Source: Streptococcus himalayensis (lineage in GTDB: Bacteria > Bacillota > Bacilli > Lactobacillales > Streptococcaceae). Taken from it: a stretch of DNA of 64,000 nucleotides. Within the stretch, counting starts at the first letter, position 1; each line of letters starts with the position of its first letter. Position numbers and translations under genes: made by a program. Under the pieces are notes generated by a model. It saw only the letters and a list, made by a program, of their open reading frames with translations, was not told where the DNA came from and did no database searches. Positions 1-64,000 of the stretch are shown piece by piece. The stretch covers positions 1,197,501 to 1,261,500 of the forward strand of contig NZ_CP016953.1 in NCBI RefSeq assembly GCF_001708305.1, read 5' to 3'.

Positions 1-1
1 A

Positions 2-1153
2 AACCTAGTTGAGCTTGGGGCTAATTCGTTAGCTTCTGTCATGAACCAAGCTGCCTTTTTCGGAGTTAGTTTAATAGCCATTGCTTTCATTTACAAATTT
101 AAACTGGATTTTCTGAGAAAAGAGCGGCTGATGATCGTTGTGATTCTCGTGGAAATTATTCTGCTGTTGCTAGCCCGTTTTGTCGGAGAGACGGTTAATG
201 GTGCAAAGGGTTGGATCAAGATTGTTGGAGGTTTCACCCTACAGCCTGCGGAATATTTAAAGCTGATTTTGATTTGGTATCTGGCTCTCAAATTTTCAAG
301 TCAGCAAGAAAATATTGGGATTTATGACTACCAGTATTTGACGAAGAATCAGTGGATTCCACGCAGTATAAACGATTGGAGAACCATTACACTCTTTTTG
401 ATTGCACTGGTTGCCATTATGCCAGACTTGGGAAATGCTACGATTTTATTTTTAACAACCCTGATTATGATTTCAGTTAGTGGTATAGGCTATCGTTGGT
501 TTTCAACGATTTTAGGCTCGCTCTTTAGCGTTTCTTTTGTCACCTTGGGAGCTATTTGGCTGATTGGGGTTGACCGAGTGGCTAAGATTCCGGTCTTTGG
601 TTATGTGGCCAAGCGTTTTAGTGCCTTTTTTAATCCTTTTCAGGATTTGACGGGAGCCGGTCACCAGTTAGCTAACTCATATTACGCGATGAGTAATGGA
701 GGCTGGTTTGGCTTGGGACTTGGAAATTCCATTGAAAAACGGGGCTATTTGCCAGAAGCCCATACAGACTTTGTCTTTGCTATTGTGATAGAGGAGTTTG
801 GTTTTATCGGTGCGAGTTTGATTTTAGCCCTGCTCTTTTTCCTCATTTTACGGATTATTCTGGTCGGTATTCGGGCAAGAAATCCTTTTAATGCCATGAT
901 GGCGATTGGAGTTGGAGGGATGATTTTAACCCAGACCTTTATCAATATTGGAGGAATTTCTGGTTTGATTCCATCAACTGGAGTGACCTTTCCTTTCTTA
1001 TCACAGGGGGGAAATAGTCTCTTAATTTTATCAGTCGCCATCGCATTTGTGCTAAATATTGATGCCAGTGAAAAAAGAATGCAAATCGAACAAGAATTTG
1101 TTGACTCTGGAGAGAACTTCCAGAACAACAGATACCGAACACGAAGGAGGTAA
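2..1153 (+). CDS. ftsW: Septal peptidoglycan polymerase FtsW (5' end outside window)
   Basis: This is a SEDS-family membrane glycosyltransferase that polymerises lipid II at the division septum with a class B PBP. The reading frame is open to the left edge, so the first ATG at 41 is internal and the N-terminus lies outside the window. The visible part has about eight hydrophobic segments and the family signature [11 protein letters not shown] followed by the [10 protein letters not shown] loop. It ends in a short, basic cytoplasmic tail. The stop codon is coupled to ppc (TAATG) and a strong AAGGAGG lies inside the ftsW 3' end, so the two genes are probably cotranscribed. RodA is the alternative, but the ppc neighbour is typical of streptococcal ftsW. 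Confidence 0.93.
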
Positions 1154-1155
1154 TG

Positions 1156-3852
1156 ATGACATTACAACGTCTAGAAAGTTTTAGCAATAAAGAGATGATT
1201 GAAGAGGAAGTTGGAATTCTGACTACTCTGCTGGATGAGATTACAAAAAACATGTTAAAACCAGCCACTTTTGAGAAAATTCTGACCCTAAATAAACTCT
1301 CAAAGGCAGCTGATTATCAAGGGTTAAGTGATCTGGTCGAAGGGTTGAGCAATGAAGAAATGGTCGTAATTTCTCGTTATTTTGCCATTTTGCCCCTGCT
1401 CATTAACATATCAGAAGATGTTGATTTGGCCTATGAAATCAATCATCAAAACAATATCAATGCAGATTATCTTGGGAAGCTCTCCACAACGATTGATTTG
1501 GTTGCTGAGACGGACAATGCCAAGGAAATCTTGGAGCATTTGAATGTGGTTCCAGTCTTAACAGCACACCCAACACAGGTTCAGCGTAAGAGCATGCTGG
1601 ATTTGACCAATCATATCCATGGCTTGCTTCGGAAGTACCGTGATGTGAAGATGGGATTGATTAACAAGGATAAATGGTACAATGACCTTCGCCGTTACAT
1701 CGAAATCATCATGCAGACTGATATGATTCGGGAGAAAAAGCTCAAGGTAACCAATGAAATCACCAATGTCATGGAATACTATGATAGCTCTTTCTTGCAG
1801 GCAGTCCCTCATCTGACCAATGAATACAAACGTTTGGCGAGTGAAAAGGGAATTGAATTAGACAATCCACGACCTATTACCATGGGAATGTGGATTGGAG
1901 GAGACCGCGATGGCAATCCATTTGTAACAGCAGAAACCTTGAGACAATCAGCCATGACCCAGTGTCAAGTGGTCATGGAGCATTACGAGAAAAAAGTCTT
2001 TAGTCTGTATCGAGAGTTCTCTCTTTCCACAAGTATCGTCAATACCAGCGAAGCTGTTGCAGAAATGGCTCGTTTGTCTCAGGACAGCTCTGTCTTTCGT
2101 GAAAAAGAACCCTATCGCCGTGCCTTTTTCTACATTCAGACAAAATTAAAAAATACGAAGGAATTCTTGCTGAATGTGGGTCAAGAAGAACCTCGCTATG
2201 CAACGGTTGCAGAATTCAAAGATGACTTGTTAGCCATTAAAGAATCTCTGTTAGAAAACAAGGGAGAAGCGCTAGTTTCAGGTGACTTCACAGAACTCTT
2301 GCAGGCAGTTGATGTGTTTGGCTTCTACCTGGCCTCCATTGATATGAGGCAGGATTCCAGCGTCCATGAAGCATGTGTGGCAGAATTGCTTAAGAGTGCA
2401 GGGATTGTGGACAATTACAGTGAATTGTCTGAAGATGAAAAATGCCAGATTTTACTAGAGGAATTGACCAATGACCCTCGGATTTTATCTGCCACCCATC
2501 TTGAAAAATCAGACTTACTGCAAAAGGAATTAGAAATTTTCCAAACAGCTCGCGAACTAAAAGATAAATTAGGAGATAATGTTATTCGCCAGACGATTAT
2601 TTCCCATGCGACGAGCGTATCTGATTTGTTGGAACTTGCGATTATGCATAAGGAAGTCGGATTGGTCAATAAGGATACGGCGCGCGTGCAGATTGTCCCT
2701 CTCTTTGAAACGATTGAAGACTTGGATAATTCCTATGATACGATGAAAAAATACTTATCTCTTCCTTTGGCTCAGAAATGGATTGCCGCTAACCATCATT
2801 ATCAAGAAATCATGCTAGGGTATTCTGATAGTAATAAGGATGGGGGTTATCTTTCTTCTTGCTGGACCTTGTACAAGGCTCAGCAGCAATTGACGGCTAT
2901 TGGGGATGAATTTGGGGTGAAAATTACTTTCTTCCATGGTCGTGGAGGGACAGTTGGACGTGGAGGAGGTCCAACGTATCAGGCGATTACTTCTCAACCC
3001 CTTCGCAGTATCAATGACCGAATCCGTTTGACCGAGCAGGGAGAAGTAATTGGCAATAAATACGGCAACAAAGATGCTGCCTACTACAATCTGGAAATGC
3101 TAGTGTCTGCGGCTATTAACCGCATGATTACGGAAAAGAAAAGCGATACGAGCACCTCTAATCGCTATGAAAGCATAATGGATGAAATCGTGGCAAACAG
3201 CTACCGTATCTACCGCGATCTGGTCTTTGGCAATGAGCATTTCTACGATTATTTCTTTGAATCCAGTCCAATTAAGGCGATTTCTAGTTTCAATATTGGC
3301 TCTCGTCCGGCCGCTAGAAAAACTATCACCGAAATCGGTGGCCTTAGAGCCATCCCTTGGGTCTTTTCTTGGTCTCAAAGTCGGGTTATGTTCCCTGGTT
3401 GGTACGGGGTAGGTTCGAGCTTTAAGGCATTTATTGATCAAGATCCAGAGAATATCCATTTCCTTCGGAAGATGTATAAAAACTGGCCTTTCTTCCAATC
3501 TCTTTTATCAAATGTTGACATGGTTCTCTCCAAGTCCAACATGAACATTGCCTTTGAATATGCACAATTGTGTGAGGATGAGGAAGTACAGGCGATTTAC
3601 CATACGATTTTAGACGAATGGCAATTAACGAAGGAAGTGATTTTAGCGATTGAAGGCTACGATGACTTGTTAGCGGAAAATCCATACTTAAAAGCGAGTT
3701 TAGACTACCGCATGCCTTATTTCAATATTCTCAACTACATTCAGTTGGAATTGATCAAGCGTCAACGCAGGGGTGAATTATCTGCAGACCAAGAACGCTT
3801 GATTCATATCACGATCAATGGGATTGCGACTGGATTGCGAAATTCTGGTTAA
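1156..3852 (+). CDS. ppc: Phosphoenolpyruvate carboxylase
   Basis: This cytosolic enzyme carboxylates phosphoenolpyruvate to oxaloacetate and feeds aspartate-family synthesis in an organism with an incomplete TCA cycle. At about 898 residues it is full length. Visible motifs are VLTAHPTQ with the catalytic His, [35 protein letters not shown] and the C-terminal RNSG tail. Two adjacent ATGs exist, at 1153 and 1156. The AAGGAGG at 1144-1150 is only 2 nt from the first and 5 nt from the second, so I chose 1156. It overlaps or abuts the ftsW stop, which suggests translational coupling. A hairpin terminator follows. Confidence 0.97.
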
Positions 3853-3860
3853 AACAATAA

Positions 3861-3885
3861 AAAATCGGTGTTCGCCGATTTTTTT
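3861..3885 (+). terminator. Rho-independent terminator after ppc
   Basis: AAATCGG and CCGATTT arms enclose a short TGTTCG loop and are followed by a T run. It sits 9 bases after the ppc stop. Confidence 0.85.
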
Positions 3886-3894
3886 GTGCAGAAC

Positions 3895-3924
3895 TGTAAC
3901 CAAAAGTGATTTCATTCGTTTTAT
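3895..3924 (+). promoter_or_regulatory. ECF-type promoter of sigma/anti-sigma cassette 1
   Basis: CTGTAACC (TGTAACC at 3895-3901), 15 bases, then CGTTTTAT (3917-3924). The same two blocks, with a 16-base spacer, lie in front of the paralogous cassette at 5581-5611. A -35 with AAC and a -10 starting CG are typical of ECF sigma factors. That each sigma factor reads its own or the other's promoter is inference. Confidence 0.6.
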
Positions 3925-3945
3925 TGATGAAAGGAGGGGAGAAAC

Positions 3946-4443
3946 ATTCGATTTGATGAGTATGAAAAGGAAGTGATGGAGATTGCTCGGGAAATTTCTT
4001 ATTATTTGCAAAAGTCTGGCGCCACTCAGGCAGATAGTGAGGATATTGCTCAAGATGTGCTAGTGCGCATTCTCGAAGCGGATTTGGTTCTTCCCTTTGA
4101 GAAATTAAGGGCCTGGCTCTATCGAACTGCTATTCATGCCTACATTGATAAATATAGGCGAGATAGGCAGTATCATGATATTCTCCAACGTGAGTTTTTT
4201 CATAAAGATAAATTGCTCAAATACGATACGAAAGATTATGCAGAACTCTACCAAGCTGTGGCAGAATTGCCTGCGAAGTTTCAACTGGTGATTGATTGTT
4301 ATTATTTTCAGGATATGACAGTCAAGGAAACAGCTCAAATTTTGGGCAAGAGTCAAAGCTGGGTCAAGATTAATCTGTATCGTAGTCGTAAACAATTAGC
4401 CAGCTTGCTACAAGAGAAAGGATACGAATATGAAGACATTTGA
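3946..4443 (+). CDS. ECF-type RNA polymerase sigma factor, paralogue 1
   Basis: This small sigma-70-family protein has only regions 2 and 4. Region 2 is near residues 10-75 (DSEDIAQDVLVRI, RAWLYRTA, IDKYRRDR). Region 4 is near 110-158 (LPAKFQLVIDCYY, then the helix-turn-helix KETAQILGKSQSWVKINLYRSR). It presumably directs core polymerase to a small regulon. The conventional start, GTG at 3973, has a poor ribosome site and loses the conserved FDEYEKE segment. A strong AAGGAGGGG at 3931-3939 points instead to ATT at 3946, giving 165 residues, exactly the length of the paralogue when read from its ATC. The 3' end overlaps the downstream anti-sigma gene by 14 nt, implying coupled synthesis. The rare start codon is inference. 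Confidence 0.82.
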   Translation: MRFDEYEKEVMEIAREISYYLQKSGATQADSEDIAQDVLVRILEADLVLPFEKLRAWLYRTAIHAYIDKYRRDRQYHDILQREFFHKDKLLKYDTKDYAELYQAVAELPAKFQLVIDCYYFQDMTVKETAQILGKSQSWVKINLYRSRKQLASLLQEKGYEYEDI

Positions 4444-5551
4444 AATCGCAACGAAAAAAAGCAAGAGGAAAACGCTCCTAAAAACCGTCGGGTTTTCCAC
4501 GGTGGGAACCCTAACTTTCCTCGTCGGAGGATATCTGCTTCTCAATAAAATAACCTCAGAGAATGCTTGGAAGATGGAACGATTCTATGAGATGAAATCA
4601 AGCATTAGTTACCCCAATATTCAAGCCATCGATTGGTCCTTTGATGCGAGTTCCCAATTCAGTGGGACATTTCGAGCTAATCAGGTCAAGGACATAGCTG
4701 GGATTTCGGTTCCCTTTGAGCCGTATACTGGAAATTATAGTCTTAGCCCAAGAGTAGTTGGCGGACGGCAGGACATGAATCTCTATCAGACCAAAGATGG
4801 CAAGGCTAGTTATACCCATGGGCACAGTTATAAATCTCCGATGTTCTTCAATCGGGAGTATGATTATCGTAAAAACAAGGAATACGGTTCGAACTTAACT
4901 CAAGATATTGCTCTTTTGCCTCAAATGACAGGAAAGGCAGTTGAAGTTGCCGTAACCTTTGACAAACCCTATACCTTTGAAGAAATCGCCTCGATGATTC
5001 CTGAAACTCTAAAAATCAACTGGTACTGGATTGGCACTAGCAGTTCCTACAATACAGGGGATTTAGATGTGGACGATCAAATCGGTTTTACACCGAATTT
5101 GGAACAAACCCAGACAAAAGAGGAGTTAGAAAGAGAACAACAGGACTTTTCCAAGAAAAATGAAAAAGCTTCTACTGAGGAAGGAGAAAAACGATACCAA
5201 GAACATCTGAAACGCTTGGCAGAACAAGATGTAGTGAAACGTTTTGAAAATAGTTATACCACTTTTTACGACAATCTCCAAAAGGTGGTAGCAGAAGACT
5301 GGCAAAGCACCCGAACTGCATCCGATGGTTCACGGTTTGATTTGAAAGCTGATATTGAAAGCTATCTAAAAAACAATCCAGATGGGAGAAAAGCGAAATT
5401 TGCAGGTCTAATCCTGACTGGCAAAGCAGAAGATTTTGCCCCTCTTGAAAAGGCGAACTGGATTTTTGGTTCAAATATTGGACAAAGCATCGCTTTAGAA
5501 CCTTACCATCAATTGGATACACGACATGACCCAACACTTCCTCAAAAATAG
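4430..5551 (+). CDS. Membrane anti-sigma factor-like protein, paralogue 1
   Basis: This 373-residue protein has a short basic cytoplasmic N-terminus (about 1-16), one membrane helix near 17-38 and a large extracellular part. The arrangement and the sigma-gene overlap match the Sigma_reg_N/Sigma_reg_C type of Firmicute sigma regulators, which hold an ECF sigma at the membrane until a signal arrives. Conserved blocks shared with the second copy are TFEIA.KK, VEVA.TFD.PY, LK.NW.W.GT and AKFAG.ILTGKAE.FA. This copy has an extra charged, lysine/glutamate-rich insert at about 225-275. The start is supported by AAAGGA 7 nt upstream inside the sigma gene. The signal sensed is unknown. Confidence 0.72.
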   Translation: MKTFEIATKKSKRKTLLKTVGFSTVGTLTFLVGGYLLLNKITSENAWKMERFYEMKSSISYPNIQAIDWSFDASSQFSGTFRANQVKDIAGISVPFEPYTGNYSLSPRVVGGRQDMNLYQTKDGKASYTHGHSYKSPMFFNREYDYRKNKEYGSNLTQDIALLPQMTGKAVEVAVTFDKPYTFEEIASMIPETLKINWYWIGTSSSYNTGDLDVDDQIGFTPNLEQTQTKEELEREQQDFSKKNEKASTEEGEKRYQEHLKRLAEQDVVKRFENSYTTFYDNLQKVVAEDWQSTRTASDGSRFDLKADIESYLKNNPDGRKAKFAGLILTGKAEDFAPLEKANWIFGSNIGQSIALEPYHQLDTRHDPTLPQK

Positions 5552-5570
5552 CGAGGAATATGATAAAATA

Positions 5571-5603
5571 AAACTAGGCCTGTAACCTTTACGGGTCTAG
5601 TTT
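5571..5603 (+). terminator. 15-bp hairpin between the two sigma/anti-sigma cassettes
   Basis: Two 15-base arms pair throughout, with two G-U wobbles and a 3-base CCT loop. The T tract after it is poor (TTTCGTT). It begins 19 bases after the anti-sigma 1 stop and contains the TGTAACC box of the next promoter, so it could be a terminator, an attenuator, or a cruciform overlapping the promoter. Confidence 0.55.
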
Positions 5604-5611
5604 CGTTATAT
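5581..5611 (+). promoter_or_regulatory. ECF-type promoter of sigma/anti-sigma cassette 2
   Basis: CTGTAACC (TGTAACC at 5581-5587), 16 bases, then CGTTATAT (5604-5611). This matches the site in front of cassette 1. The -35 block lies inside the preceding hairpin. Confidence 0.6.
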
Positions 5612-5634
5612 GAGTGAAGAAGGGAGGGAGCGTT

Positions 5635-6132
5635 ATCAAACTAGATGAATACGAAAGGGTCTTAGCTGACTTTGCCAGAGACATCATCTATTATTTGATG
5701 AAATCAGGCGTAAAAAAAGAGCAAGCAGAAGATGTCGTTCAGGATATCTTTGTCAAAATGCTGGAAATGCCTGTTGCCATCCCTGGTGAGAAGATACGGG
5801 CTTTCATGTATCGGTCTGCTATTCGCCGCTATATCGACAAGTACCGCAGGGACAAGCGTTATATGGAAATTTTACAACAGGAATTTTTTCATTCGCAACC
5901 GCTCTCTCCCTTTGAGTGTGATCAGTACGATTTTTTGCTGGAAGAAGTAGAGAAGCTCTCGCCAGAAGATAGACTGCTCCTTGATCTCTTTTATGTTCAA
6001 GGTTTTTCAATTCTTGAAATAGCAGAGCTTCTTGCTTATTCCCTCAGTAAAGTCAAAGTAAAGCTGCACCGCAGTCGACAAAAGTTAAAGAAATCTCTCA
6101 AACAGAAAGGATATGAACATGGAAACATTTGA
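5635..6132 (+). CDS. ECF-type RNA polymerase sigma factor, paralogue 2
   Basis: This protein is paralogous to the product at 3946-4443 and has the same two sigma regions: AEDVVQDIFVKML with RRYIDKYRRDKRY, and LSPEDRLLLDLFY followed by the helix-turn-helix LEIAELLAYSLSKVKVKLHRSR. The only conventional start nearby, GTG at 5614, would place the ribosome site AGGGAGG (5621-5627) inside the coding region. Starting at ATC 5635, 7 nt after that site, gives 165 residues and aligns IKLDEYE with IRFDEYE of paralogue 1. The stop overlaps the next gene by 14 nt, as in cassette 1. The repertoire of targets cannot be read from this window beyond the two shared upstream motifs. Confidence 0.82.
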   Translation: MKLDEYERVLADFARDIIYYLMKSGVKKEQAEDVVQDIFVKMLEMPVAIPGEKIRAFMYRSAIRRYIDKYRRDKRYMEILQQEFFHSQPLSPFECDQYDFLLEEVEKLSPEDRLLLDLFYVQGFSILEIAELLAYSLSKVKVKLHRSRQKLKKSLKQKGYEHGNI

Positions 6133-7096
6133 AATATTGGCGAAGAAAGCTAGAAAACGGACAGGAAGACGAATGTTATTCACTACTTTGTCTGTTCTTT
6201 TTGCCTGTTTCATCATATATGCAGGTCTAATGTTTGTATCAGGAAAATTATTAAATCGAAATTTTCAAAAATTGATTGTCTATTATGATCAACGGATGAC
6301 CATTGCATATCCAAATATTTATATGAAAAGCAATTCGAGACCCAATGGTCGTTTTTCAGCAGCCTATCATATAGAGAGAATAAAAGATATAGATGGAGTG
6401 GAAATTCCCTATCCTCCTTTAAGGGCCACTGCCAGTCTGTTTGATACCCATCTTGACCACACTGGAGATGGGACGATTTATCAAGCCTTTCGTGATCCTG
6501 TCACCAATAGATTTTATAGCAACCAAAGTAAAGATAGAAATCCTGCATTTTTCAATGTTCAGGCAGATTGGAATAAAAAACATTCAGGAAAACCCAGTCA
6601 AGAGTTAGAATTAACCAGAGAAATGGAAGGGCAGTTAGTAGAAGTTGCTTTGACCTTTGATCAACCCTATTCCTATCAAGAATTACAGGAAATGCTGCCA
6701 GAAAATCTCAAGCAGAATTGGTTTTGGATGGGAACAACAAACAAGGAGCAGGATTTTGCTTTTGACTTGACAGATATTTATGGACTTAGTTTTCGTTATA
6801 AAGTGCTAGAAATGAATTATAGTCAATTTATAGAGAAAGTCAAAGGCGCATTGAAAGATCCTCGCTATAAAACAATGACAACCTATGGAGGCAGTGGAGA
6901 AACGTTTTCAAATTACGATGATTTGGAATTTATAAAAGAACATTACCCTACCTTAGAAAAGGCTAAGTTTGCAGGTGTCATCCTAACAGGCAAGGCAGAG
7001 AATTTCGCTCAGTTAGAAGGTAAAGATTGGATTTTTGCTTCCAGTATTGGAACTTCCATTCCAAATCAGCCCTATTATCACTTGGATAAAGAATAA
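6119..7096 (+). CDS. Membrane anti-sigma factor-like protein, paralogue 2
   Basis: This 325-residue bitopic membrane protein has a basic N-terminus, a membrane helix near residues 18-40 and an extracellular C-terminal domain. It has the same blocks as paralogue 1 (TFEILAKKARKRT, VEVALTFDQPYSY, LKQNWFWMGT, AKFAGVILTGKAENFA) but lacks that copy's charged insert. Two in-frame ATGs occur, at 6113 and 6119. I chose 6119 because AAAGGA lies 7 nt upstream and the protein then begins METFEIL, matching MKTFEIA. It probably sequesters the sigma factor encoded just upstream. No N-terminal zinc-binding anti-sigma motif is visible. Confidence 0.72.
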   Translation: METFEILAKKARKRTGRRMLFTTLSVLFACFIIYAGLMFVSGKLLNRNFQKLIVYYDQRMTIAYPNIYMKSNSRPNGRFSAAYHIERIKDIDGVEIPYPPLRATASLFDTHLDHTGDGTIYQAFRDPVTNRFYSNQSKDRNPAFFNVQADWNKKHSGKPSQELELTREMEGQLVEVALTFDQPYSYQELQEMLPENLKQNWFWMGTTNKEQDFAFDLTDIYGLSFRYKVLEMNYSQFIEKVKGALKDPRYKTMTTYGGSGETFSNYDDLEFIKEHYPTLEKAKFAGVILTGKAENFAQLEGKDWIFASSIGTSIPNQPYYHLDKE

Positions 7097-7119
7097 TTTA
7101 TAAAAAAGGTGTAAAACAC

Positions 7120-7147
7120 TTGCAATTTTACCAGAATTTGATAGAAT
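7120..7147 (+). promoter_or_regulatory. tuf promoter
   Basis: TTGCAA (7120-7125), a 16-base spacer and TAGAAT (7142-7147) preceded by TG (extended -10). It lies about 70 bases before the tuf ATG. Confidence 0.7.
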
Positions 7148-7218
7148 AGTAAGGAAAGTTAGACTGTATTGCCTACTGTCTATCTATAAAATATATTTTA
7201 TTGGAGGCTTTTACTCAA

Positions 7219-8415
<1,197 letters not shown>

Positions 8416-8456
8416 TTCAATTAAGTTCCCAGATTAACAATTAAAGTCAGACAATG

Positions 8457-8488
8457 AAAGAGTTTCACTTCGGTGAAGCTCTTTTTTT
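8457..8488 (+). terminator. tuf terminator
   Basis: Arms AAAGAGTTTCAC and GTGAAGCTCTTT pair around a TTCG tetraloop and run into seven T residues. It lies 41 bases after the stop. Confidence 0.92.
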
Positions 8489-8546
8489 AGAGAACGTTTT
8501 CATCTTGTGATTTATTCAACAAAAACTTTTCTTCTTCTCTAAAATA

Positions 8547-8555
8547 TGGTAGAAT
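8547..8555 (+). promoter_or_regulatory. tpiA extended -10 promoter
   Basis: TGGTAGAAT forms an extended -10, and a weak T-rich -35 region lies upstream. The tpiA ribosome site AGAAGAG follows at 8574-8580. Confidence 0.6.
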
Positions 8556-8589
8556 AGGAGTGTAAAAATTTTTAGAAGAGGTATGTGAA

Positions 8590-9348
8590 ATGTCACGGAA
8601 ACCAATTATTGCAGGAAACTGGAAAATGAACAAAACAGCAGCAGAAGCGCGCGAGTTTGTGGAGGCAGTTAAATTAAACATTCCTTCAAATGAACTTGTG
8701 GATACTGTTATCGGTTCACCAGCTCTTTTCATCGAAGGCATGAAAAAAGGTGTTCGCAATACTGAATTGAAAGTAGCAGCACAAAACTGTTATTTTGAAG
8801 ATTTTGGAGCTTTTACAGGAGAAAACAGCCCTGCGACACTTGCAGCACTTGAAGTGGATTATGTGATTATCGGTCACTCAGAACGCCGTGATTACTTCCA
8901 TGAAACAGATGAAGACATCAACAAAAAAGCACATGCGATTTTCAAAAACGGCATGACCCCAATCATCTGTTGTGGCGAGTCTCTTGAGACTTATGAAGCT
9001 GGTAAAGCTGAAGAGTTTGTTGGTGCACAAGTATCTGCAGCTCTGAAAGATTTGACAGCTGATCAAGTTGCTTCATTGGTGCTTGCCTATGAGCCAATCT
9101 GGGCAATCGGTACTGGTAAATCAGCAACTCAAGACGATGCTCAAAAAATGTGTAAAGCCGTTCGTGATGTCGTTGCAGCAGACTTTGGTCAAGAAGTAGC
9201 GGACAAAGTGCGTGTTCAATATGGTGGTTCTGTCAAACCAGAAAACATTGCAGAATATATGGCTTGTCCTGATGTGGACGGTGCACTTGTAGGTGGAGCT
9301 TCACTTGAAGCAGATAGCTTCCTTGCATTACTTGATTTTGTGAAATAG
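8590..9348 (+). CDS. tpiA: Triosephosphate isomerase
   Basis: This cytosolic glycolytic enzyme interconverts dihydroxyacetone phosphate and glyceraldehyde 3-phosphate. At 252 residues it is normal length. Catalytic signatures are visible: NWKMNK (active-site Lys), IIGHSERR (His), [12 protein letters not shown] (catalytic Glu and the flexible loop), QYGGSVKP and GALVGGASL (phosphate binding). It has its own extended -10 promoter and a terminator, so it is expressed separately from tuf. The tuf-tpiA order is common in streptococci. Confidence 0.99.
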
Positions 9349-9355
9349 AAAATAC

Positions 9356-9387
9356 AACGAACGAATTTTATATTTGTTCGTTTTTTT
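9356..9387 (+). terminator. tpiA terminator
   Basis: Arms AACGAACGAAT and ATTTGTTCGTT (one G-U pair) are followed by seven T residues. Confidence 0.88.
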
Positions 9388-9396
9388 GTAAAATTT

Positions 9397-9404
9397 TACG
9401 AATA
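9397..9404 (+). promoter_or_regulatory. Putative competence cin box (SigX/ComX promoter) for the lysin
   Basis: TACGAATA preceded by a T run (TTTTACGAATAA) matches the streptococcal SigX recognition octamer. It lies just after the tpiA terminator and 104 bases before the lysin start, on the correct strand. The distance is longer than usual. A second, vegetative-type -10 lies nearer the gene. Confidence 0.5.
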
Positions 9405-9468
9405 AAAATATAAATAATAGAAAAAAATTTAGAATTCTACGTTTAATTTTAGATTTTTTAAAGATTTA

Positions 9469-9477
9469 TGGTAGAAT
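9469..9477 (+). promoter_or_regulatory. Extended -10 promoter of the lysin gene
   Basis: TGGTAGAAT lies 31 bases before the ATG at 9508. No convincing -35 is visible. Confidence 0.5.
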
Positions 9478-9507
9478 ATAGCTATAAATAAAAAAATGGA
9501 GAGCCTC

Positions 9508-12327
9508 ATGAAAACCAAAGGAATGATTTATCTAGCAAGCACTGCTATTTTACTTGCAGCCAGTGGACAAGCATTAGCAGATGAAGTTGTGCCTAATGCC
9601 GCCTCGAGAGATCAAGTGATCGATTTAGGACCTGAAATTTCAAATCAGCCATCAAGTTCTAGAGCAGTAGTGGCAACAAATCCAACTGCGATTTCTGCGA
9701 ATGTAACCAGAGTGACTCCTAAGTCAACGGTTACACCTGTCACAACAACTGTTGACAAAAGTTCGACTGTTGGGTCTGCTTCTGCAACAACTATTAATTC
9801 AGTTGCTCCCGCTGTGTCAAGACAAACTCAGCCAGTAGAAAGAGCCTCTACTTTTGTTGATGTAAGTAGTCATAATGATTATATTAGCAAAGATGACTAT
9901 CAGGAACTGGGACGTCAAGGCGTTGGTGGAGTCGTTGTTAAGCTAACGGAAGGAACAACTTATAAAAATCCTTATGCAACATCACAAGTAAGAAATGCAC
10001 AAGCTGCAGGTTTACAAGTATCAGTCTATGCTTTTTCTCATTATACGAACGAGACAGAAGCTCGTAGAGAGGCCCAATATTTTGCAAATCAAGCAAAAAG
10101 TTTAAATCTTCCTTTAAATACCGTTATGGTCAATGATATAGAAGATCCGAAAATGAGATCAAATATCAATGCTGCCACTCAAGCCTGGGCAAATGAGATG
10201 AGAAGACTTGGTTTTTCAAATCTTATGTATTATACGAGTGCAAGCTGGCTTGATCGTAATAATCTGGGGATAAAAGGCCCTGTTCAAACGTCTCGTTTTG
10301 GGATAGAAAACTTCTGGGTAGCACAATATCCACGACCTAAGTTGTCGGCAGAAGAGGCTAATAGAATGCGTTATCACAATAATGCTGGAGCTTGGCAATT
10401 TACTTCTCAGGCCCAATTATTAGCAGGCAAGCACGTATTTGATCAAAGCGTGGATTATACTGGTCGATTTACCTCTCGTTCATCTACATCAGTTCGACCT
10501 CTGAGTGGAAATATTTCTATTCAAAATCACACAGGTTCTGCTTTTGACATAGTTGTAACGAATGTTTCAGCTCCAGCAGGAGTTCGAGAAGTTAAGATTC
10601 CTGTATGGCCAGCGGGTAAGGGAGATTCCTTAGTATGGTATAGTGCGACGCCTCAAGGGAATGGTAGTTATAAAGTTCATGTAGATCCAAGTCGACATAA
10701 CAATCATACAGGAAAATACTACATTGACTTGTATTATGTTCAACAAAATAATCAACGAATTTACGCAGGTGGAACGACAACAAACGTTCAAAAATCGACT
10801 CCAGCGACAACTCCGTCTGGTAAATTGGCAATTTCAGTTACAAACCAAAATACCCAAACAGGGCATTTTGATGTTGTTGTCACAAATGTATCCTCTGGAG
10901 TTCGAGAAGTTAAGATTCCTGTATGGCCAGCGGGTAAGGGAGATTCCTTAGTATGGTATAGTGCGACGCCTCAAGGGAATGGTAGTTATAAAGTTCATGT
11001 AGATCCAAGTCGACATAACAATCATACAGGAAAATACTACATTGACTTGTATTATGTTCAACAAAATAATCAACGAATTTACGCAGGTGGAACGATAACA
11101 AACGTTCAAAAATCGACTCCAGCGACAACTCCATCTGGTAAATTGGCAATTTCAGTTACAAACCAAAATACCCAAACAGGGCATTTTGATGTTGTTGTCA
11201 CAAATGTATCCTCTGGAGTTCGAGAAGTTAAGATTCCTGTATGGCCAGCGGGTAAGGGAGATTCCTTAGTATGGTATAGTGCGACGCCTCAAGGGAATGG
11301 TAGTTATAAAGTTCATGTAGATCCAAGTCGACATAACAATCATACAGGAAAATACTACATTGACTTGTATTATGTTCAACAAAATAATCAACGAATTTAC
11401 GCAGGTGGAACGACAACAAACGTTCAAAAATCGACTCCAGCGACAACTCCGTCTGGTAAATTGGCAATTTCAGTTACAAACCAAAATACTCAAACAGGGC
11501 ATTTTGATGTTGTTGTCACAAATGTGTCCTCTGGAGTTCGAGAAGTTAAGATTCCTGTATGGCCAGCAGGTAAGGGAGATTCCTTAGTATGGTATAGTGC
11601 GACACCTCAAGGGAATGGTAGTTATAAAGTTCATGTAGATCCAAGTAGACATAACAATCATACAGGAAAATACTACATTGACTTGTATTATGTTCAACAA
11701 AATAATCAACGAATTTACGCAGGTGGAACGACAACAAATGTTCAAAACGATGGTAAATTAGTAGGGGTAGGCGGCACTAAAACAGCTGTGAGCTTGAACC
11801 AAGCACCGGCAAGTAAGCCCCAAAGAACAGCAACTTCAACAGATGCCAAATCACGGGTGATTGAGGCGGCAGCTTCTATGGTTGGAGTTCGCCATGGCAG
11901 TGCTCAACATCGAGCTTTAGTTGATGATTATAATAGTGTTAAACCATTGCCTGTTGGTTATTCAGTCAAGTATTCAGATGATTGGTGTGATGTTTTTGTA
12001 ACAACAGTTTTCCAACGTCAAGGACTTAGTCATTTGATTGGTCGTGAATGTGGTGTGGAACGTCACATCCAAATCTTTAAGCGTTTGGGTATTTGGAATG
12101 AAGATGGCCGAATTACACCTAAAGCAGGTGACCTCATAACCTTTAACTGGGATCAAAACCATCAACAAAATGATGGATTTGCGGATCACATTGGAATTGT
12201 TGAAAAAGTGGAAAACGGCTTTATTCATACTATTGAAGGAAATAGTGGAGATGCTCAAGTTGTGGCACGTAGAACTTATCGCATTGGAGATGGAAATATC
12301 CGAGGCTTTGCTAGTCCACGCTATTAA
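9508..12327 (+). CDS. Secreted modular murein hydrolase: GH25 - four Bsp-like repeats - CHAP
   Basis: This 939-residue secreted cell-wall hydrolase has a signal peptide at 1-24 (cleavage after GQALA) and then a Ser/Thr-rich linker to about 110. A GH25 muramidase domain at about 111-320 starts FVDVSSHNDYI and has the acidic VNDIEDP motif. Four Bsp-like wall-binding repeats of 106 residues span about 333-745. A C-terminal CHAP domain runs from about 780 to the end, with catalytic Cys in DWCDVF, His in ADHIGIVE, and EGNSGD. It should cut both the glycan strand and the peptide. Bsp repeats plus CHAP recall LytF, the competence-induced lysin of S. gordonii, and a cin box lies upstream. The start at 9508 follows GGAG by 6 nt; the ATG at 9496 overlaps that site. 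Confidence 0.9.
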   Translation: MKTKGMIYLASTAILLAASGQALADEVVPNAASRDQVIDLGPEISNQPSSSRAVVATNPTAISANVTRVTPKSTVTPVTTTVDKSSTVGSASATTINSVAPAVSRQTQPVERASTFVDVSSHNDYISKDDYQELGRQGVGGVVVKLTEGTTYKNPYATSQVRNAQAAGLQVSVYAFSHYTNETEARREAQYFANQAKSLNLPLNTVMVNDIEDPKMRSNINAATQAWANEMRRLGFSNLMYYTSASWLDRNNLGIKGPVQTSRFGIENFWVAQYPRPKLSAEEANRMRYHNNAGAWQFTSQAQLLAGKHVFDQSVDYTGRFTSRSSTSVRPLSGNISIQNHTGSAFDIVVTNVSAPAGVREVKIPVWPAGKGDSLVWYSATPQGNGSYKVHVDPSRHNNHTGKYYIDLYYVQQNNQRIYAGGTTTNVQKSTPATTPSGKLAISVTNQNTQTGHFDVVVTNVSSGVREVKIPVWPAGKGDSLVWYSATPQGNGSYKVHVDPSRHNNHTGKYYIDLYYVQQNNQRIYAGGTITNVQKSTPATTPSGKLAISVTNQNTQTGHFDVVVTNVSSGVREVKIPVWPAGKGDSLVWYSATPQGNGSYKVHVDPSRHNNHTGKYYIDLYYVQQNNQRIYAGGTTTNVQKSTPATTPSGKLAISVTNQNTQTGHFDVVVTNVSSGVREVKIPVWPAGKGDSLVWYSATPQGNGSYKVHVDPSRHNNHTGKYYIDLYYVQQNNQRIYAGGTTTNVQNDGKLVGVGGTKTAVSLNQAPASKPQRTATSTDAKSRVIEAAASMVGVRHGSAQHRALVDDYNSVKPLPVGYSVKYSDDWCDVFVTTVFQRQGLSHLIGRECGVERHIQIFKRLGIWNEDGRITPKAGDLITFNWDQNHQQNDGFADHIGIVEKVENGFIHTIEGNSGDAQVVARRTYRIGDGNIRGFASPRY
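10579..11746 (+). repeat. Four tandem 318-bp Bsp-like repeat units
   Basis: The phrase GGAGTTCGAGAAGTTAAG recurs at 10579, 10897, 11215 and 11533, a period of exactly 318 bases. Units are almost identical in DNA, including third codon positions, apart from the divergent N-terminal part of unit 1 and the end of unit 4. This indicates recent duplication or gene conversion. Confidence 0.95.
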
Positions 12328-12440
12328 TTCAAACAAGTTATTTTGAATTTGCTTGTATAACATAACTTTTTATCAACCACAGTAGTTGAAGAAAAGCTAG
12401 ATTTTAGGGAGGACCAGTCGGTTCTCTCTTTTATGTGATA

Positions 12441-12629
12441 ATACTCATTTAATTTTAAAAATAGCCATAACGATATATAAAAATTTATTTTTTGCTATGA
12501 AATGAAATGGGCTAAGTAAGGCAAATAGGATGCTACTTCAGTAAATGAAATGAAGATAGAAAAAAGGGAACTTATTTCTAAATCATCTAAGAAATAGTAA
12601 AAATACTAACATTGATTTTTATTGAGTAT
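12441..12629 (+). repeat. Short interspersed repeat, family B, copy 1
   Basis: This 189-bp intergenic repeat starts ATACTCATTTAATTTTAAA and ends TTTTTATTGAGTAT. The ends are imperfect inverted repeats. A second copy lies at 23689-23872 with the same internal landmarks (AAATAGCCA, ATATATAAAAATTTATTTTT, GAAATGAAATGGGCTAAGTA). It carries no ORF. Confidence 0.8.
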
Positions 12630-12763
12630 AAGTAGAACTATTTAAGTTAACTACATATTGTATCTGCTTTATCTATTCTCTTACTGGAATTGATTTAAAT
12701 CTAGCAAATCGTAGAAAAATTCAAAAAATTGTTTAAAAGTCCTTTTCTTTTGGATAAAGGAAG

Positions 12764-12772
12764 TGGTATAAT
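12764..12772 (+). promoter_or_regulatory. asnA extended -10 promoter
   Basis: TGGTATAAT (TATAAT at 12767-12772) is the best -10 upstream of asnA, but it lies about 236 bases before the ATG with a repeat element in between. Confidence 0.5.
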
Positions 12773-12810
12773 AAGCCTATTATCAGTTGACAGTGAAGAA
12801 ATTCAGTTTA

Positions 12811-12944
12811 ATACTCGTCAAAAATCAACATCTGATGTCGTTAACTCACCTTGCTTGGGAGTGGGACACAAGCTTAGTTTTATCTGTCACCTTCCACAAT
12901 TCTCAATTGTGGAACCTAGTCAGATTTTGATGTTTATAGAGTAT
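12811..12944 (+). repeat. Miniature inverted-repeat element, family A, copy 1
   Basis: This 134-bp element starts ATACTCGTCAAAAATCAACA and ends CAGATTTTGATGTTTATAGA then GTAT. The ends are inverted repeats of about 25 bp. An internal palindrome, TTCCACAATT / AATTGTGGAA, lies near 12893-12914. It occupies the asnA leader. Confidence 0.82.
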
Positions 12945-13007
12945 AAAGTCGGATTTGCCCTTTATCAGTCAACTTATCTATTTCCGTATCTAGTGAGAGG
13001 AGCGTTT

Positions 13008-14000
13008 ATGAAAAAAAGTTTTATTCATCAGCAACAAGAAATTTCCTTTGTAAAAAATACCTTTACCCAATATCTGATTGATAAATTGGAAATTGTAGAG
13101 GTGCAGGGACCTATCTTGAGCCGTGTTGGTGATGGGATGCAGGATAATTTATCAGGGGTGGAACATGCGGTATCGGTCCATGTCAAAGAAATTCCTGATG
13201 CTGAGTATGAAGTAGTGCATTCGCTAGCGAAATGGAAACGTCATACCTTGGCTCGTTTTGGGTTTAACGAGGGGGAAGGTCTCTTTGTCCATATGAAGGC
13301 TCTTCGACCGGATGAGGATTCCTTAGATGAGATTCATTCGATTTATGTGGACCAATGGGACTGGGAAAAGGTGATTCCAGATGGTAAGCGAAATCTGGCC
13401 TACCTCAAAGAAACAGTGGAAAAAATCTATAAGGCTATTCGTTTGACGGAGCTGGCTGTGGAAGCTCGCTTTGACATTGAGGCTGTTTTACCTAAGAAAA
13501 TTACCTTTATCCATACCGAAGAATTGGTGGAAACCTATCCTGATTTAACGCCGAAAGAGCGCGAAAGAGCTGTGGCTAAGGAATATGGGGCTGTTTTTCT
13601 CATCGGAATTGGTGGAGAATTACCAGACGGAAAACCGCATGACGGACGAGCACCAGACTATGACGACTGGACAACCCCATCTGAAAATGGCTATAAGGGG
13701 TTAAACGGCGATATTCTTGTGTGGAATGAGGAGTTGCAGTCTGCTTTTGAACTTTCTTCCATGGGTATTCGTGTGGATGAAGAAGCTTTGAAGCGTCAGG
13801 TTGCCATCACGGGTGACCAAGATCGCTTGGATTATGAATGGCATAAAGCCTTGTTAAACGGACTTTTCCCGCTAAGCATTGGCGGAGGGATTGGTCAATC
13901 ACGCCTTGCCATGTTCCTTTTACGTAAAAAACATATCGGCGAAGTTCAATCCAGCGTCTGGCCAACATCGGTCCGCGATCAATTTGAGAATATTTTATAA
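13008..14000 (+). CDS. asnA: Aspartate-ammonia ligase (asparagine synthetase A)
   Basis: This enzyme makes asparagine from aspartate, ammonia and ATP, through a class II synthetase-like fold. Starting at ATG 13008, after GAGAGGAGCG, gives 330 residues, the family length. The open frame continues upstream to 12729, but that part is translated repeat DNA and is not coding. Recognisable blocks are [59 protein letters not shown] and the C-terminal [17 protein letters not shown] repeat element in the long leader separates the likely promoter from the gene. Confidence 0.97.
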
Positions 14001-14174
14001 GGAGGCTGAGATAGAAGTGTCCATCCTCGCTTCTTTTATAGATTGAACAGTTTAACGCAGTAGTTATCGGGTTTGTAAAACGTTGATCAATCAACATTCT
14101 ACAAACCGCGTCAACCTTGCGGGGGTGAGAGTAAACTAATCCAGTGAATTCGTTTAGCTCGAACCTAAAAATAA

Positions 14175-14227
14175 AGGAGTGAGGAAAATCGATTTCTTCG
14201 AAATCGCGATTGAGTCTCACTCCCTTT
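14175..14227 (+). terminator. Nested-hairpin terminator after asnA
   Basis: Outer arms AGGAGTGAG and CTCACTCC enclose an inner hairpin CGATTTC/GAAATCG and are followed by TTTT. The rest of 14001-14174 has one more inverted repeat (GTTTGTA/TACAAAC, about 14071-14106) and no gene. A similar nested hairpin lies at 57911-57961. Confidence 0.6.
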
Positions 14228-14251
14228 TACAAGACCAAATATCAAAAAATT

Positions 14252-14260
14252 TGCTATAAT
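14252..14260 (+). promoter_or_regulatory. rsmD extended -10, 7 bases from the start codon
   Basis: TGCTATAAT (TATAAT at 14255-14260) lies 7 bases before the rsmD ATG, so transcription should begin at or next to the start codon. No ribosome site is present in between. Confidence 0.6.
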
Positions 14261-14267
14261 AGATGTT

Positions 14268-14807
14268 ATGAGAATTGTTGCAGGTAGGTATGGGGGACGC
14301 CCCTTGAAAACACTAGAAGGAAAAACAACGCGCCCTACGACTGATAAGGTCAAGGGAGCTATGTTTAATATGATTGGTCCTTATTTCGATGGGGGACGGG
14401 TCCTGGATTTGTATGCTGGAAGTGGTAGTCTTGCGATTGAAGCTATTTCTCGTGGCATGGTAGAGGCTGTATTGGTCGAAAAAGATCGAAAAGCTCAGGC
14501 TATTATTCAGCAAAATGTAGCTATCACAAAGGAAGCAGAGAAATTTCACTTGTTAAAAATGGAAGCTGCACGAGCGTTGTCCCAACTTTCTGGGGTCTTT
14601 GATTTGGTCTTTTTAGACCCCCCGTATGCCAAGGAGCAAATCGAGACAGATCTAGCAGAGCTGGAGAGTCGCCAGTTATTGGCAGAAGATGTGTTGGTCG
14701 TTTGTGAAACGGATAAAGCGGTGGATTTGCCAGAAGAGCTAGCAGGCTTGCAAATCTGGAAACAGAAAATTTATGGAATTTCAAAGGTGACGGTTTATGC
14801 ACGATAA
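14268..14807 (+). CDS. rsmD: 16S rRNA (guanine966-N2)-methyltransferase RsmD
   Basis: This SAM-dependent enzyme methylates G966 in the 30S subunit. The 179-residue Rossmann-fold protein shows RIVAGRYGGRPL at the N-terminus, the SAM motif DLYAGSGSL, the acidic VEKD and the catalytic FLDPPY. The start is at the -10-adjacent ATG, so the mRNA is probably leaderless. coaD overlaps its end by 11 nt, an arrangement conserved in many Firmicutes. Confidence 0.95.
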   Translation: MRIVAGRYGGRPLKTLEGKTTRPTTDKVKGAMFNMIGPYFDGGRVLDLYAGSGSLAIEAISRGMVEAVLVEKDRKAQAIIQQNVAITKEAEKFHLLKMEAARALSQLSGVFDLVFLDPPYAKEQIETDLAELESRQLLAEDVLVVCETDKAVDLPEELAGLQIWKQKIYGISKVTVYAR

Positions 14808-15291
14808 GATTGGACTATTTACAGGCTCTTTTGATCCCATTACCAACGGTCATGTGGAGCTAATTGAGCGTGCTTGTCGATTATTTGATACCTTGTATGT
14901 CGGACTTTTTTATAATCAGGCTAAGTCTGCCCTCTTTTCCCTCGAAAAACGAGAGCGTATGCTTCGGCAGTCGTTGGCTCATTTGGACAATGTCCATGTC
15001 CTTGTTTCGCAGGATGAATTAGCGGTTGATGTGGCGAGAAGGCTAGAGGTGACCTGCTTTGTTAGAGGTCTGCGTAATGGGCAGGATTTGGAGTACGAGC
15101 AAGAATTGGCCTTTTTTAATCGAGAGTTGGCTCCAGATGTTGAGACCATGTTTTTACTACCGTCACCATTTGTTCGCCATTTATCGTCATCTCGTGTGCG
15201 GGAATTGCTTGCCTTTGGGCAGGATGTTTCAGCCTACGTTCCCATGAGTGTTGTAAAGGAGTTAGAATATGAACAAAAAGAAGAGCAATAA
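14797..15291 (+). CDS. coaD: Phosphopantetheine adenylyltransferase
   Basis: This enzyme joins 4'-phosphopantetheine and ATP to give dephospho-CoA, the penultimate step of CoA synthesis. The 164-residue protein has the nucleotidyltransferase signature GSFDPITNGH (T/HxGH), RGLRNGQDLEYE and the C-terminal SSSRVREL. It overlaps rsmD by 11 nt and sepM by 23 nt, so the three genes form one tightly packed operon. Confidence 0.97.
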   Translation: MHDKIGLFTGSFDPITNGHVELIERACRLFDTLYVGLFYNQAKSALFSLEKRERMLRQSLAHLDNVHVLVSQDELAVDVARRLEVTCFVRGLRNGQDLEYEQELAFFNRELAPDVETMFLLPSPFVRHLSSSRVRELLAFGQDVSAYVPMSVVKELEYEQKEEQ

Positions 15292-16312
15292 ATGGCTCCT
15301 AGTGGGGCTTACTAGCTTTCTATGTCTAGTGTTAGCTTTTATTGTCCCTTTGCCTTATTATATTGAAGTTCCGGGTGGGTCAGAGGACATTCGAGAAGTC
15401 TTAAAGGTCGATGGGAAAGAAGATACGGCGGCAGGTTCCTACCATTTTGTAACGGTAGGAATTCAGCATGCGACCTTTGCTCATTTGGTCTATGCTTGGC
15501 TGACTCCCTTTACAGATATCCACACAGCCGAGGAAGTAACAGGTGGGTCTTCGGATAGCGAATTTTTAAGAATCAATCAATTTTATATGGAAACATCTCA
15601 AAATATGGCTACATACCAAGGATTAAAAATGGCTGGTAAAGAAATTGAGATGAAATATCTAGGGGTCTATGTCTTACAAGTGGCGAAAGATTCGACTTTT
15701 AAAGGAATTTTAAATATCGCAGATACTGTGACAGGAGTCAATGATAAGACCTTCCAAAGCTCAAAAGAGTTGATTGATTATGTAGGTTCTCAAAAAATTG
15801 GAGATAAAGTCAAGGTGACCTACGAAGAAGATGGACAGGTAAAATCAGCAGAAGGCAAGATTATCAAGTTAGAAAATGGGAAAAATGGCATTGGAATTAG
15901 CTTGATTGACCGAACGGAAGCGACAAGTGCCACGCCGATTGCCTTTTCAACAGAAGGAATTGGAGGTCCTAGTGCTGGACTGATGTTTAGTTTGGCAATC
16001 TATACGCAGTTGGCAGATCCAGACTTGCGAGATGGACGGATTATCGCAGGGACAGGGACGATTGATAAAGATGGCAAGGTCGGAGATATTGGCGGCATTG
16101 ATAAAAAGGTCGTTGCAGCTGCCCAAAAAGGAGCGAGCGTTTTCTTTGCCCCAGACAATCCTGTCAGCGAGGAGGCAAAAAAAGCGGATCCACATGCCAA
16201 AAACAACTATGAAGTCGCGAAAGAAGCTGTGAAAACCATTAAAACAGACATGAAAATTGTACCTGTCAAGACGTTAAAAGACGCAATTGATTACTTAAAA
16301 AAGACTGAGTAA
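15269..16312 (+). CDS. sepM: Membrane-anchored PDZ/Lon-type serine protease, SepM-like
   Basis: This 347-residue protein has an N-terminal membrane anchor (about 8-28), a PDZ domain in the middle (about 130-200) and a Lon-like proteolytic domain. The domain has the catalytic Ser in GIGGPSAGLMF and the Lys in GIDKKVVAAAQKG. In S. mutans the family member SepM trims the competence-stimulating peptide outside the cell, so a role in peptide-pheromone processing or envelope proteolysis is likely. The start follows AAGGAG inside coaD. The substrate in this organism is inference. Confidence 0.88.
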   Translation: MNKKKSNKWLLVGLTSFLCLVLAFIVPLPYYIEVPGGSEDIREVLKVDGKEDTAAGSYHFVTVGIQHATFAHLVYAWLTPFTDIHTAEEVTGGSSDSEFLRINQFYMETSQNMATYQGLKMAGKEIEMKYLGVYVLQVAKDSTFKGILNIADTVTGVNDKTFQSSKELIDYVGSQKIGDKVKVTYEEDGQVKSAEGKIIKLENGKNGIGISLIDRTEATSATPIAFSTEGIGGPSAGLMFSLAIYTQLADPDLRDGRIIAGTGTIDKDGKVGDIGGIDKKVVAAAQKGASVFFAPDNPVSEEAKKADPHAKNNYEVAKEAVKTIKTDMKIVPVKTLKDAIDYLKKTE

Positions 16313-16414
16313 ATTAGAGGATGAACGAAAAACGTTGCTAAAAAGAAATTAGTGTCATTAAAAAGATGATTTTTTGCATTCTCACGATTGTCTGCTTACC
16401 TATTTTCCAATGAT

Positions 16415-16449
16415 TACGAAAACACGGCGGAAGGCTGTGTTTTTTCGTA
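16415..16449 (+). terminator. Terminator after the rsmD-coaD-sepM operon
   Basis: TACGAAAACACGGC pairs with GCTGTGTTTTTTCGTA, with a small bulge. The strand has a T run inside the 3' arm. The rest of the 16313-16578 gap shows no gene. Confidence 0.75.
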
Positions 16450-16578
16450 GGCTTTTACCAATAATCTATAAGGAAAGGGATGCATTAGTATTTCTAGATT
16501 TTAGTATGGATTAAATCGTCTGACTTTTTTCAGAAAACTGGTTTTCTTTGGGAAATACTGCCGAAAGAAGGGTTTTTG

Positions 16579-16587
16579 TGATAAAAT
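16579..16587 (+). promoter_or_regulatory. Extended -10 promoter of yutD
   Basis: TGATAAAAT lies 37 bases before the yutD ATG. It probably drives yutD-rlmN-vanZ. Confidence 0.5.
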
Positions 16588-16624
16588 AGAAGAGTTAGTA
16601 GGAAAGAAATGATGAAGGAAAACT

Positions 16625-17155
16625 ATGCGTAAAGAGATTGCACCAGAATTATACAATTACAATAAATTTCCAGGACCAGAATTTCGACAAGTTGGAACGA
16701 AAATTGTGGCTGAGCAGCTGGAATTTGAAATGGTTGAAAATCAGAAAAATGCCTTTGATGTGACAGCTTTCAATCAACGGTTTTCAGAAATTTTGACCAA
16801 ATATGATTATCTAGTTGGAGATTGGGGAAATGAGCAGCTTAGGCTAAGAGGTTTTTACAAGGATGAGCGACAGGTGGACAATGCGGCGAAAATCAGTCGA
16901 TTGGAGGATTACTTGCTCGAATATTGCAATTATGGCTGTGCTTATTTTGTATTGGAAAATCCAGAGCCTAAGAAAGCATCGTTTGATAAAAAGACACGAA
17001 AAAAACGAGATTCAGAGCCCAAACAACGATTTAAACAGAAAAAACGGCAGCCCAAAAAAGTTGAGATGTCAGAACCTAAGAAAAAAGCTAAAGAACGCCG
17101 TTTCGACCAAAAAGAACAAGCAAACAATCGTCATTTTGTCATTCGTTGGAAATAA
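16625..17155 (+). CDS. yutD: YutD family protein
   Basis: This 176-residue protein of the YutD family (function not established) has a conserved globular N-terminal half, with FDVTAFNQRFSEILTKYDYLVGDWGNEQLRLRGFY broken across residues 44-78. It also has a conserved LEDYLLEYCNYGCAYFVLEN region. From about residue 115 the tail is a low-complexity Lys/Arg-rich stretch (PKKK, KQKKRQPKK), which suggests nucleic-acid or ribosome contact. That role is inference. AAGGA lies 5 nt upstream of the start. It sits 9 nt before rlmN, so the two are cotranscribed. Confidence 0.8.
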   Translation: MRKEIAPELYNYNKFPGPEFRQVGTKIVAEQLEFEMVENQKNAFDVTAFNQRFSEILTKYDYLVGDWGNEQLRLRGFYKDERQVDNAAKISRLEDYLLEYCNYGCAYFVLENPEPKKASFDKKTRKKRDSEPKQRFKQKKRQPKKVEMSEPKKKAKERRFDQKEQANNRHFVIRWK

Positions 17156-17164
17156 GGAGAAGAT

Positions 17165-18247
17165 ATGAAACCATCAATTTATAGCCTGACTCGCCAAGGG
17201 TTACAGGAATGGGCAGAAGCACATGGGGAGAAGAAATTTCGTAGCAACCAAATCTGGGAATGGCTTTATCGCAAACGGGTTCAAACTTTTGCCGAAATGA
17301 CGAACTTACCCAAGGAATTGATTGCGAGATTGGAAGAGGAGTTTGTGGTCAATCCTTTAAAACAACGTATCGTGCAGGAGTCTGCTGACGGCACGGTGAA
17401 ATACCTATTTGAGTTGCCAGATGGAATGTTGATTGAGACGGTTCTGATGCGTCAGCATTACGGACTTTCAGTCTGTGTCACCACTCAGGTCGGCTGTAAC
17501 ATTGGCTGTACCTTCTGTGCAAGTGGCTTGATTAAAAAACAACGGGACTTGACCAATGGAGAAATCGTAGCCCAAATCATGTTGGTGCAACAGTATTTTG
17601 ACGAGCGAGGACAAGACGAGCGTGTCAGCCATATCGTTGTCATGGGGATTGGCGAGCCGTTTGATAACTATGAAAATGTTCTAAACTTTGTTCGAACAGT
17701 CAACGATGACAAGGGATTGGCGATTGGAGCACGCCATATTACCGTATCGACCTCTGGTTTGGCTCATAAAATTCGAGATTTTGCCAATGAAGGGGTGCAG
17801 GTTAATTTAGCAGTTTCCCTTCATGCACCAAATAATGAACTACGTTCGAGTATTATGAAAATCAATCGGGCCTTTCCAATTGAGAAATTATTTGCAGCGA
17901 TTGAGTACTATATTGAAACGACCAATCGTCGTGTGACCTTTGAGTACATCATGCTCAATGAGATCAATGATGGTGTCGAGCAGGCCTTGGAATTAGCAAA
18001 TTTGCTAAAAAATATCAAAAAATTGTCTTATGTCAACTTAATTCCGTACAATCCAGTAACGGAACACGATCAGTACAGCCGTAGTCCGAAAGAACGGGTT
18101 TTAGCCTTTTATGATACCTTGAAAAAACATGGAGTGAATTGTGTTGTTCGTCAAGAACATGGAACGGATATTGATGCAGCTTGTGGTCAACTTCGTTCGA
18201 ATACCATGAAGCGGGACCGACAAAAAGCTCTTGCAGCACAGGACTAG
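17165..18247 (+). CDS. rlmN: Dual-specificity RNA methyltransferase RlmN
   Basis: This radical-SAM enzyme methylates C2 of A2503 in 23S rRNA and A37 in some tRNAs. The 360-residue protein has the cluster-binding CNIGCTFC motif, [12 protein letters not shown], and the second catalytic Cys near the C-terminus ([19 protein letters not shown]). The ribosome site AAGGAGA lies just upstream. It follows yutD by 9 nt and is followed by vanZ after 1 nt. Confidence 0.97.
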
Positions 18248-18248
18248 T

Positions 18249-18755
18249 ATGCTAAAAAAGTATGTTAAGAATGGTGAAATGCTGCCACCAGCGAAGCGTT
18301 TCGTCAAAATCGCCCTTATAGGTTACGGTATATTGCTAGGACTCATGTGTTTTACACCCCAGATATCCGATGGAATTGAAACACCAGGGATTGAGCACTT
18401 TGGACGTGTAGTTGTCCTACTCACACCGTTTAATTCTTTTGTTCGTCTGGGAGAAATCACCAGCATTTGGCAATTCGGAAAGGTAGTTCTCCAAAATATC
18501 ATGAATATCTTTCTGCTTTTTCCCTTGATTTTTCAACTGTTGTTACTTTTCCCCTCGCTAAGGAAGAAAAAACGGGTCCTTGTCCTTAGTTTTCTTATCA
18601 GTCTGGGTATTGAATTGACGCAGATTTTGTTAGATATCGCGTTTGATGCCAATCGAGTGTTTGAAATCGATGATCTGTGGACCAACACCTTAGGTGGTTA
18701 TCTGGCCTATCAATTGTTCAAAAAAATGTTCACATATAAAAAACCTGTGTCTTAG
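18249..18755 (+). CDS. VanZ-like membrane protein
   Basis: This 168-residue protein has about four hydrophobic segments and the VanZ-family hallmarks: an N-terminal helix followed by a loop with LTPFNSF, then LLFPLIFQLL, and a C-terminal ISLGIELTQ...DIDDLWTNTLGG block. VanZ relatives are linked to lipid II or teicoplanin tolerance, but the function here is not shown. I chose ATG 18249, 1 nt after the rlmN stop, with AGGA 6 nt upstream. A TTG start at 18231 inside rlmN is less likely. Confidence 0.82.
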   Translation: MLKKYVKNGEMLPPAKRFVKIALIGYGILLGLMCFTPQISDGIETPGIEHFGRVVVLLTPFNSFVRLGEITSIWQFGKVVLQNIMNIFLLFPLIFQLLLLFPSLRKKKRVLVLSFLISLGIELTQILLDIAFDANRVFEIDDLWTNTLGGYLAYQLFKKMFTYKKPVS

Positions 18756-18769
18756 GGGATAACTCAGTC

Positions 18770-18794
18770 TGCCCAAAGGATGCAGGGTTTTTTA
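18770..18794 (+). terminator. Weak terminator-like hairpin after vanZ
   Basis: CTGC/GCAG arms with flanking C and G bases are followed by a T6 run (GGGTTTTTT). The stem is short. Confidence 0.4.
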
Positions 18795-18907
18795 GTCTGG
18801 TTTTTTCATTTCTCAAAAACAGATGAAAAGCAGATGAAGCATAGGGAAGTATGAGATGGATTTGATATGATAGGATAGATAAAAATCATAAAAGGAGGAA
18901 TCCAGAC

Positions 18908-19756
18908 ATGAAAGGAAAACTAATTGCCTTAGTCAGCCTATGTGCCCTTGTCTTGGTTGGTTGCCATGCAGCCCCAAAGACGGAGATGAAAAAAGAAGCC
19001 ACACCTAGCTATCGCTACCACAATCTTGTCAGCTCCAAACATACGGAAGAGCTTCAAAAAGATTTACAAGAACAAGGCGTTGCAAAGGAGAATTGGCAAG
19101 CTCTATCTGCCTTTATAGATAGTTATCATCAGGATAACAAATCTTATGAAAAGGAGGCTGAGGACTGGACAAGTATGGAGCTTGGGCAAGATGCAAATCA
19201 GTTTACGACGATGTTGGATGAAGCAGAGTATAAGGAAAAGGTTAGCCATTTTCCAAAAGATCTGAACTGTCGCCAAACAGCTTTTCTGCTCCTACGCTCC
19301 CTCTTGACCTATGATACAAGCAAGGTGAGCAATTTAGCAGAACATCCAGAGTTTCAGACCTTGAAGCAGTACCATCCTGAACTGACAGAGACAGACAGTC
19401 AGCTTTATAGTCTGTTGTTTCTTGACAATCCAGCCTACAAGTCGGCAAAGGATTTGATCAAGGCTTGGAAAGATGCAGGTGTGACCTTCTCTAACAAACT
19501 ACGTCTGTTATCAGCAGTACAAAATGTAGAGGGATCTGTGATTAGCATGCATGTTGGCTTGCTGTATGAAAAAGATGGGAAGGTCTATTTCCTTGAAAAG
19601 ATGGATCCCTCCCTTCCATACCGACTCAGCGAATTCCAATCTTGGAAAGATTTCCAGGAGCATATGCTGACAGGTCGTTTCCAATTCTTTAGAGATAAAA
19701 TTGCGTTATTGGTTAATGATCAGGACTTGTCTGAGCTAGTAGACGTGAAGAAGTGA
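18908..19756 (+). CDS. Surface lipoprotein, DUF4300-like
   Basis: This 282-residue lipoprotein has a signal peptide ending in the lipobox LVLVGC, with Cys at about residue 19, followed by a short linker and a soluble alpha/beta domain. Conserved-looking segments are DLNCRQTAFLL and VEGSVISMHVGLLYEKDGKVYFLEK (read in pieces). The overall pattern resembles the streptococcal DUF4300 lipoproteins, which have no known function. AAAGGAGG lies 9 nt before the ATG, so expression should be good. It appears monocistronic. The family call is from memory of the pattern, not a search. Confidence 0.7.
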   Translation: MKGKLIALVSLCALVLVGCHAAPKTEMKKEATPSYRYHNLVSSKHTEELQKDLQEQGVAKENWQALSAFIDSYHQDNKSYEKEAEDWTSMELGQDANQFTTMLDEAEYKEKVSHFPKDLNCRQTAFLLLRSLLTYDTSKVSNLAEHPEFQTLKQYHPELTETDSQLYSLLFLDNPAYKSAKDLIKAWKDAGVTFSNKLRLLSAVQNVEGSVISMHVGLLYEKDGKVYFLEKMDPSLPYRLSEFQSWKDFQEHMLTGRFQFFRDKIALLVNDQDLSELVDVKK

Positions 19757-19852
19757 GTTGGAGGCTGGAACAAAAGGCCCTGCCTCTATATTACATTGTT
19801 TTATGGGTGTGTGCGACGCGCTCATCCTGGTTTGTCCCAGTCCCAACGGTGG
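19757..19852 (+). other. Imperfect long inverted repeat after the lipoprotein gene
   Basis: GTTGGAGGCTGGAACAAAA near 19757 can pair with TTTGTCCCAGTCCCAAC near 19831-19847, a terminator-like structure common in streptococci. The remaining gap to 20117 is AT-rich with no gene seen. Confidence 0.45.
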
Positions 19853-20117
19853 TAAGAAGCTACAAATTGTATAGGAGAATATGAAATCTAATATGTTTTA
19901 GGATAATGATTGATTCAATACTGCTTTGAATATTCTCCCTTATGCCCTGTTTTTTGGTGGATATCAATTATGTATTTGAATATTCTTCTAATGATATTAT
20001 AGTAGAATACAATTTATTTTATTAAATTTTTTCTATTCATATAGAATCCGACTTCATGTTAAAACTTGTGAAATGTTTTCGTTTTTGTTACTTTTTTTCT
20101 AAAAAACGATAAAATGC

Positions 20118-20146
20118 TTGAAAGTGTTTCCAATCCATGGTAAAAT
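20118..20146 (+). promoter_or_regulatory. ccpA promoter with overlapping cre-like site
   Basis: TTGAAA (20118-20123), a 17-base spacer and TAAAAT (20141-20146) preceded by TGG. A cre-like sequence TTGAAAGTGTTTCCA (20118-20132) overlaps the -35 with two mismatches to the CcpA consensus, suggesting autoregulation. Confidence 0.62.
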
Positions 20147-20202
20147 GGTCTTGGTAGGAATGTGAAAACGGTATTTTCATGAATAAAAAGAAAGGAAACA
20201 GA

Positions 20203-21207
20203 ATGAATACAGACGATACAGTAACGATTTACGATGTCGCCCGTGAAGCAGGAGTTTCCATGGCAACGGTCAGCCGTGTTGTCAATGGAAATAAAAATGT
20301 GAAGGAAAACACGCGTAAGAAAGTCTTGGAAGTCATTGACCGTTTGGACTATCGTCCAAATGCAGTAGCACGAGGCTTGGCTAGTAAGAAAACGACAACG
20401 GTCGGCGTTGTAATTCCAAACATCATTAGTAGCTATTTCTCAACTCTTGCAAAAGGGATTGATGATATTGCTGAAATGTATAAGTATAATATTGTCCTTG
20501 CTAATAGCGATGAGGATGATGATAAGGAAGTTTCTGTGGTCAACACCCTCTTTTCAAAACAGGTGGATGGTATCATCTTTATGGGGTATCATTTAAGTGA
20601 CAAGATTCGGTCTGAATTTTCCCGTTCACGCACGCCTGTTGTTCTTGCAGGGACAGTGGATATTGAGCACCAATTGCCAAGTGTCAATATTGACTATAAG
20701 CAAGCAACGATTGACGCCGTTAGTCTTTTAGCGAAGCGTAATGAAAAGATTGCCTTTGTGTCTGGTCCTTTGGTGGATGATATCAATGGCAAGATTCGTT
20801 TATCAGGCTATAAAGCAGCTCTGAAAAAGGAAAAATTATCGTATAGTGAAGGTTTGGTATTTGAGTCTAAATACAGCTATGATGATGGGTACCAGTTGGC
20901 GGAGCGCGTGATTGCCTCAAAAGCAACTGCAGCCTTTGTTACAGGTGATGAGCTCGCTGCAGGCTTGTTAAATGGATTGTCAGATCAAGGCGTGAAGGTT
21001 CCAGAAGACTTTGAAATCATTACGAGCGACGATACTCAAGTGGCACGTTTTACACGTCCAAATATGACTACGATTGGTCAGCCCTTGTATGATTTAGGGG
21101 CCATCAGTATGCGTATGCTGACTAAAATCATGCACAAGGAAGAGTTGGAAGAACGAGAAGTCCTCCTAGCTCACAGTATTGTGGAGCGTCAGTCTACAAA
21201 AAAATAA
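20203..21207 (+). CDS. ccpA: Catabolite control protein A
   Basis: This LacI-family master regulator of carbon catabolite control works with Ser46-phosphorylated HPr (encoded at 58660) on cre sites. The 334-residue protein has a LacI helix-turn-helix at about 5-25 (TIYDVAREAGVSMATVSRVV), the hinge RPNAVARGLA and a periplasmic-binding-protein-type effector domain. I chose ATG 20203 because AAAGGA lies 7 nt upstream and the protein then starts MNTDDTVTIYDV. The in-frame ATG at 20179 lacks a site. A cre-like operator lies over its promoter. Confidence 0.97.
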   Translation: MNTDDTVTIYDVAREAGVSMATVSRVVNGNKNVKENTRKKVLEVIDRLDYRPNAVARGLASKKTTTVGVVIPNIISSYFSTLAKGIDDIAEMYKYNIVLANSDEDDDKEVSVVNTLFSKQVDGIIFMGYHLSDKIRSEFSRSRTPVVLAGTVDIEHQLPSVNIDYKQATIDAVSLLAKRNEKIAFVSGPLVDDINGKIRLSGYKAALKKEKLSYSEGLVFESKYSYDDGYQLAERVIASKATAAFVTGDELAAGLLNGLSDQGVKVPEDFEIITSDDTQVARFTRPNMTTIGQPLYDLGAISMRMLTKIMHKEELEEREVLLAHSIVERQSTKK

Positions 21208-21213
21208 GAAAAT

Positions 21214-21250
21214 CAGGGTCTTGAGAGGAAATCTCAGCCCTTTCTTTTAT
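21214..21250 (+). terminator. ccpA terminator
   Basis: GGG..TGAGA and TCTCA.CCC arms surround GGAAA and are followed by TTTCTTTTA. Confidence 0.7.
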
Positions 21251-21267
21251 TTTTCCTGTATTTTCGG

Positions 21268-21273
21268 TATAAT
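21268..21273 (+). promoter_or_regulatory. TATAAT -10 placed 6 bases before the glycosyltransferase start
   Basis: A perfect TATAAT is followed by AGTCCT and then the ATG at 21280, so the transcript probably starts at or near the ATG without a leader. Confidence 0.5.
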
Positions 21274-21279
21274 AGTCCT

Positions 21280-22278
21280 ATGAAAGTTTTACTCTATTTA
21301 GAAGGCAAGGCTGTTCTTGAAAAGTCAGGAATTGGTCGTGCTCTCCATCATCAAATGAAGGCCTTGGATTTAGCAGGCATTCCTTATACCACGGATCCAT
21401 TAGGGGACTATGATGTGGTGCATATCAATACCTATGGGCCAGGGAGCTTGCGGTTGCTGCATAAGGCTAAAAAACAGGGCAAGAAGGTCATTATGCATGG
21501 TCATTCAACCAAGGAGGACTTTCAAAATTCCTTCATTGGCTCTAACTTCTTTGCCTCTTGGTTTGGCAAATATTTGACGCACATGTATCAAAAGGCGGAT
21601 TTTATCATTACGCCATCCGAATATTCCAAACGTTTAATTCAGGGCTATGGGGTGACTACTCCGATTGTAGCGGTGTCCAATGGGATTGATTTGAAGAAAT
21701 ACCAAAAAACACCTAAAAAAGAAGAGGTGTTTCGGAAACATTTTGGAATTCAAGAAGGCGACAAGGTCGTTGTCTGTGCGGGTCTCTATTTTAAACGCAA
21801 GGGGATTGAGGATTTTGTTGAGGTGGCAAGACGAATGCCAGATGTTCGTTTTATCTGGCTTGGGAGTATCAACAAGCTTATCATTCCACGGAAAATTCGC
21901 GACCTAGTGCTCTTTGACCATCCTGAAAATGTGGAATTCCCAGGATATTTTAAGGGAGCAGTTTTTGAGGGAGCTATGAGTGGGAGTGATGCCTTTTTCT
22001 TTCCTTCTTATGAGGAGACAGAAGGAATTGTTGTTCTTGAAGCCTTGGCTAGTCATCAACACGTAGTCTTACGCGATATTCCGGTTTATGAGGGGTGGAT
22101 TGATGAAGAATCAGCAGAGCTCGGAAGAAATGTGGATGATTTTGTGCATTCATTGCGCAAGATTTTAGAAGGTAAGGTAGATAAGCGAGAGGCGGGCTAT
22201 AAGGTGGCTCAAAGTCGCTCGATTGATGATGTCGCCTATCAGTTAGTCAAAGCCTATCAAACAGTATTGGAGATGTAA
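21280..22278 (+). CDS. cpoA: Glycolipid glycosyltransferase, CpoA-like (GT4)
   Basis: This 332-residue GT-B fold glycosyltransferase is of the type that adds the second sugar to monoglucosyl-diacylglycerol, giving the diglycosyl lipid that anchors lipoteichoic acid (CpoA in pneumococcus, IagA in group B streptococcus). Features include the N-terminal SGIGRALHHQ loop, the HGHSTKEDF segment, AVSNGIDLKKY, and the C-terminal donor-binding PSYEETEGIVVLEALA (EX7E). The enzyme probably acts at the inner membrane face. It is followed without a gap by the enzyme for the first sugar. The sugar donor cannot be read from sequence. Confidence 0.85.
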   Translation: MKVLLYLEGKAVLEKSGIGRALHHQMKALDLAGIPYTTDPLGDYDVVHINTYGPGSLRLLHKAKKQGKKVIMHGHSTKEDFQNSFIGSNFFASWFGKYLTHMYQKADFIITPSEYSKRLIQGYGVTTPIVAVSNGIDLKKYQKTPKKEEVFRKHFGIQEGDKVVVCAGLYFKRKGIEDFVEVARRMPDVRFIWLGSINKLIIPRKIRDLVLFDHPENVEFPGYFKGAVFEGAMSGSDAFFFPSYEETEGIVVLEALASHQHVVLRDIPVYEGWIDEESAELGRNVDDFVHSLRKILEGKVDKREAGYKVAQSRSIDDVAYQLVKAYQTVLEM

Positions 22279-23592
22279 ATGCGAATTGGTCTTTTTACGG
22301 ATACCTATTTTCCTCAAGTTTCAGGGGTGGCAACCAGTATCCGAACCTTAAAAACAGAGCTAGAAAAGTTAGGGCATACCGTCTTTATTTTTACCACAAC
22401 GGATAAGGATGTTAATCGCTATGAGGATTGGCAAATTATTCGGATTCCTAGTATTCCTTTTTTTGCTTTCAAAGACCGCCGCATTGCTTATCGAGGATTT
22501 TCCAAGGCTCTTGAGATTGCACGGCAATACCAGCTTGATGTCATTCATACGCAGACGGAGTTTTCCCTTGGATTGTTGGGGATTTGGATTGCTAAGGAAT
22601 TGCGTATTCCAGTTGTCCATACCTATCACACCCAGTATGAAGATTATGTGCATTATATTGCCAAAGGCGTCTTAATTCGTCCGAGTATGATTAAGTACAT
22701 GGCTCGTGGCTTCATGAGCGAGTTGGATGGGGTTATCTGTCCGAGCGAGATTGTCTATGATCTCCTCGTTAAATACAAGGTTAAGACAGAAAAACGGATT
22801 ATTCCAACAGGGATTGAGCTGGCTAAATTTGAGCGGCCAGAGATTTTAGCAGAGCATAGGGCTCAACTACGTGAGAAATTAGGCATTGCTCCAAAAACAA
22901 CTATGCTTTTGAGCCTGTCACGCATTTCCTATGAGAAAAATATCCAAGCCGTTCTTGCAGCTTTGCCAACGGTCTTGGAAGAACAGGTAGATGTCTGCTT
23001 GGTAGTGGCTGGAGATGGGCCATATTTGGCTGATTTGAAAGAGCAGGCGAGCCAATTGGGAATTGCAGATAAGGTGATCTTTACAGGCATGATTGCCCCG
23101 AGCGAAACAGCCTTGTACTATAAGGCGGCCGACTTCTTTGTCTCGGCCTCTACGAGCGAAACACAGGGCTTGACCTATCTGGAAAGTCTAGCGAGTGGCA
23201 CCCCGATTATAGCTCATGGGAACCCTTATTTGGATCACGTGATTAATGACAAGATATTTGGGACTCTCTATTATCAGGAGCGAGATTTGGCGGGAGCTAT
23301 TTTGGAAGCTATTGTTGCAACGCCGGATATGGATGAGAGTGCTTTAGCTGAAAAACTATATGAGATTTCAGCTGAGAATTTTGGGAAACGCGTTTATGAA
23401 TTTTATCTGGATACAATCATTTCAAAAGATTTTCAAAATGATTTGCATCCCGAAGAATCGATGACCAAGCGTATGGCTAAATCAGTAGTATCTTTACCGA
23501 CAAAGGCTATCTACATGCCCGTTAAAGGATCTGTTCGGATGTTTCGAGCCTCGAAAAAACAAATCAAACAAATTCAGAAGTATCTTCGGTAA
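22279..23592 (+). CDS. 1,2-diacylglycerol 3-glucosyltransferase (GT4)
   Basis: This 437-residue GT-B enzyme probably makes monoglucosyl-diacylglycerol, the substrate of the upstream CpoA-like enzyme. It starts with the acceptor-loop pattern MRIGLFTDTYFPQVSGVATS, then has HTHTEF-like IHTQTEFSLG, ICPSEIVYD, PTGIELAKFE, and the donor EX7E motif SETQGLTYLESLASGTP. The last 45 residues are basic and amphipathic (KRMAKSV, KKQIKQIQKYLR), fitting peripheral membrane attachment. ATG directly follows the preceding stop, so translation is coupled. A strong terminator follows. Confidence 0.88.
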   Translation: MRIGLFTDTYFPQVSGVATSIRTLKTELEKLGHTVFIFTTTDKDVNRYEDWQIIRIPSIPFFAFKDRRIAYRGFSKALEIARQYQLDVIHTQTEFSLGLLGIWIAKELRIPVVHTYHTQYEDYVHYIAKGVLIRPSMIKYMARGFMSELDGVICPSEIVYDLLVKYKVKTEKRIIPTGIELAKFERPEILAEHRAQLREKLGIAPKTTMLLSLSRISYEKNIQAVLAALPTVLEEQVDVCLVVAGDGPYLADLKEQASQLGIADKVIFTGMIAPSETALYYKAADFFVSASTSETQGLTYLESLASGTPIIAHGNPYLDHVINDKIFGTLYYQERDLAGAILEAIVATPDMDESALAEKLYEISAENFGKRVYEFYLDTIISKDFQNDLHPEESMTKRMAKSVVSLPTKAIYMPVKGSVRMFRASKKQIKQIQKYLR

Positions 23593-23602
23593 ATACCGAC
23601 TG

Positions 23603-23640
23603 AAAACTGGGTGAAGCTCTAAAAGCTTGCCCAGTTTTTT
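23603..23640 (+). terminator. Terminator after the glycosyltransferase pair
   Basis: AAAACTGGG..AAGCT pairs with AGCTT.CCCAGTTTT, followed by T residues. Confidence 0.9.
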
Positions 23641-23688
23641 GCTAAGAGAGGCTGACTAGTTATGAAACAGTTAAGAAAAAAATAGCTG

Positions 23689-23872
23689 ACACTCATTTAA
23701 TTTCAAAAATAGCCACAAACATATATAAAAATTTATTTTTGTTATGAAATGAAATGGGCTAAGTAAGTCAAATAGAATGCTTTTTCAGTAAATGAAAAGG
23801 ACAGTGATAAAAAAGAGGTAGTAAACATCTAAGAAAGTCGCAAAATCGCTAACTTCGATTTTCATTGAGTAT
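23689..23872 (+). repeat. Short interspersed repeat, family B, copy 2
   Basis: This 184-bp repeat is collinear with copy 1 at 12441-12629, starting ACACTCATTTAATTTC and ending TTTTCATTGAGTAT. Its right end runs directly into a truncated-looking membrane-protein frame. Confidence 0.8.
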
Positions 23873-23888
23873 TATTTCTCTTTTTACC

Positions 23889-24143
23889 ATGTTTATTCAT
23901 GTAGGATTACTATTGCTAATCCCTTATATCAGTAGTGAACAATTGGTTCGGAAATCGCTTTATGTCAATTATCTCTTGCTCTATATGCCCATAGTTACTT
24001 TTCTGATTAGTTTTGTTTATGGAGTGATATTTGACTTCAAAATTTGCTACCCACTCTATGTCTTTCTTCCCTTTCCTTTGACTATTCTGGTCTGGGAACA
24101 ATGGTTCCTCCTTTATCAAATCGCTGACACTTTTTTGCGCTGA
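23889..24143 (+). CDS. Small hydrophobic membrane protein, possibly 5'-truncated
   Basis: This frame encodes about 84 residues from ATG 23889, with two or three hydrophobic segments (FIHVGLLLLIPYI, YLLLYMPIVTFLISFVYG, YPLYVFLPFPLTILVW). The frame continues upstream only into the end of the family B repeat (TTG at 23865), and there is no convincing ribosome site before 23889. It may therefore be the 3' remnant of a gene interrupted by the repeat. I do not recognise the family. Expression is doubtful. Confidence 0.4.
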   Translation: MFIHVGLLLLIPYISSEQLVRKSLYVNYLLLYMPIVTFLISFVYGVIFDFKICYPLYVFLPFPLTILVWEQWFLLYQIADTFLR

Positions 24144-24212
24144 TGGGAAATAGTTTGGGACACCTCGTTCATTGTTTGAAGAGCTAAATAGAGAAAAAAC
24201 AGTCAAAAACAC

Positions 24213-24240
24213 TTGAAATTTCGTCCAAAGATGCTATAAT
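24213..24240 (+). promoter_or_regulatory. Promoter of the thrS T-box transcript
   Basis: TTGAAA (24213-24218), a 16-base spacer and TATAAT (24235-24240) preceded by TGC. Confidence 0.75.
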
Positions 24241-24246
24241 AGCAAT

Positions 24247-24472
24247 CAGAGACAAGTCTGTTAGGAACTTTTTTCAAGAGAGTGCGTGGTTGCTGTAAAC
24301 GCATAAAAAGCCCTGATAAGATACTCCTCTCCTAGCTTTTATGAAAACATAAAACGGTTGCTACGATAGAGCTGATTCGAGGTGCTTGCCCTATTTCCAT
24401 GAGGTAAATAGGTAGTCAGCACGAATGAAGGTGGAACCACGTTACGACGTCCTTTTGAGGATGTCGTTTTTT
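24247..24472 (+). ncRNA. T-box riboswitch (threonine)
   Basis: This leader RNA senses uncharged tRNA. The conserved T-box segment AATGAAGGTGGAACCACG lies at about 24424-24441; its TGGA would pair with the tRNA 3' end. A terminator (ACGACGTCC/GGATGTCGT, T6) follows at 24444-24472. The stem I specifier region contains ACT (about 24322-24324, within GATACTCCTCT), a Thr codon, which fits thrS downstream. Confidence 0.9.
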
Positions 24473-24494
24473 ATGTGAAAAGGAGATGACTGCT

Positions 24495-24575
24495 ACTCTA
24501 TGAAAATCACTTGCTTCACAATTGAGAATTGTGAAAGGTCAGCCAGATGAAAGGCGGTGATTTTTAAGGAGTTTA
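24495..24575 (-). repeat. Possible family A repeat remnant
   Basis: ACTCTATGAAAATCA and the palindrome TTCACAATTGAGAATTGTGAA resemble the right end of the family A element in inverted orientation. The other end is degenerate. It lies between the T-box terminator and the next gene. Confidence 0.4.
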
Positions 24576-24590
24576 AGAAAGGAAGATGCG

Positions 24591-25208
24591 ATGAATCCTA
24601 CATTTACAGCTGATAAGCTCAAGTGGACAAGGGAGCCTGCTGCTTACAGTCTATCAGATGAGGAAATCACGATAACGACCCTGCCACATACAGATCTCTG
24701 GCAGCGAACCTATTACCATTTCCGTAACGACAATGCTCCTGTGCTACAAATGGAGACAGACGAGGAATTTTTCTCTTTTGTCGTAAAGACGCAGTTTGAT
24801 AGCAAGCATCGATTTGACCAATGTGGCGTTGTGGTTTATCTAGATAGTGACAACTGGCTCAAGGCCTCGATTGAGTATGAAAATGAGACCATTCAGCATT
24901 TGGGGAGTGTTGTGACCAATCAAGGTTATTCAGACTGGGCGACGACAGAGATTGCAGCAGATGTAAGAGAGATGTGGTATCGTCTGAGCCGCAGAGGTCA
25001 AGATTTCCGTCTTGAATGTTCGACAGATGGCCAGCATTTCCAGCAGATGCGGATTTGTCACTTGCATGAAGCGAAAGAAACCATTTCCTTTGGCATTTAT
25101 GCTTGCAGTCCAGAAAATTCCTCTTTTACAGCTCGTTTCACCAACCTATCCCTAGGAGAATGTATGTGGCTGGCTCATGATGGTCAGGCACCGGATTACT
25201 TTGTTTAA
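24591..25208 (+). CDS. DUF1349-like beta-sandwich protein in the thrS operon
   Basis: This 205-residue soluble protein has no signal peptide. Its pattern ([83 protein letters not shown], each in short blocks) fits the DUF1349 concanavalin-like family, which has suspected carbohydrate-binding members and no proven role. It lies after the T-box terminator and 28 nt before thrS, so it should be induced with thrS on threonine starvation. A -10-like element between the T-box and this gene is not obvious. Confidence 0.72.
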
Positions 25209-25236
25209 ATTGATAACAGAAAATAAGGAGAAAAAC

Positions 25237-27186
25237 ATGATTAAGATTACTTTTCCAGACGGCGCTGTGCGTGAATTTGAGTCTGGTGTTACAACCTTTG
25301 AGATTGCACAATCAATTAGCAATTCTCTAGCTAAAAAGGCGCTTGCTGGGAAATTCAATGGCAAATTGATTGATACTACTCGTGCGATTGTTGAAGATGG
25401 TTCACTTGAAATCGTCACTCCAGACCACGCGGATGCGCTTGACATCTTGCGTCACTCAGCAGCCCACTTGTTTGCGCAGGCGGCTCGTCGCCTTTTCCCA
25501 GAAATTCATTTGGGAGTTGGTCCTGCTATTCAAGACGGTTTCTACTATGACACAGACAATGAGGCTGGACAGATTTCAAACGAAGATTTGGCAGCTATTG
25601 AAGACGAGATGAGAAAAATCGTCAAGGAGAATTTCCCAAGCATTCGTGAGGAAGTGTCAAAGGATCAAGCGCGTGAGATTTTCAAACACGATCCGTACAA
25701 ATTGGAACTGATTGAGGAGCATTCAGAAGACGAGGGGGGCTTGACCATTTATCGTCAAGGAGAATATGTGGATCTTTGCCGTGGTCCTCACGTACCGTCA
25801 ACTGGTCGTATTCAAGTCTTCCAATTGCTCAATGTAGCAGGTGCTTACTGGCGTGGAAATAGTGATAATGCCATGATGCAACGGGTCTATGGTACAGCTT
25901 GGTTTGACAAAAAAGATTTGAAGAAATACATTCAAATGCGAGAAGAAGCCAAAGAACGTGACCACAGAAAACTTGGAAAAGAATTGAATCTCTTCATGAT
26001 TAGCCAGGAAGTAGGACAAGGCTTGCCTTTCTGGTTGCCAAATGGAGCGACAATTCGCCGTACCTTGGAGCGCTATATTACGGATAAGGAGTTGGCTTCT
26101 GGCTACCAACATGTTTACACTCCACCACTTGCTTCCGTTGAATTGTACAAAACATCTGGTCACTGGGATCATTATTCAGAGGATATGTTCCCAACCATGG
26201 ACATGGGAGACGGTGAGGAATTCGTCCTTCGTCCAATGAACTGTCCACACCACATTCAAGTCTATAAAAATCATGTTCGTTCTTACCGCGAATTGCCAGT
26301 TCGTATTGCTGAGCTTGGGATGATGCACCGCTATGAAAAATCAGGTGCCCTTTCAGGCCTTCAACGGGTGCGTGAAATGACCTTGAATGACGGTCACATT
26401 TTCGTTGCCCCAGAGCAAATTCAAGAAGAATTTAAACGGGCGCTTCAGTTGATTATTGATGTGTATGCAGATTTCAACTTGACAGATTACCGTTTCCGTC
26501 TGTCTTATCGTGATCCAGAAGATACGCATAAATATTACGATAATGATGACATGTGGGAAAATGCTCAAGCCATGTTAAAAGCAGCCATGGATGACATGGA
26601 ATTGGATTATTTTGAAGCAGAAGGAGAAGCTGCTTTCTACGGTCCAAAATTGGATATTCAAGTGAAAACAGCTCTTGGAAATGAAGAAACCTTATCGACT
26701 ATTCAGCTGGATTTCTTGCTTCCAGAACGTTTTAATTTAAGCTATATTGGAGCAGACGGAGAAGAACACCGCCCAGTTATGATTCACCGTGGTGTTATCT
26801 CTACCATGGAGCGTTTCACTGCTATCTTGATTGAAACCTATAAAGGTGCCTTCCCAACTTGGCTTGCCCCAACTCAGGTCACCTTGATTCCTGTTTCTAA
26901 TGAAAAACATGTGGACTACGCTTGGGAAGTCGCTAAAGAATTGCAAAATCATGGTGTGCGTGCCGTTGTTGATGAGCGAAATGAAAAAATGCAGTACAAG
27001 ATTCGCCAAAGTCAAACTGGGAAAATTCCATACCAATTGATTGTCGGAGATAAGGAAATGGAAGACCGTGCGGTTAACGTTCGTCGCTATGGACACAAGG
27101 AAACGCAAACCGTTAGTCTTGTAGACTTCAAAGAGCAAATCTTAGCAGATATTGCAAACTACTCTCGCGCCCCAAAAGATGCTTAG
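25237..27186 (+). CDS. thrS: Threonyl-tRNA synthetase
   Basis: This cytosolic class II enzyme charges tRNA-Thr. The 649-residue protein has an N-terminal TGS domain (about 1-60), the editing domain with [16 protein letters not shown] and CRGPH, catalytic motifs with zinc ligand Cys in [22 protein letters not shown], and [12 protein letters not shown], and a C-terminal anticodon-binding domain ([13 protein letters not shown]). ATG 25237 follows AAGGAG. The in-frame start at 25177 lies inside the upstream gene and is not used. It is controlled by the T-box at 24247-24472. Confidence 0.98.
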
Positions 27187-27293
27187 GTAGCGGAGCAACA
27201 ATCGAACTTTCGAAGCAATCGATTTTGTTGTGATACCCCACACAGTTGATGAAATCTTCAGCTATGTCTGAAATTATGTTAGCATAGACAAAA

Positions 27294-27325
27294 CAATAGG
27301 GGCTGAGAAAACTCAGCTCCTATTA
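27294..27325 (+). terminator. Hairpin after thrS
   Basis: AATAGG.GCTGAG pairs with CTCAGC.CCTATT around AAAA. No long T run follows. The remaining 27187-27515 gap holds only this and the inverted-repeat element at 27372. Confidence 0.5.
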
Positions 27326-27371
27326 TGTTATAGTTTGTCATTTTTGGATACCTAATCGCTACTCAATGAAG

Positions 27372-27476
27372 TATAGTGAATTGAATAAAGGTTAGGACAT
27401 CGTTAAGTCGCTTTGATGAACGCCAGTTCTATCTACAGCTCCTTGCTTTGTCCTATTCCTTTCTCAATCCACTATA
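27372..27476 (+). repeat. 105-bp RUP-like inverted-repeat element
   Basis: TATAGTGAATTGA at the left end and TCAATCCACTATA at the right are inverted repeats (12 of 13 positions). Length and TA-rich ends resemble the pneumococcal RUP unit, which is thought to be mobilised by an IS630-type transposase. Homology to RUP is inferred from size and ends. Confidence 0.6.
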
Positions 27477-27515
27477 ACTCTATGAATAGTTTTTAGAATT
27501 GGAAAGGAGGAAATC

Positions 27516-28529
27516 ATGTGGCAAATCTTATCGAAACGCAAGTGGGAATTTAGCCAGATAGGACTAGAAGAACGCTACCGTGTAGCAGGGCAATTTTTAG
27601 CTCTAAAGGCTCAAGGCTGGTCAGATGAGGCATTAGCGAATACAGTAGAACGACAGCTAGATTTGAGTGACAGTCGGATTGGCTCAGCTTTGTTTTGTGA
27701 GCTGTGGCAGTTGGAAAAAAGTCATTTGCCTCCTAGACAGCTCTTGGAGATTGTCATTGCTATCGTGGGAATGCCAGATGATGTGTCAGGAGAATTGGCT
27801 GAAAACCAAGCCCTAGTCGCTCGTTTTCATCCGAATCTTGCTCCTCATGATCCTTTTTGGTGGGACTTGTCCCATGTTGTTGATCAAGCCTTTCCAGGAA
27901 CGAGTATGGCAGAAAAAGACTTACTGGCAAGGCAAGTCCATCAACTGCGTTATGTCATCTCTAGTCAGCAGGCCGAGTATGTCCGCCAGCATGTGAAAAA
28001 AGTGGGAGAAACAGATAGCCGTGCCCTTGCTCGTTATCTGCGAAACATCTATCCGTGGTGGTCTTGGAAGAAGGATTATACAATCGGAACGTCTGCTCGC
28101 TTGCATAACAAGCTCAAGTTTGAAAATGGTGAAAAGCGGTATCCGTCAGGCTATTCGTCCTTTAATATCAAGATTTTGATTCATTTTCATACGGAATTTA
28201 TCCTTGACAGTAGAGGTAACTTTCTCAATGAAATGGATGCTCAGAAAGTAGACGAAATCGGGATTGTCAATGGGGCTAGTTTTAACTATGGCAAGGCTGG
28301 TAAACGCCACTGGGACTTAGATGTTGATACGGTTGGCCCTCATGATCCCGTTTTTCGAAATCAAGCTACCAAAGGCTTTCGAGCGCCCAATCGTAGCGGC
28401 AAATGTGAAGCTGATTATGACCGTAGCTATTTTAACCCGCAAGGATTGTATGCGGAAAATGCCCTATCCAATTATCAACAGACCAAGCTAGTCGTGAGAG
28501 AGTTTAAACGCATGATGTGGAGAGGTTGA
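27516..28529 (+). CDS. Uncharacterised protein, DUF3114-like
   Basis: This 337-residue soluble protein has no signal or membrane helix. Its N-terminal half is helical (AGQFLALKAQGWSDEALANTV). Its C-terminal half is polar with many aromatic residues and contains VNGASFNYGKAGKRHWDLDVD and HDPVFRNQATKGFRAPNRSG. The pattern resembles streptococcal DUF3114 proteins, whose function is not known. GGAAAGGAGG lies upstream of the ATG. Its end overlaps the region just before the NTF2-like gene, so the two may be cotranscribed. Confidence 0.6.
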   Translation: MWQILSKRKWEFSQIGLEERYRVAGQFLALKAQGWSDEALANTVERQLDLSDSRIGSALFCELWQLEKSHLPPRQLLEIVIAIVGMPDDVSGELAENQALVARFHPNLAPHDPFWWDLSHVVDQAFPGTSMAEKDLLARQVHQLRYVISSQQAEYVRQHVKKVGETDSRALARYLRNIYPWWSWKKDYTIGTSARLHNKLKFENGEKRYPSGYSSFNIKILIHFHTEFILDSRGNFLNEMDAQKVDEIGIVNGASFNYGKAGKRHWDLDVDTVGPHDPVFRNQATKGFRAPNRSGKCEADYDRSYFNPQGLYAENALSNYQQTKLVVREFKRMMWRG

Positions 28530-28579
28530 AATTTCCTTTTAATCCATGTCAAAAATGTTATCATGAGGAGGAGGTTCTG

Positions 28580-28951
28580 TTGCTGGACATATCGTCGTTT
28601 GTGACAGCTGTAGTGGCACAAGATGAGGAAAAACTCAGAAGCTATTTTGCCGAGGAGGCTGTAGTCCGATGGCCCTGCACCAATGAATGTTTTTCTGTGG
28701 ACGAATATATCCGAGCGAATTGTGACTATCCTGGCAACTGGGATGGGGAAATCGAACGTATGGAAGAGGTAGGGGATACGATTATTATCGTCACGCGTGT
28801 TTTTCCTGTTGACAAATCTTTTTCTGTTCATGCGGTCAGCTTTCTGAAACTCCAAGATGATGTGATTGTGGAGCTCGACGAATATTGGGCAGACGATGGC
28901 GAAGTGCCAGACTGGCGTAAACAGATGAACATTGGAAAGCCAATTCAATGA
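28580..28951 (+). CDS. SnoaL/NTF2-like small protein
   Basis: This 123-residue protein has the cone-shaped NTF2-like pattern: an N-terminal helix (ISSFVTAVVAQDEEKLRSYF), AVVRWPCTNECF, and C-terminal beta strands with FLKLQDDVIVELDEYWAD. Such proteins may be ligand-binding or enzymatic; nothing specific is evident here. I chose TTG 28580, since AGGAGGAGG ends about 5 nt upstream. The longer frame from 28517 begins inside the previous gene and adds an unconserved-looking Cys/His segment. The start is moderately sure. Confidence 0.62.
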   Translation: MLDISSFVTAVVAQDEEKLRSYFAEEAVVRWPCTNECFSVDEYIRANCDYPGNWDGEIERMEEVGDTIIIVTRVFPVDKSFSVHAVSFLKLQDDVIVELDEYWADDGEVPDWRKQMNIGKPIQ

Positions 28952-28956
28952 GGATA

Positions 28957-28991
28957 GAAAATCCGCTGAAGAATTTCTTCAGCGGGTTTTC
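28957..28991. terminator. Bidirectional terminator
   Basis: AAAATCCGCTGAAGA and TCTTCAGCGGGTTTT form a long stem between two convergent genes, with A and T runs on both sides. Confidence 0.88.
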
Positions 28992-29447
28992 TTAATGGAG
29001 CAATTCTTTTTCGAGTGCTAATGTATAGTTCTTATACAGTTGATGAGTTTCGGAGAATTTTTCTTCCTTGATGAGTGTAAGGCAAGGGAGAATCAAATCT
29101 TGGTAGATACTGTTGAGGAGCTCTGTCCTGCGGTCGGATTGCTGGATAATGTCTACCAGCTGAGGGGCGATTTGGTAATAATGCTCAACATCTTGCTTGC
29201 CTTCTTCAAAGGTGAGAAGGTAGTGATCACGAAACTCTCGCAGGGCCATCAGTTCTACGCCATCATCTGTTAAACCCATGTGATCCACAGCGGCAGTCGT
29301 TAAGTAGCACCCTGTCTTTCGAATTTCGTAGTAATGCACAGGCTCTCCAAAGAAAAATCCCGTCTTTTGCTCGATGTAGCGAACGGCTTCGCGCTCCGTT
29401 GAAAAGGACATAATGACTTTGCCCTTACGCAATACTTCATAAGCCAT
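28992..29447 (-). CDS. CFI-box-type uncharacterised protein
   Basis: This 151-residue soluble protein contains CYLTTAAVDHMGLTDDGVEL and MALREFRDHYLL. These correspond to the Cys-then-[FIY]-x-T-T-A and LR-x-FRD-x-L blocks of the widespread CFI-box proteins of unknown function. The C-terminus is helical (LINSIYQDLILPCLTLIKEE in effect). AAAGGAG lies upstream of the minus-strand ATG. It is convergent with the NTF2-like gene and shares a terminator. The function cannot be stated. Confidence 0.65.
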   Translation of the reverse strand: MAYEVLRKGKVIMSFSTEREAVRYIEQKTGFFFGEPVHYYEIRKTGCYLTTAAVDHMGLTDDGVELMALREFRDHYLLTFEEGKQDVEHYYQIAPQLVDIIQQSDRRTELLNSIYQDLILPCLTLIKEEKFSETHQLYKNYTLALEKELLH

Positions 29448-29547
29448 CTAGCGTCTCCTTTGCTGAAATAATAAGGTTATTGTAAGTGATTTTAAAGAGA
29501 ATGTCAAGAGAAAGCTGGGAAACTAAAATGGTTCCAAACATTATTTA

Positions 29548-29763
29548 ACACTCGTCAACAATCAACATCTGACGTCGTTCGCTCACCTTGCTTCAACAGT
29601 CCAGTGGACTGTTGAAGGTTGGAAATAAGGATTATGAAATAATCCTCAGCTAACCTCTGTTACCCTGCGGTTTTTAGGATACAAGCTACGCTCGTTTTAT
29701 TTATAACCTTCCAAAATTCTCAATTGTGGAACTTAGTCAGATTTTGATTTTTAGATAGAGTAT
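29548..29763 (+). repeat. Miniature inverted-repeat element, family A, copy 2
   Basis: This 216-bp element has ends ACACTCGTCAACAATCAACA and TCAGATTTTGATTTTTAGAT then AGAGTAT. Internal palindromes are CAACAGTCCA/TGGACTGTTG and an AATTCTCAATT centre. No gene lies in the 29448-29860 gap. Confidence 0.8.
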
Positions 29764-29868
29764 GACTTCCTAGTCTGAACGAGAAAGAGAAAGATGATTT
29801 TTTGAAGCTATTTTCGTTCTCATGCAAAAAAACGGATAAAATCAGGTAAATAGGAAGCCTGATTTTAT

Positions 29869-31282
29869 GGCTCTTTGTCAACTGTAGTGGGTAGATGTCA
29901 GCTAACATCTAGAGAGGACCAACTTGGTCTTCTCTTTTTTGATGTTTAAGGCAATCAAAATCCGCTTTTTGAAGTTTTCAAAGTTCCGAAATCCAAAGGC
30001 ATTACGCTTGATGACTTTGATGAGATTATTCGTCGCCTCAAGTTTGGCATTTGAGTAAGGCAATTCCAAGGCGTTTAAAACCTTGTCCTTATCCTTTAGA
30101 AACGTCTTAAATACCGTCTGGAAAATAGGGTTAACAGTGGCTATTTCTTGTTCAATTAGGTCAAAGAAATGATCTGAGTTCTTCTCTTGGAAATGGAATA
30201 AAAGAAGTTGATAGAGTTCATAATGTTGTCGTAACTCATCTGAGTAGGATAGGAGCTTGTCTAAGATTTCCTTATTGGTCAAATGCATGCGAAATGTAGG
30301 GCGATAGAACCGCTTGTCACTGAGTTTACGGCTATCTTGTTGTACCAGTTTCCAGTAGCGTTTGAGCGTCTTGTATTCATGCGATTTGCGGTCAAAAGCA
30401 TTCATGATTTGGGTACGGACACGGTTCATAGCACGGCTGAGATGTTGCACAATGTGGAAGCGATCAAGAACAATTTTAGCGTAAGGAAAAAGCTTCTTAG
30501 CAAGGGCATAATAGGGGCTAAACATGTCCATAGTGATGAATTTAACGCGGTTTCTGACCTGTCTAGGGTATCGTAGGAAGTGATTTCGGATGGTAGCTTG
30601 CGTTCTTCCATCAAGGATAGCGATGATGTTATTTGTGTCAAAATCTTGAGCGATAAAGCTCATTTTCCCTTTCTTGAAGGCATACTCATCCCAGGACATG
30701 ACTTCTGGAAGCTTATCCCAATCCGTTTCAAACTTAAACTCATTGAGTTTTCGAATAACTGTAGATGTTGAAATGGAAAGTCTGTGTGCGATATGTGTCA
30801 TTGCTTGATTTTCGATGAGTAATTGTGTGATTTTCTGGTTGACAGCGACAGAGATTTGATGGTTCTTCTTAACAATAGGAGTTTCAGCGACCGCTATTTT
30901 CCCACATTCCTTGCACTTGAAACGACGCTTTCGAAGGCGGATAAGTAGCGGGTAGCCAGCAGTTTCTAAGTAGGGGATTTTAGAGGCTTTCTGGAAGTCG
31001 TACTTAGCCATTTGTCCCTTGCAGGAAGGGCATTTAGGGGCTGTGTAATCCAAGTGACCGTGGAGTTCTAAGTGAGTTCCCATGTCGCATTCATTAGTGA
31101 TCGTGATATTTTTGTCTTTCATTTTGAGAAAATTTGTGATAAGATTTAGTTGTTCCATATGAGTCTTTCTAAATGATGGTTTTATCGCTTTTCATTATAG
31201 GTCATATGGAACTTTTTTTCTACACTCTAAAAGGCTCCATAATCTCCACAGTGGATTTACCCACTACAGAAATTATAGAGCC
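29869..31282 (-). mobile_element. ISL3-family insertion sequence, element 1 (1414 bp)
   Basis: Terminal inverted repeats of 24 bp run 29869-29892 (GGCTCTTTGTCAACTGTAGT) and 31259-31282. They are flanked by the perfect 8-bp target duplication GATTTTAT at 29861-29868 and 31283-31290. The element holds one full-length transposase gene. Size, ends and duplication match the IS1167/IS1193 group of ISL3 elements. Confidence 0.95.
29902..31158 (-). CDS. ISL3-family transposase, element 1
   Basis: This intact 418-residue transposase has an N-terminal zinc-binding region (CPSCKGQ, CKECGK), a helix-turn-helix (IAHRLSISTSTVIRKL) and the ISL3 DDE core. The core has SWDEYAFKKGKMSFIAQD, ITMDMFSPYY, IVLDRFHIVQHLSRAMN and LPYSNAKLEATNNLIK with the final Glu. 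The frame is undamaged, so the element may be active. It points in the same direction as queA, whose terminator has been split by the insertion. Confidence 0.95.
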   Translation of the reverse strand: MEQLNLITNFLKMKDKNITITNECDMGTHLELHGHLDYTAPKCPSCKGQMAKYDFQKASKIPYLETAGYPLLIRLRKRRFKCKECGKIAVAETPIVKKNHQISVAVNQKITQLLIENQAMTHIAHRLSISTSTVIRKLNEFKFETDWDKLPEVMSWDEYAFKKGKMSFIAQDFDTNNIIAILDGRTQATIRNHFLRYPRQVRNRVKFITMDMFSPYYALAKKLFPYAKIVLDRFHIVQHLSRAMNRVRTQIMNAFDRKSHEYKTLKRYWKLVQQDSRKLSDKRFYRPTFRMHLTNKEILDKLLSYSDELRQHYELYQLLLFHFQEKNSDHFFDLIEQEIATVNPIFQTVFKTFLKDKDKVLNALELPYSNAKLEATNNLIKVIKRNAFGFRNFENFKKRILIALNIKKEKTKLVLSRC

Positions 31283-31331
31283 GATTTTATCCGTTTTTAC
31301 TATGTGAAAAGTGTTTGATGAGTCTCTTGTC

Positions 31332-32360
31332 CTATTCTACAAACATGGCATCGCCAAAGCTAAAGAAGCGATAGTGTTCATTGATGGCATGCTGGTAGGC
31401 AGTAAGGGTCAATTCACGACCTAAAAAGGCAGAGACGAGCATGACAAGCGTGGACTTGGGCAAGTGGAAGTTTGTTGAAAAGGCATCGACTACACGCCAA
31501 TCATAGCCAGGCTTGATAAAGATATTGGTCCAGCCAGAATCAGCTTGAATGTGGCCATCAAATTTATTGCCAATGGTTTCAAGTGTGCGAATAGAAGTGG
31601 TGCCGACTGCGACAATTCGACCGCCTGCGGCCTTTACTTCTTGCAGGGTGGCAGCAGCTTCTTCTGACAGGTGGTAAAACTCGGAATGCATTTCATGTTC
31701 ATCCACTTGCTCCACAGACACAGGTCGGAAGGTTCCAAGCCCGACATGGAGCGTTAAATATACCAATTTTACCCCTTTTTCCTCGATTTTCTCCAGCAAT
31801 TCTCGGGTAAAGTGCAGCCCAGCCGTAGGTGCTGCTGCAGAACCATTTTCCTTGGCATAAACCGTCTGGTAACGTTCGCGATCCTCGAGTTTCTCATGGA
31901 TATAAGGTGGGAGGGGCATTTCGCCCAAACTTTCTAAAACTTCCAGAAAAATTCCCTCATAAGCAAAATGAACGATTCGCCCTCCGTGTTCCAGCTCTTT
32001 GATAATGGTCGCAGTTAATCGTCCATCTCCAAAGGAAATATGGCTACCGACCCGCAAGCGTTTCGCGGGTTTGGCAAGGACTTCCCAGTCGTCTCCCTGA
32101 GTATTTTTGAGTAGCAAAAGCTCGACGTGTCCTCCTGTATCAGGCTTCTCTCCATAGAGACGGGCAGGTAATACACGCGTGTTATTCATAACCAAGGCAT
32201 CGCCGGGCTGTAGGTGATCGATAATTGCATCAAAATGTTGGTCTTTCATTTCTCCGCTTTCTCTGTCAACCACTAAGAGCCGCGAGGCGTCCCGTTGCTT
32301 CAACGGTGTCTGGGCAATGAGTTCTTCAGGTAAATCAAAATCAAAATCTGCTGTGTTCAT
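31332..32360 (-). CDS. queA: S-adenosylmethionine:tRNA ribosyltransferase-isomerase QueA
   Basis: This enzyme transfers and isomerises the ribosyl part of SAM onto preQ1 in tRNA to give epoxyqueuosine at position 34. The 342-residue protein shows [63 protein letters not shown] and a C-terminal [14 protein letters not shown] precedes the minus-strand ATG. It is separated from the divergent nagB by a small minus-strand gene. Its natural terminator was interrupted by an ISL3 element. Confidence 0.98.
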
Positions 32361-32436
32361 ATAGTAAAATTCCTTTCGAGATAATCGGTGTGTTTATTTG
32401 TAGGATTATTAATGTGGTGTGAGGACTAACTCAGAT

Positions 32437-32468
32437 AAAAAGCCAGTCTATGGATGAGACTCGCTTTT
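32437..32468 (-). terminator. Minus-strand terminator after the 59-residue gene
   Basis: On the minus strand AAAAGC.AGTCT pairs with AGACT.GCTTTT around CATCCAT and ends in T residues. Confidence 0.7.
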
Positions 32469-32497
32469 GCGAAGTCATGAAGTCTTTTTAAATCCAG

Positions 32498-32677
32498 CTA
32501 TCCGACCTGTGTCAAGAGAATCCAAAGAAAGTAGGCACAGGCTAAAAAGGGAAGACTAAATAAGAGCCCACCAATGGTAAACAGGAGTCGTCGTAGCAAG
32601 GTAAATGCTTTTAGAATGCTGGCAAAGAGCAGACAGGCGATTCCTAAAATAAATAAGACAAGTAATGAAACAAACAT
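32498..32677 (-). CDS. 59-residue membrane protein (short hidden gene)
   Basis: This minus-strand frame encodes 59 residues: MFVSLLVLFILGIACLLFA at the N-terminus, a basic turn KAFTLLRR, then GGLLFSLPFLACAYFLW, ending TQVG. That is two membrane helices joined by a positive loop. It has a dedicated extended -10 promoter directly before the ATG and its own terminator, so it looks like a real monocistronic gene transcribed as a leaderless mRNA. It lies between queA and the divergent nagB. I do not recognise the family. Confidence 0.65.
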   Translation of the reverse strand: MFVSLLVLFILGIACLLFASILKAFTLLRRLLFTIGGLLFSLPFLACAYFLWILLTQVG

Positions 32678-32683
32678 GAATCC

Positions 32684-32692
32684 ATTATATCA
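32684..32692 (-). promoter_or_regulatory. Extended -10 promoter of the 59-residue gene
   Basis: On the minus strand TGATATAAT is followed by GGATTC and then ATG, so transcription should start at the initiation codon. Confidence 0.6.
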
Positions 32693-32723
32693 TATTTTCA
32701 TGGGAGAAATGCTTAAAAATCTC

Positions 32724-32752
32724 TTGACAAGAATTGGTCTATACCATATAAT
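32724..32752 (+). promoter_or_regulatory. nagB promoter with NagR-like operator in the spacer
   Basis: TTGACA (32724-32729), exactly 17 bases and TATAAT (32747-32752). TGGTCTATACCA (32735-32746) within the spacer matches the GntR/NagR-DasR dre-type operator core, so amino-sugar-responsive repression is likely. Confidence 0.82.
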
Positions 32753-32781
32753 GAAAGTAAGCAAACTCAAGGAGGTTTATC

Positions 32782-33492
32782 ATGAGAATTATACAAGTGG
32801 ACAATCAAGTAGAAGGTGGGCGTGTCGCCTTTGAATTGCTCAAGGAAAAATTGGCAAATGGTGCCAAAACACTCGGTCTTGCCACAGGGAGCAGTCCTTT
32901 GGAATTTTACAAGGAGATTCGCGAGAGTGATGTGGATTTGTCAGATTTAGTCAGTGTCAATCTGGATGAATACATGGGCTTAGATGGAGATAATGACCAA
33001 TCGTATCGCTATTTCATGCAAAAAAATTTATTTGATGCCAAACCGTTCAAAGAAAGCTTTTTGCCAAACGGCAAAGCAGCTAATATTGATGAGGAAGTGG
33101 TTCGCTACAATGCCTTGCTTGCAGAACATCCTGTCGATTTACAGATTTTAGGGATTGGAACCAATGGGCATATCGGTTTTAACGAACCAGGGACGCCTTT
33201 TGACAGCCAAGTGCATGCAGTCGAATTAACAGAGTCAACGATTCAAGCCAATGCTCGCTTTTTTGAAAAGATTGAGGATGTACCGACGCAGGCTATTTCC
33301 ATGGGAATTAAAAATATCTTGAGTGCCAAATCCATTATCTTGTTTGCTTACGGTGCAGGGAAAGCCTATGCTATCGCAGGTATGGTGGATGGCCCGATGA
33401 CAGAAGAATTACCAGCAAGTAGCCTTCAAAGCCATGAGGATGTTGTGATTATCGCAGATAAGGCAGCCTTGAGCGGTTTGAAACGTATCTAG
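32782..33492 (+). CDS. nagB: Glucosamine-6-phosphate deaminase
   Basis: This enzyme converts glucosamine 6-phosphate to fructose 6-phosphate and ammonia, connecting amino sugars to glycolysis. At 236 residues it is the short streptococcal type. Visible motifs are [22 protein letters not shown] with the catalytic Asp, and [16 protein letters not shown] with the active-site His. AAGGAGG lies 6 nt before the ATG. The promoter carries a NagR-like operator. It is monocistronic, with a short hairpin terminator. Confidence 0.98.
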
Positions 33493-33532
33493 AGAATTAG
33501 GAAATGAACGTTTATAGCTAAAAGATATAGGA

Positions 33533-33562
33533 ATGGCTGGGCAAAAATCCAGCCTTTCTTGG
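33533..33562 (+). terminator. Terminator after nagB
   Basis: GGCTGG and CCAGCC arms surround GCAAAAAT, followed by TTTCTT. Confidence 0.6.
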
Positions 33563-33598
33563 TAGAGTGGCATTGTTGAAGAGTGGATTGAATGACTA

Positions 33599-33755
33599 AT
33601 ACTCGTCCACAATCAAAATCTGGCATCGTTAACTCACCTTACTGAACGCTAGTTCTAGCTGCGGTTTTTAGGATACAAGCTAGGCTAGTTTTATCGATCA
33701 CCTTTCACAATTCTCAATTGTGGAACCTAGTCAGATTTTGATTTTTATAGAGTAT
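33599..33755 (+). repeat. Miniature inverted-repeat element, family A, copy 3
   Basis: This 157-bp copy starts ATACTCGTCCACAATCAAAA and ends TTTTGATTTTTATAGAGTAT. The internal palindrome TTCACAATTCTCAATTGTGGA is kept. The following 33756-33911 shows nothing I recognise. Confidence 0.82.
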
Positions 33756-33911
33756 AAAGTCTAAAAATCGTCTCATTTGCTGCATTAAAATGGCTATGGA
33801 TGCTTAGGAAAATAGCTGGTTCTAGAAAGAAAAAGCAGTCTTTGCTATTTTCACACAGAAGTCAAGTTTTTGTACAAATGGCGAAAATAGGTCCAATTTT
33901 GTATGGATTTA

Positions 33912-33920
33912 TGATATACT
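33912..33920 (+). promoter_or_regulatory. dacA extended -10 promoter
   Basis: TGATATACT lies 33 bases before the GTG start. Confidence 0.55.
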
Positions 33921-33952
33921 AGAAAAGAAATGAAAAAACGAGGAGAAATGCT

Positions 33953-35320
33953 GTGAAGAAAGTAGTTGCTTTTTTGTCTGCCCTGTTGCTTTTATCGGCA
34001 CCCATCAGTGTATCGGCTGATGAATTGATGGATATTACACGTGCGAGTTATCCCAATGTTCAGGAAATCAATCGTCCTAAATCAACCATTGTCCTAGATG
34101 CAAATACAGGAGACATCGTCTGGCAAGATAATGTAGATGAAGTCAGAGACCCTGCGAGCATGAGTAAGTTGATGACGCTCTACTTGGTTTTCGATGCTAT
34201 TAAAGAAGGACGTTTGTCGCTTGATACAGTTATTACAGCGACAGCAGCGGATCAAGCGATCTCAAAGATTTATGAAATCTCTAATAATAACATCGTAGCT
34301 GGAGTGGACTATACAGTTTCAGAATTGATTACGATGACAGCAGTTCCTTCCTCGAATGTCACAACGGTCATGCTGGCGAATTACTTGTCTGACTATGACG
34401 CGGATGCTTTTTTGAATCAGATGAATGCCAAGGCAAAAGAATTAGGCATGACCAATACCAAATGGTTTAATGCGAGTGGGGCAGCTGCGGTTGCTTTTAA
34501 GGGCTACTATACGCCTTACGAGTATGATAATTACTCAACAAACCAAACCACCGCACGAGATATGGGGATTTTAGGCTACTACTTTGTCAAAAATCATCCA
34601 GAGATTTTAAACTTTACCAAAGATTCGGTGGTGACTGTGAAAGCAGGAACACCTTATGAAGAAACCTTTGAAACCTACAACTATTCGCTTCCAGACTCCC
34701 TTTATGGGATTGAGGGAGTTGATGGGCTAAAGACAGGTTCGAGTCCTCAAGGTGCTTTTAACTATATCGCGACGGTCAAACGTGGAGAGCAACGATTTGT
34801 CTGCGTTGTCATGGGAGTTGGGGATTGGTCAGATCAAGACGGTGAGTACTACCGTCATCCTTTTGGAAATGCTCTTATGGAAAAAGCCTTTAAGGATTAT
34901 GAGTATAAAAAGGTTCTATCTGCGGGCAAACAAGATATCGATGGCAAGACCTATCAGGTTTCGAACGATTTTTATGCCACTGTCAAAAAAGGGACAAGTC
35001 CAACATTACTTGTGGAAAATAACATCCTCAAAGTGGATAACGGCTTAGAAACAGCTTCGTCAACCATTTCAGACGGGGTCAAGGTCGAGCTAGCAGAGTC
35101 TGGTTTAGGAAGCGTTGCTAAGCAAATTTTCCCCTCATCCAACCGTACAAAGTCTTGGACGCAGTTCTTGTGGGATTACAAGTTTTTCATAGTGCTGCCT
35201 TTACTGGTTTTGATTTTCATCCTGGTGATTGAGACGCTGAATAATCGAAAGAAAAAGGAAAAAGCAGTTCCTCAGACAACAGGAACCTATTCTCGCCGAG
35301 AAAAAAATAAGAATAAATAA
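33953..35320 (+). CDS. dacA: D-alanyl-D-alanine carboxypeptidase (low-mass penicillin-binding protein)
   Basis: This 455-residue extracytoplasmic serine peptidase trims the terminal D-Ala of peptidoglycan. It has a signal peptide (about 1-22, cleavage after SVSA), the penicillin-binding triad SMSK, SSN and KTGSSP, a C-terminal beta-rich domain, and a single membrane anchor near 400-425 followed by a basic tail. The start is GTG, with GAGGAGA 7 nt upstream. It is longer than the classical streptococcal DacA because of the anchor and tail, so it may be a paralogue and the symbol is provisional. Confidence 0.88.
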   Translation: MKKVVAFLSALLLLSAPISVSADELMDITRASYPNVQEINRPKSTIVLDANTGDIVWQDNVDEVRDPASMSKLMTLYLVFDAIKEGRLSLDTVITATAADQAISKIYEISNNNIVAGVDYTVSELITMTAVPSSNVTTVMLANYLSDYDADAFLNQMNAKAKELGMTNTKWFNASGAAAVAFKGYYTPYEYDNYSTNQTTARDMGILGYYFVKNHPEILNFTKDSVVTVKAGTPYEETFETYNYSLPDSLYGIEGVDGLKTGSSPQGAFNYIATVKRGEQRFVCVVMGVGDWSDQDGEYYRHPFGNALMEKAFKDYEYKKVLSAGKQDIDGKTYQVSNDFYATVKKGTSPTLLVENNILKVDNGLETASSTISDGVKVELAESGLGSVAKQIFPSSNRTKSWTQFLWDYKFFIVLPLLVLIFILVIETLNNRKKKEKAVPQTTGTYSRREKNKNK

Positions 35321-35325
35321 GATAA

Positions 35326-35357
35326 GAAAGCTCGACTAGGGAACTGGTCGGGCTTTC
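35326..35357 (+). other. Hairpin between dacA and the MFS gene
   Basis: GAAAGCTCGACTAG pairs with CTGGTCGGGCTTTC (two G-U pairs) over a GGAA-like loop. No T run follows, so it may be a processing or attenuation hairpin rather than a full terminator. Confidence 0.5.
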
Positions 35358-35375
35358 AAACGAAAGGAAGAGGAC

Positions 35376-36539
35376 ATGGTCCGTAAATTTCAAGATAGCT
35401 ACTTCGCATATTTTCTTATGTATCATTTTTACTTTCTATCCTTTGCCCTCTTTTCGACCTTGATATCGGTCTATCTGTTGGATAGAGGTTTTTCAGCCAC
35501 AGAGGTTTCCATCCTTGTTTCAGGTTCCTTTTTCACTTCGATGTTGGCTCAGCCAATCATGGGCATGCTAAATGACAGGATTGGAATCAAGAAGGTGACC
35601 TTGTATAGCTTTCAGATCATCATTATCGGTGCTCTATGTTTTATGCAAGCGAAGAGTTTAGCGGCTTTGACAATTTGCTATAGTTTGGTGTTGATGTTGA
35701 TCAATGGGGTCAATCCTGTCATGGATGTCCTAGCCGCAAAAAGCCCCTACACCTATGGAAAAATTCGGATTTGGGGAACCATTGGCTATGCACTAGGGTC
35801 GCAGCTGGCAGGTCTGATTTATAGGTATGTCTCGCCGCAAGCGATTTTTGTAGTTTTTGTCTTTGCGATGTTACTCAGTATTGTAGGAGTTCTTGGGGTC
35901 AATCCCTTGCAGGATAAGAAAGAGTTCAAAACAGATTCTCATAAATCCTATCTGGGAGATCTTTTGAAGAATCGTGTGTATCTTTACTATCTACTCATTG
36001 TGGCCTTGTATTCAGGTGTGACTAATACAGGGCATACCTATATTCCGTCCATGTTAGAAGAGAGCGGTTTGAGTGTGAGTATGGCGACAACGGTGATAGC
36101 TCTTGCTGTCATTTGCGAATCGCCCTTGATTTTCTATTCGTATTTATTTATGGATCGTTTTTCAATTAAAACCCTGCTCTATCTTGGACTAGCGATTCTA
36201 CTCTTTCAATATGGCGTCTATGCCCTAGAATTAGGCTTGACTTCTAAAATTATATGGACGCTGATTGGAAAACATGCAGCTAGTATGATTTTAATCATGC
36301 TGAATTTGAAAATTGTGGCTCATTTAATTGATGAAACATACTTGGTGACAGCCCTTGCCCTTGTGCAGACTGTTCGTAGCCTAGGGACAATTGTCATTCA
36401 GAATGCAGCTGGCCATATCCTTGACTGGACAAACTACAGCACGATGAATGGTTTTCTCGTAGCGGTGTTAGCGGTGACGCTTCTCCTTGCTGCCTTTCTA
36501 AAAATCCCAGAAAAAACAAAGAAGAATATGTTTGCTTAA
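35376..36539 (+). CDS. Major facilitator superfamily transporter
   Basis: This 387-residue inner-membrane protein has about 12 hydrophobic segments. MGMLNDRIGIKK after helix 2 is the MFS loop motif (D-R-x-G). KIRIWGTIGYALGSQ after helix 4 recalls the oligosaccharide/nucleoside-proton symporter branch (MFS_1-like). The substrate cannot be told. It lies 56 nt after dacA, separated by a hairpin, with AAGGAAGAGG before the ATG, and is followed by a strong terminator. Confidence 0.85.
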   Translation: MVRKFQDSYFAYFLMYHFYFLSFALFSTLISVYLLDRGFSATEVSILVSGSFFTSMLAQPIMGMLNDRIGIKKVTLYSFQIIIIGALCFMQAKSLAALTICYSLVLMLINGVNPVMDVLAAKSPYTYGKIRIWGTIGYALGSQLAGLIYRYVSPQAIFVVFVFAMLLSIVGVLGVNPLQDKKEFKTDSHKSYLGDLLKNRVYLYYLLIVALYSGVTNTGHTYIPSMLEESGLSVSMATTVIALAVICESPLIFYSYLFMDRFSIKTLLYLGLAILLFQYGVYALELGLTSKIIWTLIGKHAASMILIMLNLKIVAHLIDETYLVTALALVQTVRSLGTIVIQNAAGHILDWTNYSTMNGFLVAVLAVTLLLAAFLKIPEKTKKNMFA

Positions 36540-36574
36540 CACAGTCTAGAAAAAAATTTTCCAATAACAAAACC

Positions 36575-36618
36575 GCCTAAAATCAATGCCTTGGGGAAGT
36601 TGATTTTAGGCATTTTTT
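36575..36618 (+). terminator. Terminator after the MFS gene
   Basis: GCCTAAAATCAA and TTGATTTTAGGC are 12-bp perfect arms followed by ATTTTTT. Confidence 0.9.
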
Positions 36619-36648
36619 AATAGATTGGTTCGGAAATCTTCATGTTGA

Positions 36649-38216
<1,568 letters not shown>

Positions 38217-38217
<1 letters not shown>

Positions 38218-38414
38218 TACTAACCATCAAAATCTGACTAGGTTCCACAATTAAGGATTGTGGAAGGCCATAGATAAAACGAGCGTTAAAAACCATAGCT
38301 AGAACAGAAGTTAGCTGGTTTGTCCCAACCTCATTATGTCCAACTTTCAATAGTCCGCTGGACTGTTAAAGCAAGGTGGGTTAACAATATCAGATTTTGA
38401 TTTTTGACGATTAT
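38217..38414 (-). repeat. Miniature inverted-repeat element, family A, copy 4 (inverted)
   Basis: In inverted orientation it starts within the celA stop codon (ATACTAACCATCAAAATCTG) and ends TTTGATTTTTGACGATTAT. Internal palindromes TTCCACAATTAAGGATTGTGG and AGTCCGCTGGACTG are retained. It separates celA from the SemiSWEET gene. Confidence 0.8.
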
Positions 38415-38420
38415 AAAAAT

Positions 38421-38442
38421 AAGGGGTGTTTTACCCCCTTTT
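38421..38442 (+). terminator. Hairpin upstream of the SemiSWEET gene
   Basis: AAGGGG and CCCCTT arms surround TGTTTTAC and are followed by TTTT. It could terminate celA transcripts or attenuate the next gene. Confidence 0.6.
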
Positions 38443-38454
38443 AGGGAGAAAGAA

Positions 38455-38694
38455 ATGATTGGAACGGTTGCAGCAATTTTAACAACGTTTGCGTTTGTCC
38501 CTCAGGTTTTGAAGGTGATGAAAACAAAAGATACGGAATCTATTGCATTAGGTATGTACTTGATGCAAGTAACAGGGATTTTTCTATGGTTGTGCCATGG
38601 AATTCGAATCGGTGATTGGCCGCTCATCATGGCAAATAGTGTTTCGTTGATTTTATCTGGCATGATTTTATACTATAAATTACGCTACAAATAA
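38455..38694 (+). CDS. SemiSWEET-type sugar transporter subunit
   Basis: This 79-residue protein has three membrane helices and the PQ-loop signature (TFAFVPQVLKVMKTKD). SemiSWEETs dimerise to form a small bidirectional sugar channel. Embedded in the cel cluster, it may export or balance glucose or cellobiose, but this is inference. I chose ATG 38455, with GGGAG 9 nt upstream. The longer frame from 38404 begins in repeat DNA. A terminator follows. Confidence 0.85.
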   Translation: MIGTVAAILTTFAFVPQVLKVMKTKDTESIALGMYLMQVTGIFLWLCHGIRIGDWPLIMANSVSLILSGMILYYKLRYK

Positions 38695-38710
38695 CAGTCG
38701 AAGAGAGAAA

Positions 38711-38753
38711 GGCTTGAAATTATCGGGTTTAAAGACGGATTTCAAGTCTTTTT
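38711..38753 (+). terminator. Terminator after the SemiSWEET gene
   Basis: GGCTTGAAAT pairs with ATTTCAAGTC over an 18-base loop, then T5. Confidence 0.7.
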
Positions 38754-38757
38754 GTGT

Positions 38758-38846
38758 ATTTTTCCGTAGGGCATCAGACTGCGGAAAATTTCCGTTTCAC
38801 TACGGAAAAAGCTTCTATGGAGATAGGAAGCGTTTTCTTTTATAAT
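38758..38846 (+). promoter_or_regulatory. celB promoter: CelR-type boxes, cre-like site and -10
   Basis: TTTCCGTTTCACTACGGAAA (38789-38808) is an inverted repeat like that before celA. Further half-sites TTTTTCCGTA (38758) and GCGGAAAA (38781) lie beside it. AGGAAGCGTTTTCT (38825-38838) resembles a cre site, and TATAAT lies at 38841-38846. Activation by CelR and repression by CcpA are inferred. Confidence 0.65.
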
Positions 38847-38880
38847 AAAATCATCAAAAGAAAACAAAGGAGTTTAACTT

Positions 38881-39195
38881 ATGAAAAAAGCATTGATTAT
38901 CTGTGCAGCGGGAATGTCATCTTCTTTGATGGCTAAGAAATCAACCGAATTGCTTAAAACGCAAGGAAAAGAAATTGAAGTAGATGCAATCAGCGCAACG
39001 GAGGGTGGAAAAGCTATTGCTTCTGGGGAATTTGATTTGTTTTTAATCAGTCCACAAACAAAGATGTATTTCAAGCAATTTGAAGAAGCAGCGGCAAAAG
39101 TAGGCAAACCAATTGTCCAAATTCCTCCACAAGCTTATATTCCAATTCCAATGGGGATTGAGAAAATGGCTGCTCTTATTTCAGAAAATATCTGA
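38881..39195 (+). CDS. celB: Cellobiose-type PTS EIIB
   Basis: This cytosolic PTS component carries phosphate from EIIA to cellobiose during EIIC-mediated uptake. The 104-residue protein has the active-site Cys in ALIICAAGMSSS at about residue 8 and the Lac/Cel IIB fold (FDLFLISPQ). AAAGGAG lies upstream. It is the first gene of celB-celR-celC-orf-celD and follows the regulatory region with two CelR-type elements. Confidence 0.97.
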   Translation: MKKALIICAAGMSSSLMAKKSTELLKTQGKEIEVDAISATEGGKAIASGEFDLFLISPQTKMYFKQFEEAAAKVGKPIVQIPPQAYIPIPMGIEKMAALISENI

Positions 39196-39250
39196 CATTA
39201 TTTTCAAAAAAAGGTAAAATAGTCTTACAACTGTTTGGGAGGATAGATAG

Positions 39251-41239
39251 GTGTTGCATCAAAAAGAAAAACACATTCTTCAATATCTAATAGATCACAA
39301 GGGAGAGTTTGTGACAAGCAAGGCCTTGGCAGAAGCACTTTCCTGCTCAGACCGTACTGTAAGAACGTACCTCAAGTCTTTGATGGAGCTAGATGAGCGA
39401 GAGACTGGTTTTTGTTTGGAGGCCAAGCAAGGCTATGGATATCGTCTAACGATTTGCCAGTCCCTTCTCTATCAGACCTTTATGCAGTCAGAGTCCTTAA
39501 GTGAAACGGGTGGAAATGGTGACAACATTGAAGATCGTTATCATTATCTTGTGAATAAATTGCTCTTTGAGCAAGCCCAACTCTACTTCGATGACTTAGC
39601 AGAAGAGCTATTTGTCAGTAGATCAACCTTGTCTTCAGATTTCAAAAAGATTCGAAAAGACTTGGCAGCTTACGATTTGACGATTGAAAGCAAGGCGAAC
39701 TATGGTGTTTATGTTGTGGGAAGTGAACGCAACAAGAGGCGATTTATCATGGATCATTTCTTCCGTGACCAATCTTTTGCCTCACTACATCAGTATATTC
39801 CCATGGAAATCAATGAAAAACAGTTGAATCTCGAGGATTTAACCTTGATTGTCCTAGAAGAGTGCCGAGAGGGGGAGCTTCGGCTATCTGATTTTGTCAT
39901 TCAAAATCTAGTGACCCATCTTGTGCTTTCTGTGAGGCGTATTGCCCAGGGTTTTCAAATCAAGCAGATTGAAGATTTGGCTAGAGAGGATTATCCTAAG
40001 GAAAGAAAGATTGCAGAGTCCATCTTGATTCGAGTATCGAGGTTGATTAGTCTGGATTTTCCAGAAGAGGAGATTGACTACATCACTCTTCATTTGATTT
40101 CAAAGGCCTATCACCAGCACTCGAGCATTCTAGACGGTGGGGAGTCGCTGCGAAGTCAATTAATTCAGGTCTTGGAGTACCACCCAAGTGTGAAAAAGTA
40201 CCGGTTTCAGCAGGATTTTCAATTGGTTGAAGGGGTGCTCACTCATTTAGCGACACTGCTCATTCGCCTCAAAAATCATGTCAAGTTAGAGAATCCGTTA
40301 TTAGCGGATATCAAGAAGAGTTATTTACCAGTTTTCCAACTGACGGCAGACATGCTTGCAGCCATGCCAAGTTTTGCACATCTGACTTTATCCGAAGATG
40401 AAATTGCCTATGTAGCCCTGCATGTTATGGCTGCTATGGAACGAATCAAGGAAAAGCAGAAATTCAATATCTTGGTCATTTGTGCAACAGGGTTTGGCAG
40501 TGCTCAACTGTTAAAAAATCGAATTGAGCTAGAGCTTGGCAATCTAGTCACGGTGGTTGATGTGATTGGTTACTATGATTTGAATGATGAACGCATGCAA
40601 GGAATTGATTTTATTATTTCGTCCATCGACCTTTCCAATTTAGTCTTTAGTTTGCCAGTGTTTACCGTGAGTATCTTTTTGACAAATGATGAGGTGAAGT
40701 TAATCAAGCAACGATTGAGAACCATGAATCCACTAGAGATGGTCAATCGCCAAAATCAACAAACGGAAACAGAGAAAAATCTTAGTCAGTTGTTTGATGA
40801 TTATTTCTCAGAAGACTGGTTTATGATAGGTGAACAGACGAGTCAGGAAGCAATTTTAGAAGAGTTGCTGAGGAAGATGGCAGATGGGGAGGACGAAGGC
40901 TTTGTGAGCAGGATGAAAGAAGGGATCCGTCAGAGAGAACAGTTGAGTTCGATTGTTTTTTCACCGGAAATCGCTGTCCCACATCCGATTAAGCCACTAG
41001 CCAAAAACCATAAGATTGGGCTGGTCTTGCTTCCTTCAGGAGTGAGATGGAATGAGCAAGAAAATGTACGCTTCGTCTTTTTACCGTCTCCATCCATGTA
41101 TGAAAATGAAGGAATGACAGCATTAACGTCAAAAATTGTCGATTTATTGGAGGAACCAGAGCTTCAAAGACGGTTATTAACGTGTCAGAATTTAGCAGCA
41201 TTTAAGAAAGAATTTTTAGAAGAAGGGGAGATACGATGA
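39251..41239 (+). CDS. celR: CelR: PRD-containing transcriptional activator of the cel genes
   Basis: This 662-residue regulator has an N-terminal helix-turn-helix (LAEALSCSDRTVRTYLKSL) and a second HTH near residues 110-135 (LAEELFVSRSTLSSDFKKI). Two PRD domains at about 185-400 carry conserved His (YITLHLISKAYHQH, YVALHVMAAMER). An EIIB-like domain has Cys in LVICATGFGSAQ, and an EIIA-like domain has His in VPHPIKP. PTS-dependent phosphorylation of the PRDs probably sets activity according to cellobiose flux. The start is GTG at 39251, 7 nt after GGGAGGA. The stop overlaps celC (ATGA). Confidence 0.94.
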   Translation: MLHQKEKHILQYLIDHKGEFVTSKALAEALSCSDRTVRTYLKSLMELDERETGFCLEAKQGYGYRLTICQSLLYQTFMQSESLSETGGNGDNIEDRYHYLVNKLLFEQAQLYFDDLAEELFVSRSTLSSDFKKIRKDLAAYDLTIESKANYGVYVVGSERNKRRFIMDHFFRDQSFASLHQYIPMEINEKQLNLEDLTLIVLEECREGELRLSDFVIQNLVTHLVLSVRRIAQGFQIKQIEDLAREDYPKERKIAESILIRVSRLISLDFPEEEIDYITLHLISKAYHQHSSILDGGESLRSQLIQVLEYHPSVKKYRFQQDFQLVEGVLTHLATLLIRLKNHVKLENPLLADIKKSYLPVFQLTADMLAAMPSFAHLTLSEDEIAYVALHVMAAMERIKEKQKFNILVICATGFGSAQLLKNRIELELGNLVTVVDVIGYYDLNDERMQGIDFIISSIDLSNLVFSLPVFTVSIFLTNDEVKLIKQRLRTMNPLEMVNRQNQQTETEKNLSQLFDDYFSEDWFMIGEQTSQEAILEELLRKMADGEDEGFVSRMKEGIRQREQLSSIVFSPEIAVPHPIKPLAKNHKIGLVLLPSGVRWNEQENVRFVFLPSPSMYENEGMTALTSKIVDLLEEPELQRRLLTCQNLAAFKKEFLEEGEIR

Positions 41240-41556
41240 ATCAGGAAGAATTACAAGTTGTAGCATTTGAAATTATTCTCCATAGCGGAACAGCTAGGAC
41301 AGAGGTCCACGAGGCCTTTGCCGCTATGCGTGAGGGAAATTATAGCCTAGCTGAAGAAAAATTGGAGATTGCAAATACAGAATTGGTGGAGGCTCATCAT
41401 GCTCAAACGAAGCTCTTACAAGACTATGCAAGTGGGGAAGAGATTAAGATTGAGATTATCATGGTTCATGCCCAAGATCATTTGATGACCACCATGACGT
41501 TGCGAGAAGTGGCTTTGGAGATGTTAGCCCTTCATCAAAAAATTGATCATCAATAA
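41236..41556 (+). CDS. celC: Cellobiose-type PTS EIIA
   Basis: This 106-residue Lac/Cel-family EIIA is a helical trimer that accepts phosphate from HPr and passes it to EIIB. The phosphorylated His lies in MVHAQDHLMT at about residue 75-79. The N-terminal helix pattern LQVVAFEIILHSGTAR is typical. It overlaps celR by 4 nt (ATGA), so translation is coupled. Confidence 0.96.
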   Translation: MNQEELQVVAFEIILHSGTARTEVHEAFAAMREGNYSLAEEKLEIANTELVEAHHAQTKLLQDYASGEEIKIEIIMVHAQDHLMTTMTLREVALEMLALHQKIDHQ

Positions 41557-41570
41557 AGGAGGAACAAAAG

Positions 41571-42077
41571 ATGACACCAGAAGAAAAAAGACAATTAGAA
41601 GAACGTCGTAAAGAAGAGTCTATCAAGAATATGTATTACACACGTTATTTACTGGTTCGTTATACTGTACATGTTTTCTTCTTTGTCAATCTTTATTGGA
41701 CCTTAGCTTTGTTAGTATCTAACGGATACCTAGTCATCTTCTTATCCAGTAGCTTACTGGCTTTAGCTGGTCTGGCTATTTGGGAGCAGATGAAAATGCG
41801 TACGCGAAATCAACGCTCACCCAAGCGTACGCTTCTCTTCTTTCAGACGACTGTCTGGGCGAATCTTGGCTTAATCGTTTCTGTGCTCCTTGGGCAAGGA
41901 ACAATCACTTTTCCCTTTTTAAATCTCACCTTGCAAAATACATCTGTATTGGTAGGATTTTTAGCCTTAGGGATACTGGTGAGTTTTGGAATGACGCGTA
42001 AGCTTAGAAAAATGGATCAAGGCTTGGATAAAGCCTATCAGCGTATCGCTCAGTATCTGTCTACTCATGCTCTTTGA
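41571..42077 (+). CDS. Four-helix membrane protein of the cel operon
   Basis: This 168-residue protein has a charged N-terminus (EEKRQLEERRKEE) and four hydrophobic segments near 28-50, 52-72, 88-108 and 120-140. An equivalent uncharacterised gene sits at this place in pneumococcal cel loci. It has no PTS motif. AAAGGAGG precedes the ATG by 8 nt, and celD follows 46 nt later. It may assist EIIC insertion or assembly, but no evidence in the sequence shows this. Confidence 0.7.
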   Translation: MTPEEKRQLEERRKEESIKNMYYTRYLLVRYTVHVFFFVNLYWTLALLVSNGYLVIFLSSSLLALAGLAIWEQMKMRTRNQRSPKRTLLFFQTTVWANLGLIVSVLLGQGTITFPFLNLTLQNTSVLVGFLALGILVSFGMTRKLRKMDQGLDKAYQRIAQYLSTHAL

Positions 42078-42123
42078 GCAGGAACCAACATAGGATATAC
42101 TATAAATAAAAAAGGAGACTATC

Positions 42124-43470
42124 ATGCAAAAAGTTTTTGATTTTCTTGAGAAGTATCTCATGGGACCGATGGGAAAAATTTCCCAATACAAATTTGTCCG
42201 CGCGATTACCGCAGCCGGTACAGCAACTATTCCCTTTACCATTGTCGGGTCTATGTTTTTGGTCTTTAACATTTTGCCCCTAACTTTCTCTATGCCTTGG
42301 TTTGTGGATTTCTTTAATGGCACATTTGGAAAATTCGCCGACCTCTATATGCTTGCTAATCGTGCTACGATGGGAATTTTAGCTCTTTATTTCAACCTTG
42401 TGCTAGGGTATGAATTCACAAAGATTTATGCAGAAGAAGATGGACTAAACGTCAGTCCAATCAATGGTGCTTTGCTATCTATGTTTGCCTTCTTTATGAC
42501 ACTGCCACAATTGGTCTTTGAAAAAGGTGCTGTCAGCTTGGTACATAGCGTAGAAGAAGGCAGCTATGTCATCAATGGTTGGGCCATGGGTGGTGATGGG
42601 GTTTCTCGTCTTGGCTCAGTCGGAATTTTTACAGCGATTATCATGGCTGTGATTGCGGTTCAATTGTACCGTCTCTGTGTAGCAAAAAATTGGGTTATCA
42701 AAATGCCTGAATCTGTACCAGAGGGAGTATCACGCGGATTTACAGCTCTCATTCCAGCCTTTGTTGTAGCTTTTGCAATTATCTTTATCAATGGGGTCTT
42801 TGTCCTTTTAGGAACAGATGTCTACCAAGTCGTAGCTCTTCCATTTAGCTTTGTTGCTAACATTACCAATTCATGGCTTGGTCTTATGGTTATTTACTTC
42901 CTTGTTCAATCACTTTGGATTGTGGGAATTCACGGAGCAAACATCATCTTTGCCTTTGTTAACCCAATCGCCCTTGTGAATATGGCAGAAAATGTCAATA
43001 ATGGAGCGAATATTCCACTTGCAGGAGAATTTAGCAATATGTTTGTTACCCTAGGTGGTTCTGGGGCAACGCTTGGATTGATTATCTACTTGGCTTATAT
43101 GTCAAAAGCAGAGCAATTAAAGCTCCTTGGGCGTGCTTCTATTGCACCAGCTATCTTTAACATCAATGAACCTATTATCTTTGGTTTGCCAATTATCTAC
43201 AATCCAAACTTAGCTATTCCATTCTTCTTAGCCCCAATGGCTTCTGCTTCTGTTGGTTACTTTGCGATTAAATTGCAGTTGTGTAACCCAGTTATTGCCC
43301 AAATGCCTTGGCCATCACCAGCAGGTATCGGAGCTTTCATCGGAACAGGAGGAGATTTCCGAGCAGCGATTGTCGCAGTCGTATCAGCCGTTGTCGCTTT
43401 CTTGGTCTACCTACCGTTCATCCGTGCTTATGACGAAAAACTCTACAAAGAAGAACAAGGTCTAGGATAA
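42124..43470 (+). CDS. celD: Cellobiose-type PTS EIIC
   Basis: This 448-residue membrane permease of the Lac/Cel PTS transports and, with EIIB, phosphorylates cellobiose. It has about ten hydrophobic segments. Characteristic blocks are AITAAGTATIPFTIVGSMFLVF, SLWIVGIHGANII, FNINEPIIFGLPIIYNP (each in short pieces) and a C-terminal IGTGGDFRAAI. AAAAAGGAG lies before the ATG. It is the last gene of the operon, followed by a terminator that abuts the coiA cin box. Confidence 0.95.
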   Translation: MQKVFDFLEKYLMGPMGKISQYKFVRAITAAGTATIPFTIVGSMFLVFNILPLTFSMPWFVDFFNGTFGKFADLYMLANRATMGILALYFNLVLGYEFTKIYAEEDGLNVSPINGALLSMFAFFMTLPQLVFEKGAVSLVHSVEEGSYVINGWAMGGDGVSRLGSVGIFTAIIMAVIAVQLYRLCVAKNWVIKMPESVPEGVSRGFTALIPAFVVAFAIIFINGVFVLLGTDVYQVVALPFSFVANITNSWLGLMVIYFLVQSLWIVGIHGANIIFAFVNPIALVNMAENVNNGANIPLAGEFSNMFVTLGGSGATLGLIIYLAYMSKAEQLKLLGRASIAPAIFNINEPIIFGLPIIYNPNLAIPFFLAPMASASVGYFAIKLQLCNPVIAQMPWPSPAGIGAFIGTGGDFRAAIVAVVSAVVAFLVYLPFIRAYDEKLYKEEQGLG

Positions 43471-43489
43471 ATTTACCGACTTTCATATT

Positions 43490-43515
43490 GGAAATCTCAT
43501 CGGAGATTTCCTTTT
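43490..43515 (+). terminator. celD terminator
   Basis: GGAAATCTC and GAGATTTCC arms over ATCG are followed by TTTTTCTTT, which runs into the coiA cin box. Confidence 0.85.
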
Positions 43516-43519
43516 TCTT

Positions 43520-43527
43520 TGCGAATA
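43520..43527 (+). promoter_or_regulatory. Competence cin box of coiA
   Basis: TGCGAATA preceded by a T-rich tract (TTTTTCTT) matches the SigX octamer TACGAATA at 7 of 8 positions, 20 bases before the coiA ATG. coiA is a SigX-dependent late competence gene in related streptococci. Confidence 0.78.
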
Positions 43528-43547
43528 AACAAGAAAAAGGAGGTCTT

Positions 43548-44504
43548 ATGTTAGTTGCTCGTGATACACAAGGAAAGTTCGTCAATAGTTTGGAAGAGGA
43601 GTATTTGGTCGGAGAGTTTTTCTGTCCATTTTGTGAGGGAGCTGTGCGGGTGAAACGAGGGAGCATTTTGCGGCCTCATTTTGCACATATTTCTTTGCGT
43701 ACTTGTGAGGGGTATACGGAAAATGAAAGTGAGGAGCACTTAAATCTCAAGGCCAGTCTGTATCGTTGGGGTGTAAAAATGCATTCTATGCAAGTCGAGG
43801 CATTTGTACCGAGCATTCAGCAAATGGCAGACCTCTTAATGGATGATAAGATTGCTCTTGAAGTCCAGTGTAGTTCGCTCAGCTTAAAACGTTTAAAGGA
43901 AAGGACAGAAAACTATCGGAAAATAGGCTGTCAAGTCCTCTGGCTGCTGGGAAAGAAATTGTGGTTGAAACGTTCGTTGACAGCCTTACAGAAGAATTTC
44001 CTCTATTTCAGCCAAAATATGGGCTTTTATCTGTGGGAATTGGACCAAGAAAAGGAAGTTTTGCGGCTCAATTATCTAATTCATGAAGATTTGCATGGAA
44101 ATGTGCAGTATAAAACCAAGGAATTTCCCTTTGAGCGAGGTGATTTGCTAGCTGTCTTTCGTCTGCCCTATCAAGCTCAGGAAGTGACTAGTTTTTTGGC
44201 CAAGGAGGATCTGGACATTTGCCGCTACGTACGTGAGCAACTTTACTACCAGCAGCCTAAATGGATGCAGTTGCAGGCTGAATATTACCAAAAAGGGCAA
44301 AATCTACTCACCATGTCAAGAGAAGATTTCTACCCGCAAGTGAGACCGGTTCGTGCAGAGTCCTTTGTCCAGATTTCTCAAAGTCTTGAGAGCTATTACT
44401 CTAATTTTCAGCAATATTACCAACAAGAGTCGAGAAAAAATCTCCAAATTCTATATCCACCAGCCTTTTATCAGATGATTTTGGCAGAAAATATGATAAA
44501 ATAG
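43548..44504 (+). CDS. coiA: Competence protein CoiA
   Basis: This 318-residue protein is needed in streptococci for recombination of incoming single-stranded DNA after uptake. Its N-terminal zinc-ribbon-like segment (FCPFCEGAVRVK, then PHFAH) is followed by a nuclease-like core with EESEEHLNLKASLYRW-type residues (ESEEHLNLKASL) and IALEVQCSS, which carries the acidic and Gln active-site positions. ATG 43548 follows AAAAAGGAGG. An in-frame ATG at 43488 lies within the upstream terminator and is not used. A cin box provides competence-specific expression. Confidence 0.95.
   Translation: MLVARDTQGKFVNSLEEEYLVGEFFCPFCEGAVRVKRGSILRPHFAHISLRTCEGYTENESEEHLNLKASLYRWGVKMHSMQVEAFVPSIQQMADLLMDDKIALEVQCSSLSLKRLKERTENYRKIGCQVLWLLGKKLWLKRSLTALQKNFLYFSQNMGFYLWELDQEKEVLRLNYLIHEDLHGNVQYKTKEFPFERGDLLAVFRLPYQAQEVTSFLAKEDLDICRYVREQLYYQQPKWMQLQAEYYQKGQNLLTMSREDFYPQVRPVRAESFVQISQSLESYYSNFQQYYQQESRKNLQILYPPAFYQMILAENMIK
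44494..44502 (+). promoter_or_regulatory. Possible constitutive promoter of pepF inside the coiA end
   Basis: TGATAAAAT forms an extended -10 about 21 bases before the pepF ATG. It would let pepF be expressed outside competence. Confidence 0.4.
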
Positions 44505-44522
44505 GGAGATGGAGGAATTTTA

Positions 44523-46325
44523 ATGGTAAAACAAAGAAATGAAATCGAAGAAAAATATACTTGGGATTTGACGACAGTCTTTCCAAGTGATGAGTCTTGG
44601 GAGGCTGAGCTAGCCAGTTTGTCTACGGACGTAGCAAAAGCCAAGGCCTTTGAAGGTCATCTGCTTGACTCGGCAAACAGCTTGCTTGAAACGACGGATA
44701 CTTACATGTCCTTATCCCGTCGATTAGAGAAGCTCTATGTGTATGCGTCCATGAAAAACGACCAAGATACGCGTGAGGCTAGCTACCAAGAGTATCAAGC
44801 CAAGGCAAGTAGTCTTTACAGTGACTTTGGTCAAACCTTTGCCTTTTTCGAGCCAGAATTTATGAAGATTACAGAGGAAATGTACCAAAACTTCTTGCAG
44901 GAAGCAGAGGGACTAGCTCTTTACCGTCATTATTTTGACCGTTTGCTGAAGGCAAAAGAGCATGTTTTGTCTCAGCGTGAGGAAGAGTTGCTTGCAGGGG
45001 CTAGCGAGATTTTTGGAGCAGCGAGTGAAACTTTTGCTATCTTGGACAATGCAGACCTTGTATTTCCAGTGGTTCGTGATGAGGATGGCGATGAGGTTCA
45101 ACTATCTCATGGAAACTACATTACTTTAGTAGAATCAAAAGATCGCCAAGTGAGAAAGGGTGCTTATGAAGCCATGTATAGCGTCTATGAGCAGTACCAG
45201 CACACCTATGCGAAAACTCTACAAACCAATGTAAAAGTTCAAAATTATCGGGCTAAGGTTCGCCATTATAAGAGTGCGCGTGAGGCGGCTTTGTCACAGA
45301 ATTTCATTCCAGAAACGGTCTATGATAGCTTGGTTTCTGCTGTTCATAAGCACTTGCCGCTGTTACATCGTTACATGGCTCTGCGTGCTAAGATTTTGGG
45401 CTTGTCGGATTTGAAGATGTATGATGTCTACACACCGCTCTCAGAAGTCGATTACAAGTTTAGCTATGAAGAAGCCTTGAAAAAATCCGAAGAGGTTTTG
45501 GCGATTTTTGGGGAGGATTATCTGGCAAAAGTTCAACAAGCTTTCTCAGAGCGTTGGATTGATGTTCATGAAAACCAAGGGAAACGCTCTGGAGCTTACT
45601 CAGGCGGTTCTTACGATACCAATGCCTTTATGCTGCTCAATTGGCAAGATACGCTTGATAATCTCTATACCCTAGTCCATGAAACAGGTCATAGCATGCA
45701 CTCAAGCTATACGCGGGAAACACAGCCTTATGTGTATGGAGATTATTCGATCTTTTTGGCTGAAATTGCCTCTACAACCAACGAAAATATCCTGACTGAA
45801 AAACTGCTAGAAGAAGTGACAGATGATCGGACGCGTTTTGCGATTTTGAATCATTTCTTGGATGGTTTTAAAGGAACGGTCTATCGTCAAACTCAATTTG
45901 CCGAGTTTGAACATGCGATTCACCAAGCCGATCAAGCTGGAGAAGTCTTGACCAGTGAGTATCTCAATACTCTCTATGCAGACTTAAATGAAACCTATTA
46001 CGGTCTTAAAAAAGAAGACAATCCAGAAATTCAGTATGAATGGGCAAGAATTCCACATTTCTACTATAACTATTATGTCTTCCAATATGCAACTGGCTTT
46101 TCAGCAGCGTCAGCCTTGGCAGAAAAGATTGTCCACGGAAATCCAGAGGACAAGGAGAATTACCTCAACTATCTGAAGGCGGGAAATTCTGATTATCCAT
46201 TAGAAGTGATTAAAAAAGCAGGAGTGGATATGGAACAAGAAGACTATCTCCACGCAGCTTTTGCGGTCTTCGAACGCCGTCTCAATGAATTTGAAGCCTT
46301 GGTAGAAAAGTTGGGTCTTATCTAA
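44523..46325 (+). CDS. pepF: Oligoendopeptidase F (M3 family)
   Basis: This cytosolic zinc metallopeptidase degrades oligopeptides of roughly 7-17 residues. The 600-residue protein has the HEXXH zinc site in [11 protein letters not shown] at about residue 385 and the downstream Glu in [10 protein letters not shown]. It follows coiA by 18 nt with GGAGG before the ATG, the order coiA-pepF seen in pneumococcus. Because coiA is competence-specific, a promoter at the coiA 3' end is likely to supply basal expression. Confidence 0.96.
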
Positions 46326-46326
46326 G

Positions 46327-47016
46327 ATGGTCGAGTCGTATAGTAAAAATGCCAATCACAATATGCGTCGGCCGGTGGTCAAAGAGGAAATTGTTTCCTT
46401 CATGCGGACGCGACAAAAGCCAGTATCAGGTGGATTGAAGGAGCTTGAAAGCTTTGCTCAGCGGGAAAACATCCCAATCATTCCTCATGAAACGGTAGCG
46501 TATTTCCGTTTTTTATTGGAAAGCCTTGCTCCAAAGCAGATTTTAGAAATTGGGACAGCTATTGGCTTTTCTGCCCTTTTAATGGCAGAACATGCTCCTC
46601 ATGCCAAGATTACGACTATTGATCGCAACGAAGAGATGATTGGCTTAGCCAAGGAAAATTTTGCCCGCTTTGATGTTCGCAAGCAGATTACGCTTTTAGA
46701 AGGGGATGCGGTGGACATTTTAGGGACCTTAGAGGACAGCTATGATTTTGTCTTTATGGATTCTGCCAAGTCCAAGTACGTAGTCTTTTTACCAGAAATC
46801 TTAAAACGGTTGAAGACAGGTGGAATTATCGTGATTGACGATGTCTTTCAAGGGGGCGATGTAGCCAAGGATATCGCAGATATCAGGCGAGGACAGCGGA
46901 CTATTTACCGGGGTCTTCATAGCTTGTTTGAGGAAACCTTGGATGTCCCTCATTTGACAGCGACCTTGGTCCCTCTTGGCGACGGTTTGCTGCTGCTTAG
47001 AAAAAACGGAGATTAG
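46327..47016 (+). CDS. SAM-dependent O-methyltransferase (family 3)
   Basis: This 229-residue Rossmann-fold methyltransferase resembles the TrmR/catechol-O-methyltransferase type. It shows the SAM-binding ILEIGTAIGFSALLMA, TTIDRNEEM, DFVFMDSAKSKY and IVIDDVFQGG, the last two providing metal-binding acidic residues. Members in Firmicutes include a tRNA 5-hydroxyuridine methyltransferase, so a tRNA role is plausible but not shown. The ATG is 1 nt after the pepF stop, so it is translationally coupled. Confidence 0.85.
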   Translation: MVESYSKNANHNMRRPVVKEEIVSFMRTRQKPVSGGLKELESFAQRENIPIIPHETVAYFRFLLESLAPKQILEIGTAIGFSALLMAEHAPHAKITTIDRNEEMIGLAKENFARFDVRKQITLLEGDAVDILGTLEDSYDFVFMDSAKSKYVVFLPEILKRLKTGGIIVIDDVFQGGDVAKDIADIRRGQRTIYRGLHSLFEETLDVPHLTATLVPLGDGLLLLRKNGD

Positions 47017-47051
47017 TTTTTAGCAAAATTTAAGATATCCAATTTATTTTG

Positions 47052-47060
47052 TGGTACAAT
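47052..47060 (+). promoter_or_regulatory. prsA extended -10 promoter
   Basis: TGGTACAAT lies 36 bases before the prsA ATG. Confidence 0.5.
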
Positions 47061-47095
47061 AGAGAAAGTGAATGATAAAAAGGAGTAGATATCCA

Positions 47096-48052
47096 ATGAA
47101 GAAAAAGATTTTAGCTGGGGCTGTGACACTTTTGTCAGCTGTGACCCTAGCTGCTTGTTCCCAATCAGGAGCAAAGGATGCAGACATCGTAACCATGAAA
47201 GGCAATACGATTACAGTCAGCAAATTTTATGATCAAGTGAAAAACAACACAGCTGCTCAACAAGTGTTGTTGAACATGACCATTCAAGAAGTCTTTGAAA
47301 AGAAATATGGCGATAAGGTAACGGATAAGGAAGTCAAGGAAGCCTTTGAACAAAATAAAAAATCGTATGGTGCTGCCTTCCCACAAATTCTTGCCCAAGC
47401 AGGTTTGACGGAAGAAACCTACCAAACACAAATTCGGACTAATAAGTTGGTTGAGTATGCGGTCAAGCAAGCCGCAGAAAAAACCATCAATGACGATGCT
47501 TATAAAGCCGCTTATGATGCCTATACGCCAGAAGTGACTGCGCAAGTCATCAAGCTAGACAGCGAAGACAAGGCCAAGGAAGTTTTGGAAAAGGCTAAGG
47601 CAGAGGGAGCAGACTTTGCACAAATCGCCAAGGAAAATTCAACAGATGCTGCAACCAAGGAAAAAGGTGGCGAAATCAAGTTTGACTCAGGTTCTACGGA
47701 ATTGCCAGATGATGTGAAAAAAGCTGCTTTTGCACTTGAAGCAAATGGAATCTCTGAAGTCATCACTGCAAAGGCTTCTGCTTATACCAATAGCTACTAT
47801 ATCATCAAGCTAAACAGCAAGTCAGAGAAGAAAGAGAAATGGGAAGATTACAAGGATCGCTTGAAAGAAATTATTTTGCACCAAAAGCAAAATGAAGCAA
47901 GCTTTATCCAGTCAATCGTTGCAGAGGAATTAAAGGATGCTAATTTGAAAGTGAAAGATGCAGCCTTCCAAAATGTCTTTGCCCAATACATGAATGCAGG
48001 ATCCAATACTTCAAGCTCCAGTGAAGCTTCTAGCGAATCGTCTTCAAAATAA
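47096..48052 (+). CDS. prsA: Foldase lipoprotein PrsA/PpmA (parvulin-like)
   Basis: This 318-residue lipoprotein helps fold secreted proteins at the membrane-wall interface. The lipobox LAAC gives Cys at about residue 21. The N- and C-terminal helical chaperone parts (KNNTAAQQVLLNMTI) flank a PpiC-type domain at about 145-240 (AQVIKLDSEDKAKEV, FAQIAKENSTD, GGEIKFDSG). The C-terminus is Ser-rich. I chose ATG 47096, with AAGGAG about 10 nt upstream. The in-frame ATG at 47072 overlaps that site. The order pepF-methyltransferase-prsA is conserved in the pneumococcal group. Confidence 0.95.
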   Translation: MKKKILAGAVTLLSAVTLAACSQSGAKDADIVTMKGNTITVSKFYDQVKNNTAAQQVLLNMTIQEVFEKKYGDKVTDKEVKEAFEQNKKSYGAAFPQILAQAGLTEETYQTQIRTNKLVEYAVKQAAEKTINDDAYKAAYDAYTPEVTAQVIKLDSEDKAKEVLEKAKAEGADFAQIAKENSTDAATKEKGGEIKFDSGSTELPDDVKKAAFALEANGISEVITAKASAYTNSYYIIKLNSKSEKKEKWEDYKDRLKEIILHQKQNEASFIQSIVAEELKDANLKVKDAAFQNVFAQYMNAGSNTSSSSEASSESSSK

Positions 48053-48053
48053 G

Positions 48054-48082
48054 TTGACGAATAGCCAAAAAGCAAGTATAAT
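48054..48082 (+). promoter_or_regulatory. Promoter of the alaS T-box transcript
   Basis: TTGACG (48054-48059), a 17-base spacer and TATAAT (48077-48082). Confidence 0.85.
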
Positions 48083-48087
48083 AAATC

Positions 48088-48283
48088 TATTGAGAATGGA
48101 TAGGCAACTCTTTTAGTCCAGAGAAATGGCGGTGCTGCGAGCCATCTAAAAGTGCCTATCTTGCTACTCGAGAGCAAAATTTCATAAGGTCTAGCTTTCC
48201 TAGACACATCGAGAATGACAAGTTCATTGAATGAAGGTGGTACCGCGGTTTTTCGCCCTTCGTCTCTGTTCTTGTCTTTTTTT
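48088..48283 (+). ncRNA. T-box riboswitch (alanine)
   Basis: Stem I is formed by GATAGGCA and TGCCTATC, with GAG/CTC below. The internal loop between them displays TTGCTA, with GCT (48163-48165) an Ala codon. The T-box segment TGAATGAAGGTGGTACCGCG lies at 48228-48247; its TGGT would pair with the ACCA end of tRNA-Ala. A T7 run at 48277-48283 closes the terminator. The next ribosome site starts at 48284. Confidence 0.92.
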
Positions 48284-48294
48284 GGAGGTGGGTC

Positions 48295-48789
48295 ATGAAA
48301 CAGTTCTACATCAAGCAAAAATTCTGGTCTTTGGCTGGTACATTCACCATCAAAGATGAGCTGGGTCAGATTTGTTACCGAGTGGAAGGAAGTCTTTTGA
48401 AATGGCTGAAATCATTTGAAGTTTTTGATAGAGAAGGTCAGCTGGTCAGTACCATCCAACGGAAATTCACTGGGTTTCTCCCGCGATTTGAGGTGGGAGT
48501 AGAAGGGCAAACGTCGTTTATCATCCAGAAGAAATTTACTTGGTTCAAACCGCGTTATGAAATCGAGAATCTCGGTCTTGAAGTCATTGGTGATGTTTGG
48601 AATATGCAATTTGAATTGCTCCATCAGGGTGCTATTGTTGCCCGCATTGATCAGGAGTGGCTTCGGATGACTTCGACCTACGATGTGACTGTCTATGATG
48701 AGGCGTATTGCGACACTACGATTGCACTTGTGATTGCAATTGACTACGTCAAGGCGAGAAAAAGAACGGCTGCCGCTGCTTCCAGCTAA
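48295..48789 (+). CDS. LURP-one/Tubby-like protein in the alaS operon
   Basis: This 164-residue protein is a beta-barrel-type member of the LURP-one-related family. Repeating strand motifs are FYIKQKFWSLAGTFTI, YRVEGSLLKWLKSFEVFD and a central alpha helix near the C-terminus (DTTIALVIAIDYVKA). Family members may bind membranes or lipids; the bacterial function is unknown. It begins 11 nt after the T-box terminator T run, with GGAGGTGGG as ribosome site, and ends 18 nt before alaS. It is therefore under alanyl-tRNA control. Confidence 0.8.
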   Translation: MKQFYIKQKFWSLAGTFTIKDELGQICYRVEGSLLKWLKSFEVFDREGQLVSTIQRKFTGFLPRFEVGVEGQTSFIIQKKFTWFKPRYEIENLGLEVIGDVWNMQFELLHQGAIVARIDQEWLRMTSTYDVTVYDEAYCDTTIALVIAIDYVKARKRTAAAASS

Positions 48790-48807
48790 AAAGAAAGGAA
48801 ATAAACA

Positions 48808-51429
48808 ATGAAACAATTAACTAGTGCTCAAATTCGCCAAATGTGGCTTGATTTCTGGGCTTCAAAAGGACATAGTGTGGAGCCATCAGTCAGTTTGGTT
48901 CCTGTTAATGATCCGACCCTTTTGTGGATCAACTCAGGGGTGGCAACCCTAAAGAAATATTTTGATGGAACCATTATTCCTGAAAATCCACGGATTACCA
49001 ACGCTCAAAAGGCCATTCGGACCAATGATATTGAAAATGTTGGGAAAACTGCTCGCCATCATACCATGTTTGAAATGCTTGGAAATTTCTCTATTGGAGA
49101 TTACTTCCGTGATGAGGCGATTACATGGGCTTATGAGTTGTTAACTAGTCCAGAGTGGTTTGCTTTTCCAAAAGAAAAGCTCTATATGACCTATTATCCA
49201 GAGGACCAGGATTCCTACAATCGCTGGATTGCGATGGGAGTAGATCCAGGTCACTTAATTCCGATTGAGGATAATTTCTGGGAAATCGGGGCAGGGCCGT
49301 CTGGGCCAGATACGGAAATCTTCTTTGACCGTGGAGAAGCCTTTGATCCAGAAAATATCGGGCTACGTCTCTTGGCAGAAGATATCGAAAACGATCGTTA
49401 CATTGAGATTTGGAATATCGTTTTATCTCAATTCAATGCAGACCCGGCTGTTCCTCGTTCAGAGTACAAGGAATTACCAAATAAAAATATTGATACGGGA
49501 GCTGGTTTGGAACGCTTGGCAGCCATTTTCCAAGGTGCTAAGACCAACTTTGAAACAGACCTTTTCTTGCCGATTATTCGCGAGGTAGAAAAGTATTCTG
49601 GGAAAGTGTACGATCCAGATGGAGATAACATGAGCTTTAAGGTGATTGCAGACCATATCCGCTCGCTCAGTTTTGCTATTGGTGATGGTGCGCTTCCAGG
49701 AAATGAAGGTCGTGGCTATGTCCTTCGTCGCTTGCTTCGTCGGGCCTCTATGCATGGGCAAAAATTAGGCATCAATGAGCCATTCCTTTATAAGCTGGTT
49801 CCAACAGTGGGTAAAATCATGGAAAGCTACTACCCTGAAGTGCTTGGCAAGAAAGATTTCATTGAAAAAATCATCAAGAGCGAGGAAGAGTCTTTCGCAC
49901 GAACCCTCCACTCTGGTCAGCACTTTGCCCAAGATATTGTCGAAAAAATGAAAGCAGCTGATCAAACGACTATGTCTGGTCAAGATGTCTTCAAACTCTA
50001 TGATACTTATGGATTTCCGGTTGAATTGACTGAGGAAATCGCAGAAGAAGCAGGTGTTAGCATTGACCGTGAAGGTTTTGAAGGAGCGATGAAAGAGCAG
50101 CAGGAGCGTGCACGTGCGAGTGCAGTCAAGGGTGGCTCTATGGGCATGCAAAATGAAACCCTGCAAGCCATTACTGTGGAAAGTCGCTTCCAATACGATG
50201 TGACAGAATTGACAGCTACCCTTGTGGCAGCTGTGGAGAATAATACATCCGTAGAGAGCCTTGCTAGCGGACAAGAAGCCTACCTGGTCTTTGGCGAAAC
50301 ACCATTTTATGCAGAAATGGGTGGACAAGTAGCAGACCATGGGGAAATTCGTGACGAAACTGGGCAAGTCCTAGCACGTGTCACGGATGTCCAAAAGGCT
50401 CCAAATGGACAACCCTTGCACAAGGTGGAAGTCTTGGCTCCACTTAGACTACAGGAGAGCTATATCTTAGCTGTTGATACCAAGCGTCGTCATCGTGTGA
50501 TGAAAAACCATACAGCAACGCACCTCCTTCATGCAGCCCTTCACCGCATTCTCGGTACTCATGCGACCCAAGCAGGTTCCTTAAATGAGGAAGCCTTCCT
50601 ACGCTTTGACTTTACGCATTTTGAAGCTGTAAAAGCAGAGGAATTGCGGGCGATTGAAACCCAAGTCAATGAAAAAATCTGGGAAGCTCTTGCGGTTGAA
50701 ACAGTGGAAACCGATATTGACACTGCTAAAGAGATGGGAGCTATGGCTCTCTTTGGAGAAAAATACGGCAAGGAAGTTCGTGTCGTGACGATTGGCGACT
50801 ATTCAGTAGAGCTTTGTGGAGGAACCCACGTAGCGAATACGGCTGAAATTGGTATTTTCAAAATTGTCAAAGAAGAGGGAATTGGCTCAGGAACTCGTCG
50901 GATCCTTGCTGTAACTAGCAAAGAAGCCTTTGAAGCCTACCGTGAAGAAGAAGAAGCTCTCAAAGCCATTGCAGCCACTCTGAAAGCTCCTCAATTAAAA
51001 GAAGTACCAGCCAAGGTTGAGAATTTGCAAGAACAATTGCGGGAATTGCAAAAAGAAAATGCAGCTTTGAAAGAAAAAGCCGCAGCTGCCGCAGCTGGAG
51101 ATATGTTCAAAGAGGCCCAAGAAGCCAATGGCGTTCGTTATATCGCTAGCCAAGTCTCTGTCACAGATGCTGGCGGACTTCGCACCTTTGCAGATAACTG
51201 GAAACAAGGCGATTACTCAGATGTCCTTGTTCTTGTGGCAGCTATTGGAGAGAAGGTCAATGTCCTTGTCGCAAGCAAGACCAAAGAAGTACATGCAGGC
51301 AATCTCATCAAAGAACTGGCTCCAATCGTAGCTGGTCGTGGTGGTGGAAAACCTGATATGGCCATGGCAGGAGGAAGTGATGCTTCTGCCATAGAGCAAC
51401 TCCTTGCGACTGTCGGCAATCATTTATAA
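48808..51429 (+). CDS. alaS: Alanyl-tRNA synthetase
   Basis: This class II enzyme charges tRNA-Ala and hydrolyses Ser/Gly mischarging. The 873-residue protein has the catalytic core with [23 protein letters not shown] and [17 protein letters not shown]. The editing domain has the zinc/active residues HTATHLLH and CGGTH. The C-terminal DHHA1-like domain ends in [22 protein letters not shown] lies 9 nt upstream. It is controlled by the T-box at 48088-48283 and ends with a clear terminator. Confidence 0.98.
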
Positions 51430-51437
51430 AAAGACTA

Positions 51438-51466
51438 AGTGGTCTGGATTTCCAGACTGCTTTTTT
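51438..51466 (+). terminator. alaS terminator
   Basis: AGTGGTCTGG pairs with CCAGACTGCT around ATTT, then T6. Confidence 0.9.
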
Positions 51467-51483
51467 AGTGTCCATGAGTTGAG

Positions 51484-51570
51484 TTTTGACAAGGAAAGTA
51501 GTTATTATGACTATGATGATAAACTTTTTGACAAAAAATATTATTTTTTTGACAAAGATAGTTGTCAAAA
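51484..51570 (+). repeat. Four 21-bp-phased TTTTGACAA repeats plus an inverted copy
   Basis: TTTTGACAA occurs at 51484, 51526 and 51547, and a 7-of-9 match (TTATGACTA) at 51505, giving an exact 21-bp period. The inverted copy TTGTCAAAA at 51562-51570 makes a 9-bp-arm palindrome with the last repeat (6-base spacer). The array lies directly upstream of, and overlaps, the -35 of the accessory operon. Confidence 0.85.
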
Positions 51571-51590
51571 CGAAAAAGATGTGTTACAAT
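51562..51590 (+). promoter_or_regulatory. Promoter of the XRE/small membrane protein operon
   Basis: TTGTCA (51562-51567), a 17-base spacer and TACAAT (51585-51590) preceded by TGT. The -35 lies in the right arm of the palindrome at 51547-51570, suggesting repressor competition with polymerase. Confidence 0.65.
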
Positions 51591-51611
51591 AAAATCAAGT
51601 TAAGGAGGAAG

Positions 51612-51828
51612 ATGATACGAAACTGAAAATCATACAGGAAGTTCTGATAAGTTTTTATTTGGATTTTTTGGGATAGCGAGTTTCATTCTTCTCATTACGG
51701 TGCTATACAGGATTTTGGAGAGAAGAGCATTATTTTCCAGTGTTACTGATAGGTCTAGGAATTTGTTCTTATTCAAAAATGAAAACGCTTTAAAGAAAGG
51801 AGCTGAGATGCATGATTTTAAAAAATAG
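51612..51828 (+). pseudogene. Frameshifted small membrane protein remnant
   Basis: AAGGAGG at 51602-51608 introduces ATG 51612, which stops after four codons. One base over, the frame from 51616 is open for 70 codons to a TAG at 51826-51828. It encodes TENHTGSSDKFLFGFF followed by GIASFILLITVLYRILERR, a membrane helix with a basic flank. A one-base change near the start would restore a complete short protein. It may be a broken first gene of the operon, or it may start at a non-standard codon. Confidence 0.5.
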
Positions 51829-52018
51829 GCTCAAGGAACTACGAGCCAGAGACGGTCTAAACCAAACAGCCCTAGCCAAGGCTGCTGAGGTGTCGAGACA
51901 GACCATTAGCCTGATTGAACGAGGAGAATACACACCCTCGGTCATCATTGCTTTAAAAATTGCACAAATATTCGACGAACCCTTGGAGCAGGTCTTTCGC
52001 TTGGTAGAGGAAGAATGA
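51812..52018 (+). CDS. Small XRE-family transcriptional regulator
   Basis: This 68-residue protein is almost entirely a Cro/C1-type helix-turn-helix (LKELRARDGLNQTALAKAAE, VSRQTISLIERGEYTPS, then ALKIAQIFDEPLEQVF). Such stand-alone regulators commonly accompany small membrane proteins. It probably binds the palindrome or repeats over its own promoter. AAAGGAG at 51796-51802 lies 9 nt before ATG 51812. It overlaps the end of the upstream remnant. No effector domain is present. Confidence 0.9.
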   Translation: MILKNRLKELRARDGLNQTALAKAAEVSRQTISLIERGEYTPSVIIALKIAQIFDEPLEQVFRLVEEE

Positions 52019-52078
52019 TACCAGCTATTCTAGGAAGAGATGAAGTTGCTTAGCTAGGGTTAGAAGGAGAGAAAGGAT

Positions 52079-52282
52079 ATGAAACAGAAAAAACAGGGCT
52101 CATGGTTTAACAAGCGATTGTTGCTCAGAAGCGTACAAATCATGATTGGATGGAGACTTCTTTTTCTAATGCTCACGGGCAAAATCCTATCAGGCTACGC
52201 GGGTGACATTACACTAGAAATGGGGGTATTAGGGATGTTGATTTTATTTGTAGATGAATGGACTAAAGGAGATGGGCAATGA
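52079..52282 (+). CDS. 67-residue membrane protein
   Basis: This short protein has a basic N-terminus (KQKKQGSWFNKRLLLRS) and two hydrophobic stretches (IGWRLLFLMLTGKIL, GVLGMLILFVDEW) with a short loop. AGAAAGGA precedes the ATG. It overlaps the next gene by 4 nt (ATGA), so translation is coupled. No family is recognised. It is the first of a run of four small membrane proteins. Confidence 0.65.
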   Translation: MKQKKQGSWFNKRLLLRSVQIMIGWRLLFLMLTGKILSGYAGDITLEMGVLGMLILFVDEWTKGDGQ

Positions 52283-52455
52283 CAGAGAAAAAAGATAGGA
52301 TAAGGAATATTAAAAATTTCATTCAAAACCATAAGATGTTGACAGGAATTATAGTTGTAGCTCTATTTATAGTCGTTTATCCACCAATTTTTGTCACGAT
52401 TTATGAGTCAGGAAGAGATTTTGGTCGTAGTCTGATAAATGCTCTACTGAAATAG
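52279..52455 (+). CDS. 58-residue single-span membrane protein
   Basis: This 58-residue frame is coupled to the preceding gene through an ATGA overlap. It has a charged N-terminus (MTEKKDRIRNIKNFIQNHK), one membrane helix (LTGIIVVALFIVVYPPIFV) and a polar tail ending NALLK. AAAGGAGATGGG lies just upstream. Its length falls below the usual annotation cut-off. The function is unknown; toxin-like or immunity-like roles are possible but not shown. Confidence 0.62.
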   Translation: MTEKKDRIRNIKNFIQNHKMLTGIIVVALFIVVYPPIFVTIYESGRDFGRSLINALLK

Positions 52456-52506
52456 ACTTAGCGTGCAGAGCTTATACTGATAGAAAAAGGTAGTAAAGGA
52501 GACAAA

Positions 52507-52689
52507 ATGAAAGAGAAAAAAGAAATCGTGATTACAGGGAGAATGGTTTTAAGGATTGTTTTTGCACTTACTATCATTGCTACGATGGTAAGATTGTTGC
52601 TAAAACAAACCTTTGAGAAGGAAGATGTGATTATCATTGCACTGCTTGTATCTAGTATGAGTTTGAATTTTGTTATAGATAAAAAGTAA
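52507..52689 (+). CDS. 60-residue membrane protein
   Basis: This small protein has a charged N-terminus (MKEKKEIVITGR), a membrane helix (LRIVFALTIIATMVRLLL) and a second hydrophobic stretch (DVIIIALLVSSMSLNFVI). TAAAGGAG lies about 8 nt before the ATG. The pattern recalls short membrane partners of XRE regulators in Firmicutes. No family is assigned. Confidence 0.6.
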   Translation: MKEKKEIVITGRMVLRIVFALTIIATMVRLLLKQTFEKEDVIIIALLVSSMSLNFVIDKK

Positions 52690-52729
52690 AAAAGATGGAA
52701 TGAAAAACGAAGAATAGGAGGAAGAAGAG

Positions 52730-52933
52730 ATGAAAAATAAAACATTGGTGACAAGGCTGGCTTTAATAGGTCAAGTTCTGACAGTTGCAGTAGTGCTTTA
52801 TAATCTTGGCTACTTGTTTGGCGAATACCTAGCAGGTGTAAAGCTTTCCCAACTATCTTGGGGGGCCTTACTAATCAGCATTCTTCTAGCTGGCATCGTA
52901 TTTGTAGTTCGAATGGGAGGGAGAAAGAGATGA
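52730..52933 (+). CDS. 67-residue two-helix membrane protein
   Basis: This protein has two membrane helices (LALIGQVLTVAVVLYNLGYL and WGALLISILLAGIVFVV) and a basic C-terminus (RMGGRKR). AGGAGG lies 8 nt upstream of the ATG. The stop overlaps the next ATG (ATGA), so it is coupled to the DUF3169-like gene. The function is unknown. Confidence 0.65.
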   Translation: MKNKTLVTRLALIGQVLTVAVVLYNLGYLFGEYLAGVKLSQLSWGALLISILLAGIVFVVRMGGRKR

Positions 52934-53676
52934 AAAAGAGTGAACGCTTGAAATATTTTAGTAAATTTTTTTTACTTGGTTTGTTTGTAGGGATATTTGG
53001 ATCTTTCTTAGCAGGCTTTATAGTGGGGTATACAGGGGATTATTTATCTTTTGATAATCTCAAAGGTAGTCTTTTATGGCTGAGTAGAGTGTTTCTCATT
53101 TTTATAGTATGCGTTGGTTGCCATTTGTTAGATTCGGCAAAGAAAGATTATAGATATTACACGGAAAATGAACTCGAGGATGATGACTATAGCAAATGGT
53201 ATAGAGGAACATTTATCTCTCTTGAATATGCAACGATTGCATTTAATATTGCAGAAGTATTGTCTATGTTGAATCTGCTGTTAGGAATGAAACTGCTGGC
53301 GTTAGAAAAGGACTTCTCCTTTGATTTTGATTGGATTGATATTATTATCCTAGTGAGTTTAGGGCTACTTAAGCACTACCTCTACAAAGTGACCAGTATG
53401 ATTAGGGAGCATCGTATTTCGACATTTCCAACGATACAAGAAATGAAAGAGTATATTTATTCCTATGATGAGGGAGAAAAAGAGTCTGTTTTTGAAAATA
53501 GCTTTTTAATCCTATTTCAACTGAACCAACGAGTTCTTCCATTAACGTATATAGCCCTGTTGGTCATTTCCATGATGACTGGAGAAATACAGATTCTTGC
53601 TTATTTAGTTGTAGCATTCATTCATGTTTATATAAACGTCAAACAATATCAGCGAGTTCGAAATTATTTTAAATAA
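52930..53676 (+). CDS. DUF3169-like multi-span membrane protein
   Basis: This 248-residue protein has about six hydrophobic segments: two near the N-terminus (FFLLGLFVGIFGSFLAGFIV, LLWLSRVFLIFIVCVGCHLL), two in the middle and two near the C-terminus. Between them is an acidic, tyrosine-rich loop (YRYYTENELEDDDYSKWY). Loop and neighbours match the DUF3169 family that sits beside XRE regulators in streptococci and staphylococci; no function is known. I chose ATG 52930, overlapping the previous stop, since GGAGGG lies upstream. The longer frame from 52858 is out of context. Confidence 0.7.
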   Translation: MKKSERLKYFSKFFLLGLFVGIFGSFLAGFIVGYTGDYLSFDNLKGSLLWLSRVFLIFIVCVGCHLLDSAKKDYRYYTENELEDDDYSKWYRGTFISLEYATIAFNIAEVLSMLNLLLGMKLLALEKDFSFDFDWIDIIILVSLGLLKHYLYKVTSMIREHRISTFPTIQEMKEYIYSYDEGEKESVFENSFLILFQLNQRVLPLTYIALLVISMMTGEIQILAYLVVAFIHVYINVKQYQRVRNYFK

Positions 53677-53767
53677 GAAGAAAACGAGGAGAAAATTCAC
53701 CTCCCATTTTCTCAAGGACAGAGTGATTTTCCATCTGATATATGGATAAAAAAGAAAGGAGTTTCAG

Positions 53768-54475
53768 ATGAAACAGAAAATTGTAAATGGATTAAAATTT
53801 TTAGGGCTATTTTTGCTCATTCCAGAAATCAATGGTTTACCAGCCCTACTAATGGCGAAAAGTCAGCAACTGCCCCTATATGCTGAGAGTGTATTGGCTG
53901 TGCTTTTGCTGATAGGGATGATTTGGATTATTCGAGCAATGTGGAAACGCTATGAAAAGTATCTCCCAGAAGAGCAAAAGCAGCAGACCTTCAGTTGGAA
54001 ACATCTTTTGCCTCTCCTAGGCTACACAGTCTTGGTCTATGTGGCAACTGCATTTGGTGGGATAATCACGGCGCTTCTCTCTCATCAAGAAACCACTAAT
54101 AATCAAGCAATGATAGATAAGATTGGTGAACTGGTTACACTCCAACATCTCCCTTCTTCTCTATTGTTTATCGTAGGAATTTCTATTTTGACTCCCATGT
54201 TGGAAGAATTACTGTTTAGAGGATTTGGAGTTGTTTATTTCTTTAAGGAAAGTCAAAACCTGCTAGCAGGAATTGTGACAAGCACTATTTTTGCCTTCGC
54301 TCATCTAATCGGTGTCAATGGAATTGACTGGCCGTCATTTCCGCTCTATTTCTTTATGGGTGTCGCTATTTATCTCTCTTATGCCTATCGGAAAAATATA
54401 AAGGATTCCATGATCATCCATATCATGAAAAACATCCTCTTAGGTATTCTTCTATTGGTATCCATGTTTTCATAA
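53768..54475 (+). CDS. CPBP-family intramembrane metalloprotease
   Basis: This 235-residue polytopic protein is of the CAAX protease/bacteriocin-processing family. The active-site motifs are present: EELLFRG (EExxxR), FAFAHLIG (FxxxH type) and the C-terminal HIMKNILLG. About seven hydrophobic segments surround them. Family members in streptococci process or give immunity to peptides, or degrade membrane proteins. It is the last gene of the XRE operon, with AAAGGAG before the ATG, so it may cut the small membrane proteins encoded upstream. That partnership is inference. Confidence 0.88.
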   Translation: MKQKIVNGLKFLGLFLLIPEINGLPALLMAKSQQLPLYAESVLAVLLLIGMIWIIRAMWKRYEKYLPEEQKQQTFSWKHLLPLLGYTVLVYVATAFGGIITALLSHQETTNNQAMIDKIGELVTLQHLPSSLLFIVGISILTPMLEELLFRGFGVVYFFKESQNLLAGIVTSTIFAFAHLIGVNGIDWPSFPLYFFMGVAIYLSYAYRKNIKDSMIIHIMKNILLGILLLVSMFS

Positions 54476-54482
54476 ATTTCAT

Positions 54483-54514
54483 AAAAAAGAAGACCCAGAT
54501 TGGATCTTCTTTTT
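54483..54514. terminator. Bidirectional terminator between the CPBP gene and nrdF
   Basis: AAAAAGAAGA..CC and GG..TCTTCTTTTT arms have A and T runs on both strands. Confidence 0.8.
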
Positions 54515-54520
54515 GACTAT

Positions 54521-55483
54521 TTACTCTAGCCCCACCAAATAATCATCATCCTGCATGGCTTCCACGCTACCGAGAAGGTAGCCATTTCCGACTTGCGAGA
54601 AGAAATCGTGGTTAGAGGTTCCGGTTGAAATTCCGTTCATGACGATTGGATTGACATCGTCTGCGGTATCTGGAAAGAGGGGATCTTGACCTAGGTTCAT
54701 GAGGGCTTTATTGGCATTGTAACGAAGGAAGGTCTTGACTTCCTCGGTCCAGCCCACACCATCATAGAGGCTCTCTGTATAGCCTTCTTCGTTTTCATAG
54801 AGGGTGTAGAGGAGGTCGTACATCCATTCTCGAAGCTTGTCTTGCTCGTCTTCAGATAACTCGTTAAATCCTAATTGGAATTTATAGCCGATATAGGTCC
54901 CATGGACGGATTCGTCGCGGATGATGAGTTTGATAATCTCTGCGACGTTGGCGAGTTTATTATTTCCAAGATAGTAGAGTGGTGTAAAAAAGCCAGAGTA
55001 GAAGAGGAAGGTTTCAAGAAATACGCTGGCTACTTTCTTTTCAAGTGGAGAGCCAGTTAGGTAGATTTCATTGACGATTTCAGCCTTTTTTTGCAAATAA
55101 GGATTGGTATTGGTCCACTCAAAAATCTCATCAATTTCAGCCTTGGTGTTGAGGGTTGAAAAGATAGACGAGTAGGATTTGGCATGGACCGACTCCATAA
55201 ATTGGATATTGTTAAAGACGGCTTCTTCGTGAGCGGTTCGAACATCCTTGCGAAGGGCATCAACACCAGACTCGGATTGAAGCGTGTCCAGAAGGGTCAA
55301 CCCTCCAAAAACCTTTCCGACGAGGTCTTTTTCTTTGTGGGAGAGCTTTCTCCAGTCGTCTAGGTCGTTTGAGAGGGGGATCCGAGTATCCAACCAGAAT
55401 TGCTCGGTCAATTTTTCCCAAGTTGACTTGTCAATGACATCTTCAATAGCGTTCCAGTTTATGGCTTCGTAATAGGTTTTCAT
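54521..55483 (-). CDS. nrdF: Class Ib ribonucleotide reductase small subunit
   Basis: This 320-residue protein forms the dimanganese- or diiron-tyrosyl radical partner of NrdE. Metal-binding residues are visible in NIQFMESVHAKSYS, FLETFLFYSGFF and IIRDESVHGTYIG. I chose the ATG at 55483, with AGAAAG about 9 nt upstream. The GTG at 55492 is too close to that site. It is downstream of nrdE, separated by about 226 bp that includes a hairpin, so it may be transcribed from the nrdH promoter by read-through or from its own. Confidence 0.97.
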   Translation of the reverse strand: MKTYYEAINWNAIEDVIDKSTWEKLTEQFWLDTRIPLSNDLDDWRKLSHKEKDLVGKVFGGLTLLDTLQSESGVDALRKDVRTAHEEAVFNNIQFMESVHAKSYSSIFSTLNTKAEIDEIFEWTNTNPYLQKKAEIVNEIYLTGSPLEKKVASVFLETFLFYSGFFTPLYYLGNNKLANVAEIIKLIIRDESVHGTYIGYKFQLGFNELSEDEQDKLREWMYDLLYTLYENEEGYTESLYDGVGWTEEVKTFLRYNANKALMNLGQDPLFPDTADDVNPIVMNGISTGTSNHDFFSQVGNGYLLGSVEAMQDDDYLVGLE

Positions 55484-55675
55484 AGGTATCACTTTCTAGT
55501 ATTTTATTCAAATCAATCAATGTCCATTATACCATATTTTAGCATTGTCGTCTAAAAGAAGAAGGGGTTTTCTAAAAAGATAGGAGTGGGGCTGCATGCT
55601 AATTTCAATGAAATCCATTTGCCTTACTTCTCTAGTTTTCGTGAGTTAGATGCAAAGTTACTCAAGTCGTAAAGC

Positions 55676-55699
55676 AAGGTTGGGGATTTTCCCAACCTT
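55676..55699 (-). terminator. Hairpin between nrdE and nrdF
   Basis: AAGGTTGGG and CCCAACCTT arms lie 11 bases after the nrdE stop on the minus strand. The T run is poor, so this is perhaps a partial terminator or stabilising element. The rest of 55493-55675 has no gene. Confidence 0.5.
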
Positions 55700-55709
55700 A
55701 TTGTATATG

Positions 55710-57869
55710 CTAGATAACACAGCTTTCGCATTGGTTTGCACCGACTTCATCTCCGTCATCCGTAAAGGTACGAATGTAGTAGATAGACTTGATTCCTTTG
55801 TTAAAGGCATAGTTTCGTAGGATGGAAAGGTCACGTGTTGTTTGCTTGCTTTCGGTTTTCCATTCGTAGATTCCTTGTGGAATGTCACTTCTCAAAAAGA
55901 GGGTCAGTGACAAGCCTTGATCAACGTGTTCGGTAGCAGCAGCATAGACATCAATAACTTTTCGCATATCCATATCATAGGCTGATTTGTAGAATGGGAT
56001 GGTTTTTGTTGATAGACCTGCGGCTGGGTAATAGATTTTACCGATTTTCTTCTCTTGACGCTCCTCAATCCGTTGGGTAATCGGGTGGATAGACGCAGAA
56101 ACATCGTTGATGTAGCTGATGGAACCATTTGGAGCAACGGCAAGGCGGTTTTGATGGTAAAGTCCATCTTTTTGAACCTTGTCGCGAAGATCTGCCCAGT
56201 CCTGTTCACTTGGGATAAAGATATCTTTGAAAAGCTCTTTGACACGGTCCAATTTTGGCAGATATTGGTCTGTCAAATATTTGTAAAAATAACTGCCGTT
56301 TGCATAGTCGGACTTTTCAAAGTTATGGAAGGTAATTCCACGTTCACGAGCGATATGATTAGATTCTACCAAGGTCCAGTAGTTCATGAGCATGAAGTAA
56401 ACGCTGGTAAATTCAACTGCTTCAGCAGATCCATAATCGATAAATTGTTGGGCAAGATAGCTGTGAAGTCCCATGGCACCTAAACCAAAGGTGTGAGCCA
56501 GGCTATTACCGTGCTCGATAGAAGGCACGGCTGAGATATGAGAGCTATCTGTGACAAAGGTGAGGGCACGTGTCATGGTTCGGATGGACTTTCCAAAGTC
56601 TGGAGAAGTCATCATATTGACAATGTTGGTGGATCCTAGGTTACAAGAAACATCTGTTCCCAAATGAAGGTATTCTTGGGCATCATTGATAAGGCTAGGG
56701 TCCTGCACTTGAAGGATTTCTGAGCAGAGATTGCTCATGACAATCTTTCCATCAATAGGGTTAGTACGATTGGCCGTATCAATGTTAATGACATAAGGAT
56801 AGCCAGATTCTTGTTGGAGTTTTGAAATTTCAGTCTCCAAATCGCGGGCCTTGATTTTTGTTTTGTTAATCTTTGGATTTGCAACTAATTCATCGTATTT
56901 TTCTGTGATATCGATATAGGCAAATGGTAGGCCGTATTCACGCTCGATAGAATAAGGGCTAAATAGGTACATATCCTCATTTTGACGAGCCAATTCATAG
57001 AATTTATCAGGAATGACGACTCCAAGCGAGAGAGTCTTAACCCGCACTTTTTCATCTGCATTTTCTTTTTTGGTAGATAAAAAGGCGATAATATCAGGGT
57101 GAAAGACATTGAGATAGACCACACCAGCTCCTTGTCGTTGCCCAAGTTGGTTGGAGTAAGAAAAGCTATCTTCAAAGAGTTTCATGACTGGGACAACTCC
57201 AGAAGCCGCTCCCTCATATCCCTTGATAGGAGCCCCTGCTTCACGGAGGTTACTGAGAGAAATCCCTACCCCTCCTCCGATACGAGAAAGTTGAAGGGCA
57301 GAATTGACCGAACGACCGATAGAATTCATATCATCTGTCACTTGGATCAAAAAGCAAGAAACCAATTCTCCCCGCCGAGCTCGTCCTGCATTCAAAAAGC
57401 TTGGAGTAGCTGGTTGGTAACGCTGGTGAATGATTTCATCAGCGATGTCTTTTGCGATGGCTTCATTTCCGTTTGCGAAATAGAGGGCATTAAAGAGAAC
57501 GCGGTCCTCCATGCTTTCTAAATAATAGTCTCCATCGTTGGTTTTAAGGGCATACTGATTGTAGAATTTATAGGCTGCCATAAAGGATTTAAATTGAAAA
57601 TCCTGGGCATGAATGAAGCTTGCTAGTTCTTCGATAAAAGCAGGATCATAGAGGGCGATAAATTCTTTTTCCAAGTAATTTTCTTCTATTAGATAATTGA
57701 TTTTTTCCGTAATTGAAGAAAAGGTCTTGGTATTTGGTTCAACATTTTCTTTGAAAAAGGCAGCGAGAGCTTCCTTATCTTTGTGAAGCATGATTTGTCC
57801 ATCGACAGGACGATTAATTTCATTATTTAAACGAAAATAAGTGACATCTTCTAATCGTTTGAGACTCAT
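55710..57869 (-). CDS. nrdE: Class Ib ribonucleotide reductase large subunit
   Basis: This 719-residue catalytic subunit reduces ribonucleoside diphosphates to deoxy forms. Active-site residues are visible: SCFLIQV (first redox Cys), SNLCSEILQ with the thiyl-radical Cys and Glu, GGGVGISLS and GNSLAHTFGLGAMG. The C-terminal NQCESCVI shuttles electrons from NrdH. AAGGAGAAAAAGAA precedes the minus-strand ATG. It lies between nrdH and nrdF, the standard streptococcal order. Confidence 0.98.
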   Translation of the reverse strand: MSLKRLEDVTYFRLNNEINRPVDGQIMLHKDKEALAAFFKENVEPNTKTFSSITEKINYLIEENYLEKEFIALYDPAFIEELASFIHAQDFQFKSFMAAYKFYNQYALKTNDGDYYLESMEDRVLFNALYFANGNEAIAKDIADEIIHQRYQPATPSFLNAGRARRGELVSCFLIQVTDDMNSIGRSVNSALQLSRIGGGVGISLSNLREAGAPIKGYEGAASGVVPVMKLFEDSFSYSNQLGQRQGAGVVYLNVFHPDIIAFLSTKKENADEKVRVKTLSLGVVIPDKFYELARQNEDMYLFSPYSIEREYGLPFAYIDITEKYDELVANPKINKTKIKARDLETEISKLQQESGYPYVINIDTANRTNPIDGKIVMSNLCSEILQVQDPSLINDAQEYLHLGTDVSCNLGSTNIVNMMTSPDFGKSIRTMTRALTFVTDSSHISAVPSIEHGNSLAHTFGLGAMGLHSYLAQQFIDYGSAEAVEFTSVYFMLMNYWTLVESNHIARERGITFHNFEKSDYANGSYFYKYLTDQYLPKLDRVKELFKDIFIPSEQDWADLRDKVQKDGLYHQNRLAVAPNGSISYINDVSASIHPITQRIEERQEKKIGKIYYPAAGLSTKTIPFYKSAYDMDMRKVIDVYAAATEHVDQGLSLTLFLRSDIPQGIYEWKTESKQTTRDLSILRNYAFNKGIKSIYYIRTFTDDGDEVGANQCESCVI

Positions 57870-57910
57870 AAAATTTCTTTTTCTCCTTGTGTATGGCTAC
57901 AAAATAAAGG

Positions 57911-57987
57911 GGGAGCAGGCCAAAACGGATTTCTGAGAAATCAATTTTGTTGCCCACTCCCGCACATTGTCGAACAGTGTTCGACAA
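57911..57987. other. Two palindromes between nrdE and nrdH
   Basis: A nested hairpin (GGGAG...GATTTCTGAGAAATC...CTCCC, 57911-57961) resembles that after asnA. TTGTCGAAC/GTTCGACAA (57967-57987) is a 9-bp-arm palindrome. They lie in a 157-bp spacer of the nrd operon. Confidence 0.55.
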
Positions 57988-58026
57988 GAATTGCGAAAAT
58001 ACGCTCATTTATCAGTGGTGTTTACC

Positions 58027-58245
58027 TTAAGATAATTTTTTCAATTTACCAGGTTGAAAGCCAGAGAAGGCTTCGGTTGGTGTTTGAACGACGGGAGCGG
58101 CATTAAAGCCAAGACTCTTGACATGTTCAATATATTCTGGTTGCTCATCTAAGTTAATCTCTTTATAGGCAACATGGTTGGTGTCTAAGAAACGCTTTGT
58201 CATTTTACATTGAACACAATTATTTTTTGAATAAATGGTGACCAT
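58027..58245 (-). CDS. nrdH: Glutaredoxin-like protein NrdH
   Basis: This 72-residue redox protein reduces NrdE with electrons from thioredoxin reductase. It has the redox motif CVQC near residue 10, a WSGF-like SGFQPGKL near the C-terminus and the thioredoxin fold (VTIYSKNNC, AAPVVQT). AAGGAG lies 8 nt before the minus-strand ATG. It is the first gene of nrdHEF and is preceded by a promoter with two NrdR-like boxes. Confidence 0.96.
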   Translation of the reverse strand: MVTIYSKNNCVQCKMTKRFLDTNHVAYKEINLDEQPEYIEHVKSLGFNAAPVVQTPTEAFSGFQPGKLKKLS

Positions 58246-58279
58246 TAAAGGAACTCCTTTTTAAAAACTATATGCACAA

Positions 58280-58308
58280 AGTATATCGAAAAAAATTTTA
58301 ATTGTCAA
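58280..58308 (-). promoter_or_regulatory. nrdHEF promoter
   Basis: On the minus strand TTGACA (58308-58303), a 17-base spacer and TATACT (58285-58280). Confidence 0.82.
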
Positions 58309-58318
58309 CAAAAAGCAT

Positions 58319-58370
58319 CTAAATGTTGTGTTTGATAATTCTAAAATTAAAAAACAAACACAATATATAG
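58319..58370 (-). promoter_or_regulatory. Two NrdR-like boxes upstream of nrdH
   Basis: AACACAATATATAG (58357-58370) matches the NrdR box. CTAAATGTTGTGTT (58319-58332) is an inverted match with two differences. Both lie just upstream of the -35, consistent with deoxynucleotide-dependent repression. The region 58371-58568 shows no gene. Confidence 0.6.
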
Positions 58371-58568
58371 TTTTTGCTGGAAATGAAAGGAAAAGCCTAG
58401 AAAGCAAGGAGAGACAAGGAAATGAGGAAGCTAAATGGAAAAGGTAAGCCCTATTTTTTCTATTGGATAGACCCAAAATGTGGTCTTCGTATCTACTTTT
58501 GAAAATCTCGTTTTATGGTAGTTTCTGTAATTCTCATAAAAAAGCCACGCCGAAAACACATAAAATTC

Positions 58569-58597
58569 TTGAAAAATTTTTTCAAAGATGGTATAAT
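58569..58597 (+). promoter_or_regulatory. ptsHI promoter
   Basis: TTGAAA (58569-58574), a 17-base spacer and TATAAT (58592-58597) preceded by TGG. A small palindrome TTGAAAAATTTTTTCAA overlaps the -35. Confidence 0.8.
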
Positions 58598-58659
58598 TTA
58601 AAATTGTAAGGGTTATCACATAACCTAACAAAAAGAAAACATTAAAGGAGAGTCAAACT

Positions 58660-58923
58660 ATGGCTTCTAAAGATTTCCACATTGTGGCAGAGACAGGTAT
58701 TCATGCACGTCCAGCAACTTTGCTTGTTCAAACAGCTAGTAAATTTGCATCAGACATCACTCTTGAGTACAAAGGTAAATCAGTAAACCTTAAATCAATC
58801 ATGGGTGTTATGAGTCTTGGTGTTGGTCAAGGTGCTGACGTAACGATTTCAGCTGAAGGTGCAGATGCAGATGATGCAATCGCTGCAATCTCAGAAACAA
58901 TGGAAAAAGAGGGTTTGGCATAA
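58660..58923 (+). CDS. ptsH: Phosphocarrier protein HPr
   Basis: This 87-residue central PTS phosphocarrier passes phosphate from EI to EIIA proteins such as CelC. When phosphorylated on Ser46 it is the CcpA corepressor. [12 protein letters not shown] contains the catalytic His15 and [10 protein letters not shown] the regulatory Ser46. AAAGGAGAG lies 9 nt upstream. It is 1 nt from ptsI. Confidence 0.99.
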
Positions 58924-58924
58924 A

Positions 58925-60658
58925 ATGACTGAAATGCTTAAAGGAATTGCAGCATCCGACGGTGTTGCCGTTGCTAAAGCATATCTACTCGTTCAGCCGG
59001 ACTTGTCATTTGAGACTGTTTCAGTCGAAGATACAAACGCAGAAGAGGCTCGTTTGGATGCAGCTCTTGAAGCTTCACAAAACGAGCTTTCTGTTATCCG
59101 TGAAAAAGCAGTAGATAGCTTAGGCGAAGAAGCAGCGCAAGTATTTGACGCTCACTTAATGGTTCTTGCTGACCCAGAAATGGTTGGTCAGATTAAGGAA
59201 ACGATTCGTGCCAAACAAGTCAATGCAGAGACTGGTTTGAAAGAAGTGACGGATATGTTCATCACGATTTTTGAAGGTATGGAGGACAATCCATACATGC
59301 AAGAACGTGCAGCAGATATTCGCGACGTGACAAAGCGTGTTCTTTCTCACCTACTTGGTGTTCGCTTACCAAACCCTGCTATGATTAATGAAGAAGTCAT
59401 TGTCATTGCCCATGACTTGACTCCGTCAGATACTGCACAGTTGGATAAAAACTTTGTAAAAGCCTTTGTGACGAACATCGGTGGACGTACAAGCCACTCA
59501 GCGATTATGGCTCGGACCCTTGAAATTGCAGCGGTTCTTGGAACCAATAATATCACAGACCGCGTGAAAGATGGCGATGTGATTGCGGCAAACGGTATTA
59601 CAGGTGAAGTTCTCATCAACCCAACAGATGAGCAAATCGCAGCATTTAAAGCAGCTGGTGAAGCCTATGCGAAGCAAAAGGCAGAATGGGCTTTGTTGAA
59701 AGATGCAAAAACAGTCACAGCTGACGGCAAGCATTTTGAGCTAGCTGCTAACATCGGAACACCAAAAGACGTTGAAGGTGTCAATGAAAACGGTGCAGAA
59801 GCCGTTGGTCTTTACCGTACAGAGTTCCTTTACATGGATTCACAAGACTTCCCAACAGAAGATGAGCAATATGAAGCTTATAAGGCAGTCCTTGAGGGCA
59901 TGAATGGCAAGCCAGTTGTGGTTCGTACAATGGATATTGGTGGAGATAAGGAGCTTCCTTATTTCGATCTTCCACATGAAATGAACCCATTCCTTGGTTT
60001 CCGTGCCCTTCGTATTTCGATTTCTGAAACTGGAAATCAAATGTTCCGTACGCAGTTGCGTGCTCTTCTTCGTGCATCTGTTCATGGTCAATTGCGGATT
60101 ATGTTCCCAATGGTGGCTCTTGTGACAGAGTTCCGTGCTGCCAAAGCCATCTATGAAGAAGAAAAAGCAAAATTGGTTGCTGAAGGTGTTGCAGTTGCAG
60201 ATAATATCGAAGTAGGAATTATGATTGAAATTCCAGCGGCAGCAATGTTGGCAGATCAATTCGCGAAAGAAGTTGATTTCTTCTCAATCGGTACAAATGA
60301 CCTTATCCAATATACGATGGCTGCTGACCGTATGAATGAGCAAGTTTCATACCTCTACCAACCATACAACCCATCTATCCTTCGCTTAATCAACAACGTG
60401 ATTAAAGCAGCACATGCAGAAGGCAAATGGGCTGGTATGTGTGGAGAAATGGCAGGAGATCAAACAGCTGTGCCACTCCTTGTAGGTATGGGCTTGGATG
60501 AGTTCTCAATGAGTGCAACTTCTGTCCTTCGTACCCGTAGCTTGATGAAGAAACTAGATACGAAGAAAATGCAAGAGCTTGCAGAACGTGCATTGACAGA
60601 ATGTGCAACGATGGAAGAAGTTCTTGAGTTGGAAAAACAATACGTTGACTTTGATTAA
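58925..60658 (+). CDS. ptsI: PTS enzyme I
   Basis: This soluble enzyme takes phosphate from phosphoenolpyruvate to HPr, the entry point of all PTS sugars. The 577-residue protein has the catalytic His in [12 protein letters not shown], the PEP-binding RTEFLYM and [12 protein letters not shown], and the C-terminal [14 protein letters not shown] and GMCGEMAGD. The first in-frame ATG at 58859 lies in ptsH; I chose 58925, giving [11 protein letters not shown]. It is followed by a terminator. Confidence 0.98.
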
Positions 60659-60676
60659 AAGGATACAAGTAGAAGC

Positions 60677-60706
60677 AAACAGTTTTAACGAGCTGTTTGT
60701 TTTTTT
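60677..60706 (+). terminator. ptsI terminator
   Basis: CAAACAG and CTGTTTG arms are followed by a T run. The second ISL3 element begins 18 bases later. Confidence 0.85.
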
Positions 60707-60723
60707 ATGCATGTCAAAGTTTG

Positions 60724-62134
60724 GGCTCTATAATATCTGTAGTGAGTAAACCCACTTTGGATATTATGGAGCTTTTTGAGTACACAAAAAGTCCCATAAG
60801 ACTTATAATGAAAAGCGACAAAACCATCATTAGAAAGTATCTTATGGAACATATCAATCATACCACACAACTCATCGGAATTAAAGACAAACACATCACA
60901 TTAACCAAAGTTATGCAGCACAAAACTCATATCGAAGTTATCGCTACCCTAGACTATGCCCCTCCTAAATGTCATCATTGCAAGGGAAGGCAGATGAAGT
61001 ATGATTTCCAAAAACCGTCTAAAATCCCTTTTATTGAAATCGGTGGCTTTCCTAGTCTGATTCGTCTGAAAAAGAGACGATTTCAATGCAAATCCTGTCG
61101 TAAAGTCACGGTATCAGAAACCAGTCTCGTGAAGAAAAACTGTCAAGTCTCTGAGTTGGTCAGACAGAAGATGACTCTGTTATTACTAAACAGAGAATCA
61201 CTTACCCATATCGCGTCTAAACTGGCGATTTCACCCTACACTGTCTATCGCCAACTCCAGCAATGTCAGTTTCAAGAGGATTATGCTTCCTTACCTGAAA
61301 TCATATCCTGGGACGAATTCTCCTATCAGAAGGGCAAACTGGCCTTTATTGCTCAAGATTTTAACACTAAGAAAATCATCACTATCCTTGATAACAGAAG
61401 ACAAACAACCATCCGAAACCACTTTTTCAAGTATGCCAAAGAAGCCAGGAACATGGTCAAAGTGGTTACTGTAGACATGTCTGGGGCTTATATCCCGCTC
61501 ATTAAGAAATTATTCCCTAATGCCAAGATTGTCCTTGATCGCTTCCATATTGTTCAGCACTTGAGTCGTGCCCTCAATCAGACAAGAATCCAACTCATGA
61601 AGCAATATGACACCAAAGAGCTCGAATACCGTGCACTCAAATACTTCTCGAAATTCATTCTAAAGGACAGTCGGAAATTATCTCTTAAGCCTTTCTGCGC
61701 TAAAACCTTCAGAGAAACCATCACCCCTAGAGAATGTCTCCGTAGGATATTCAAGTTGGTACCTGAGTTAAAAGGCTATTATGACCTCTACCAGTTACTC
61801 CTTTTCCACTTACAAGAGAAGAATACCGAGCATTTCTTTGGCTTAATTCAAGACGAGCTATCCCATCTCAACAAAATGTTTAAAACGGTGTTAAACACTT
61901 TTATACGTTACAAAACCTACATCGCTAATGCCATTGAACTGCCTTATTCTAACGCCAAACTGGAAGCGACCAACAAACTTATCAAAGACATCAAGCGCAA
62001 TGCCTTTGGCTATAGGAACTTTGACAACTTCAAAAAACGCATCTACCTCGCTTTGAACATTACAAAAGAGAAGACGACATTCGTCTCCTCTCGTGCTTAA
62101 CGATAAGTCAACCCACTACAGTTGACAAAGAGCC
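60724..62134 (+). mobile_element. ISL3-family insertion sequence, element 2 (1411 bp)
   Basis: Terminal inverted repeats lie at 60724-60747 (GGCTCTATAATATCTGTAGT) and 62111-62134. They are flanked by the perfect 8-bp target duplication AAAGTTTG at 60716-60723 and 62135-62142. It is related to but clearly different from element 1 at 29869. Confidence 0.95.
60844..62100 (+). CDS. ISL3-family transposase, element 2
   Basis: This intact 418-residue transposase, the same length as that of element 1, has zinc-binding CHHCKG and CKSCRK, a helix-turn-helix (IASKLAISPYTVYRQL) and the DDE core. The core has ISWDEFSYQKGKLAFIAQD, VTVDMSGAY, IVLDRFHIVQHLSRALN and SNAKLEATNKLIKDIKRN. The protein differs from element 1 at many positions, so the two came in separately. 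I chose ATG 60844; an in-frame start at 60697 lies before the element. Confidence 0.95.
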   Translation: MEHINHTTQLIGIKDKHITLTKVMQHKTHIEVIATLDYAPPKCHHCKGRQMKYDFQKPSKIPFIEIGGFPSLIRLKKRRFQCKSCRKVTVSETSLVKKNCQVSELVRQKMTLLLLNRESLTHIASKLAISPYTVYRQLQQCQFQEDYASLPEIISWDEFSYQKGKLAFIAQDFNTKKIITILDNRRQTTIRNHFFKYAKEARNMVKVVTVDMSGAYIPLIKKLFPNAKIVLDRFHIVQHLSRALNQTRIQLMKQYDTKELEYRALKYFSKFILKDSRKLSLKPFCAKTFRETITPRECLRRIFKLVPELKGYYDLYQLLLFHLQEKNTEHFFGLIQDELSHLNKMFKTVLNTFIRYKTYIANAIELPYSNAKLEATNKLIKDIKRNAFGYRNFDNFKKRIYLALNITKEKTTFVSSRA

Positions 62135-62183
62135 AAAGTTTGGAAATATAGGTTGCTAAATAGGCTTGTATAGACGATTTTTC

Positions 62184-62576
62184 ATACTCGTCAACAGTCA
62201 ACATCTAAGGTCGTTCACTCACCTTGCTCCAATAGCTCAGCGGACTGTTGAAGGTTGGAAATAAGGATTATGGTGCCATCCTTCAGAACGTAAAGCAACC
62301 CTATTAGAGATAGAAAAATTTTTATTTTTGGGGTTAACTACCAGATAATAGAAACTTTTAGAAATGCTGAGAAAGAGGTATTGTTAAGAGTTTTTAAAAG
62401 AAAAAGATTGAAGAAATTGTCAAAAATGGACTTTTTCTTCAATCTGTAAGGATTTTGAAATGATCCTCAGCTAACTTACGTTACCCCTGTGGTTTTTAGG
62501 ACACGAGCTAGTCTAGTTTTATCGATTACCTTGACGCTGAGACAAACCTAGTCAGATTTTGATTTTCATAGCGTAT
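62184..62576 (+). repeat. Miniature inverted-repeat element, family A, copy 5, with internal insertion
   Basis: The ends are ATACTCGTCAACAGTCAACA and CAGATTTTGATTTTCATAGC then GTAT. Compared with copy 2, about 185 extra bases lie between 62273 and 62457, bounded by short direct repeats (TAAGGATTATG and TAAGGATTTTG). Near the insert's right end is a 17-bp hairpin AGATTGAAGAAATTGTC / GACTTTTTCTTCAATCT (62405-62445). Confidence 0.75.
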
Positions 62577-62649
62577 CAGTAGAAATTATAGTCGAATGTT
62601 TCTAAATTGTCTCATTTTCAAAAATATTCATTATCTTGAAAAAATGTTC

Positions 62650-62677
62650 TTGAAATTTTCAGAATTTTTGGTAAAAT
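62650..62677 (+). promoter_or_regulatory. gapN promoter
   Basis: TTGAAA (62650-62655), a 16-base spacer and TAAAAT (62672-62677) preceded by TGG. Confidence 0.65.
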
Positions 62678-62708
62678 AGAAAAATACTAACTTGTTGGAG
62701 GAATTATA

Positions 62709-64000
62709 GTGACAAACTATCAAAATTATATCAATGGGGAGTGGAAGTCTTCAGAAAAGGAGATTACGATTTCATCTCCTATTGATGGGGAAGTATTAGG
62801 AACGATTCCTGCTATGACGCAGGAGGAAGTGGATGTTGCGATGGAGAAAGCTCGCAAAGCCCTTCCTGCTTGGCGTGCGCTCTCTGCTGTGGAAAGAGCT
62901 AGCTATCTTCATCGGGTAGCAGATATTTTGGAACGCGACCAAGAAAAAATTGGAGAAATTCTTGCAAAGGAAGTTGCCAAAGGCATTAAGGCTGCCATTG
63001 GCGAGGTGGTCCGGACGGCTGATTTGATTCGTTATGCAGCAGAAGAAGGGATTCGTATCCATGGGCAAGTGATGGAAGGGGGCGGTTTTGAGGCCGCTAG
63101 CAAGAAAAAATTGGCCATGGTTCGTCGTGAACCAATGGGAGTTGTGCTTGCGATTGCTCCATTCAATTATCCGGTCAACCTATCGGCTTCAAAAATTGCT
63201 CCGGCTCTCATCGGAGGAAATGTTGTCCTGTTTAAGCCACCAACGCAAGGTTCGATTTCTGGACTTCTCTTGGCGCAAGCTTTTGCAGAATCTGGTCTGC
63301 CTGCAGGAGTTTTCAATACGATTACAGGTCGTGGTTCCGAGATTGGAGATTATATCATTGAGCATAAAGAAGTCAATTTCATTAACTTCACGGGTTCAAC
63401 GCCGATTGGTGAACGTATTGGGAAGTTAGCAGGTATGCGTCCCATTATGTTGGAATTAGGTGGTAAGGATGCGGCTCTTGTGTTAGAAGATGCAGATTTG
63501 GAACATGCTGCTAAGCAAATCGTTGGAGGGGCTTATAGCTACTCTGGTCAGCGTTGTACAGCGATTAAACGAGTGCTTGTGATGGAGAGTGTAGCGGATA
63601 AACTCGCTAGTCTTATCCAAGCGGAGGTTGAGAAGTTAACAGTCGGTCATCCTTTTGACAATGCAGATATCACCCCCGTGATTGATCATCATTCAGCAGA
63701 TTTTATTTGGGGCTTGATTGAGGATGCAAAAGCCAAAGGGGCGACAGCTTTGACACCTTTGAAACGTGAAGGTAATCTTATTTGGCCAGCCCTTTTTGAC
63801 CATGTAACCTTAGATATGGATTTGGCGTGGGAAGAGCCATTTGGACCAGTTCTTCCAATTATCCGTATTACGTCAGAAGAAGAAGGGATTGCCATTTGTA
63901 ATCAATCAGAGTTTGGACTGCAATCTTCTGTCTTTACCAATGATTTTCCAAAAGCCTTTGAAATCGCAGAGAAGCTAGAAGTCGGAACGGTTCATATCAA
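62709..64000 (+). CDS. gapN: NADP-dependent glyceraldehyde-3-phosphate dehydrogenase (3' end outside window)
   Basis: This non-phosphorylating aldehyde dehydrogenase oxidises glyceraldehyde 3-phosphate directly to 3-phosphoglycerate and makes NADPH, the main such source in streptococci. The start is GTG at 62709, with GGAGG 7 nt upstream. The frame is open to the window edge, 430 codons of about 475. Visible motifs are VLAIAPFNYPVNL, NVVLFKPPTQGS, NFTGSTPIGERIG, the catalytic Glu in MLELGGKDAAL and the catalytic Cys in SGQRCTAIKR. It normally follows ptsHI; here an ISL3 element and a repeat lie between. Confidence 0.97.
   Translation, partial: MTNYQNYINGEWKSSEKEITISSPIDGEVLGTIPAMTQEEVDVAMEKARKALPAWRALSAVERASYLHRVADILERDQEKIGEILAKEVAKGIKAAIGEVVRTADLIRYAAEEGIRIHGQVMEGGGFEAASKKKLAMVRREPMGVVLAIAPFNYPVNLSASKIAPALIGGNVVLFKPPTQGSISGLLLAQAFAESGLPAGVFNTITGRGSEIGDYIIEHKEVNFINFTGSTPIGERIGKLAGMRPIMLELGGKDAALVLEDADLEHAAKQIVGGAYSYSGQRCTAIKRVLVMESVADKLASLIQAEVEKLTVGHPFDNADITPVIDHHSADFIWGLIEDAKAKGATALTPLKREGNLIWPALFDHVTLDMDLAWEEPFGPVLPIIRITSEEEGIAICNQSEFGLQSSVFTNDFPKAFEIAEKLEVGTVHI

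What the first reader, a model, noticed from the sequence alone, without database searches (positions are those of the whole stretch)
3895..7096. Tandem ECF sigma/anti-sigma cassettes sharing an ECF-like promoter
Two paralogous sigma genes (165 residues each) overlap paralogous membrane anti-sigma-like genes by exactly 14 nt. CTGTAACC-N15/16-CGTT(T/A)TAT precedes both sigma genes. Apart from SigX, streptococci rarely carry ECF-type sigmas, and a duplicated autoregulated pair suggests a cell-envelope stress circuit with possible cross-talk.
Basis: partly seen in the sequence, partly recalled or inferred. Interest (0 to 1): 0.82.

Follow-up and report, generated by a model that had tools for sequence, protein, structure and literature searches.

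The report
Stress-sigma genes starting without AUG
Two neighbouring stress-response switch genes in a Streptococcus appear to begin with the weak start codons AUU and AUC instead of AUG, a feature kept across most carriers in the genus that probably keeps each switch scarcer than the brake protein made from the same message.

Summary
In detail: two ECF sigma/anti-sigma pairs, each behind TGTAACC-N15/16-CGTT(T/A)TAT. The cassette is not rare: anti-sigma domain PF13791 is in 106 of 284 Streptococcus genomes, usually just upstream of tuf. Of 108 uninterrupted streptococcal homologues, 95 have ATC, ATT or ATA at the aligned first codon behind a strong Shine-Dalgarno; Lactococcus, Leuconostoc and Levilactobacillus have GTG or ATG there. 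Coding constraint starts at codon 2 and is absent just upstream. All 107 anti-sigma frames examined offer a canonical start. Best reading: a SigM/YhdL-like, autoregulated envelope switch whose sigma is under-translated by a start codon of the class IF3 discriminates against, keeping anti-sigma in excess. Streptomyces SigR (GTC start) works this way; this would be an independent case. Translation from these codons, IF3 dependence and the signal are inferred, not shown. One 18-gene group also has an in-frame ATG two codons upstream, so its start is ambiguous. Databases annotate the start inconsistently.

The parts
3895..3924 (+). ECF-type promoter A, TGTAACC-N15-CGTTTTAT
   Evidence: the same type upstream of homologues
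3930..3937 (+). Shine-Dalgarno AAAGGAGG of sigA, 8 nt before ATT
3946..4443 (+). sigA, ECF sigma factor, inferred ATT start codon at 3946; no in-frame ATG/GTG/TTG between the upstream stop and ATT
4430..5551 (+). anti-sigma A (Sigma_reg_N + Sigma_reg_C), ATG start, overlaps sigA by 14 nt
5572..5602 (+). terminator-like hairpin that contains the -35 element of promoter B
   Evidence: predicted -17.5 kcal/mol; not found by the terminator scan
5581..5611 (+). ECF-type promoter B, TGTAACC-N16-CGTTATAT
5623..5627 (+). Shine-Dalgarno GGAGG of sigB, 7 nt before ATC
5635..6132 (+). sigB, ECF sigma factor, inferred ATC start codon at 5635; the only upstream in-frame canonical codon, GTG 5614, lies 5' of the Shine-Dalgarno
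6119..7096 (+). anti-sigma B (Sigma_reg_N + Sigma_reg_C), ATG 6119 (14-nt overlap) or ATG 6113 (20-nt)
7219..8415 (+). tuf (EF-Tu), 122 nt after anti-sigma B with no terminator-like hairpin found between; possible read-through target

Best explanation
The locus holds two autoregulated ECF sigma/anti-sigma switches of the SigM/YhdL-like (Sigma_reg) type. Each sigma has its own ECF promoter, which yields a short leader carrying little more than a strong Shine-Dalgarno. Translation of the sigma then starts at AUU (sigA) or AUC (sigB), while the anti-sigma, overlapping by 14 nt on the same message, starts at AUG. Weak initiation, of the class that IF3 discriminates against, keeps sigma scarcer than its membrane anti-sigma, so the self-activating loop stays off until an envelope signal inactivates the anti-sigma. 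Shown by sequence: the promoters, the gene architecture, the position of the start codon and its conservation. Inferred: actual initiation at AUU/AUC, the sigma:anti-sigma ratio, IF3 dependence and the envelope signal.
For: Codon 1 is ATC, ATT or ATA in 95 of 108 uninterrupted streptococcal genes (one search gives 98 of 112 rows including three interrupted genes and one outgroup). A G stands at -9 in 111 of 112 rows, and positions 1 and 2 of the codon are A in 106 and T in 111. The non-AUH rows are ATG, GTG or CTG, plus one row with an ATG a codon upstream. Outgroups have canonical starts at the same codon: 5 of 5 Lactococcus loci GTG, Leuconostoc and six lactobacilli ATG, and 14 of 22 further loci of the order. 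In 40 genes with no upstream in-frame canonical start, 56% of single-base differences in codons 2-7 are synonymous (18% expected), against 24% (21% expected) in codons -4 to -1. All 107 anti-sigma frames offer a canonical start, 104 of them an ATG in the 30 nt before the sigma stop; tuf is ATG in 49 of 49 and tpiA in 24 of 24. infC of this genome appears to start with ATA. Precedents read: SigR with an IF3-repressed GTC start and AUU/AUA starts at about 10% of AUG in S. aureus.
Against: No translation data. 18 of 98 AUH rows have an in-frame ATG two codons upstream, 2 nt from the Shine-Dalgarno, and 3 have a plausible canonical codon directly upstream. Many genes have an in-frame TTG or ATG at codon 10 or 11, and the window's sigA is recorded as 155 residues from there. 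About seven lineages seem to have returned to a canonical or near-canonical start, so the weak start is not indispensable. A purine-rich out-of-frame stretch at codons -8 to -4 also shows an excess of synonymous differences (57% against 23% expected), which I take for a Shine-Dalgarno artefact.
Confidence: 0.7

Rival explanations
1. Translation starts at an ordinary codon elsewhere (the ATG two codons upstream, a GTG within the Shine-Dalgarno, or an internal ATG/TTG), and codon 1 is merely a conserved isoleucine.
For: 67 of 120 listed database proteins are recorded from two codons upstream and at least 28 of 120 from inside the gene. 18 of 98 AUH rows have ATG at -6 and 3 have a canonical codon at -3.
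Against: 41 of 98 AUH rows have no upstream in-frame canonical codon. In 21 the nearest is a GTG inside the Shine-Dalgarno and in 15 it lies at or 5' of it. Codons 2-7 are under coding constraint even where no upstream start exists. Non-Ile codons at this place are never GTT, GTC, TTA or the like, and outgroups have ATG/GTG exactly there.
Confidence: 0.12
2. The AUH start is real but has no regulatory role: a strong Shine-Dalgarno makes the start codon nearly neutral, and it drifted.
For: The codon varies among ATC, ATT, ATA, ATG, GTG and CTG, with at least 8 changes on the tree.
Against: Drift should often yield ATG, GTG or TTG, yet 95 of 108 genes keep an AUH codon and TTG never occurs at codon 1. 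The partner gene on the same message has a canonical codon available in all 107 cases.
Confidence: 0.15
3. One reading: a recently duplicated ECF pair with cross-talk in a cell-envelope stress circuit, the start codon being irrelevant.
For: Near-identical promoter elements for both; anti-sigma family shared with B. subtilis (control hit); some further sites stand before envelope genes.
Against: The two sigmas fall in different, old clades, and the promoter of B has a hairpin that A lacks.
Confidence: 0.03

Closest known systems
Streptomyces sigR-rsrA (PMC5472188: abstract and sections 7 and 12 seen)
   Same: ECF sigma with a non-canonical start behind a strong Shine-Dalgarno, co-transcribed with an anti-sigma that has its own canonical start; autoregulated; anti-sigma kept in excess
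   Different: Start codon is GTC, the anti-sigma is a cytoplasmic redox-sensitive zinc protein, a different phylum; IF3 repression was tested there and not here
Bacillus subtilis SigM-YhdL-YhdK (PMC11081497: passages seen)
   Same: ECF sigma held by a membrane anti-sigma; the PF13791 control search rings in B. subtilis; that this hit is YhdL is recalled, not tested
   Different: No YhdK-like third gene in the cassette (tuf follows); SigM family cut-off not reached; undecaprenyl-phosphate sensing unknown here; a canonical start for sigM is recalled
infC, ccpN and cvfC1 with AUA/AUU starts in Staphylococcus aureus (PMC13009471: passages seen)
   Same: AUA or AUU start with an extended Shine-Dalgarno in a Gram-positive; reporter output about 10% of AUG
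   Different: Not sigma factors; single genes, not a sigma/anti-sigma pair
ECF sigma/anti-sigma pair of Streptococcus dysgalactiae subsp. equisimilis (PMC12345147: passages seen)
   Same: Probably the same family: putative ECF sigma and anti-sigma present in several streptococci, more abundant transcripts in infected primate muscle
   Different: I did not fetch that gene pair; its start codon is not discussed in the passages seen

Membership tests
ECF sigma factors (sigma-70 family) | Sigma70 regions 2 and 4 above family cut-off in a protein of about 165 residues | tested here: met
   TIGR02937 64.3 and 57.8 bits against cut-off 42.9
ECF sigma factors (sigma-70 family) | co-encoded anti-sigma and an ECF-type promoter upstream | tested here: met
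   promoter by sequence only
ECF sigma factors (sigma-70 family) | the sigma transcribes from its own promoter | not testable with these tools
   needs transcription assay
SigM-YhdL-YhdK system | anti-sigma with Sigma_reg_N and Sigma_reg_C | tested here: met
   both anti-sigmas above cut-off; that YhdL defines this architecture is recalled
SigM-YhdL-YhdK system | sigma reaches the SigM subfamily cut-off | tested here: not met
   TIGR02950: 64.7 and 87.9 bits against 147.95
SigM-YhdL-YhdK system | second small anti-sigma partner YhdK in the operon | tested here: not met
   next gene after anti-sigma A is sigB and after anti-sigma B is tuf
SigM-YhdL-YhdK system | responds to undecaprenyl-phosphate shortage | not testable with these tools
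   needs experiment
genes with IF3-discriminated non-canonical starts (infC, pcnB, sigR) | non-ATG/GTG/TTG codon at the conserved start position behind a strong Shine-Dalgarno | tested here: met
genes with IF3-discriminated non-canonical starts (infC, pcnB, sigR) | translation raised by IF3 mutation or by change to AUG | not testable with these tools
   needs reporter

The most novel reading that the evidence does not exclude
A genus-wide translational governor. AUU/AUC/AUA starts put an envelope-stress sigma under the control of initiation stringency (IF3, whose own gene here appears to start with AUA), and the circuit's main conserved output besides itself is read-through into tuf. The cassette would then tie cell-wall stress to the supply of EF-Tu, with the start codon acting as a sensor of ribosome state rather than only a throttle.
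Probability: 0.12. Interest if true: 0.88.

Novelty: new variant of a known kind. Interest (0 to 1): 0.7.

Why it matters
If true, two distant lineages (Streptomyces sigR, and here an ECF family in Streptococcus) would have solved the same problem, keeping anti-sigma in excess over a self-activating sigma, by weakening the sigma's start codon. That would make start-codon choice a general design element of sigma switches. It would be one of the most widely conserved sets of AUU/AUC-started genes described, gives a ready comparative system (ATG, GTG and CTG reversions exist in nature), and explains why the gene is recorded with several different lengths in databases.

Tried and rejected
Regulon in the window's own genome: TGTAACN{15,18}CGTT gave 12 sites against 20 for the reversed control, and GTAACN{15,19}CGTNNTA gave 9 against 39. 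Only the two sigma promoters stand out by sequence; I did not examine the surroundings of the other sites.

Extra motif sites in relatives: of the 15 loci scanned, 11 have the site inside an ORF, which I set aside as chance. The strict pattern gave by my count 89 sites in 78 of 284 genomes, against 30 for the reversed control; it misses the window's own two sites, which end differently.

ABC operon as a target: the site lies before it in 3 genomes (G023, G207, G137). My script found the gene start in 7 of 11 loci and the motif in those 3; the other 4 were not examined. The operon is in 11 of 284 genomes, 8 of which carry the cassette (Fisher p 0.022, uncorrected for kinship). The window's genome has only a 29% match over 74 residues.

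A first control of anti-sigma start codons by a text pattern gave ATG in only 68 of 92. The pattern matched out of register, and I replaced it by a profile-based check, which asks only whether a canonical codon is available, not whether it is used.

Alignment A2 held one row with wrong coordinates and was not used. A short out-of-frame ORF starting near the presumed transcription start was considered and rejected, because its signal lies in the purine-rich Shine-Dalgarno. Rows dropped before the count: L030, L031, L032, L172 (a partial hit, also ATT) and one fragment of L028. Rows dropped for the tree: L005, L028, L070 (interrupted genes).

Novelty in print was checked; in the listings I saw, no paper reports AUU/AUC/AUA starts in a streptococcal sigma. 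The library lacks most subscription papers.
Full report
What was claimed and what is there. The window (a Streptococcus genome of 2,275,471 bases, one contig) carries ftsW, ppc, sigA, anti-A, sigB, anti-B, tuf, tpiA in that order (the names of the flanking genes are my reading of the proteins, used as queries). Each sigma has regions 2 and 4 only, and each partner has the Sigma_reg_N and Sigma_reg_C domains. The sigmas miss the SigM subfamily cut-off (64.7 and 87.9 bits against 147.95), so I call them SigM/YhdL-like, not SigM.

The start codons. For sigA no in-frame ATG, GTG or TTG lies between the upstream stop and ATT. For sigB the only one is GTG 5614, 5' of the Shine-Dalgarno. I collected homologues from a search of 97 relatives (37 of 97 genomes hit), a genus-wide motif search (78 of 284) and a genus-wide search for PF13791 (106 of 284), fetched flanks and aligned them by profile. 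After dropping L030, L031, L032, L172 and a fragment of L028, 112 distinct rows remained: ATC 57, ATT 38, ATA 3, ATG 8, GTG 4, CTG 1, and one TCA (L064, where an ATG stands one codon upstream). Without three interrupted genes and one outgroup row there are 108 streptococcal genes, 95 of them AUH.

Why codon 1 is the start. (i) The Shine-Dalgarno is fixed relative to it: G at -9 in 111 of 112 rows, GG at -13/-12 in 96 and 98. (ii) The codon is A-T-N almost throughout (A in 106, T in 111 of 112), and the exceptions are ATG, GTG and CTG, the classic near-cognates, not the other Val or Leu codons. (iii) Outgroups have a canonical start exactly there: Lactococcus GTG in 5 of 5 loci, two Streptococcaceae MAG loci GTG, Leuconostoc ATG, six lactobacilli ATG, 14 of 22 loci have ATG or GTG at codon 1 itself and none has ATT, ATC or ATA there. 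(iv) Coding constraint begins at codon 2. In the 40 uninterrupted AUH genes without any upstream in-frame canonical codon, 425 of 756 single-base differences in codons 2-7 are synonymous (56%, 18% expected). Codons -4 to -1 give 107 of 448 (24%, 21% expected). For all 95 AUH genes the figures are 56% and 20%. Codons -8 to -4 in another frame also show an excess (57% against 23%), which I attribute to the purine-rich Shine-Dalgarno. (v) Neighbouring genes behave normally: all 107 anti-sigma frames offer a canonical start, 104 with an ATG within 30 nt before the sigma stop; tuf ATG 49 of 49, tpiA ATG 24 of 24.

What speaks against it. Of the 98 AUH rows, 41 have no upstream in-frame canonical codon, 21 only a GTG inside the Shine-Dalgarno, 15 one at -15 or further, 18 an ATG at -6 and 3 a canonical codon at -3. 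The ATG at -6 stands 2 nt from the Shine-Dalgarno and is absent in close relatives that keep the ATC (L024, L149, L179, L022), but in that group it may be used. In the protein database 67 of 120 listed proteins are recorded from there, 8 from codon 1, and at least 28 from inside the gene, the window's own sigA among them (155 residues from codon 11). Only seven of the 41 rows without an upstream start also lack a canonical codon before codon 20, so in most an internal start can be excluded only by constraint, not by absence.

History. A quick tree (120 rows, SH-aLRT) puts 12 canonical outgroup rows on one side and the 108 streptococcal rows on the other. The AUH label needs at least 8 changes (4 forced by starred branches; shuffled mean 22.9, 0 of 500 as low), which fits one gain near the base of the genus and about seven returns, though a count of changes cannot tell gain from loss. 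sigA groups with S. suis-type sigmas; sigB with those of S. cristatus, S. sanguinis and kin (names). The tandem is therefore not a recent local duplication. Nine genomes have two neighbouring cassettes: G000, G010, G041, G118, G165, G238, G322, G209, G304.

Promoter. A relaxed motif lies within 260 nt upstream in 108 of 112 rows, in 79 of them ending 22-29 nt before codon 1, which leaves room for little but the Shine-Dalgarno in the leader. In the genus-wide strict search 72 of the 78 genomes with a site also carry PF13791 (compared by me), though in a few of them the site found is not the sigma promoter. The same promoter type precedes the sigma in several outgroup loci.

Output. The gap from the gene upstream to tuf is 122-128 nt in 36 of 49 loci, and a crude terminator test was negative in 47 of 49; in some loci that upstream gene is not the anti-sigma. 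In the window's own genome no further site stands out. These targets suit an envelope role but do not prove it.

Mechanism. By analogy with SigR, where a GTC start repressed by IF3 keeps SigR below RsrA and a canonical start makes the regulon constitutive (PMC5472188), and with S. aureus, where AUU/AUA starts give about 10% of AUG output (PMC13009471; passages), I infer that AUU/AUC holds sigma below anti-sigma. The infC gene of this genome seems to start with ATA after AGAGGTGA, so initiation at such codons is expected here. The signal may be undecaprenyl-phosphate or another envelope cue, as for YhdL in B. subtilis (PMC11081497; passages); the fold searches gave no lead. A related pair in S. 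dysgalactiae is more abundant in infected muscle (PMC12345147; passages).

Verdict. The cassette itself is a new member of a known kind. The conserved AUH start makes it a new variant, with a direct precedent in another phylum.

Noticed in passing
5572-5602: The -35 of promoter B lies inside a strong hairpin; 9 of 95 promoters folded (all of the B type) have it at -13.6 to -17.7 kcal/mol, the other 86 none below -5.8. It could be the terminator of cassette A fused with the promoter of B.
   Followed up: partly
L118 (G251:C1:830000-836000): The sigma and anti-sigma genes are gone but the ECF promoter remains, now directly upstream of tuf.
   Followed up: partly
L190 (infC of the window's genome): infC appears to start with ATA behind AGAGGTGA.
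   Followed up: no
9496-12324: A 943-residue wall hydrolase with a GH25 domain, four GBS_Bsp-like repeats and a CHAP domain stands after tpiA.
   Followed up: no
L005, L028, L070: Some relatives carry interrupted sigma copies (stops inside); intact copies exist in other genomes.
   Followed up: no
L120 (G209) and L121 (G304): Two further genomes have tandem cassettes that look independent of the window's; the second sigma of G304 has CTG at codon 1.
   Followed up: partly
L136, L140, L232: In three streptococcal loci the cassette is not next to ftsW, ppc, tuf or tpiA.
   Followed up: no
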